Source: Acidimicrobiales bacterium
GTDB lineage: Bacteria > Actinomycetota > Acidimicrobiia > Acidimicrobiales > Bog-793
DNA length: 37,089 bases
Assembly (NCBI GenBank): GCA_035533595.1
Contig: DATLTN010000028.1
Coordinates: 1-37,089, forward strand
Reading direction: 5' to 3'
Under the pieces are notes generated by a model that saw only the letters and a program-made list of their open reading frames with translations, ran no database searches and had not been told where the DNA came from. The first letter of the stretch is position 1. Every line of letters begins with the position of its first letter. Below, one piece after another: positions 1 through 37,089 of this stretch. The translations under genes and the position numbers were made by a program.

Positions 1-39
1 CACAACCTCGTGAAGATCAGCCAGCTGATCCCGACCTGA
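1..39 (+). CDS. 3' end of an unidentified gene
   Basis: Frame 1 reads HNLVKISQLIPT and stops at TGA 37-39; the rest lies outside the window. The short hydrophobic/basic ending (NLVKI) recalls the C-terminal tails of some DDE transposases, but twelve residues cannot support an assignment. It converges on the NHL/WxL gene that ends at 135. The 95 bases between hold nothing recognisable. Confidence 0.3.
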   Translation, partial: HNLVKISQLIPT

Positions 40-134
40 GACGATCGACGACAACCTTGGCCAGGAATCTCCCGTTCGAGCAGCTCCCGCAACGAAGAGG
101 ATGCTCCGGCGGGGACTATTTCAGGTCGAAGTAG

Positions 135-2897
135 CTAGGGCCCGCTCTGGTCGGTGATCGTCCAAGTCGAGGTGTAGGTTCCGGCGAAGGCGTCGGCGGG
201 AATCGCGATCTGGAAGGTGAACGAGAGCGTCTGCGGGCCCGTCCCGCTCTGGTCGCTGAAGAAGGTCGCCGCGGCGGGCGCGGGCGCCCCTGCCGGGACG
301 GTGAAGGGGAAGGTCGGGTCGCCGCCTCGTGCCGCCACCGCGGTGCAGGAGAAGGCGGCGTCACACGAGCTGATCGGTGCGCCCACCGTCGTCGCGGCCG
401 CCGAGAGCGCGTGGCCGCCCGAGGAGAAGGTGGTCGAGGTGATCGCGAGCGACCAGGGTGCGGTGGACAGCGAATAGGTGGAGGGGACGAGGTCCATGCT
501 GAGCACGCCGCCGCTCACGCCGTCGACCCCTGGGAGCGTGAAGTTGGGGAAGGTGAACGAGCTCGGCAGGTCGAGGAGGAGCGGGGCACTCACGAGCTCG
601 CGCACGCGGTCGGTGCCCTTGTCCGCGACGACGAGCGCCCCCGAGGGGGCCACGGCGATGTCCGCCGGGGAGTTGAGGGTCGCCGTCGTGCCGCTGCCGG
701 TGTCACCGCAGGCGCCGGTGATCGTCGCACAGGCGGTACCGGTGCCGAAGATGTCGTAGATCCCGCCGGCGGTCATCGAGACCCCGAAGTTCGTGCCGGT
801 GTTCTTCGGCACCATGCCGACCCACTGGTTGGCGGTGTCGGCGACGAACAGGTCGCCCGCCGCGTCGACGGCGACGCCACTCGGCGCGTCGAGCGCCGCG
901 CCCGTCGCCGGGGCGTTGTACGAGCAGCGGGCCACGGTGTGAGTCGAGCAGGCGTTGCCGGTGCCGGCGACGACGTAGAGGTCACCTGCCGTCATCGCGA
1001 TGCCGTAGTTCGTCCCCGACGCGGCAGCGAGCATGCCGATCCAGTTGTTGGCGGTATCAGCGACGAAGAGGTCGCCCGCCGCGTCGACGGCGACGCCACT
1101 CGGCGCGTCGAGCTCGGCGCCCGTCGCCGCAGCGTTGTACGAGCAGCCGGCGACGGTGTGAGTGGTGCAGGCGCTCCCGTTGCCGGCGATCGTGTACGCG
1201 ACGCCGGCGGTCATCGCCTCGCCGTAGAAGGTGCCCGAGGTGGCGGGGATCATGCGGATGCGGTTGTTGGCGGTGTCGGCGACGAAGACATCTCCGGTCT
1301 GGTCGATCGCGACCCCGGCCGGCGCGTTGAAGGGCGTCGAGCTCGCGTACCCGCCGTCGCCGTAGTAGCCGGCGGTCCCGGTGCCGACGACGTCGTAGAT
1401 GTCACCGACCGTCATCGCGACGCCGAACCGCGTCACCGCGGAGGCGGCGAGCATCCCGAGCCATTGGTTGCTCGTGTCGGCGACGATGAGGTCCCCCGAG
1501 CCGTCGACCGCAATCCCCGATGGGGCGTCCAGCAGCGCGCTCGTCCCCGGAGCGTCATAGGAGCAGCCGGCGACGGTATGGGTGGAGCAGGCGGTGCCGG
1601 TGCCGGCGACGACGTAGATGCTGTTCGCGGTCGCCGCCGTGCCGTAGAGGGTCCGCGAGCCGCTCGCTACCAGCGAGACCCAGCTGTCCGGGGGGTCGCT
1701 CACGAAGAGGTCCCCGGCGCCGTCGAGGGCGACGCCGGCGGGCGCGCTCAGCTTCGCGGAGGTTGCCGCGCCGCCGTAGTGACAGCCCCTCACGTTGTGC
1801 GAGACGCAGGCGGTGCCGGTGCCGGCGACGACGTAGATGCGGTCGGCCGCCATCGAGATGCCGTAGTTCGTCCCCGACGCGGCGGCGAGCATGCCCACCC
1901 AGTTGTTGGCGGTGTCGGCGACGAGGAGGTCGCCCGCGCCGTCGACGGCGACGCCAGCAGGCGAAGCGAGCCTCGCGGAGGTCGCGGTCGCGTTGTAGGA
2001 GCAGCCGGCGACGCTGTGGGTGGAGCAGGCGGTGCCGGTGCCGGCGACGACGTAGATGCTGCTCGCCGTCATCGAGATGCCGTAGAGGGTGGCGCTGTCC
2101 TCGGCCAGCACACCGACCCAGTTGTTGGAGGTGTCGGCGACGACGACGTCGCCCGCGCCGTCGACGGCGACGCTGTGCGGCGCGTCGAGCTTCGCGGAGG
2201 TCGCGGTCGCGTTGTAGGAGCAGCCGGCGACGCTGTGGGTGGAGCAGGCAGTGCCGGTGCCGGCGACGACGTAGATGCTGTTCGCCGTCATCGAGATGCC
2301 GTAGTTCGTCCCCGACGAGGCGGCGAGCATGGCGACCCAGTTGTTGGCGGTGTCGGCGACGAAGACGTCGCCGGTCGAGTCGACCGCCACGCCGTCGGGT
2401 TTGTCGAGCTCCGCGGAGGTCGCCGGCCCGTCGTAGCTGCAGCCGGCGACGGTGTGGGTGGAGCACGCAGTGCCGTTCCCGGCGATGGTGTACAGGTCTC
2501 CGGCGGTCATCGTCTGGCCGTAATAGGTGCCCGAGGTGGCAGGGACCATGCGGATGCGGTTGCTGGCGGTGTCGGCGATGAAGAGGTCGCCCGTCGAGTC
2601 GACCGCCAGGCCGGTGGGCGCGTTCGCTGCGCTCCCCGAGGCGATCCCGCCGTCGGCGGCGTAACCCGCCACGCCCACCCCGGCGAGCGTGGTCGCGATC
2701 AGCGCGGTCGCCGCGGCGCCCTGCGGGATGGCGACCAGCGATGCGGCGCCCGTGACGAGCCCGGCGAGGGCCCAGCGCTGCCACCAACGGGAGGGGGATC
2801 GTCTCCGCGGCGCCCGTCGCCCCCCCGCCGAGCGGGGGAGGTGCGGCCGGCGCGCGTCCGACAAACCGGCGCTAGCCGTCCTGGCCGCGGCGGTCAT
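135..2897 (-). CDS. Secreted NHL beta-propeller protein with C-terminal WxL-like domain
   Basis: About 920 residues and probably exported: a basic N-terminus is followed by a hydrophobic stretch near residues 41-64. Ten NHL-type repeats follow, each with a core like GVAVDxxGDLFVADT, in units of about 73 residues. Most linkers carry a cysteine pair (ACSTHxVxGC). The last 150 or so residues form a WxL-like domain: a PWSL motif followed by STTF, then SCDAAFSC, then a terminal YTSTWTI ending in GP. The two small proteins upstream share this pattern. ATG 2897 was chosen because AGGGGAG precedes it, and it overlaps the upstream gene's stop by 26 bp, suggesting coupling. An in-frame start at 2957 would overlap much more. 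NHL propellers bind protein or carbohydrate ligands; the WxL-like tail would hold this one on the cell wall. The ligand is unknown. Confidence 0.85.
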   Translation of the reverse strand: MTAAARTASAGLSDARRPHLPRSAGGRRAPRRRSPSRWWQRWALAGLVTGAASLVAIPQGAAATALIATTLAGVGVAGYAADGGIASGSAANAPTGLAVDSTGDLFIADTASNRIRMVPATSGTYYGQTMTAGDLYTIAGNGTACSTHTVAGCSYDGPATSAELDKPDGVAVDSTGDVFVADTANNWVAMLAASSGTNYGISMTANSIYVVAGTGTACSTHSVAGCSYNATATSAKLDAPHSVAVDGAGDVVVADTSNNWVGVLAEDSATLYGISMTASSIYVVAGTGTACSTHSVAGCSYNATATSARLASPAGVAVDGAGDLLVADTANNWVGMLAAASGTNYGISMAADRIYVVAGTGTACVSHNVRGCHYGGAATSAKLSAPAGVALDGAGDLFVSDPPDSWVSLVASGSRTLYGTAATANSIYVVAGTGTACSTHTVAGCSYDAPGTSALLDAPSGIAVDGSGDLIVADTSNQWLGMLAASAVTRFGVAMTVGDIYDVVGTGTAGYYGDGGYASSTPFNAPAGVAIDQTGDVFVADTANNRIRMIPATSGTFYGEAMTAGVAYTIAGNGSACTTHTVAGCSYNAAATGAELDAPSGVAVDAAGDLFVADTANNWIGMLAAASGTNYGIAMTAGDLYVVAGTGNACSTHTVARCSYNAPATGAALDAPSGVAVDAAGDLFVADTANQWVGMVPKNTGTNFGVSMTAGGIYDIFGTGTACATITGACGDTGSGTTATLNSPADIAVAPSGALVVADKGTDRVRELVSAPLLLDLPSSFTFPNFTLPGVDGVSGGVLSMDLVPSTYSLSTAPWSLAITSTTFSSGGHALSAAATTVGAPISSCDAAFSCTAVAARGGDPTFPFTVPAGAPAPAAATFFSDQSGTGPQTLSFTFQIAIPADAFAGTYTSTWTITDQSGP
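1140..2640 (-). repeat. Tandem ~219-bp repeats inside the NHL gene
   Basis: The NHL units are also DNA repeats. For example, the string gcagccggcgacgctgtggg starts at 2001 and again at 2220, a period of 219 bp or 73 codons. Further near-copies are seen around 1140, 1561 and 2440. The near-identity of some units points to recent internal duplication or gene conversion. Confidence 0.75.
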
Positions 2898-3972
2898 CGC
2901 CGCTCCCCTGGCCGCGCCGCCGGCCGAGCCTCGAGCCGAGCAGGATGCCGCCCCCACCGAGGAGGATCGCGCCGAGGACCGCGATGATCACGATGAGGAC
3001 CGTCGAACTGGAAGACGACGAGGACGCCGGGCCGGCCGTCGTCGGCTTGGTGAACGGGCCCGAGCCGCTCGTCGGCGTCTTCGCCGAAGCGGGCGCGACC
3101 GCCGAGCCCGAGGTGCAGACCGGGGCGCTCAGCCCGCCTCCCTTGGCGCAGGCGGTGATCGTGTAGCGGCCGGAGAGGGCATCCGGCCAGAAGATCGGGA
3201 TGACGGTGCTGTCGCCGGGGAGCAGCGTCTCGAGCGCCTTGCTGATCGTCTTCTTGTAGGAGCCCTTGCTGAGGGTGACGGCCAGATCGGGGTGGCCGAG
3301 CAGGCCGCCGGTGTCGGTGATCGGGATCTCGACCGTCCCGATCTTGTAGGTGCCGAGCTTGATCGTCGGTGGGCCGACGCGGACGGAGAAGCGCGCCGCG
3401 CCCGGGACCGTGACGAGGACGGCGATGACCGAGCGCGTGACCACGCTCACCTGGACGTTGCCTTTGGTCGTCGTGGCCTGTGGGCTCGCCCCCTCGATCG
3501 CCACGCCAGCGAGGTGGTTGCCCGGGCTCGCACCCGCCGGGACGGCGACAGTGAAGTTCACGACAGCGCGCGAGTTGGCCTTCAAGAGGAGCGACTTCTG
3601 CGAGATGGAGATCCAACTCCCCGCGCCCGAGAGTGCTCTGCCCTCGTTGGAGTAGGCCGAGCCCGATCCCGGCGAGGTCAGCCCGTCGACGGGGTAGATG
3701 CGCACCGAGACCTGGTTGCGGTTGGCGTTCGCGACGACCACCGCCCCCGCGTAGGTGCCGCCCGCGGGGACCGTGGGCGCGAAGTAGCTGTCCCCCGCGG
3801 CGAGCTCCTTCGAGCCCGGCGCGGGTCCCGTCCCGACCGAGAAGCCGACCTGGGTCGCGGCGAAGGCGCTCCCTGCGGAGCCGGCGAGCGCGAGCAGTGC
3901 CATGGCACCGCAGGCAAGCAGCGCGACGGGGACGCTCCGCCTCTGGCGGCTGATGGACACGGGCGTCGGCAA
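2872..3972 (-). CDS. DUF916-like, WxL-interacting-type membrane protein
   Basis: 366 residues. A signal peptide (hydrophobic core near 15-37, ending AFAA) is followed by an extracellular part that reads like a DUF916 domain: YFAPTVPAGGTYAGAVVVAN, a YPVDGLTSPGSG segment, SWISISQKSLLLK, and VPAGASPGNHLAGVAIEG. A second beta-rich region follows, then a Pro/Ser/Thr linker, one transmembrane helix (STVLIVIIAVLGAILLGG) and a basic cytoplasmic end. In Firmicutes, proteins with this layout (DUF916/DUF3324, membrane-anchored) sit beside WxL proteins and help hold them at the wall. Here it lies between a WxL-like protein 8 bp upstream and the NHL/WxL protein overlapping downstream. The start is TTG 3972 (weak site) or GTG 3960; neither has a strong ribosome binding site. 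The family call is from sequence pattern only. Confidence 0.8.
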   Translation of the reverse strand: MPTPVSISRQRRSVPVALLACGAMALLALAGSAGSAFAATQVGFSVGTGPAPGSKELAAGDSYFAPTVPAGGTYAGAVVVANANRNQVSVRIYPVDGLTSPGSGSAYSNEGRALSGAGSWISISQKSLLLKANSRAVVNFTVAVPAGASPGNHLAGVAIEGASPQATTTKGNVQVSVVTRSVIAVLVTVPGAARFSVRVGPPTIKLGTYKIGTVEIPITDTGGLLGHPDLAVTLSKGSYKKTISKALETLLPGDSTVIPIFWPDALSGRYTITACAKGGGLSAPVCTSGSAVAPASAKTPTSGSGPFTKPTTAGPASSSSSSSTVLIVIIAVLGAILLGGGGILLGSRLGRRRGQGSGDDRRGQDG

Positions 3973-3980
3973 TCCGCGCG

Positions 3981-4550
3981 CTAGGGCCCGCTGATGAGCG
4001 TGAAGGACCAGGTCGCCGAGTACGTCCCGGCGATTGTGGTGGCGGGAAGGGAGACGTCGAAGTCGACGGCCACGGTCGCGTTGCCCATGCCGCTGCCGGC
4101 CGCGGCGTCAAAGAGGGTCGCCGCCGTCTCGGAGGGCAGCTGGAAGGGGTAGCTGACGCTGTCAATCGGAGCGACACAACCGGAGCCCGTGTCACAGGAG
4201 GCGGTCGGCCGGGAGAGGATCTCGGCGCCAGCGCCGGGGAGTACCCGGCCGCTCGCGCTCATGAAAGCCGTCCCCGACCCCTCGATCCTCCAGCCGGCTC
4301 CCGATCCCGTCGCGTCGGAGACGTCGAAGCTCACGAGGCCGGTGGTGCTCTGGTCGCTGCCAGAGAGCGCGGTCGCCGAGAAGCCGATGTTCGCGGGGGT
4401 GCCGCCGATCAGCTGCAGCTGGCCCGGGGTGATGAGGACGTTGGCGGCGGTCGTCGCGGCACCCGGAGCAGCGGTGCAGCAGACAGTCGCGACGGCGGTC
4501 ACCACGAGGGCAGCAGCGCGCCACTGCGCTCGAGCCCGCCCGTACCCCAT
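3981..4550 (-). CDS. Small secreted WxL-like domain protein
   Basis: 189 residues, with ATG preceded by a perfect GGAGG. A signal peptide (hydrophobic core near 11-32) is followed by one domain that fills the rest of the protein. It holds a first Trp motif GWRIEGSGTAF, a cysteine pair SCDTGSGC, SYPFQLP, VDFDVSLPATTIAGTYSATW and a terminal WSF ending ISGP. This matches the WxL layout of a first WxL, then a C-terminal YxxxWxL ending in P. The paralogue at 4667-5290 and the C-terminus of the NHL protein have the same order. The wall ligand would be peptidoglycan if it behaves like Firmicutes WxL domains. It is second in the operon, with a large hairpin in the 116-bp gap before it. Confidence 0.8.
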   Translation of the reverse strand: MGYGRARAQWRAAALVVTAVATVCCTAAPGAATTAANVLITPGQLQLIGGTPANIGFSATALSGSDQSTTGLVSFDVSDATGSGAGWRIEGSGTAFMSASGRVLPGAGAEILSRPTASCDTGSGCVAPIDSVSYPFQLPSETAATLFDAAAGSGMGNATVAVDFDVSLPATTIAGTYSATWSFTLISGP

Positions 4551-4600
4551 CGGGACCTCCGGTGATCGGCTGAGCCTCGCCGGTGGCCGGACATGCTGAA

Positions 4601-4647
4601 GGGCCGGATACGAGGCGGGGCGAAAAGCGCCACATCGTATCTGGCCC
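4601..4647 (-). terminator. Large hairpin between the two small WxL-like genes
   Basis: Arms 4601-4613 and 4635-4647 are complementary at 12 of 13 positions, and a smaller GGCG/CGCC pairing lies in the loop. It sits between the stop at 4667 and the Shine-Dalgarno of the gene starting at 4550. No clear U-run follows on the minus strand, so it may be a partial terminator, an RNA-stability element or an attenuator that sets the ratio of the first WxL protein to the rest. Confidence 0.5.
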
Positions 4648-4666
4648 GCAACAGGGTCTTAGCTGA

Positions 4667-5290
4667 TCAGGGACCGGCGGCGTAGGTGATCGTCCAGGTC
4701 GAGGTGTACGACCCGCCCGCCGGGGCGTAGGTGGTCGCCGGCAGGGCGACGGTGAAGGTCGGGGTGACCGTCTGGTTCCCCATCCCGCTGTTCGCCTGCG
4801 CGTTGTAGAAGGTGGTCGCGGTCGGCGCGGTGGTCGCCGCTGGGAGCGTGTAGGGGTAGCTCACGTTGGTGTCGCCCGTCGAGCACGTCGCCCCGGTGTC
4901 ACAGCTGTCGGTCACCGAGCTCGTCGCGATCGTCGTCGCGGAGGTGGCGAGGGTGTGCGTGCCGGCGTCCTTGAAGGTCGTCGAGGTCGCTTGCAGCTTC
5001 CAGCCGGAGCCGGAGCCCGACGCGTCCTTCACGTCGATCGCCAGCGTGCCGGTCGTTGCCTGGTCCTGACCGTTCAGGGTCACGCCCGTGAAGCCCACCG
5101 AGCCCGGGATCGTCGCTGTCAGGGTGCCGGCCGAGATGCCGACGCTCGCCGCCACCGTCGCCGATCCCGGCGCCGCAGCAGAGAGGAGGTAGACCGCGAC
5201 GCCGAAGGCACCGAGGGCGACCGAGCATCGCCGGCTCACCCGCCCGGACGGCCGGCGAAGACACACCAACTTCGTGGGAGTGCCCTTCAT
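4667..5290 (-). CDS. Small secreted WxL-like domain protein, first gene of operon
   Basis: 207 residues from ATG 5290. An in-frame extension back to 5449 lacks features of an N-terminus; starting at 5290 places a basic stretch and a hydrophobic segment (about 27-43, then SAAAPGSATVAA) as a normal signal peptide. The mature domain has GSGWKLQATSTTF, SCDTGATC, SYPYTLPAATTA, FTVALPATTY and a final YTSTWTI ending AAGP. These correspond one-to-one with the downstream paralogue and with the C-terminus of the NHL protein. The first motif, WKL, is a true W-x-L; the second is WTI. It heads the surface operon. No strong Shine-Dalgarno is visible, and no well-spaced promoter was found upstream. Confidence 0.8.
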   Translation of the reverse strand: MKGTPTKLVCLRRPSGRVSRRCSVALGAFGVAVYLLSAAAPGSATVAASVGISAGTLTATIPGSVGFTGVTLNGQDQATTGTLAIDVKDASGSGSGWKLQATSTTFKDAGTHTLATSATTIATSSVTDSCDTGATCSTGDTNVSYPYTLPAATTAPTATTFYNAQANSGMGNQTVTPTFTVALPATTYAPAGGSYTSTWTITYAAGP

Positions 5291-5487
5291 TTCCGTACCA
5301 TCGCTTTCGTTGTCAAGACCTGGCATGCGGACATTCAAGGACACGCACTTCGGGAATCGACTCTGAAGCCGTATGGCTTTCGTCAAGATCGAATCAAATT
5401 GCTGCCCGAAAATAGGGTGCCTGAACTGGGGTAACGATTTCGCCCACACCCCGTGGCGCGGAACTCACTCCCCGTGTTGTTTCCTCA

Positions 5488-5518
5488 CGTGGCGCGCGGG
5501 CGCCGGCCGCGCGCCACG
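5488..5518. repeat. Perfect 12-bp inverted repeat
   Basis: cgtggcgcgcgg at 5488-5499 is exactly complementary to 5507-5518, with a 7-nt loop. It lies about 60 bp before the PAC2 -10 box and about 200 bp before the WxL operon. It could be an operator or a terminator arm for readthrough; the sequence does not decide which. Confidence 0.6.
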
Positions 5519-5574
5519 AGCTTTCGTGCAACTGCGCGCCACCTCTGGTGTCGCCTCCGCGAGTTGCGAGCCGG

Positions 5575-5580
5575 TAGTTT
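5575..5580 (+). promoter_or_regulatory. -10 box (TAGTTT) of leaderless PAC2 gene
   Basis: TAGTTT ends 6 nt before the GTG start at 5587 and no Shine-Dalgarno is present, so transcription should begin at or next to the start codon. Confidence 0.5.
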
Positions 5581-5586
5581 CCTGGG

Positions 5587-6447
5587 GTGACCTACGCACG
5601 TCGGAGCGTGGAACTCCCCGAGCATCCCGTGCTCGTCGTCGGGGTCGAGGGATGGATCGACCCCGGTTATGCCGCCGCCGCCGCGGTCGCCTCGCTGCTC
5701 GAGCAGTTCGACACACGCACCTTCTGCGTCTTCGACACCGACGAGTTCATCGACCACCGGGCGCGCCGACCGCGCGTCCGCATCAAAGACGGCGTGCGCG
5801 GGCGCGTCTACTGGCCGGGGCCCCGCCTGCGGGTGGGCACCGACGGCAACGGGCGGGGCGTCGCGCTCCTCGTCGGCCCCGAGCCGGACTACCACTGGCA
5901 GGAGTTCGCCGGCGAGGTCCGAGACCTCGTTCGTGAGCTCGGCACCCGACTGATCGTCGGCCTCGGTGCCTTTCCGACGGCGACGCCGCACACTCGCCCG
6001 ATCATCGTCACCTCGACCGCGTCTGAGCGCGGCCTCGCCCGACAGGTGGGCTTCATGCCCGGGATCCGCGACCGACCGGCGCGCATGATCGACGTGATCG
6101 GTGCCTACTGCGCGGACGTCGGAGTGCCTTCGATCGGCCTCTCCGCGCGGGTGCCGCACTACGTCGAGACGAGCCCCTACCCCGAGGCCTCGGTCGCGCT
6201 GCTCGACGCGCTCGCCGCCGTCTCCGGCCTGACGGTCGACACCGCTGGATTGCGCCGCGCCTCGGAGACCACGCGCAAGCAGCTCGACGAGCTGATCGCC
6301 GAGTCCGAGGAGCACACGACGATGGTCCAGCAGCTCGAGGCGCAGCACGATGCCTCGCGCTCGGAGGTCGTGAGCAACGAGCGGGTGCCGACGGGCGACG
6401 AGATCGCTGAGGAGCTGGAGCGCTACCTGCGCGGCGACCTGCAGTAG
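5587..6447 (+). CDS. PAC2-family protein (proteasome assembly chaperone-like)
   Basis: 286 residues, soluble. The N-terminal half has the PAC2 pattern: PVLVVGVEGWIDPGYAAAAA, then FDTDEFIDHRARRP, LLVGPEPDYHW, IVGLGAFPTATPHTRP, and later VGVPSIGLSARVPHYVE. The last 60 or so residues are charged and probably helical. The family is named for eukaryotic proteasome assembly chaperones. In actinobacteria such proteins are widespread, commonly annotated only as PAC2 family, and their function is unproven. The GTG start has no Shine-Dalgarno but sits 6 nt after a -10 box, so it looks leaderless. It is transcribed away from the WxL operon and appears monocistronic. Confidence 0.85.
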   Translation: MTYARRSVELPEHPVLVVGVEGWIDPGYAAAAAVASLLEQFDTRTFCVFDTDEFIDHRARRPRVRIKDGVRGRVYWPGPRLRVGTDGNGRGVALLVGPEPDYHWQEFAGEVRDLVRELGTRLIVGLGAFPTATPHTRPIIVTSTASERGLARQVGFMPGIRDRPARMIDVIGAYCADVGVPSIGLSARVPHYVETSPYPEASVALLDALAAVSGLTVDTAGLRRASETTRKQLDELIAESEEHTTMVQQLEAQHDASRSEVVSNERVPTGDEIAEELERYLRGDLQ

Positions 6448-6571
6448 CGGCGCACTGGCAGAGGTCTCCTGAGACCGGCCCGCGACCGATTGCCTCCACT
6501 ATTCGCACGCCCTGCCCTACAGTCTCGACCCACGGCCGCATGCCGCGGCGGAGTGTCGAAGGGACTATGGG

Positions 6572-6847
6572 ATGAACAAGGCTGAGCTCGTCGCCAAGGT
6601 TGCTGCTGAGGCGAGCGTGTCCGCGAAGGAGGCAGAAGCGGTGCTGGACGCCTTCTTCGGTACGGTGACCACTGCTGCCAAGGGTGGCGACAAGGTGGCG
6701 TGGCCGGGCTTCGGGACCTTCCAGGGGAAGAACCGCCCGGCGCGTGACGGCCGCAACCCCGCGACCGGTGCCGCCATCAAGATTCCGGCCTCGACGGTCA
6801 TGCACTTCGGAGCGTCCTCCACCCTCAAGGCGACGCTCAACCCGTAG
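6572..6847 (+). CDS. hup: HU-family DNA-binding protein
   Basis: 91 residues, the standard length of a bacterial HU, without the long lysine-rich tail of mycobacterial HupB. MNKAELVAKVAAEASVS, the central VAWPGFGTFQ turn and the RPARDGRNPATGAAIKIPA DNA-binding arm are all recognisable. It binds and bends DNA non-specifically as a nucleoid protein. A moderate Shine-Dalgarno (GAAGGGA) lies before ATG. A strong GC hairpin follows the gene at 6899-6928. Confidence 0.95.
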   Translation: MNKAELVAKVAAEASVSAKEAEAVLDAFFGTVTTAAKGGDKVAWPGFGTFQGKNRPARDGRNPATGAAIKIPASTVMHFGASSTLKATLNP

Positions 6848-6898
6848 TGCCGTCGGGCGCGGCGACGATGCTGCGCCGTCCAAAGGCGTTCGAGCACG

Positions 6899-6928
6899 GC
6901 GACGTCGCGGGGTGCCCCGCGGCGTCGC
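6899..6928 (+). terminator. GC-rich hairpin after hup
   Basis: Arms 6899-6912 and 6915-6928 pair over 14 bp with one G-T. The innermost pairs must open to form a loop. There is no U-tract, as is common for high-GC actinobacterial terminators. The remaining bases of 6848-7029 show no gene. Confidence 0.5.
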
Positions 6929-7029
6929 CGCGTGCCCGCGTGTCGAGCGCCGCGTAGGCCGAGTTGGCGACGGTCGACGCGTTGTGCTCGCCGAAGCCGC
7001 TGCGGCGACTTTCGGCTGCTGAGGATCTC

Positions 7030-7103
7030 TGGAGCGGGCGACGAGAATCGAACTCGCGTTCTCAGCTTGGGAAGCTGATGTTCTGCCTCTGAACTACGCC
7101 CGC
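7030..7103 (-). tRNA. tRNA-Gly (anticodon CCC)
   Basis: The minus strand folds as a cloverleaf. Acceptor GCGGGCG pairs with CGCCCGC, the discriminator is U as expected for glycine, and CCA is encoded. The D arm contains TAGTTCAGAGGCAGAAC. Anticodon stem TCAGC/GCTGA surrounds loop TTCCCAA, giving CCC. The T arm has GTTCGATTC. Length is 74 nt. A TACAGT -10 candidate on the minus strand (7139-7144) overlaps the dcd upstream region. Confidence 0.95.
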
Positions 7104-7158
7104 GACGCCCGCACGAACACCGGTGCAGGATCTCGGTCACTGTATCGTGCAGGCCACC

Positions 7159-7722
7159 ATGATCCTTTCTGATCACACGATCCGCGAGGAGGTCGAGGCC
7201 GGTCGCATCGTCATCGAGCCCTTCGATGACAGCTGCGTGCAGCCCTCCTCGGTGGACCTCCACGTAGACCGCTACTTCCGCGTCTTCCGCAACCACACCC
7301 AGCGGGTCATCGACGTGAAGGAGGACCAGGAGGAGCTCTCCGAGCTCGTCGAGGTCCGGGACGACGACGCGCTGATCCTGCACCCGGGCGAGTTCGTGCT
7401 CGGGGTCACGACGGAGCGGGTCGCGCTGCCGAACGACCTCGTCGGCCGCCTCGAAGGCAAGTCGAGCCTCGGCCGCCTCGGCCTGCTCATCCATTCGACG
7501 GCGGGCTTCGTCGACCCCGGCTTCGACGGACACCTCACCCTCGAGCTCTCCAACGTGGCGAACCTGCCGATCACCGTCTACCCGGCGATGAAGATCGGTC
7601 AGATCAGCTTCCTGCGGATGACCGGCCCCGCCGACGCCCCCTACGGCTCGCAGGCGCTCCAGTCCAAGTACCAGCACCAGCGGGGCCCGACACCGAGCCG
7701 CTACTTCGAGAACTTCCGCTGA
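7159..7722 (+). CDS. dcd: dCTP deaminase
   Basis: 187 residues from ATG 7159. This start gives the family N-terminus [20 protein letters not shown]; an earlier in-frame start at 7123 would add residues not seen in the family. The trimeric dUTPase fold is clear: [21 protein letters not shown], the catalytic/nucleotide motif [33 protein letters not shown] and a C-terminal [19 protein letters not shown]. The enzyme makes dUTP from dCTP for dTMP synthesis. The mycobacterial homologue is bifunctional (dUMP-forming); I cannot tell which type this is. No Shine-Dalgarno is seen. A TATCGT box lies 10 nt before ATG, so the leader, if any, is very short. Confidence 0.95.
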
Positions 7723-7730
7723 ACGCAGAG

Positions 7731-7765
7731 GACCCGCCCGCCGGTACGCACCGGCGGACGGGCCC
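7731..7765. terminator. Bidirectional terminator between dcd and glnB
   Basis: A GC-rich stem of about 15 bp (arms 7731-7745 and 7750-7764, one or two imperfect pairs) with a 4-nt loop lies between the convergent stops of dcd and glnB. A pyrimidine-rich stretch follows on the plus strand. Confidence 0.75.
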
Positions 7766-7782
7766 CTTGCTCGTTCTCGGCG

Positions 7783-8121
7783 CTAGAGGGCGTCAGAGCC
7801 CCGCTCGCCGGTCCTGATGCGGACGACGTCCTCGACGGCGAGGACCCACACCTTCCCGTCGCCGATCCGCCCCGTGCGGGCGCTCGTGATGATCGTCTCG
7901 GCGACCTCGGCCGCCTTGTCGTCCTCCGCGAGCACCTCGATGCGGATCTTCGGCACGAGGTCGATCGAGTACTCCGCGCCGCGGTAGGTCTCGGTGTGAC
8001 CGCCCTGGCGGCCGAAGCCCTGGACTTCGCTCATGGTGAGCCCTTGGACACCGACGGCGGTGAGGGCTTCCTTCACCTCGTCGAACTTGAATGGCTTAAT
8101 AACTGCGACGACGAGTTTCAA
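7783..8121 (-). CDS. glnB: Nitrogen regulatory protein PII (GlnB/GlnK type)
   Basis: 112 residues, full length for PII. It starts MKLVVAVIKPFKFDEVKEAL, has the T-loop YRGAEYSIDLVPK with Tyr51 (the residue modified by uridylylation or, in actinobacteria, adenylylation), and the C-terminal signature TGRIGDGKVWV. PII senses 2-oxoglutarate and ATP/ADP and blocks Amt when nitrogen is plentiful. The start is TTG 8121, supported by GGAGG 9 nt upstream; without TTG the conserved first residues would be lost. It lies 175 bp downstream of amt on the same strand, the usual amt-glnK order. The gap holds a small hairpin (8157-8171) and no gene. Confidence 0.95.
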   Translation of the reverse strand: MKLVVAVIKPFKFDEVKEALTAVGVQGLTMSEVQGFGRQGGHTETYRGAEYSIDLVPKIRIEVLAEDDKAAEVAETIITSARTGRIGDGKVWVLAVEDVVRIRTGERGSDAL

Positions 8122-8296
8122 TTACGCAAACCTCCGAGCTGAGGACCGAGGTGACGGGAGGCGGTGCCTCCTGGGGGAAACGCTCTGGCGCCCGAGGCGA
8201 TGACGGGCGATCGTGCGGGGCTCGCCGGAGAAGAGGGATCGCCAGCGGCGACCGCACTCTCGACCCCTCTCTCTCCGACGCGGTCCGCGGACCCGG

Positions 8297-9850
8297 CTAC
8301 ACCGCCTGGGGCGGGGCCGAGGACGATTCAGGTGGAGCTGCGATGCTCGCACCGTAATCGGCCATCTCGTAGGCCCCGGACCGGATGGCGATGCTGTCCG
8401 GCGGGAAGGCCTCCTCGTCGTGGATGGCGAGGTCGCCGACCTCGAGGATGGCGTCGCGGTAGCGGAGGCCGCCGAGGACGAGGCCGATGATCTTCATCAA
8501 GATGAAGGTCACGAGCGCGGACCAGAAGATCACCCACACCGCGGCACGCAACTGCTCCCAGATCTGGTGGAAGGAGTTCGTGTACATGAGTCCGCCGACC
8601 GAGAACGGGGTGCACTTCCCCTGCGCCGTTTGGTAGATCTGCTGGGTGGTGTTCACCACCTGCCCGTTGGCGTCGAGCGTCCCGCAGCCGAGCTCGAGCA
8701 TGTTCGGGTCACCGAACACCCCGAGCAAGAGACCGCCGAACAGTCCGGCGATGCCGTGGGTGTAGATGACGCCGAGGGCGTCGTCGACCTTGTTGAACGG
8801 CCGCACCTTCGACAGGTAGTTCCAGGCGAACCACACGACGACGCAGCAGATTGAACCGACGGCGATCGCGCCCCAGCCGTTGACCCAGCCGGCGCACGGG
8901 GTGATCCCGACGAGCCCGCAGATCATTCCGTTCACGCCACCGAGGAAGGTCGGCTTCTTCGCCTTTGAGAACCAGGCGTCCATCCCCATCCAGACGAGGA
9001 CGCCCGTCGCGGTCGCGAGGTTGGTGTTCACGACCGCGGCGGCGGCGTCCGCGCCGGCGTAGTACGGGTCACCACCGTTGAAGCCGTTCCAGCCGAGCCA
9101 GAGGATGCCGGCACCGACCGCGGCCATGACGAGGTTGTTGGGGATTGCGTGTTGGCGATCTCGCAGCAATCTCGGCCCGAGGACCCAGGCGGCCACGAAG
9201 CCGGACACTCCTGCGGACATGTGGATGACGAAGCCACCCGAGAAGTCGAGCGCGCCCTCTTGCGCGAAGTAGCCACCGCCCCACAGCATGAAGGCGTCGA
9301 CGCCGTAGACGAAGGTCGACCACAGCGGGACGAGCAGGCACCAGGCGCTGAACTTGATACGCCCGAGGACGCTGCCGAGGAACAGCAGTGGTGTGATCGC
9401 GGCGAAGACGAACTGGAAGTACGCCAACGAGGTCGTCGGGAAGTGGAAGGGAACGGCGGTGTTGGCCGCCGAGACCGCTTGGCCCAACTCGTTATTGGCG
9501 TTGGTGATCTGCCCGGGCTTGCCAGCGAAGTTCTCGAAGAAGTGCTTCACCCATCCGACCCCGCTGAGCTGGGTCTGGATACCGTTGTGCACCCCCCCGC
9601 CGAGCGAGGTACTGCCGAAGCCGATCTTGTAGCCCCACAGGACCCAGGCGACGAGCACGAGCGAGAAGCCGGCGAACATCATCGCAAGGACATTGACCGC
9701 CCACTTCTTCTGAACAATCGATGCGTAGAGGACCGCCAGCCCTGGGAGGCTCATCAGGCCGACGAAGGTGGCAGCGACGATCTGCCAGGTGTTGTCGCCG
9801 GTGTTGAGCCAACTTGGATACGGAACCGGTACTGCGCCTAACAGGTGCAC
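8297..9850 (-). CDS. amt: Ammonium transporter Amt
   Basis: 517 residues with the eleven-helix Amt layout. The twin pore histidines are visible: His210 in GGFVIHMSAGVSGF and His365 in YTHGIAGLFGGLLLG. FQFVFAAITPLLFLG and WLGWNGFNGG are also family signatures. Two parts are longer than usual: a periplasmic-side insertion around residues 80-135 (GVHNGIQTQ to HFPTT) and a loop near 385-425 with two cysteines (LGCGTLD and QGKCTP). Both are probably extracellular. The GTG start has AGGAG upstream. Expression should be nitrogen-controlled through the box at 9947-9984, with PII encoded downstream as the transporter's gate. Confidence 0.95.
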   Translation of the reverse strand: MHLLGAVPVPYPSWLNTGDNTWQIVAATFVGLMSLPGLAVLYASIVQKKWAVNVLAMMFAGFSLVLVAWVLWGYKIGFGSTSLGGGVHNGIQTQLSGVGWVKHFFENFAGKPGQITNANNELGQAVSAANTAVPFHFPTTSLAYFQFVFAAITPLLFLGSVLGRIKFSAWCLLVPLWSTFVYGVDAFMLWGGGYFAQEGALDFSGGFVIHMSAGVSGFVAAWVLGPRLLRDRQHAIPNNLVMAAVGAGILWLGWNGFNGGDPYYAGADAAAAVVNTNLATATGVLVWMGMDAWFSKAKKPTFLGGVNGMICGLVGITPCAGWVNGWGAIAVGSICCVVVWFAWNYLSKVRPFNKVDDALGVIYTHGIAGLFGGLLLGVFGDPNMLELGCGTLDANGQVVNTTQQIYQTAQGKCTPFSVGGLMYTNSFHQIWEQLRAAVWVIFWSALVTFILMKIIGLVLGGLRYRDAILEVGDLAIHDEEAFPPDSIAIRSGAYEMADYGASIAAPPESSSAPPQAV

Positions 9851-9946
9851 CTTGGGAGGACTCCTCTCGTGCGGTCGCGAGGCCCCGGCGCGGCGCGATC
9901 ATCGACGTCGCGGGTCACCGAGGTGCGCCAAGGATGCAGGCCCTCA

Positions 9947-9984
9947 GTTTCCGCACAGTCACGCCGGTGTTACCAGTGTGTTAA
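9947..9984 (-). promoter_or_regulatory. GlnR-type nitrogen control box upstream of amt
   Basis: Read on the minus strand: TTAAC-n6-GTAAC-n6-GTGAC-n6-GAAAC, with all three spacers exactly 6 nt. This matches the actinobacterial GlnR consensus gTnAC-n6-GnAAC repeated twice, with one deviation in the first half-site. It ends 97 bp before the amt start. GlnR activates amtB-glnK in Streptomyces and mycobacteria under nitrogen limitation. No glnR gene is in the window. Confidence 0.75.
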
Positions 9985-10129
9985 CTGGAAACCCTCTGCG
10001 CGCAGCGCCCCGTTGCTCGCGCGACGGCGGGCGCGAAGGCGCCCGCTGCAACCGGTAGTCGAGCGCCCACCACTACGCTTCCGGGTCCTCGGCGGGGAGC
10101 CGCCGCCGCCGTGCCAGAAGGAGCAGCGG

Positions 10130-10741
10130 TTGACCGTGCCGGGTTCGGCGCCAGCGGAACGAGCGCCAGCGTCGGTTGATGGGGCGGGAGCTCCTCGCGC
10201 GGACGCCGCCGCCGCCGCCCCGGTCATGCGGCTCCGCGGCGCCTCGGTCGACGTCGACCTCGGCCGCTTGGCGCGTGTCGCGATCGCGCTCATGATGGCG
10301 GGCGCGCTGGCGCTCGCGCTCGCGCTGACCGTCGCGGGCGCGAACAAGAACGCGCAGATCACCGCGCTGCGCACCCGCGGCCTCGCCGTCCCGATCCGCG
10401 TCACCGGCTGCCTCGGCCTGCTGGGCGGGAGCGGCAGCAACGCCGCCGGCTACGCCTGCCGCGGCGTCTACCGCTTCGACGGCCACCGCTACGCGGCGGC
10501 CATCCCCGGCAACTCGCTCCACCCGCCCGGGTCGACGCTGCAGGCGGTGGTGGTCGCCGGCACCCCGCCGCTTCTCACGACGGCGAGCGTGCTCGCCGGC
10601 GAGCACGCCTCGGCGCGGGTGTTCCTCGCACCGGCGGTGATCGTGCTCGTGCTCGCTGTCGCGGCGCTCGGCCTGCGCCGACGTCAGGTCGCGCGGTTCC
10701 CGTCGGCGCGCCGCGCACGCACCGAGGACGGTGGCGTGTAG
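10130..10741 (+). CDS. Membrane protein with two transmembrane helices, unknown function
   Basis: 203 residues from TTG 10130, chosen because AAGGAG lies 7 nt upstream; GTG 10136 is an alternative. A longer frame opening at 9845 would run into the amt start and its GlnR box, so it is rejected. An N-terminal tail rich in Ala and Pro precedes one helix (VAIALMMAGALALALALTVA). An extracytoplasmic domain follows, with a cysteine pair (VTGCLGLLGGSGSN ... YACRGVYRFDGHRY), then a second helix (APAVIVLVLAVAALGL) and a basic end. I recognise a hypothetical-protein pattern but no function. Its 3' end overlaps the convergent gene by 58 bp. Confidence 0.65.
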   Translation: MTVPGSAPAERAPASVDGAGAPRADAAAAAPVMRLRGASVDVDLGRLARVAIALMMAGALALALALTVAGANKNAQITALRTRGLAVPIRVTGCLGLLGGSGSNAAGYACRGVYRFDGHRYAAAIPGNSLHPPGSTLQAVVVAGTPPLLTTASVLAGEHASARVFLAPAVIVLVLAVAALGLRRRQVARFPSARRARTEDGGV

Positions 10742-11310
10742 CGCTTGTTCGAGCGCGGCAGGCGGCTCCCGCTGCGCGGGTGGGCACCGCCCCCCGAGGG
10801 CCCGCCGCCGGAGGCGTCGCGCAGTTCGCGCTGGATCCGGTAGGCGCGCACCAGCAGCCATGACGCGCAGCCGATGAAGGGGACGCCGAAGCCCCAGTAG
10901 TGGAGGTTGAAGATAGCGAGCCCGAACAGCGCCATCACGATGCCGAGCAGCAGCCGCTTGCGGAGCATCGCCATCACGAGGATGAGAATCGAGAGCACCA
11001 CGAGGACGATCGTCAGCTCGTGGTAGAGCGCGACGCTCACGTGCAGCTTGTTCACGAGCCCGTTCAGTCGCGCCGGAGGGTCGTTGCGGATCAGCTGGTC
11101 GATCACCAGCACGCCGATCAGCGCGGCGAAGGGTGCCGCGATGAGCCCGACCGCGCGCTCCTTGTCGTCGGCGCTCCTGAGGCTCGACTCGAGCTCCTCG
11201 GCCGTCCGCCGCTCCGCTTGCGGCTTCGGTGGGGCGGCGTGCGGGTCGACCGGCTTCAGGAAGGCGCCGCGCAGGCGGTCGCCGAGTGAGCGCTGATCCC
11301 CGGCGGCCAT
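10684..11310 (-). CDS. Multi-pass membrane protein, unknown function, C-terminal RYTPP motif
   Basis: 208 residues from ATG 11310. A charged N-terminal 60 residues is followed by about four hydrophobic segments (LIAAPFAALIGVLVIDQLI; LTIVLVVLSILILVMAML; LLLGIVMALFGLAIFNLHY; GVPFIGCASWLLVRAY). A long basic tail then contains SNKRYTPPSS. An RYTPP element also occurs in the cytoplasmic N-terminus of CrgA encoded at 26436. The start has no Shine-Dalgarno; TAGCGT lies 7 nt upstream, which fits a leaderless message. GTG 11319 overlaps that box and is less likely. No function can be assigned; the shared motif hints at a cell-envelope or division role but proves nothing. Confidence 0.7.
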   Translation of the reverse strand: MAAGDQRSLGDRLRGAFLKPVDPHAAPPKPQAERRTAEELESSLRSADDKERAVGLIAAPFAALIGVLVIDQLIRNDPPARLNGLVNKLHVSVALYHELTIVLVVLSILILVMAMLRKRLLLGIVMALFGLAIFNLHYWGFGVPFIGCASWLLVRAYRIQRELRDASGGGPSGGGAHPRSGSRLPRSNKRYTPPSSVRARRADGNRAT

Positions 11311-11317
11311 CGCGGTC

Positions 11318-11323
11318 ACGCTA
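11318..11323 (-). promoter_or_regulatory. -10 box (TAGCGT) of leaderless membrane-protein gene
   Basis: TAGCGT on the minus strand ends 7 nt before ATG 11310, and no Shine-Dalgarno is present. Confidence 0.45.
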
Positions 11324-11379
11324 CCAATGAAGTTCCGCGCCGCCGGAGCCGGCCCGACCGTCCGGCCGGGCGCGCTCGG

Positions 11380-12126
11380 TCAGGCGCGCGTCTGGTTGCG
11401 GACGGCCTCGGCCTTGGCGGCGATCGTCTCCGGGTCCCCGAGGTCGCGGACGGCCTCGAGCGCGAGGCCGTCGCCGAACTCGTAGACGCGCGGGATCCCC
11501 GTCGGGAGGTCGATGTCGGCGATGTCGTCGTCCGACACGCCCTCGAGGTACTTGAGGAGCGCCCGCAGGCTGTTGCCGTGCGCGACCACGAGCACGTCGC
11601 TTCCGAGGAGGAGGTGGGGAGCGATCGCGTCTTCCCAGTAGGGGATCAGCCGGACGACGACGTCGGCGAGGCACTCCGTCGCCGGCAGCGAGGCAGGGGG
11701 GACCATCGCGTAGCGGGGGTCGTTCAGCGGGTGGTAGGGGCTGTCGCGCTCGACCGGCGGCGGTGGCGTCTCGTAGCCGCGGCGCCACGCCAGGACCTGC
11801 TCCTCGCCGTGGCGCTGCACGGTCTCCATCTTGTTCAGTCCCTGCAGCGCCCCGTAGTGGCGCTCGTTCAGCCGCCAGCTCCGCTCGACCGGCAGGAAGC
11901 TCTTGCCCATCGCGTCGAGGCTGAGGTTGGCGGTGCGCACGGCTCGGGTGAGGACCGAGGTGAAGCAGCGTCCGACGTCGATGCCCTTCTCCTCCGCGAT
12001 CAGCTGGCCGGCGTCGGTCGCTTCCTGCTCACCTCTGTCGCTGAGGTCGACATCGACCCAGCCGGTGAAGCGGTTTTCGGAGTTCCACAGGCTCTCGCCG
12101 TGGCGGACGATGACAAGCGATGGCAT
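11380..12126 (-). CDS. gpmA: 2,3-bisphosphoglycerate-dependent phosphoglycerate mutase
   Basis: 248 residues from ATG 12126 (MPSLVIVRHGESLWN). An upstream in-frame extension to 12228 is Gly/Ala-rich and non-homologous, so it is rejected. The histidine-phosphatase fold has the phosphorylated His in VRHGES, NRFTGWVDVDLS, the catalytic Glu in LNERHYGALQG, and the second His in VAHGNSLRALL. The long substrate-lid insert (WRRGYETPPPP ... DPRYAMVPP) marks the dPGM mutase rather than a simple phosphatase. It interconverts 3- and 2-phosphoglycerate in glycolysis and gluconeogenesis. A TAGCGT box ends 8 nt before ATG with no Shine-Dalgarno. It is divergent from the ACT-domain gene. Confidence 0.95.
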   Translation of the reverse strand: MPSLVIVRHGESLWNSENRFTGWVDVDLSDRGEQEATDAGQLIAEEKGIDVGRCFTSVLTRAVRTANLSLDAMGKSFLPVERSWRLNERHYGALQGLNKMETVQRHGEEQVLAWRRGYETPPPPVERDSPYHPLNDPRYAMVPPASLPATECLADVVVRLIPYWEDAIAPHLLLGSDVLVVAHGNSLRALLKYLEGVSDDDIADIDLPTGIPRVYEFGDGLALEAVRDLGDPETIAAKAEAVRNQTRA

Positions 12127-12134
12127 CACCGCTG

Positions 12135-12140
12135 ACGCTA
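12135..12140 (-). promoter_or_regulatory. -10 box (TAGCGT) of gpmA
   Basis: TAGCGT on the minus strand ends 8 nt before the gpmA ATG, consistent with a leaderless or nearly leaderless message. Confidence 0.45.
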
Positions 12141-12238
12141 GTCGCGGGCCGCGAAGCCGCCCAGCGGCGCCCGCCGCAACGGGGGGCGCCGACACCCCCC
12201 CGACGCCTCCCGGAAATCCGCCGTTCACACCGCGTCCC

Positions 12239-12244
12239 TAGTGT
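12239..12244 (+). promoter_or_regulatory. -10 box (TAGTGT) of ACT-domain gene
   Basis: TAGTGT ends 6 nt before GTG 12251; no Shine-Dalgarno is visible. It is divergent from the gpmA box, with about 98 bp between the two. Confidence 0.5.
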
Positions 12245-12250
12245 GAAGTC

Positions 12251-12931
12251 GTGCCTGTCTTCGTGATGCGCGTCTGGCTCGCCGACCGCCCCGGCGCCCT
12301 CGGCGCGGTCGCGGCGCGCATCGGCGGCGTCGGCGGTGACGTCACCGGCATCGACATCCTCGAGCGCGGAGGGGACCGAGTCATCGACGAGCTGACGATC
12401 GACCTGCCGAGCGAGGACATGATCGGCGCGCTGCTCGAGAGCCTGAAAGAGCTCGACTTCGTCGACGTCGAGGACATCCGCTCCGTCGTCGCCGGCCTGC
12501 CCTACCCGCTGATCGACGCCCTCGAGGTCTCGGCCGACCTCATCTCGGGGGCGGGCGTCGCCGTGCTCTTCGACTTGCTCGTGGCCGGCGTCGCGGGGGT
12601 CTTCTCGGGATGGGCGGCGGTGGTCGACCCCGAGGGCCCCGTCGTGCTCAGCGCCTCGGGCGACGCCCCGGCGGCGCCGTGGCTGGAGGCCTTCGTCACC
12701 GGCACGCGCGCCGCCAACCGGGAGCTCTCGGGCCGCGCCGGGGCGGCCAACGACGTCGCCTGGGCGGGCCTCGAGGTCTCCGGGCTGGCGTTGCTCGTCG
12801 GTCGCGCCGGTCGCCCGTTCCGCTCGCGCGAGCGACGACAGCTCGCCACGCTGGCGCGTATCGCCGACCACCGATGGCGCGAGCTCGTCGTCCGCGACGG
12901 CAAGCGCGCCCACCCCGCCCGCTCCAGCTAG
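12251..12931 (+). CDS. ACT-domain protein of unknown function
   Basis: 226 residues from GTG 12251. The first 75 residues are a clear ACT domain (FVMRVWLADRPGALGAVAARIGGVGGDVTGIDILERG), a ligand-binding fold usually specific for amino acids. The remaining 150 residues look like a GAF-like or roadblock-like alpha/beta domain (AVLFDLLVAGVAGVFSGWAAVVDPEG, then SGLALLVGRAGRPFRSRERRQLATLARIADHRW). No catalytic motif is seen, so it is probably a sensor or regulator. The two-domain arrangement suggests small-molecule sensing, but the ligand and partner are unknown. The start is leaderless. Confidence 0.8.
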   Translation: MPVFVMRVWLADRPGALGAVAARIGGVGGDVTGIDILERGGDRVIDELTIDLPSEDMIGALLESLKELDFVDVEDIRSVVAGLPYPLIDALEVSADLISGAGVAVLFDLLVAGVAGVFSGWAAVVDPEGPVVLSASGDAPAAPWLEAFVTGTRAANRELSGRAGAANDVAWAGLEVSGLALLVGRAGRPFRSRERRQLATLARIADHRWRELVVRDGKRAHPARSS

Positions 12932-12982
12932 CACCCCTTCCGCCCCTGCTGAACTCCCAGGTGAAAGTGGCTTTTCGGCGGC

Positions 12983-13003
12983 CTTGACAATGAGGCACTC
13001 AAG
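12983..13003 (+). promoter_or_regulatory. HAIR operator (HspR site) at the dnaK promoter
   Basis: CTTGACA-n7-ACTCAAG matches the HAIR consensus CTTGAGT-n7-ACTCAAG at all but two positions. The left arm contains the -35 hexamer TTGACA (12984-12989), and a -10 TTATTC follows at 13008-13013 with an 18-nt spacer. HspR, encoded fourth in the operon, should therefore repress by covering the -35. Confidence 0.85.
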
Positions 13004-13080
13004 TCTGTTATTCTGGTCGCTGCAAAGTTCTCGCCGGGGACCCCCGGCGGTGCAGTGAGAAGGATTGGGAGGCAAGACTC

Positions 13081-14912
<1,832 letters not shown>

Positions 14913-14916
<4 letters not shown>

Positions 14917-15536
14917 CCGGGGAGGAACGCCTCCCGGAGGACGAAGGGCCCCTCGGGGCGGACGCGCCCGACGGCGCGGCCGCCCCGGATTCGGCCCCCG
15001 GTGGTGACGACGACGCCCTCCTCGCCGAGGTGATCGCCGCGGCCGAGGCCGCGGCGGCGGGCGGTGACGGCGAGGCGAGCGAGCTCGACAGGGCCGAGGC
15101 GCAGCGCGACGAGTACCTCGACGCGCTGCGGCGCCTGCAGGCCGAGTTCGACAACTACCGCAAGCGCACGACCCGCCAGCAGACCGAGCTGCTCGGTCGC
15201 GCCGCCGAGTCGCTGATCGAGCGCTTCCTGCCGGTGCTCGACGCGCTCGACCTCGCGATCACCCACGGCGAGGACCCCGAGTCGACCGCCAGCGGCCTGG
15301 TGCAGGCGCTGCAGCAGATCAACTCGCTCGGTCGCGACGTGCTCGCGAAGGAGGGGCTGGAGCGCATCGACGAGGCCGGCGTCCCCTTCGACCCGACCGT
15401 GCACGACGCGGTCGCGCATCTCCCCCACGAGGAGGGGGAGGCGGCGGCGGGCGTCACCGTCGACGAGGTGCTGCGAGCGGGATATCAGTTGAAGGGCCGC
15501 GTGCTGCGGCCCGCGATGGTGCGGGTGAGGGGCTAG
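14913..15536 (+). CDS. grpE: Nucleotide exchange factor GrpE
   Basis: 207 residues. An acidic, low-complexity N-terminal 60 residues is followed by the long coiled-coil helix ([28 protein letters not shown]). The four-helix and beta-wing region then carries [31 protein letters not shown] and [11 protein letters not shown], ending [13 protein letters not shown]. It dimerises and releases ADP from DnaK. The ATG lies within the dnaK stop (ATGA), so translation is coupled. The next gene follows after 7 bp. Confidence 0.97.
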
Positions 15537-15543
15537 GAACAGG

Positions 15544-16644
15544 GTGCCGGCGCAACGGGAGTGGTTCGAGACCGATTACTACAAGGTCCTCGGCGTCGCC
15601 GCGGACGCGGGCGAGAAGGAGATCACCCGCGCCTACCGCAAGCTCGCCAAGCAGTACCACCCCGACGCGAACCCCGGCTCGGAGGAGCGCTTCAAGGAGA
15701 TCAGCGCCGCCTACGACGTCCTCGGTGACGCCGACAAGCGCAAGGAGTACGACGAGGTCCGCAGGGTCGGCGCCGCGGGGAACCCCTTCGGCAACGGCAA
15801 CGCCGGCTTCAACTTCAAGGTCGAGGATCTCACCGACCTCTTCGGTGGCCTCTTCCGCCCCGGCAACGCCGGCGGCATGTCGCGGCGGCGCTCGGGAGCG
15901 GGGCCGCAGCGCGGCATGGACACCGAGGCCTCGCTGCACCTCGCCTTCGACGAGGCGGTCGAGGGCGTCGTGACGACGGTGAACGTCGCGACCGGCGCGA
16001 CCTGCGCGACCTGTGCGGGCTCGGGCTCACGCCCCGGCTCGACCCCTGTGGTCTGCCCCCGCTGCGGCGGGAGCGGGACGCTCAACGACAACCAGGGCCT
16101 CTTCTCCCTCTCCTCTCCCTGCCCGGAGTGCCGCGGCCGCGGCACCAAGATCGTCGACCCCTGCCCGACCTGCATGGGGACCGGGATGCAGCGCAAGGAG
16201 CGCCAGGTGAAGGTGCGCATCCCGCCCGGCGTCGCCGACGGGGCGCGCATCAAGGTGAAGGGGCGCGGTGAGCCCGGGCGCAACGGCGGCCCCGCCGGCG
16301 ACCTCTACGTCACCGTCAGCGTCGCCGAGCACCGCCTCTTCGGGCGGCGCGGCCGCGACCTCACCCTCAACCTGCCGATCACCTTCGCCGAGGCCGCCCT
16401 CGGTGCCGAGGTGACGGTCCCCACCCTCGACAAGCCCGTGACCCTGAAGATCCCCGCCGGCACCAAGAGCGGGAAGACCTTCCGCGTCCGCGGCCGAGGC
16501 CTGCGTGCGCACGGTGAGCAGGGGGACCTGCTCGTAACCGCCGACATCACCGTGCCGGCGGAGCTCTCCGAGGAGGAGCGCCAGGCGCTCAAGTCCTACG
16601 CCGAGGCGACGAACGAGTCGCCGCGCAAGCACCTCGAGACATGA
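15544..16644 (+). CDS. dnaJ: Chaperone DnaJ (Hsp40)
   Basis: 366 residues from GTG 15544. The J domain (YYKVLGVAADAGEKEITRAY) has its HPD at KQYHPDANPG. It is followed by a short Gly/Phe-rich linker (NPFGNGNAGFNF) and four zinc-binding CxxCxGxG repeats (CATCAGSG, CPRCGGSG, CPECRGRG, CPTCMGTG). The C-terminal substrate domain has RIPPGVADGARIKVKGRGEP and VPTLDKPVTLKIPAGTKSG. It stimulates DnaK ATPase and delivers substrates. The position between grpE and hspR matches dnaJ1 of Streptomyces and mycobacteria. Confidence 0.97.
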   Translation: MPAQREWFETDYYKVLGVAADAGEKEITRAYRKLAKQYHPDANPGSEERFKEISAAYDVLGDADKRKEYDEVRRVGAAGNPFGNGNAGFNFKVEDLTDLFGGLFRPGNAGGMSRRRSGAGPQRGMDTEASLHLAFDEAVEGVVTTVNVATGATCATCAGSGSRPGSTPVVCPRCGGSGTLNDNQGLFSLSSPCPECRGRGTKIVDPCPTCMGTGMQRKERQVKVRIPPGVADGARIKVKGRGEPGRNGGPAGDLYVTVSVAEHRLFGRRGRDLTLNLPITFAEAALGAEVTVPTLDKPVTLKIPAGTKSGKTFRVRGRGLRAHGEQGDLLVTADITVPAELSEEERQALKSYAEATNESPRKHLET

Positions 16645-17042
16645 CCGCCATGAGCCAGCCCGACGAGTACGCCCCCTCGACGCGGGCCGTCTACGTGATC
16701 TCGGTCGCCGCCGAGCTGGCCGGGGTGCACCCGCAGACGCTGCGGATCTACGAGCGGCGGGGACTCCTCGAGCCGACGCGCACCTCCGGCGGCGTCCGCC
16801 GCTACTCCGAGGCCGACATCGCCCAGCTGCAGCGGATCCAGCTGCTCACCGCGGCCGGGATCAACCTCGAGGGGGTGCGGCGGGTCCTCGCCCTCGAGGA
16901 GGAGATCGCCCGCCTCGAGAGCGCGCTCCAGCGCACCCGCGCCGAGGCCCGCGCGGCCGTCGAGCAGACGCACCGCCAGTACCGACGGGACCTCGTCCCC
17001 TTCCCGGCGAGCCTCCCGGTCCGGCGACGGGCCGGCAGGTGA
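16641..17042 (+). CDS. hspR: Heat-shock repressor HspR (MerR family)
   Basis: 133 residues, starting in an ATGA overlap with dnaJ. The MerR-type winged helix is clear: YVISVAAELAGVHPQTLRIY, ERRGLLEPTRTSGGVRRYSE and DIAQLQRIQLLTAAGINLEGV, followed by a coiled-coil (LALEEEIARLESALQRTRAE) and a basic end. HspR binds HAIR sites and represses the dnaK operon, using DnaK as corepressor in Streptomyces. The matching operator is at 12983-13003, so the circuit is autoregulatory. Confidence 0.95.
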   Translation: MTAMSQPDEYAPSTRAVYVISVAAELAGVHPQTLRIYERRGLLEPTRTSGGVRRYSEADIAQLQRIQLLTAAGINLEGVRRVLALEEEIARLESALQRTRAEARAAVEQTHRQYRRDLVPFPASLPVRRRAGR

Positions 17043-17096
17043 GCCACGCAACCGCACGCGACACCCGAACCTGAGCAGTAGGAGAACCACAACGAC

Positions 17097-20930
<3,834 letters not shown>

Positions 20931-21043
20931 GGACCGGCGCGGCGCGCCCGCTCGGGATCCGGTCACCGGGGTCGGGCGAGGCGGTACGTTGAGGAAGTGA
21001 GCGTCCCCCACGCCCGCAGCGCGACGAGACGAGATGTGAGGCC

Positions 21044-22369
21044 ATGATCCCCCGCTACTCCCCCCCGGAGATGGCGGCGCTGTTCACCGACGAGGCGCGC
21101 TTCTCGCTGTGGCTCGAGGTCGAGGTGCTGGCAGTCGAGGCCTGGGCCAAGCTCGGCGTCATCCCCGCGGCGCACGCCGAGGCGGTGCGCGAGCGCCAGC
21201 CGCTGGTGGACGCTGAGTTCGTCGTCGCGGTCGCGGCGCGCGAGGCGGTCACCGACCACGACGTGGCGGCCTTCGTCGACGTCGTGCAGGAGCGCATCGG
21301 CGCGCCGGAGGGCTCGTGGGTGCACCACGGCCTCACCTCGACCGACGTCGTCGACACCGCGCAGTCGGCGACGCTCGCGCGCGCGAGCGACCTGCTGCTC
21401 GAGGCGTCGAGCGGGCTGATCTCGGCGCTGCGCGACAAGGCCCGCGAGCACGCCGCGACCCCGATGGTCGGTCGCACCCACGGCATGCACGCCGAGCCGA
21501 CGACCTTCGGGAACGTCCTCGCCCTCTACTGCCTGCAGGCCGACCGGGACCGCACCCGACTGCGCCGGGCCCGCGACGCCGTCGCCGTCGGCAAGCTCTC
21601 CGGGGCGGTTGGCACGTACTCGAACATCGACCCCGAGGTCGAGGCCTTCGTCTGCGGCGCCCTCGGCCTCGTGCCCGTCCCCGCGACCCAGGTGCTGGCG
21701 CGCGACCGTCACGCCGAGTACCTCTACGCGCTCACCTCGGTGGGGGCGACGGTGGAGACGATCGCCACCGAGTTTCGCCACCTGCAGCGCAGTGAGGTCG
21801 CCGAGGCGGAGGAGCCCTTCGCGAGCGGCCAGAAGGGCTCCTCGGCGATGCCCCACAAGCGCAACCCGATCACTTCCGAGCGGCTTGTCGGCATCGCGCG
21901 GGTGCTGCGCGGCTACCTCGTCGCCGGCCTCGAGGACGTCGCGCTCTGGCACGAGCGGGACATCTCGCACTCCTCGGTCGAGCGCATCGTGCTCCCCGAC
22001 GCGAGCCTCCTCGCCTACTACGGGATGAAGCGGATGACCCGTCTCGTCGCCGGCCTCGTCGTTCGCGATGAGCGGATGCTCGAGAACCTCCTCACCGGCA
22101 GCTACGGCCTCGTCTTCTCCCAGCCGGTGCTGCTCGCCCTCGTCGCCGGGGGCCTCACCCGCGATGCCGCCTACCGCATCGTGCAGCGCGACGCCCGCGC
22201 CGCCTTCGAGGGACGACACCCCTTCACCGAGGTGCTGCGCGCCGACGGCGAGCTCCTCGCGGCCCTCGGGGAGCGCACCGAGGAGGTGCTCGCCGAGGCC
22301 TTCGACCTCGAGCGCGCGCTCCGCCACGCCCACCGCAGCATCGACGCACTGGAGGAGATCGAACCTTGA
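21044..22369 (+). CDS. purB: Adenylosuccinate lyase
   Basis: 441 residues. The fumarase/aspartase superfamily signature is SSAMPHKRNPITSE, with the catalytic serine in the flexible GQKGSSAMPHK loop and the general-base region GRTHGMHAEPTTFG. MIPRYSPPEMAALFTDEARF is a typical PurB start. It cleaves SAICAR to AICAR and adenylosuccinate to AMP, acting twice in purine synthesis. A GTACGTT -10 candidate around 20983 precedes a leader of about 50 nt with TGAGG before ATG. The stop overlaps the purC start. Confidence 0.97.
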   Translation: MIPRYSPPEMAALFTDEARFSLWLEVEVLAVEAWAKLGVIPAAHAEAVRERQPLVDAEFVVAVAAREAVTDHDVAAFVDVVQERIGAPEGSWVHHGLTSTDVVDTAQSATLARASDLLLEASSGLISALRDKAREHAATPMVGRTHGMHAEPTTFGNVLALYCLQADRDRTRLRRARDAVAVGKLSGAVGTYSNIDPEVEAFVCGALGLVPVPATQVLARDRHAEYLYALTSVGATVETIATEFRHLQRSEVAEAEEPFASGQKGSSAMPHKRNPITSERLVGIARVLRGYLVAGLEDVALWHERDISHSSVERIVLPDASLLAYYGMKRMTRLVAGLVVRDERMLENLLTGSYGLVFSQPVLLALVAGGLTRDAAYRIVQRDARAAFEGRHPFTEVLRADGELLAALGERTEEVLAEAFDLERALRHAHRSIDALEEIEP

Positions 22370-23244
22370 GCATGCAGGCCACCTACTCGGGGAAGGTGCG
22401 CGACGTCTACGACCTCGGCGACGGCCGCCTTCTGATGGTCGCGTCCGACCGGATCTCTGCCTTCGACGTGGTCTTCGCCCAGCCCGTCCCCGACAAGGGA
22501 CGCGTGCTCACGGCGATGACCGACTACTGGGTGTCGGAGCTCGCCGCCGTCGTCCCGACGCACCTCATCACCACCGACCCCGCAGCCTTCCCCGACGCGG
22601 TGGCCGGGATCGCCGACCTGCCGGGGCGGGCGATGCTCGTGCACCGCGCGGAGATGCTGCCGATCGAGTGCATCGTCCGCGGCTACCTCTCCGGCTCGGC
22701 CTGGAAGGAGTACTCCGAGAAGGGCTCGATGCACGGCACACCGCTGCCCGCCGGCCTCTCGGAGTCCTCGCAGCTCCCCGAGCCGGTCTTCACCCCCTCG
22801 ACCAAGGCGACCGAGGGCCACGACGTGAACATCTCCTTTGAGGAGGCCGCCGCCCTCGTCGGCGAGGAGGCCGCGGGGCGGGCCCGCGAGATCTGCCTGG
22901 GCGCCTACGCGCTCGGGCGCGACCGCGCCGCCGCGCACGGGATCATCATCGCCGACACCAAGTTCGAGCTCGGCTACATCGACGGCGAGCTCGCGATCTG
23001 CGACGAGATCCTCACCCCGGACTCCTCGCGGTTCTGGCCGATGGACGAGTGGCAGCCGGGCGCGACGCCCCCCTCCTTCGACAAGCAGCCGGTGCGCGAC
23101 TGGGCGGAGTCGACCGGCTGGGACAAGGCCTCCACGCCGCCGACGATCCCCGACGAGGTCGTCGCCGCCACCCGCGCCCGTTACATCCAGGCCTACGAGA
23201 CGATCTCGGGACGGCGGTTCTCCGACTGGTGGGGCTCCGAGTGA
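22366..23244 (+). CDS. purC: SAICAR synthetase
   Basis: 292 residues. YSGKVRDVYDLGDGRLLMVA, SDRISAFDVVFAQPVPDKG, PIECIVRGYLSGSAWKEY and DTKFELGY are family signatures; LTPDSSRFWP completes the ATP site. It condenses CAIR with aspartate. The start is TTG 22366, which overlaps the purB stop and sits 10 nt after GGAGG, or ATG 22372 two codons later. Only two residues are affected. Confidence 0.97.
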   Translation: MSMQATYSGKVRDVYDLGDGRLLMVASDRISAFDVVFAQPVPDKGRVLTAMTDYWVSELAAVVPTHLITTDPAAFPDAVAGIADLPGRAMLVHRAEMLPIECIVRGYLSGSAWKEYSEKGSMHGTPLPAGLSESSQLPEPVFTPSTKATEGHDVNISFEEAAALVGEEAAGRAREICLGAYALGRDRAAAHGIIIADTKFELGYIDGELAICDEILTPDSSRFWPMDEWQPGATPPSFDKQPVRDWAESTGWDKASTPPTIPDEVVAATRARYIQAYETISGRRFSDWWGSE

Positions 23245-23254
23245 GCCCCCGCCG

Positions 23255-23518
23255 GTGACGGCCTACACCTGTCACGTCGAGATCCGCGGCCTCGAGGGGA
23301 TCGCCGACCCCGCGGGACGGACGATCGAACGCGCCCTCCCCGCGCTCGGCTTCTCGGGGGTGAGCGGGGTGCATGTCGGGAAGGTGATCTCCTTCGTCCT
23401 CGAGGCGGCGGACGAGGCCGCGGCGCGCGCCGAGGTCGAGCAGATGTGCGCGCAGCTGCTCGCCAACCCGGTGATCGAGCGCTCCGAGGTGCAGGTGCGT
23501 CTGCTGGGAGCCCAGTGA
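23255..23518 (+). CDS. purS: FGAM synthase subunit PurS
   Basis: 87 residues from GTG 23255, ten bases after purC. TAYTCHVEIRGLEGIADPAG, RTIERALPALGFSGVSGVHVGKV and the ending NPVIERSEVQVRLLG are the PurS pattern. It is the small structural dimer that bridges PurL and PurQ in the three-part enzyme found outside Proteobacteria. Its TGA overlaps the purQ GTG (GTGA), so S and Q are translationally coupled. Confidence 0.95.
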   Translation: MTAYTCHVEIRGLEGIADPAGRTIERALPALGFSGVSGVHVGKVISFVLEAADEAAARAEVEQMCAQLLANPVIERSEVQVRLLGAQ

Positions 23519-24195
23519 GCGCTGCGGTCGGGGTCGTCGTCTTCCCGGGGACCAACTGCGAGCACGACGTCGTCTCGGCGCTCGGCCACCTCGGCGCCGC
23601 CCCCCGCCTCGTCTTCCACACCGAAGGCTCCCTCGAGGGGTTGGACGCGGTGGTCGTCCCCGGCGGCTTCGCGCACGGTGACTACCTGCGTCCCGGCGCG
23701 ATCGCCCGCTTCTCGCCGGTGATGGAGGCGGTGGGGCGCTTCGCCGCGGGGGGTGGGCCGGTGCTCGGGATCTGCAACGGCTTCCAGGTGCTCACCGAGG
23801 CGGGGCTGCTGCCGGGCGCGCTGATGCGCAACGACGGCCTGCGCTTCCTGTGCACGACCGTCGAGTGCCGCGTCGAGTCCGCCGCCTCGGCGCTCACCGC
23901 CGACCTCGAGGCGGGGACGCTGCTCCGCCTGCCGATCAACCACTACGAGGGCAACTACACCTGCGATGCCGGCGAGCTCGCGCTCCTCGAGCGCCGCGGC
24001 CAGGTGGTCCTCCGCTACCTCGACAACCCGAACGGCTCGACCGGGTCGATCGCCGGGGTGGCCAACGAGGCGGGCAACGTGGTCGGGCTGATGCCCCACC
24101 CCGAGCGGGCGAGCAACCCCCTCCTCGGCTCGGCGGACGGCCTCCCCCTCCTCGCCTCCTTCCTCGCCGCGGCCGCGGTCCCCGGGCGCCGGTGA
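23515..24195 (+). CDS. purQ: FGAM synthase glutaminase subunit PurQ
   Basis: 226 residues from GTG 23515, within the purS stop. It is a class I glutamine amidotransferase: VGVVVFPGTNCEHDV, VVPGGFAHGDYLRPGA, the nucleophile Cys in GICNGFQVLTEAGLLPGAL, NHYEGNY, and the His/Glu pair in GLMPHPERA. It supplies ammonia to PurL. Starts further upstream would overlap purS heavily and are rejected. The stop overlaps purL (GTGA). Confidence 0.97.
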   Translation: MSAAVGVVVFPGTNCEHDVVSALGHLGAAPRLVFHTEGSLEGLDAVVVPGGFAHGDYLRPGAIARFSPVMEAVGRFAAGGGPVLGICNGFQVLTEAGLLPGALMRNDGLRFLCTTVECRVESAASALTADLEAGTLLRLPINHYEGNYTCDAGELALLERRGQVVLRYLDNPNGSTGSIAGVANEAGNVVGLMPHPERASNPLLGSADGLPLLASFLAAAAVPGRR

Positions 24196-26414
24196 GCGGC
24201 GCGGCGCTGCACCGCGAGCTCGGCCTCACCGACGACGAGCTCGAGATGATCGTCGCCCGCCTCGGGCGCCGGCCGAACGACCTCGAGCTCGCGATGTACT
24301 CGGTGATGTGGAGCGAGCACTGCTCCTACAAGTCCTCGCGGATCCACCTCGGCCGCCTGCCGACCGAGGGGCCGCGCGTCCTCGTCGGCCCGGGGGAGAA
24401 CGCCGGCGTGGTCGACGTCGGCGAGGGGATCGCGATCGCGCTCCGCATCGAGAGCCACAACCACCCCTCCTTCGTCGAGCCCTACCAGGGGGCGGCGACG
24501 GGGGTGGGGGGGATCCTGCGCGACATCTTCACGATGGGGGCGCGCCCGATCGCGCTGATGGACCCGCTCTTCGTCGGCCCCCTCGACGACGGCCGCAGCG
24601 CCTACCTCCTCGAGGGGATCGTGCGCGGCATCGCCGGCTACGGGAACGCCGTCGGGGTGCCGACGGTCGGCGGGCAGATCACCTTCGACGCGAGCTACCG
24701 CTCCAACCCGCTCGTGAACGTCTTCTGCCTCGGGGTGCTGCCCGTCGGGCGCCTCGTCCTCGGGCGTGCCCAGGGCGTCGGCAACCTCGCCGTCCTCCTC
24801 GGCTCGCGCACCGGCCGCGACGGGATCGGCGGCGTCAGCGTGCTCGCCTCCGCCGGCTTCAACGAGGACTCGGGGGCCAAGCGGCCGAGCGTGCAGGTGG
24901 GTGACCCCTACGAGGAGAAGCGCCTCATCGAGGCCTGCCTCGCGCTCCTCGACGAGGGCCTCGCCGTCGGCATCCAGGACCTTGGCGGCGCCGGCCTCAC
25001 CTGCGCGACCTCCGAGACCGCGGCGCGCGCCGGTCTCGGGATGGACGTCGACGTCGAGGCGGTGATCCGCCGGGAGGCGGGGATGAGCGCCGTCGAGGTG
25101 ATGACGAGCGAGAGCCAGGAGCGGATGCTCGCGATCGTCACCCCCGAGCACCTCGCCCGCGTCGAGGAGCTCTGCGCCCGCTGGGAGGTAGAGGCCTCGG
25201 TGATCGGCACCGTCACCGAGGCGGGCGCCGACGGGGTGGGGCTGCTGCGCATCCTCGAGCCCTCGACCGGTAGCGTGCTCGCGACCGTCCCCGCCCGCTC
25301 GCTCGCCGACGAGGCACCCCGCTACGAACGCCCGCTCGCCCCCGCCGCGCCCCCCGCGGGCGAGGACCCGGAGGGCCTCGACGTCGCCGGCCGCCACGAC
25401 GAGGCGCTGCTCGCGATGCTCGCCGACCCCGCCTTCATCTACTCCCAGTACGACCACCAGCTCTTCTTGAACACGGTCCTCGGCCCCGGGGAGGCCGACG
25501 CGACGCTGCTCCGCCTCGGCGGCCCGGGCATCCCCGAGACAGAGCGCGCCCTCGCGCTCTCCTGCGACGCGAACCCCCGCTGGTGCGCGATCGACCCGCG
25601 CGCCGGGGCGGCGGCCACCGTCGCCGAGTCGGCGCTCAACGTCGCGCTCGTCGGCGCGACACCGCTCGCCCTCGTGAACTGCCTGAACTTCGGCAACCCG
25701 GAGCACCCGAGCGTGATGTGGCAGCTCTCCGAGGCGATCGACGGCATGGCCGAGGCGTGCCTCGCGCTCTCCATCCCCGTCGTCGGGGGCAACGTCTCGC
25801 TCTACAACGAGTCCGACGGCGCGGACATCGACCCCACTCCCGTGGTCACCGTGGTCGGCCTCCTCGAGCGCCTCGCGGCGCGCCCGCCGGCGATCGGCTG
25901 GTGCGGCGGGGACAGCGTGCTCGTCCTCGGCGAGCGTCGCCGCGGCCTCGCCGGCTCGCTCTTCGCCCGCAACCACGGCCGCCCCGGCGGCCGCCTCGAG
26001 ACCCTCGACCTCGCCGCCCACGAGCGCCTCTGCAGCTTCGTCGCCGCGCTCGTCGCCGCCGAGGCGGGCGAGGAGCCGACCGGCCTCGTGCACGGGGCGC
26101 ACGACTGCTCGGAGGGCGGCCTCGCGCTCGCGCTCGCGGAGATGGCGGCGCGCTCGGGGATCGGCCTCGTCGCGGAGGGGGTCGAGGGGACCGGTGAGCT
26201 CTTCTCCGAGGGCCCCTCGCGCGTCCTGCTCGCCACTGCACGTCCCGACGAGCTCCTCGATCGCGCGCTCGGCGCGGGGATCCCGGCGCGCCTCATCGGC
26301 CGCGTCGGCGGCAGCCGGCTCGTCGTCTCCGGCATGGTCGACCTCGAGGTGGAGGCGCTGCGCGCCGGTGCCGCCCGAGCGATCGCCGGCGCGCTCGGCA
26401 CCACCGCGCAGTAG
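24192..26414 (+). CDS. purL: FGAM synthase subunit PurL (small type)
   Basis: 740 residues from GTG 24192, the size of the small PurL that needs PurS and PurQ. Landmarks are MYSVMWSEHCSYKSSRIHL, VGPGENAGVVDVG, ESHNHPSFVEPYQGAATGVG, TFDASYRSNPLVNVFCLGVL, QDLGGAGLTCATSE, LNFGNPEHP, PVVGGNVSLYNES and VHGAHDCSEGGLALALAEM. It converts FGAR to FGAM. The far-upstream in-frame opening at 23850 lies within purQ and is not the start. The block S-Q-L uses overlapping GTGA junctions, so the three subunits should be made in step. Confidence 0.97.
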   Translation: MSGAALHRELGLTDDELEMIVARLGRRPNDLELAMYSVMWSEHCSYKSSRIHLGRLPTEGPRVLVGPGENAGVVDVGEGIAIALRIESHNHPSFVEPYQGAATGVGGILRDIFTMGARPIALMDPLFVGPLDDGRSAYLLEGIVRGIAGYGNAVGVPTVGGQITFDASYRSNPLVNVFCLGVLPVGRLVLGRAQGVGNLAVLLGSRTGRDGIGGVSVLASAGFNEDSGAKRPSVQVGDPYEEKRLIEACLALLDEGLAVGIQDLGGAGLTCATSETAARAGLGMDVDVEAVIRREAGMSAVEVMTSESQERMLAIVTPEHLARVEELCARWEVEASVIGTVTEAGADGVGLLRILEPSTGSVLATVPARSLADEAPRYERPLAPAAPPAGEDPEGLDVAGRHDEALLAMLADPAFIYSQYDHQLFLNTVLGPGEADATLLRLGGPGIPETERALALSCDANPRWCAIDPRAGAAATVAESALNVALVGATPLALVNCLNFGNPEHPSVMWQLSEAIDGMAEACLALSIPVVGGNVSLYNESDGADIDPTPVVTVVGLLERLAARPPAIGWCGGDSVLVLGERRRGLAGSLFARNHGRPGGRLETLDLAAHERLCSFVAALVAAEAGEEPTGLVHGAHDCSEGGLALALAEMAARSGIGLVAEGVEGTGELFSEGPSRVLLATARPDELLDRALGAGIPARLIGRVGGSRLVVSGMVDLEVEALRAGAARAIAGALGTTAQ

Positions 26415-26420
26415 GGCGGG

Positions 26421-26435
26421 CCGCCGCCGCGGCGG
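26421..26435. terminator. Short GC hairpin between purL and crgA
   Basis: ccgcc / ggcgg arms with a 5-nt loop lie between the convergent stops. There is no U-tract. It is a weak call, supported by position. Confidence 0.3.
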
Positions 26436-26699
26436 TCAGTGGTAGCGGGTGGCGGCGAGCGCGGCGACAAGGATCGCGATCAGCCCGCCGAGGGTGTACC
26501 AGTTCGTCGGGCTCGCGGGGAGCGCCGCCACGTAGTTCAAGATGATCGTCGCGATGCCGAGGAGGAGCAGGCCGAGCAGCACCCACGGGTACCAGCGGGG
26601 GCTCCGCCGGACTTCGCGGGGGATCGGCGGTGTGTAGCGCCCCGAGGCGGGCCGCTTCGCGGTCCTCCTACCGCTGCCCGACTTCGTGCGCGCTGCCAT
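26436..26699 (-). CDS. crgA: Cell division protein CrgA
   Basis: 87 residues from ATG 26699. A basic cytoplasmic N-terminus with GRYTPPIPREVRRSPRWYP precedes two transmembrane helices (WVLLGLLLLGIATIILNYVAAL and WYTLGGLIAILVAALAATRY) separated by a short loop. This is the CrgA layout: an actinobacterial septation factor that interacts with FtsZ, FtsQ, FtsI and others. The neighbouring trpG/pabA and pknB are the normal companions of crgA. A GTG at 26717 gives a longer frame but overlaps the -10 box; ATG 26699 lies 7 nt after TATCGT without a Shine-Dalgarno, so it is leaderless. Confidence 0.9.
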   Translation of the reverse strand: MAARTKSGSGRRTAKRPASGRYTPPIPREVRRSPRWYPWVLLGLLLLGIATIILNYVAALPASPTNWYTLGGLIAILVAALAATRYH

Positions 26700-26706
26700 G
26701 GCGCCC

Positions 26707-26712
26707 ACGATA
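26707..26712 (-). promoter_or_regulatory. -10 box (TATCGT) of leaderless crgA
   Basis: TATCGT on the minus strand ends 7 nt before the crgA ATG. Its -35 region falls inside the palindrome at 26716-26750. Confidence 0.5.
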
Positions 26713-26715
26713 CCC

Positions 26716-26750
26716 ACCTCCCGCTCCGGGGGGCTCCCGGAGCGGGAGGT
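26716..26750. promoter_or_regulatory. Perfect 15-bp palindrome between crgA and trpG promoters
   Basis: acctcccgctccggg at 26716-26730 is exactly complementary to 26736-26750, with a 5-nt centre. It fills the space between the two divergent -10 boxes (26707-26712 and 26750-26755), so it covers both -35 regions. If both genes are leaderless it is not transcribed from either promoter, so an operator role fits better than an RNA hairpin. Confidence 0.65.
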
Positions 26751-26755
26751 AGCTT
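26750..26755 (+). promoter_or_regulatory. -10 box (TAGCTT) of leaderless trpG/pabA
   Basis: TAGCTT ends 6 nt before ATG 26762; no Shine-Dalgarno is present. Confidence 0.5.
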
Positions 26756-26761
26756 TGGGCG

Positions 26762-27355
26762 ATGCCGAGCCGGGTCGTCGTCATCGACAACTACGACAGC
26801 TTCGTCTACAACCTCGTCCAGTACCTGGGTGAGCTCGGCGCCGACCCGCTCGTGGTCCGCAACGACGAGGTCGACCTGGACGGGCTGCGCGCCCTCGAGC
26901 CCGACGGCCTCCTCGTCTCCCCCGGCCCCGGCCGCCCCGAGGACGCCGGCATCTCTTCGGAGGCGATCGTCGCCCTCTCCGGCGAGGGCCTCCCGGTGCT
27001 CGGCGTCTGCCTCGGCCACCAGTGCATCGGCGAGGCCTTCGGCGGGAGCGTCGTGCGTGCGCCGGCGATCATGCACGGGAAGACCTCGATGATCCACCAC
27101 GACGGGACGGGCCTCTTCGCCGGCCTACCCGACCCCTTCGAGGCGACCCGCTACCACTCGCTGATCGTCGCCGAGGACTCCGTGCCGGACTGCCTCGTCA
27201 TCTCGGCGCGCAGCGAGGAGGGGCTGGTGATGGGACTTCGTCACCGCGAGCTCCCCGTGAGCGGGGTGCAGTTCCACCCGGAGTCGATCCTCACCGCCGT
27301 CGGCCACGAGCTGCTCGGCAACTTCCTCGCCTCGCTGCACGCCCGCGCGCGCTGA
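26762..27355 (+). CDS. pabA: Anthranilate / aminodeoxychorismate synthase glutaminase subunit
   Basis: 197 residues, a class I glutamine amidotransferase. VVVIDNYDSFVYNLVQYLGE starts it; SPGPGRPEDAG, the nucleophile Cys in GVCLGHQCIGEAFGG, MHGKTSMIHHDG, RYHSLIV and the His/Glu of GVQFHPESILT follow. It provides ammonia for anthranilate (TrpG) or 4-amino-4-deoxychorismate (PabA); the protein often serves both. Its place beside crgA and pknB matches the actinobacterial gene usually called trpG or pabA. The synthase component is not in this window. The start is leaderless and shares a palindrome with crgA. Confidence 0.93.
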   Translation: MPSRVVVIDNYDSFVYNLVQYLGELGADPLVVRNDEVDLDGLRALEPDGLLVSPGPGRPEDAGISSEAIVALSGEGLPVLGVCLGHQCIGEAFGGSVVRAPAIMHGKTSMIHHDGTGLFAGLPDPFEATRYHSLIVAEDSVPDCLVISARSEEGLVMGLRHRELPVSGVQFHPESILTAVGHELLGNFLASLHARAR

Positions 27356-27368
27356 GCCCGTCGGCGCG

Positions 27369-27383
27369 CCGCCGTCGCGGCGG
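27369..27383. terminator. GC hairpin between pabA and pknB
   Basis: ccgccg-tcg-cggcgg between the convergent stops of pabA (27355) and pknB (27389). It has a perfect 6-bp stem and no U-tract. Confidence 0.4.
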
Positions 27384-27388
27384 TCGGC

Positions 27389-29365
27389 TCAGCCCGGCCC
27401 GCTGATGGGGAGGGTCGAGGTGGTCGTCGTCGAGGTTCCGGTGTTGCCCGGCAGCGACGTCGTCGTGGTCGTGGAGCCGCCGACCAGCACGTAGAGGCGG
27501 TAGAAGACCTCGGTGTTGGGGGCAACCTGCCCGCCGGCCGCGACCGGCGGGTTGGTGTTCGTCCGCTGGTACCAGACCTGGCCGGTGAGGTTCGAGTCGG
27601 TGGTCCCCTTGGGGGCGCCCTTCACCGGCAGGAGGCCGGCGTTGCGGATCGCCGCCTGGGCGTTGCTGTCGGAGAGGCCGATGACGTCGGGGACCGTGTC
27701 GCCGGCGCCGCTCGAGACGACGAGGTTCACCGCGCTGCCCTGGGCCACCTGGGTGCCGGCGGCGGGGCTCGAGCTGATCACCGAGCCCTGCTGCACCGAG
27801 GACGAGTACTGCTGGGTCGTCGTGCCGGGGGTGAGCTTGGCCTGGTCGAGGAGGACACCGGCCTGGGTCGTCGTCTGGCCGGCGAGGGTCGGCACCGCCA
27901 CCGTCGTCGTCTGCACGACCGAGAGGGTGATCGTCGAGCCCTTCGGCTGGATGCCGGTCTTGTCCTGGGCGATGACGAGGTTGTTCGCCTGGGAGGAGTT
28001 CGTCGGCGAGACGGTCTTCTCGGTCACCCGGAAGCCCTGCTTGCGCAGCGCCTGCTTCGCCTTCGCGAAGGGCTCGTCGGTGACGGTCGGCACGACCGCG
28101 GTCGGCACCGCCCCGGCGACGGTGAGGTTGACGGTGGTGTTGCGCTTGGCGGTGTTGGGGTAGGTCGGCGACTGCACCGTGACCGTGTTCTGGTTGGCCA
28201 GCGTCCCGGGCACGCGGCCCGCGATGTGCGGGACGAAGCCGGCGGCGCGCAGCCTGGACTCGGCGACGGGGAGGGTCAGGTGCTCGACGTCGGGCACGCG
28301 GAGGTAGTGCGGGGCGCCGAAGTAGCCGAGGGCCCGGCCGCCGAGCACGGCGGTGGCGGCGAGCGCGGCGAGCAGCACGATCGCGGCGGCGACCCAGTAC
28401 GGGGTGGTCGACTTCTGCCGGTCGGGGCGGCGCGGCGTGGCCGGGGAGACGGTCGTCGCGCTGAGCAGCGCCGTCTCCTGGGAGAGGGGGACGACGGAGC
28501 CGGTGTACTCGCTCGGCACCTTGGCGAGCACCGGCTGGTGGCGGAGGAAGCGTTCGAGGTCGGCGCGCAGGTCGTCGGCGGTCGCGTAGCGCTCGCCGGG
28601 GACTTTCGCCATCGCCTGCAGGATGATCGCCTCGAGGGCAGGCGGGATGTTCGCGTTCAGCGAGCGGGGCGTCGGCGGGATCTCGCGCACGTGCTGGTAG
28701 GCGATCGACACCGGCGTGTCGCCGGTGAAGGGCGGCCGGCCGGTCGCCATCTCGTAGAGCACCACCCCGAGCGCGTAGAGGTCGCTGCGGCCGTCCACGC
28801 CGAGGCCCTGCGCCTGCTCGGGGGAGAAGTAGGTGGCGGTCCCCATCACGAGGCCGGTCTGGGTGACCTGCTCGTCGGCGCCGATCGCGCGCGCGATCCC
28901 GAAGTCCGTCACCTTCACCTGGCCGTCGGAGGTGATCAGCACGTTGCCGGGCTTCACGTCGCGGTGGACGACCCCGTGGCGGTGGGCGTAGGAGAGGGCC
29001 TTTGCGATGTCGATCGCGATCGAGGCGGAGTTCTCGGCGTCGAGGGGCGCCTGCGAACGGATGATCGCCGAGAGCGGCTCGCCATCGACGTACTCCATGA
29101 CGATGAAGTAGGTGTGGTCCGCCTCGCCCCAGTCGAAGACGGGGACGATGTTCGGGTGCGAGAGGTTGGCGGCGGCCTGGGCTTCACGGCGGAAGCGCTC
29201 GACGAAGGTGTGGTCGGTGGAGAGCTGGGGGTCGAGGACCTTGAGCGCGACCGGCCGGTCGAGCAGGAGGTCGCGCGCCAGGTAGACCTGCGCGGTCCCA
29301 CCACGGGCGACCTGACTCCTCAGCTCGTAGCGGCCGTTGTAAGCCGCGGGAGGGGTGCCGGTCAT
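27389..29365 (-). CDS. pknB: Serine/threonine kinase PknB with four PASTA domains
   Basis: 658 residues. The kinase domain (about 12-275) has the Gly loop VARGGTAQVYLARD, Lys42, HRDVKPGN (Asp136), DFG (Asp154), a Thr-rich activation loop QTGLVMGTATYFSPEQ and DLYALGVVLYEMATG. A juxtamembrane linker precedes one transmembrane helix (YWVAAAIVLLAALAATAVLGG). Four extracellular PASTA units follow, starting YLRVPDVEHL, TAVVPTVTDE, VAVPTLAGQ and DTVPDVIGLS. The last has extra residues (TGQVWYQRTNTNPPVAAGG), and the protein ends in a Thr/Ser-rich tail. PknB senses muropeptides/lipid II and controls wall growth and division. It is last in the fhaA-fhaB-pstP-pbpA-pknB series, 52 bp after pbpA. No pknA is present. 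Confidence 0.96.
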   Translation of the reverse strand: MTGTPPAAYNGRYELRSQVARGGTAQVYLARDLLLDRPVALKVLDPQLSTDHTFVERFRREAQAAANLSHPNIVPVFDWGEADHTYFIVMEYVDGEPLSAIIRSQAPLDAENSASIAIDIAKALSYAHRHGVVHRDVKPGNVLITSDGQVKVTDFGIARAIGADEQVTQTGLVMGTATYFSPEQAQGLGVDGRSDLYALGVVLYEMATGRPPFTGDTPVSIAYQHVREIPPTPRSLNANIPPALEAIILQAMAKVPGERYATADDLRADLERFLRHQPVLAKVPSEYTGSVVPLSQETALLSATTVSPATPRRPDRQKSTTPYWVAAAIVLLAALAATAVLGGRALGYFGAPHYLRVPDVEHLTLPVAESRLRAAGFVPHIAGRVPGTLANQNTVTVQSPTYPNTAKRNTTVNLTVAGAVPTAVVPTVTDEPFAKAKQALRKQGFRVTEKTVSPTNSSQANNLVIAQDKTGIQPKGSTITLSVVQTTTVAVPTLAGQTTTQAGVLLDQAKLTPGTTTQQYSSSVQQGSVISSSPAAGTQVAQGSAVNLVVSSGAGDTVPDVIGLSDSNAQAAIRNAGLLPVKGAPKGTTDSNLTGQVWYQRTNTNPPVAAGGQVAPNTEVFYRLYVLVGGSTTTTTSLPGNTGTSTTTTSTLPISGPG

Positions 29366-29417
29366 CGGCTGGGCAGCCTATTCAATGCCGTCTCCGATCG
29401 AACGCGGGGATGCGGGC

Positions 29418-30935
29418 TCACTTGGTCACCGCGAGCGCAGCGACCATCAACGTCGCGACGGCGGGCCCGGCAACGGTCGCGCCCGTCGACTCGCTGCCGC
29501 AGTTCGAGCCGCTCGAGGGGATGACGGCGGCGACGGCGACGCGCGGGGTGTCGTTCGGGCCCGCCGGACCGGTGGCGATGAGCCAGTTCGCCGAGCAGGC
29601 GCCGTTCGTCTCGGCGGTGCCGGTCTTCGCCGCGATGTCGTCGGCCGTCGGGAAGAGGCCCCTCGCGGTGCCGCTCGCGGCGACGCTCACCATGTCGGTG
29701 CGCACCTGGCTCGCGGTTTGTGAGGAGGTGGCCTGCAGCCAGGGGTGGGGCTGGTAGGAGGAGACGATGCGCCCCGTCTGGTCGACGACGTGGGCCATCA
29801 CGTGCGGCGTCATCATCGTGCCGCCGTCGGCAATCGCCGCGGCGACGAGCACGTTGCCGAGCGCGCTCTGCGCGACGTTGTACTGGCCGATCGCCGAGTA
29901 GCCGGTGAGGGCGTTCGAGACACCGCCGGACTCGAGCTGGTCGAGGGGCGGGAAGACCGAGGGGACGGCGTCGGTGCCGCCGTCGAGGGCGAGGTCGACC
30001 GGGGGGGTCTGGCCGAAGCCGAAGGCCTTCGCCTCGGCGGCGAGGTTGCTCGCCCCGATCGCGACGCCGGCGAGTGCGTAGGCGGTGTCGCAGGAGACGG
30101 TGAGAATGTGGATCAGGTCGCCGCCGCACACCTCGTTGCCGAAGTTGTGCAGGAGCAGGTTCGACTGCGGGAGCTTGGTCTGGGACTCGGTCGGCCAAAC
30201 CATGTTCACGAGCGAGGGGTCGCGGTCGTAGATCGCGGCGGTGGTGATCACCTTCATCGTCGACCCCGGCGCGTAGAGGGCCGCGGTGACCTGGTTGGTG
30301 AGCGGCGCCCCCTGTGCGTTGTGGTTGTTGGCGTAGGTGGTGTAGTCCTGGTTGTACGCCTGCTTGACCTCGGCGGCCGAGTGGCTCGAGAACTGGTTCG
30401 GGTCGAAGGTCGGGTTCCCGTCCATCGCGAGGATGGCGCCCGTGCGGGGGTCGATGGCGATGATCGCGCCGGGGCGGCCGCCGAGCGCCTGCTGGGCGAC
30501 CTTCTGCAGGTCGTCGCGGACGCTGAGGACGACGTTGTCCGTGCCGGGCTGCTCGGTGAGGATCTGATCGAGGCTGTGCGCCTGGATGTCGTGCTGCTGC
30601 AGCTCGTGGTCGTAGAAGCCCTCGACGCCGGTCGCGGCCACGTCCACCGCGTCGTAGTAGCCGGTGACGTCGGCGAAGAGGCGAGCCTCGGGGTAGCTGC
30701 GCTGCTCACCGACGCTGTCGTTCGAGGGGGTGGACTCGGCGACGATCACGCCGTCCGCGGAGACGATGTCCCCGCGGGGCTCGGAGAACGGGTTCTTCGG
30801 GGTCTGGTCGGCCTGCGCGGTGCTCGTCGCGAGGAGGCCCGGTGCCTGCACCACCTGCAGGTTGTTGAGCGCGAGGAAGAGGAGCGCGAAGCAGAGGACG
30901 AAGACGAGGCCGAGGACCCGGATCCGACGGTCCAT
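29418..30935 (-). CDS. pbpA: Class B penicillin-binding protein PbpA
   Basis: 505 residues. An N-terminal transmembrane helix (LGLVFVLCFALLFLALNNLQV) is followed by a pedestal starting with PRGDIVSADG and a transpeptidase domain. The catalytic serine is Ser225 in PGSTMK, and KTG is at 437-439 (AAKTGTAE). The second motif is Ser281-Cys-Asp283 instead of the usual SxN (codon GAC checked). It cross-links peptidoglycan in the periplasm. The start follows the pstP stop by 1 nt, so the two are coupled. In other actinobacteria rodA precedes pbpA here; it is absent. Confidence 0.95.
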   Translation of the reverse strand: MDRRIRVLGLVFVLCFALLFLALNNLQVVQAPGLLATSTAQADQTPKNPFSEPRGDIVSADGVIVAESTPSNDSVGEQRSYPEARLFADVTGYYDAVDVAATGVEGFYDHELQQHDIQAHSLDQILTEQPGTDNVVLSVRDDLQKVAQQALGGRPGAIIAIDPRTGAILAMDGNPTFDPNQFSSHSAAEVKQAYNQDYTTYANNHNAQGAPLTNQVTAALYAPGSTMKVITTAAIYDRDPSLVNMVWPTESQTKLPQSNLLLHNFGNEVCGGDLIHILTVSCDTAYALAGVAIGASNLAAEAKAFGFGQTPPVDLALDGGTDAVPSVFPPLDQLESGGVSNALTGYSAIGQYNVAQSALGNVLVAAAIADGGTMMTPHVMAHVVDQTGRIVSSYQPHPWLQATSSQTASQVRTDMVSVAASGTARGLFPTADDIAAKTGTAETNGACSANWLIATGPAGPNDTPRVAVAAVIPSSGSNCGSESTGATVAGPAVATLMVAALAVTK

Positions 30936-30936
30936 C

Positions 30937-32379
30937 TCAGTGCCCCGCCTTCGTACTCGTGGTGGCCGCCTTCGTGGTCGTCGTGGTGGGGCTCTTGGCG
31001 AGCGTCGTCGTCACCGCGCCCGTCGTCGCGGTCGGCGCGAGCGTCGTCACCGGGACGGTTGAGGTCGTCGTCGTGCTCGTCGCGCCGAGGCTCAAGAGGC
31101 CCTGCTCGTTGGTGAGGTTGGAGACGACGGTGCGCGCCCCGTCGTAGGAGGACTCGAGGACCCCCTGCCGGAGGATCGGAAGGTTCGCCGGCAGCACCTG
31201 GGAGGTCATGAGCGGGGTGTCCTCGACGAGCGTCGGGTGGAACCAGAGGAAGCCCCCCGGGCGGCCCTCGAAGATCGCGACGTGGTCGCCGGAGAGGCCC
31301 ACGTAGTAGGTCGCCCGGTTGAACCAGATGACGAAGCCGGCGATCCCGCCGAGGATCGCGATGAGGACGAGGACGAAGAAGGCGACGCGCACCGTCATGA
31401 TCGGCTCGTTGGAACGGCGTGCCGCCCGGCGCTCGTCGCGCGTCGGCTTCGGGGGGCGGGGCCGCTCGGCGCGCGACGGGCGGGGGGGGACCGCCCGCCG
31501 GACCCGCTCGGTCGGCGCGGTGGCGGACGAGTGCAGGCGCGGCTGGGTGGGGACGGCGGTGGTCTCGCCGACGATCCCCTCCGCGCCCTGCGGGACGGGC
31601 ACGGCGACGGCCGCGGCGGCGACGGTGGCCTCGCCCGCCGCGTCGGCGCTGGGTTCCCCGTCGGCTTTGAGGTCGGCGACGACGACGGTGATGTTGTCGC
31701 TCCCGCCGTGCTCGAGTGCCTTCGCGACCAGGCTGTCGGCGGCTGCCTGCGGGTCGCGCTCGTGGGCGAGGACCTCAGCGATCTCCTGCTCGCTGCACTC
31801 GTTGGTGAGCCCGTCGCTGCAGAGCAGTAGCCGGCTGTCGGGGGCGGGGGAGAGGAGCCAGGAGTCGATCTCGACGCCGGGATCGATTCCGAGGGCGCGG
31901 GTGAGGATGTGGCGGTGCGGATGCGTGAGCGCCGCCTCGGGGGTGAGCTCGCCCCGGCGCACCATCTCCTCGACGAGGCTGTGGTCCTCGGTGAGCTGGC
32001 GGAGGCCGCCGTCCTCGAAGAGGTAGGCGCGCGAGTCGCCGACGTTCACGAGCGCGATGCGCGGCTGACCGCCGTTCTCCACGAGTGCGGCGGCGGTGAG
32101 CGTCGTCCCCATGCCTCGCAGTGCCTCGTCCCTCTCGGCGCGGGCAAAGACCTCGCGGTTGGCGACGACGGCCGCGGCGGCGAGCCCCTCGGCGCTGCGG
32201 TCCTGCTCGATGGCGCGGGCGAAGGCCTCCACCGCCGTCGAGGCGGCGATCTCCCCACCGGCGTGGCCGCCCATGCCGTCGGCGACGGCGACCACCCCGG
32301 CGGCGACGAGTGAGCGGTCCTGGTTCGAGGTGCGGACGCGTCCGGCATCGGTTGCCGCTGCGGCGATCAGCCTCGTCAT
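30937..32379 (-). CDS. pstP: PP2C-type phosphatase PstP
   Basis: 480 residues. The cytoplasmic PP2C domain (about 1-240) has VRTSNQD, the metal-binding VADGMGGHAGGE, VGDSRAYLF, LLCSDGLTNE and GGSDNITVVVADL. A Pro/Arg-rich linker (about 300-330) leads to a transmembrane helix (VRVAFFVLVLIAILGGIAGFVIW). An extracellular domain starts ATYYVGLSGDHVAIFEGRPG, and the last 45 residues are a Thr-rich tail. It reverses PknB phosphorylation. It lies 25 bp after fhaB with a GGGGGG Shine-Dalgarno, and its stop abuts pbpA. Confidence 0.95.
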   Translation of the reverse strand: MTRLIAAAATDAGRVRTSNQDRSLVAAGVVAVADGMGGHAGGEIAASTAVEAFARAIEQDRSAEGLAAAAVVANREVFARAERDEALRGMGTTLTAAALVENGGQPRIALVNVGDSRAYLFEDGGLRQLTEDHSLVEEMVRRGELTPEAALTHPHRHILTRALGIDPGVEIDSWLLSPAPDSRLLLCSDGLTNECSEQEIAEVLAHERDPQAAADSLVAKALEHGGSDNITVVVADLKADGEPSADAAGEATVAAAAVAVPVPQGAEGIVGETTAVPTQPRLHSSATAPTERVRRAVPPRPSRAERPRPPKPTRDERRAARRSNEPIMTVRVAFFVLVLIAILGGIAGFVIWFNRATYYVGLSGDHVAIFEGRPGGFLWFHPTLVEDTPLMTSQVLPANLPILRQGVLESSYDGARTVVSNLTNEQGLLSLGATSTTTTSTVPVTTLAPTATTGAVTTTLAKSPTTTTTKAATTSTKAGH

Positions 32380-32404
32380 GGGCCCCCCGCGCGATCGCCC
32401 CGGC

Positions 32405-32860
32405 TCACCGTCGAACTTCCAACAGCGTCCCGCCGACCTTCACCCGGTCGCTCCGCCGAAGGCGGGCGGGGGCCGTCAGCCGCTCGTTGTTCACGTAGGT
32501 GCCGTTCGTCGAGCCGAGGTCCTCGACCCAGACCTCACCGCTGCGGTTGAAGATGCGCGCGTGGACGAGGGAGGCGAAGTTGTCGTCCTCGAGCGCGATC
32601 ACACACCCCGCCGAGCGGCCGATCGTCAGCTCGTCGGCGAGCTCGTAGGTCTGGCCGCGGCGCTCGGGTGGCTCGAGGACGCGCACGTGGGTCGCGAGGT
32701 CGCGCTCGACGCGGCGACCGCTCGCGGCCGCGCGCGCGCCGGCGTCGCTGCGCCGCGAGCGGCGGACGTCGACGAGGACCATGCGCGCCGCGTAGAGGAA
32801 GAACAGCCACAACAGGGCGAGCAGGAAGTACTTGAGGATGTCGAGCAGACCGTGGGACAT
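32405..32860 (-). CDS. fhaB: FHA-domain protein FhaB (FipA)
   Basis: 151 residues. An N-terminal transmembrane helix (LLDILKYFLLALLWLFFLYAARM) is followed by a basic linker and an FHA domain: LTIGRSAGCVIALEDDNFAS, LVHARIF and DLGSTNGTYVNN. FHA domains bind phosphothreonine. In mycobacteria FhaB is a PknA/PknB substrate that links the kinases to division proteins. It begins 6 bp after fhaA stops and is followed by pstP. Confidence 0.94.
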   Translation of the reverse strand: MSHGLLDILKYFLLALLWLFFLYAARMVLVDVRRSRRSDAGARAAASGRRVERDLATHVRVLEPPERRGQTYELADELTIGRSAGCVIALEDDNFASLVHARIFNRSGEVWVEDLGSTNGTYVNNERLTAPARLRRSDRVKVGGTLLEVRR

Positions 32861-32866
32861 GGGTGG

Positions 32867-33526
32867 CTAACGGGGCCGGGACTCGAAGCGGATCGCGGTG
32901 GTTCCGATCATGATCACGTCGCCGTCCTGGAGTCGGTGCTGGCGGACGGGGCTGCCGTTCACCTTCGTGCCGTTGGTCGAGCCGAGGTCGAGGAGGTAGA
33001 CCACCTCGCCGTCCAGCCGGACCTGGGCGTGACGTCGTGAGGCGTTCGGGTCGTTGATCGGGATGGAGCAGTCTGGCAGGCGCCCGATGGTGAGGGTCTC
33101 CTCGCCGATGGCGATGCGCCGGTCGTCCGCCATCACCAGCCAGGCCGCTTGGGTGTCCTCGCCCTCGACGAAGGTGGCATCGATCGAGAAGGTGCTCTTC
33201 GCGAGCCCCTCGTCGGCTTCGATGGTCACCTCGACGGGCCCCATGAAGGCGTAGCTCTCGTTCTTCGCGTGCTCGCGCGCCGCGTCGACGAGCTCGTTGG
33301 CGAGCACTTTCACCAGCCCCCCCAGGCGTGCGTAGTCCTCTTTCGAGAGGTCGACCTCGAAGCAGTTGGGCGCAACGAGGCCGCGCACCGACACCGTCCG
33401 GTGAAGATCCATTTCCCGAGTGAGCCGCCGGCCGACCTCGACCGGCTGCAGCTCTCCTCGAAAGGCCTTCGCGAAGGCCCCCTCGACCAGACGCTCGAGC
33501 CGTTGCTCGAACTTCTCGAGTCCCAT
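32867..33526 (-). CDS. fhaA: FHA-domain protein FhaA (DUF3662), short form
   Basis: 219 residues. The N-terminal DUF3662 domain (GLEKFEQRLERLVEGAFAKAF ... YAFMGPVEVTIEAD) is followed directly by an FHA domain (LTIGRLPDCSIPINDPNASR, RHAQVRL, DLGSTNGTKVNG). M. tuberculosis FhaA is about 527 residues with a long Pro/Gln/Tyr-rich middle, which is missing here. FhaA binds phosphorylated MviN and PknB and helps regulate wall synthesis. It is first in the operon. A TAGTCT box lies 10 nt before ATG without a Shine-Dalgarno. The upstream 69 bp is shared with tRNA-Leu, which is divergent. Confidence 0.93.
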   Translation of the reverse strand: MGLEKFEQRLERLVEGAFAKAFRGELQPVEVGRRLTREMDLHRTVSVRGLVAPNCFEVDLSKEDYARLGGLVKVLANELVDAAREHAKNESYAFMGPVEVTIEADEGLAKSTFSIDATFVEGEDTQAAWLVMADDRRIAIGEETLTIGRLPDCSIPINDPNASRRHAQVRLDGEVVYLLDLGSTNGTKVNGSPVRQHRLQDGDVIMIGTTAIRFESRPR

Positions 33527-33595
33527 GGCGAACGTCAGACTACCTGGACTGCCGGGGTTTTGGTCGCCGTCGACTACCCTGGGTCGCTCAACGCT

Positions 33596-33682
33596 GGGCG
33601 AGTGGCGGAATAGGCAGACGCGCAGGATTCAGGTTCCTGTGTTCGAAAGGACGTGGGGGTTCAAGTCCCCCCTCGCCCACCA
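33596..33682 (+). tRNA. tRNA-Leu (anticodon CAG)
   Basis: 87 nt with encoded CCA. Acceptor GGGCGAG pairs with CTCGCCC and the discriminator is A. Anticodon stem CAGGA/TCCTG surrounds TTCAGGT, giving CAG. A long variable arm (type II tRNA) follows, then T arm GGGGGTTCAAGTCCCCC. A TACCCT -10 candidate lies about 15 nt upstream (33575-33580). Confidence 0.96.
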
Positions 33683-33783
33683 GTGTGATGTCGCGGGGCA
33701 CAGTGCGCACCTCTCGCAGGTTCTCTGGCCGGGCTGTCGAGCTATCGGGAGGCCGCAAAACCCCGGTATCCGCGAGGAATCTC

Positions 33784-33789
33784 TAGCGT
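33784..33789 (+). promoter_or_regulatory. -10 box (TAGCGT) of leaderless coiled-coil gene
   Basis: TAGCGT ends 7 nt before ATG 33797; there is no Shine-Dalgarno. Confidence 0.45.
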
Positions 33790-33796
33790 GAAGAGC

Positions 33797-34096
33797 ATGC
33801 GCACCGGCAGATGGGCCCAGCGGCGACTCGAACGGCGACTCATCCGCGTGCACGCCGAGCTGGACGAGGCGCGCAGCGAGGTCACGGTGGCCGAGGAGCA
33901 GCTGGTCGCCTTCACCGATGATGCCGACGAGGCAAAGGTGCGCTCGCTCGTCAGCGAGAACCGGTTCGACGCGCAGACGGCGGACCATGCGACGCGCCAC
34001 CGGGAGGTGATGCAGCGGGCGCTCGACCATGCGCGTCAACGTGTCGAGGAGCTCGCCGCGACCGAGCTTGAGCTGCTGTCCAAGCTGGAGCCCTGA
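33797..34096 (+). CDS. Small coiled-coil protein, unknown function
   Basis: 99 residues from ATG 33797. GTG 33788 would add three residues but lies within the -10 box. After a basic N-terminus (RTGRWAQRRLERRLIRVH) nearly the whole chain is charged and helical (AELDEARSEVTVAEEQLVAF; HREVMQRALDHARQRVEELA), consistent with a two-segment coiled coil. No transmembrane helix or signal is seen. I do not recognise a characterised family. It follows tRNA-Leu and is transcribed away from the fhaA operon. Confidence 0.7.
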   Translation: MRTGRWAQRRLERRLIRVHAELDEARSEVTVAEEQLVAFTDDADEAKVRSLVSENRFDAQTADHATRHREVMQRALDHARQRVEELAATELELLSKLEP

Positions 34097-34124
34097 CGGC
34101 CGTGCCCTGCTCCGCCCGGCGTGG

Positions 34125-34625
34125 GTGCAGCGGCTGGCGCTGATCGCTCCGCTGCGGCTCGCCGACCACGAAGCCGGGGTCTGGCCCGAGCGGTGCACGG
34201 TGAGCGGCGCGCCGACCACGTCTTGGTCGCCCTCCCGGTGACCGAGCGAGCGGGCTGGCCCTGGCTGCTGCTGCCGATCAGCATCTGGGCCAGTGCTCGT
34301 CGCGCGCCCCTTCGCGAAGGAGGGCTCGGTCGTCCACGTGGCGATCTCTCCTTCGGCCTGGGAGCGGCACCGGCACCGGAGCTGGGCGGTCGTCGCCGTC
34401 GGAGTGGCGGGGATGGCGTTCGGCCTTGTGTTCGGGGGCCTCTCGCTCGCCCTCGTGGTCGCCCTCGTCTGTTTTTCTCTCCACGCCACGGGGGCGAACG
34501 CCGGGTGGCTCTCGGTCAGCAAGGGAGAGGGCCCCTACTTCGTCAGCGGCGCGCACCCGGCCTTCCAAAAGGCAGCGCTCGAGCTCGCCCGACTTGAAGA
34601 CGACGCCCCCGCCACGATCAGGTGA
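34125..34625 (+). pseudogene. Membrane-protein gene with apparent compensating frameshifts
   Basis: From GTG 34125 the frame reads QRLALIAPLRLADHEAGVWP, then ERCTVSGAPTT, and stops at 34241. The +2 frame over about 34212-34290 reads VALPVTERAGWPWLLLPISI, a plausible transmembrane segment. The original frame then resumes with VLVARPFAKEGSVVHVAI, a helix (SWAVVAVGVAGMAFGLVFGG) and SLALVVALVCFS, and a C-terminal WLSVSKGEGPYFVSGAHPAF. Joined, the three pieces make one protein of about 166 residues: Cys motif, helix, loop, helices, C-terminal domain. Two opposite indels, in the genome or the assembly, would explain this. Alternatively only the last part, from about 34284, is translated. Confidence 0.45.
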
Positions 34626-34767
34626 GGGTCGGACCGGGCCGTCTTCCCGTGCCGCGAGCGACCGCCGGGCCGGCGGTCACGCCTCTCGCTGCGGTGGTCG
34701 CGGTGACGTCGGCCTTCGAGACGGCCCCGGCGGTTCTGGCGGTGGAGCGGGGTCGACGCCCTCGGAC

Positions 34768-36129
34768 TCAGTGCGCAGCGTCCAGGCGCCCCCCGTCAAA
34801 GCGGTTGTCGTGGACCTTCGCGTTGACGGCGGGATAGGTCTGAAGGTCGATCGGCGCGAGGAAATTGCCGCCCGGGGCCGTCTGCGGTCCGTAGGCGGTG
34901 TCGGCTCCCCCGACGATCGTCCCGGTGATCGTGTTGTCGTGGATCGTGTCGCTGTTGCCGGTGTCGGCGATGCCGACCTGGTAACCGGTGTAGGCGTTGC
35001 CCGCCGCATCGGTGAACGGGCTGTGGTTCGTCTCGCCGTCGGTCTTGTCGATGCTGTTGCCGTGGATCTCGTTGTCCGTCGGGGTGGTGGCGCTCGCGAC
35101 GCAGTTCGGGTCGGCCGAGTAGTCCCCGATCACCACCCCGCTGTCGTTGTTGGAGAAGGTGTCGTCGTGGACCTTCACTCCGACTGAGAGCGGGTCACCA
35201 CAGCCCCCGTACACGAGGAGGCCAGTCGCCGACGCGAAGCCGCCGGGGCCGGTGTACTCGTTCGCCGCGACGGTGCTGCCGTGCACCTCCCCACCCGCGC
35301 CCCGGCTGATCTGGATGCCGTTCCGGGCGATGAGCGCCGTCTGGCCCCCGCCATTGACGGTGCTCCCGTCGACCTCGACGTTGCTGCCCGGGCCGTCGGC
35401 CGTGATGCCGTTCTTCTGGTAGCCCGACACCGAGGTGCCGCGGACGTTGGCGTCGCCGGCGAAGTTCACGATGTTGAAGCCACCCGAGGCGCCCGACAGG
35501 TTGGGCCAGTACCGGCGACCGATCTCGATGCCCACCCCGTACTGGCAGCCGCCGAGACTCGCCTGCGAAGCGGCCCCGATGTTCTGGACGACGTCGTTGT
35601 CAAGCGATAGGTGCCCCGGGTCGCCGGAAGCGACCTGCAGCACGCCGTAGTCGTCGCCACCGCAGCCGGTGTTCTGGAACGGCCCGGAGATCGTGAGGCC
35701 GCTGATCTCGACGTTGTCGTCGCCGATCACCGTCACCACGGCGTTCGGCGTCTGCAGCCCCTGATCGGAGAAGAACGTCGTCGGCGCGGCAGCAGATGCC
35801 GGCGCGACGATCGAGGCTCCCGCGTCTCCCGTCAGCTCGAGCGCCTTGTCCTCGATCGCGACGCTCTCGACGAAGGGCGTTGTCCCGCAGAGGTACACCT
35901 TGGCGCCTTCACGAGCGGCCGTGACAGCGGCCTCGACGCTCGTGTACGCGGCGGTCGCGCAGTTCCGGTCCGTTGCGGAGGGCGTTGCCGAAGCGCTCAC
36001 ATACAGCACGCGGTCGTCCCCGTGTCCGTGAGAGGACTCGGCCCCCGCGGGAGCGCCCGCGATGAGCACGGCGGCGGGGAGGGCCAACAGGGCGACGGAT
36101 CGTCCCAGCAACCTGCGGCACATGGGCAT
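34768..36129 (-). CDS. Secreted right-handed parallel beta-helix protein
   Basis: 453 residues from ATG 36129, with GGGGGAG 7 nt upstream. The signal peptide has core SVALLALPAAVLIAGAPAGA. The N-terminal TSVEAAVTAAREGAKVYLC segment is typical of beta-helix proteins, followed by many short repeats of the form xVxGxTVxxN (DDNVEISGLTISG, ANVRGTSVSGYQKNGI, GEVHGSTVAANEYTG, VKVHDDTFSNNDSGVVIGD, NEIHGNSIDKTD, DTIHDNTITGTIVGG, AKVHDNRFDGG). Six or more cysteines could pair outside the cell. Such folds occur in polysaccharide lyases, adhesins and NosD-like proteins. No catalytic residues can be assigned, so function is open. A TATAAG -10 candidate (minus strand, 36174-36179) gives a leader of about 40 nt. 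Confidence 0.85.
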   Translation of the reverse strand: MPMCRRLLGRSVALLALPAAVLIAGAPAGAESSHGHGDDRVLYVSASATPSATDRNCATAAYTSVEAAVTAAREGAKVYLCGTTPFVESVAIEDKALELTGDAGASIVAPASAAAPTTFFSDQGLQTPNAVVTVIGDDNVEISGLTISGPFQNTGCGGDDYGVLQVASGDPGHLSLDNDVVQNIGAASQASLGGCQYGVGIEIGRRYWPNLSGASGGFNIVNFAGDANVRGTSVSGYQKNGITADGPGSNVEVDGSTVNGGGQTALIARNGIQISRGAGGEVHGSTVAANEYTGPGGFASATGLLVYGGCGDPLSVGVKVHDDTFSNNDSGVVIGDYSADPNCVASATTPTDNEIHGNSIDKTDGETNHSPFTDAAGNAYTGYQVGIADTGNSDTIHDNTITGTIVGGADTAYGPQTAPGGNFLAPIDLQTYPAVNAKVHDNRFDGGRLDAAH

Positions 36130-36173
36130 AGCTGCTCCCCCAGTCCGGGCCGCCCGGCTCCGCCGCGGCGTGC

Positions 36174-36179
36174 CTTATA
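36174..36179 (-). promoter_or_regulatory. -10 box (TATAAG) of the beta-helix gene
   Basis: TATAAG on the minus strand, with a weak CTTCAC -35 candidate 16 nt upstream, lies 45 nt before the ATG at 36129. Confidence 0.4.
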
Positions 36180-36342
36180 TGGTGCTCCTTCGGGGGTGAA
36201 GCTACTCAGCCGCTCGAGGCGCCCGCAAGCGTCGCAGCACGCGAAAGACGACCGTTCACCCTCTACGATGACTCCGCACAGCTGGCGGGGAGGCCCTGGT
36301 GAGGGTTTCGACCAGGCTCCTGTCCCAGTGGCCCGCCCACAT

Positions 36343-36417
36343 GCCCGGGTAGCTCAGTGGTAGAGCAGCGCACTCGTAATGCGCAGGTCGTCGGTTCAAT
36401 CCCGACCCCGGGCTCCA
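36343..36417 (+). tRNA. tRNA-Thr (anticodon CGT)
   Basis: 75 nt with encoded CCA. Acceptor GCCCGGG pairs with CCCGGGC and the discriminator is U. D arm is GTAGCTCAGTGGTAGAGC. Anticodon stem GCGCA/TGCGC surrounds CTCGTAA, giving CGT. T arm is GTCGGTTCAATCCCGAC. Confidence 0.96.
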
Positions 36418-36452
36418 CAAAGTAGCTGCTGGACAACGATTTCTCTCCCCCA

Positions 36453-36502
36453 ACCCTGTATCGAGTTGGCTCAGTTTCGAGAAGTTGGCGCGATACAGGG
36501 TT
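36453..36502. repeat. Perfect 12-bp inverted repeat downstream of tRNA-Thr
   Basis: aaccctgtatcg (36453-36464) and cgatacagggtt (36491-36502) are exact complements around a 26-bp centre. Starting 36 bp after a tRNA 3' end, they could be element ends, a recombinase site or a terminator. Confidence 0.6.
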
Positions 36503-36663
36503 CCGACGCATTGCGAACGGAACGCTTGGTCGGTCGAGGCGCACGCGCGAGTCGATCAGGACGCCGTGCCTGTCCTCGAGCCGAGCACCCAGTCGTAGCG
36601 TGGAAGGCTGGCTTTGTAGCGCAGGAAGGGCCCATTTGCAGCGTCGAGACCTGCTCAGTTGTA

Positions 36664-36689
36664 GCGGGAGGCGTGCAAACCCCTCCCGC
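36664..36689 (+). terminator. Terminator-like hairpin
   Basis: gcgggagg (36664-36671) pairs with cctcccgc (36682-36689), with a 10-nt loop, followed by a short mixed pyrimidine stretch. It may end transcription from the tRNA-Thr side before the IS. Confidence 0.4.
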
Positions 36690-36698
36690 CTCTTAGTT

Positions 36699-37089
36699 GA
36701 GTCCGCCAGAGTGGTGTACGAGCCTGCGGTGACCAACTCGCGCTGAGCACCTCGCTTCGCGCCGAGCATCCCCAGGAAGCGACGACCACCGCACCAACCT
36801 TCAAACCCTGCGAAGGAACGAAGGAGAAGGTGCGATGACCGTCAACAACACAATCGGCGCGGCCGAGCTTTTACGCAAGTACCTGGAAAGCCCGATGGGT
36901 TCGGACCTGCTCGGAGAGATGGTGAAGATGGCCGCGGAGCTGCTGATGGACGCGGACGTCGACGTGCTGTGCAACGCCGCCTACGGCGAGCGCACCGATG
37001 CCCGCGAGAACAGCCGCAACGGCCACCGGGAGCGCCGCTGGGACACCCGCGCCGGCACGATCAGCCTCGATGTCCCCAAGCTCCGCCAC
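36699..37089 (+). mobile_element. IS256-family insertion sequence, left part
   Basis: The transposase gene at 36835 identifies the element. A candidate left inverted repeat, starting gagtccgccagagtggtgta at 36699, lies about 115 bp before the ATG, in the style of IS256-family ends. The right end is outside the window, so the boundary is provisional. Confidence 0.5.
36835..37089 (+). CDS. IS256-family transposase, N-terminal part
   Basis: 85 codons to the window edge. AAGGAG precedes ATG. After AAELLRKYLESPMGSDLLGE the chain contains MAAELLMDADVDVLCNAAYG, then ERTDARENSRNGHRERRWDT and RAGTISLDVPKLR. The NGxRxRxWDTRAGTIxLxxPKLR stretch is a strong hallmark of IS256 (mutator-type) DDE transposases. 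The DDE catalytic part lies beyond the window, so I cannot say whether the gene is intact. Confidence 0.92.
   Translation, partial: MTVNNTIGAAELLRKYLESPMGSDLLGEMVKMAAELLMDADVDVLCNAAYGERTDARENSRNGHRERRWDTRAGTISLDVPKLRH

What the first reader, a model, noticed from the sequence alone, without database searches (positions are those of the whole stretch)
135..5290. A WxL-like surface display operon in a high-GC actinobacterium
Seen: three proteins end in, or consist of, a domain with the same order: GW-x-L/I (WKL, WRI, WSL), S-x-TTF or similar, an SCD-x4-C cysteine pair, P-F/Y-x-L/V-P, and a final Y-x-x-TW-T/S-I/F ending in GP. Two are small secreted proteins; one carries the domain behind ten NHL repeats. 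A DUF916-like protein with a C-terminal membrane anchor lies between them in the same transcription unit. Known: in Firmicutes, WxL domains attach non-covalently to peptidoglycan and DUF916/DUF3324 proteins are their neighbours and partners. Inference: this is a diverged actinobacterial version with a disulfide-stabilised WxL domain, displaying a propeller on the wall.
Basis: partly seen in the sequence, partly recalled or inferred. Interest (0 to 1): 0.8.

Follow-up and report, generated by a model that had tools for sequence, protein, structure and literature searches.

The report
Actinobacterial WxL surface-display operon
A soil-type actinobacterium carries the same kind of gene set that gut Firmicutes use to hang proteins on their cell wall, here displaying an NHL-repeat (ring-shaped) protein; a core gene of the set turns up in about one in twelve sampled actinobacterial genomes, although the system is described as almost only a Firmicutes one.

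Summary
Four same-strand genes (D, C, B, A in reading order) form a WxL cluster: two small secreted WxL proteins, one membrane-anchored WxLIP (DUF916) and one large protein with ten NHL repeats and a C-terminal WxL domain. D passes the Pfam WxL cut-off; C and A follow by homology to it. B is a WxLIP by sequence profile (its only PDB matches are E. faecium WxLIP, E 4.7e-12) and by fold (Z 18.7 over 239 residues). In Actinomycetota, 42 of 47 loci picked by the WxLIP model alone have a WxL gene beside it, and 33 of 396 sampled genomes have a WxLIP. The cysteine pair is real but marks a subfamily, so a disulfide is likely, not proven. Large WxL proteins carry interchangeable cargo: NHL, RCC1 and BNR-type propellers, lectin-like, FN3, Ig, HtaA, phosphatase. 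A propeller-bearing WxL cluster also exists in Paenibacillus, so the kind is known; the phylum-wide spread, the Cys variant and the NHL cargo look undescribed. A weaker, broader idea: WxLIP and WxL models resemble chaperone and pilin of chaperone-usher pili, suggesting strand complementation.

The parts
4667..5290 (-). D: small WxL protein (signal peptide + WxL domain, 207 aa)
   Evidence: Pfam WxL 30.8 bits, cut-off 25; hydrophobic segment residues 21-48; model pLDDT 89.9, all beta
4670..5143 (-). WxL domain of D
   Evidence: profile A3, E 1.7e-60
4883..4903 (-). C-x5-C of D (SCDTGATC)
   Evidence: sequence; second Cys invariant in 29 aligned domains
3981..4550 (-). C: second small WxL protein (189 aa)
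   Evidence: Pfam WxL 22.1 bits, below cut-off; 44% identity to D
3984..4439 (-). WxL domain of C
   Evidence: profile A3, E 2.7e-58
4176..4196 (-). C-x5-C of C (SCDTGSGC)
   Evidence: sequence
2872..3960 (-). B: WxL-interacting protein (WxLIP; DUF916 domain, second Ig-like domain, C-terminal membrane helix)
   Evidence: Pfam WxLIP_PGBD; PDB profile match to EfmWxLIP1 E 4.7e-12; fold Z 18.7 over 239 aa
3493..3804 (-). PGBD (DUF916) domain of B
   Evidence: 26.9 bits, 27.5 with neighbours, cut-off 27.3
2956..3030 (-). C-terminal transmembrane helix of B and RRR tail
   Evidence: Kyte-Doolittle maximum 2.73; positive tail in 71 of 74 WxLIPs with such a helix
135..2957 (-). A: large WxL protein, signal region + ten NHL repeats + C-terminal WxL domain (start codon uncertain, ATG 2897 likelier)
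   Evidence: ten NHL stretches E 6e-55; WxL by profile E 7e-49
579..2705 (-). NHL-repeat region, about 73-residue units, most with an internal C-x7-C
138..590 (-). WxL domain of A
   Evidence: 40.5% identity to D
345..365 (-). C-x5-C of A (SCDAAFSC)
   Evidence: sequence

Best explanation
The locus is a bona fide WxL (csc-type) cell-surface cluster in an actinobacterium. All four products are exported. B stays in the bacterium's own membrane by its C-terminal helix (positive tail inside) and uses its first Ig-like domain to hold WxL domains. The small WxL proteins D and C and the WxL tail of A attach without covalent bonds to peptidoglycan, and A thereby presents an NHL-repeat beta-propeller outwards as an exchangeable ligand-binding head. 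In this subfamily a disulfide probably staples the loop before the P-Y/F-x-L-P strand. Shown here: membership of B and of the WxL domains, operon-like order, conservation of the gene pairing, the C-terminal position of the domain, the membrane-anchor pattern. Inferred: export, WxL-WxLIP contact, wall binding, the disulfide, what the propeller binds.
For: WxL and WxLIP_PGBD family hits. Profile of actinobacterial WxLIPs matches only EfmWxLIP1 (9i1y, 9i25) among 177,635 PDB sequences, E 4.7e-12. Fold match to 9i25_C Z 18.7, 239 aligned, next two-domain match Z about 11. Among loci chosen by the WxLIP model alone, 42 of 47 have a WxL gene within 3 kb on the same strand; none in the other 29 kb of the window. 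Same gene order small WxL, WxLIP, large WxL in L116, L120-L124, L126 and L016. WxL domains end within 15 residues of the C-terminus in 85 of 87. C-terminal helix with net positive tail in 71 of 74. Actinobacterial profiles recognise the Paenibacillus cluster (WxLIP 2e-30, WxL 4e-15). Literature: WxL binds peptidoglycan, and clusters hold small WxL + large WxL + DUF916 (PMC9772566, PMC10599100, PMC5817068).
Against: C is below the Pfam cut-off and A has no Pfam WxL hit. B reaches the Pfam cut-off only with its neighbours in the frame and shows no Pfam hit to the second domain, PF11797. No solved WxL domain was listed for the D model. No LPxTG protein is seen (contig end). The place of A's domain in the tree is unsure (long branch). 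No wet-lab data for any actinobacterial member were found.
Confidence: 0.86

Rival explanations
1. The WxL-like domains and B work mainly as a pilin-like subunit and chaperone-like partner: B donates a strand to the incomplete sandwich of each WxL domain, as PapD-type chaperones do for pilins, so the cluster is first of all an assembly and folding device, with wall binding secondary or absent.
For: Apart from WxLIP itself, 33 of 50 listed fold matches of B are chaperone-usher chaperones, aligned across both domains (Z 10-11, about 185 residues); 29 of 50 listed matches of the WxL model are chaperone-usher pilins (FimA Z 7.8, Csu pilin Z 7.7 at 2.5 A). [quoted passage not shown] WxL is almost always exactly C-terminal, and an Arg in the strand after that hairpin is kept in 62 of 78 WxLIPs, Paenibacillus included.
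Against: All WxL-pilin Z values are under 8, where a shared Ig-like layout alone may explain them. No complex was modelled here. Wall binding by WxL was shown in Firmicutes (PMC5817068, citing Brinster 2007).
Confidence: 0.1
2. A host-interaction system as proposed for gut Firmicutes, with B's helix inserting into a host membrane.
For: Proposed for E. faecium WxLIP (PMC10599100).
Against: Relatives are metagenome bins whose names point to peat, soil and water; the helix with a positive tail is kept in 71 of 74, which fits a stop-transfer anchor in the bacterium's own membrane, as Siezen 2006 read it (PMC1534035).
Confidence: 0.03
3. Unrelated Ig-like secreted proteins whose motifs resemble WxL by chance or low-complexity composition.
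For: The proteins are rich in A, S, T, G and P, and C and A miss the Pfam cut-off.
Against: Family, profile and fold matches for B and D, and the conserved gene pairing across the phylum.
Confidence: 0.01

Closest known systems
WxL / csc clusters of Lactobacillales and Bacillales (cscA DUF916, cscB small WxL, cscC large WxL; E. faecium loci A-C)
   Same: One WxLIP, small WxL proteins, one large WxL protein with the domain at its C-terminus; signal peptides; membrane-anchored WxLIP; fold of WxLIP
   Different: Actinomycetota; no LPxTG protein seen; Cys pair in the WxL domain; Arg of the D-x-R-G turn replaced in the window proteins; the domain of large protein A has small-type Trp spacing (97); NHL propeller cargo
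Paenibacillus urinalis plasmid cluster (NZ_CP118105, L132): DUF916, WxL, RCC1 protein
   Same: WxLIP + small WxL + propeller-bearing large WxL
   Different: RCC1 instead of NHL repeats; no cysteines in the WxL domain; WxLIP gene first; Bacillota
Solirubrobacterales clusters L120-L124, L126
   Same: Same gene order, Cys-bearing small WxL domains close to D, propeller-like BNR/YCF48 cargo in several
   Different: The large WxL domain has the partner cysteine at its N-terminus; another propeller family
Chaperone-usher pili (PapD/FimC chaperone with pilin)
   Same: Two-domain fold of WxLIP and sandwich of WxL resemble chaperone and pilin
   Different: No usher was looked for; WxLIP is membrane-anchored; weak Z on the pilin side; wall binding

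Membership tests
WxL domain (PF13731) | Pfam score over the curated cut-off | tested here: met
   D 30.8 bits against 25; C 22.1 (below); A none
WxL domain (PF13731) | Two Trp-x-hydrophobic motifs | tested here: met
   WKL/WTI, WRI/WSF, WSL/WTI, spacing 102, 94, 97; strict Leu is not kept in all
WxL domain (PF13731) | Asp at W-8, Arg at W-6 and GTxAG turn before the first motif | tested here: inconclusive
   D and C keep Asp and the Gly-rich turn (DASGSGSGW, DATGSGAGW) but not Arg; A has neither; Solirubrobacterales relatives have DARGTGAGW in full
WxL domain (PF13731) | Domain at the extreme C-terminus of a secreted protein | tested here: met
   all three window proteins end in GP at the domain end; 85 of 87 across loci
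WxL domain (PF13731) | Fold of solved WxL domains | tested here: inconclusive
   confident all-beta model; no solved WxL among the listed rows
WxL domain (PF13731) | Non-covalent peptidoglycan binding | not testable with these tools
   needs purified protein
WxLIP (DUF916-DUF3324-TM) | PGBD (PF06030) profile | tested here: met
   24.3 bits on the protein, 26.9 and 27.5 with neighbours in the frame, cut-off 27.3; actinobacterial relatives reach 49.6
WxLIP (DUF916-DUF3324-TM) | Two Ig-like domains arranged as in solved WxLIP | tested here: met
   9i25_C Z 18.7, 239 aligned; 9i1y_A Z 18.4, 249 aligned; PF11797 itself gave no hit in B
WxLIP (DUF916-DUF3324-TM) | C-terminal transmembrane helix | tested here: met
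WxLIP (DUF916-DUF3324-TM) | N-terminal NQIDKxxxYFDLK motif | tested here: inconclusive
   only the YF core is kept (DSYFAPTV); aligned to that stretch of EfmWxLIP1
[quoted passage not shown]
   D, C, B, A
WxL gene cluster | LPxTG protein (common, not essential) | tested here: inconclusive
   none among the four; contig ends 134 bases after A
Chaperone-usher system | Outer-membrane usher | not tested
   no usher search was made; not filed here as a member
Chaperone-usher system | Chaperone and pilin folds | tested here: inconclusive
   chaperone side Z 10-11, pilin side Z under 8

The most novel reading that the evidence does not exclude
WxLIP and WxL are a Gram-positive counterpart of chaperone and pilin: the hairpin before the last strand of WxLIP's first domain supplies the missing strand of the WxL sandwich, and the conserved Arg in that strand holds the free C-terminus of the WxL domain, which would explain why WxL domains are the very last thing in a protein. 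The membrane-tethered WxLIP would then hand WxL-tagged cargo (propellers, lectins, enzymes) to the wall or to one another.
Probability: 0.27. Interest if true: 0.78.

Novelty: new variant of a known kind. Interest (0 to 1): 0.52.

Why it matters
WxL clusters are described as nearly confined to gut-associated Lactobacillales and Bacillales and are read as host-adhesion and virulence systems. Finding WxLIP in about 8% of sampled Actinomycetota genomes, nearly always beside a WxL gene and with enzymes, lectins and propellers as cargo, suggests a general non-covalent display platform and not mainly a host tool. The published survey demanded E below 1e-10 (PMC10599100), which D (3.6e-7) and B (3.3e-5) would fail, so the blind spot is explained. 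The diverged homologues, with natural variation in one cysteine and in cargo, make the WxL-WxLIP contact and the role of the membrane helix testable.

Tried and rejected
PDB sequence searches with the WxL profiles found nothing, nor with Paenibacillus WxL domains, so WxL membership rests on Pfam and on profile links, not on a solved WxL domain. No solved WxL domain was listed in the fold searches of D; absence from that list was not read as a different fold. Host-membrane insertion of the helix rejected (see rivals). The ten domains with the relocated cysteine form one clade (99/99), so the Fisher p of 1.4e-6 overstates independence and is not used as proof. NHL plus WxL as a common fusion rejected: NHL-repeat proteins are frequent in relatives, but none of the sampled others showed a WxL domain in the stretch held. 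No paper found that joins WxL with beta-propeller cargo, donor strands or PapD (open-licence papers only).
Full report
1. What is in the sequence. Reading on the minus strand the order is D (4667-5290), C (3981-4550), B (2872-3960) and A (135-2957, probable start ATG 2897). The window is one whole contig of a 2.79 Mb, 73-contig assembly, and A ends next to the contig end, so the cluster may continue.

2. Families. Pfam gives WxL for D (30.8 bits, cut-off 25) and C (22.1), WxLIP_PGBD (formerly DUF916) for B (24.3 on the protein, 26.9 and 27.5 with frame neighbours; cut-off 27.3), and ten NHL stretches for A (E 6e-55). A's tail has no Pfam WxL hit but matches D at 40.5% identity over 158 columns (5e-19). 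No further WxL or WxLIP gene was reported in the assembly.

3. B is a WxLIP. A profile of B and ten homologues from related loci finds exactly two PDB sequences among 177,635, both E. faecium WxLIP1 (9i1y, 9i25; E 4.7e-12). The AlphaFold2 model of B (two Ig-like domains mostly confident, tail not) has those same entries as best fold matches (Foldseek E 4e-12; VIA-align Z 18.7 and 18.4 over 239 and 249 residues at 14-15% identity). The next two-domain matches have Z about 11.

4. Conservation of the pairing. WxLIP genes were found in 27 of 298 genomes of the order and 33 of 396 of the phylum. Of 47 loci taken because of the WxLIP hit alone (L080-L098, L100-L107, L156-L175), 42 have a WxL gene within 3 kb on the same strand; of all 78 WxLIPs, some of which were found through WxL, 72 do, and 66 have one directly upstream. 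The other 29 kb of the window give no hit. Named contigs are Actinomycetota metagenome bins, among them Solirubrobacterales and Patulibacter, and a few bins named only as bacterium; Clavibacter and Embleya replicons carry WxL-WxLIP pairs too. The order small WxL, WxLIP, large WxL recurs in L016, L116, L120-L124 and L126.

5. Cargo. Large WxL proteins carry NHL repeats (window), RCC1 repeats (L016), BNR/YCF48-like propeller repeats (L120 over the Pfam cut-off; L122, L123 and L124 alike in sequence but weak or below cut-off), six laminin-G-type lectin domains (L084, L089), FN3 and Ig domains, HtaA, metallophosphatase, GDPD and CBM96. The Paenibacillus urinalis plasmid cluster has WxLIP, WxL and an RCC1 protein with a weak C-terminal WxL hit (20.8 bits; 8e-9 with the actinobacterial profile). 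So propellers on WxL tails are not an actinobacterial invention, but NHL was not seen on any other WxL protein sampled. How many propellers the ten NHL units of A form was not modelled.

6. The cysteines. Of 84 distinct WxL domains, 38 have the second Cys; 25 of these have the partner a few residues before it, 10 have it instead at the start of the domain, one has both, two have neither (one of them a fragment). The ten form one clade (99/99). The second Cys is thus almost never without a partner, which fits a disulfide. The other domains, the Paenibacillus ones included, lack this pair. Most NHL units of A carry a C-x7-C as well.

7. Mechanism. Shown: family membership, gene pairing, C-terminal position of WxL (85 of 87), a conserved membrane helix with positive tail on WxLIP (71 of 74). 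From Firmicutes: WxL binds peptidoglycan and WxL proteins bind their transmembrane partner (PMC5817068, citing Brinster 2007 and Galloway-Pena 2015; PMC10599100). Inferred: export, complex formation and display of A's propeller on this bacterium. The positive tail and the origin of the relatives argue for an anchor in the bacterium's own membrane, not in a host's.

8. A broader idea. The WxL model (pLDDT 89.9) has chaperone-usher pilins as 29 of its 50 listed VIA-align entries (best Z 7.8), and the WxLIP model has chaperone-usher chaperones as 33 of 50 (Z 10-11; both counts made by eye from the lists). Published models have a WxLIP strand completing the WxL sandwich in parallel (PMC10599100). 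An Arg in the strand after the hairpin is kept in 62 of 78 WxLIPs. That a chaperone-like residue grips the WxL C-terminus, as in PapD (own knowledge), is inference. Z under 8 is weak, and PDB 9i25 may already settle it.

9. Novelty. The Firmicutes system is known; DUF916 in Actinomycetota has been noted in passing as a neighbour of a metal-binding family (PMC12537917). I found no description of actinobacterial WxL clusters, the cysteine variant or NHL cargo in the open-licence papers searched; supplementary tables could not be read.

Noticed in passing
window 579-2705 (protein A): Seven of the NHL units carry an internal C-x7-C (CSTHTVAGC type) and one a C-x6-C, suggesting a disulfide in most blades of the propeller.
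   Followed up: partly
L089 8359-15402 and L084 7167-14153: WxL proteins of about 2,340 residues with six laminin-G/concanavalin-like lectin domains next to WxLIP genes.
   Followed up: partly
L132 5890-10723 (Paenibacillus urinalis plasmid NZ_CP118105): Bacillota plasmid cluster of WxLIP, WxL and an RCC1 propeller protein with a C-terminal WxL-like domain.
   Followed up: yes
L135 4752-9418 (Deinococcus sp. NW-56 plasmid): A protein matching the WxLIP profile (3e-34) beside a small secreted protein and a 1013-aa surface-type protein, without a detectable WxL domain: a possible distant relative of the system.
   Followed up: no
L133 2608-11304 (Clavibacter phaseoli plasmid pCCh): A WxL-WxLIP pair sits between family 43 glycoside hydrolases, recalling the proposed carbohydrate role of csc clusters.
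   Followed up: no
L166 4298-6319, L169 7222-9726, L160 4583-6139: WxL tails on metallophosphatases and on an HtaA domain; DUF916 and metallophosphatases were reported as neighbours of the Ang-2 metal-binding family in Actinomycetota (PMC12537917).
   Followed up: no
L165 and L173 (two 1.8 Mb genomes): WxLIP-like genes with no recognisable WxL gene nearby.
   Followed up: no
window 7030-7103, 33596-33682, 36343-36417: Three tRNA genes (Gly, Leu, Thr); nothing links them to the cluster.
   Followed up: no
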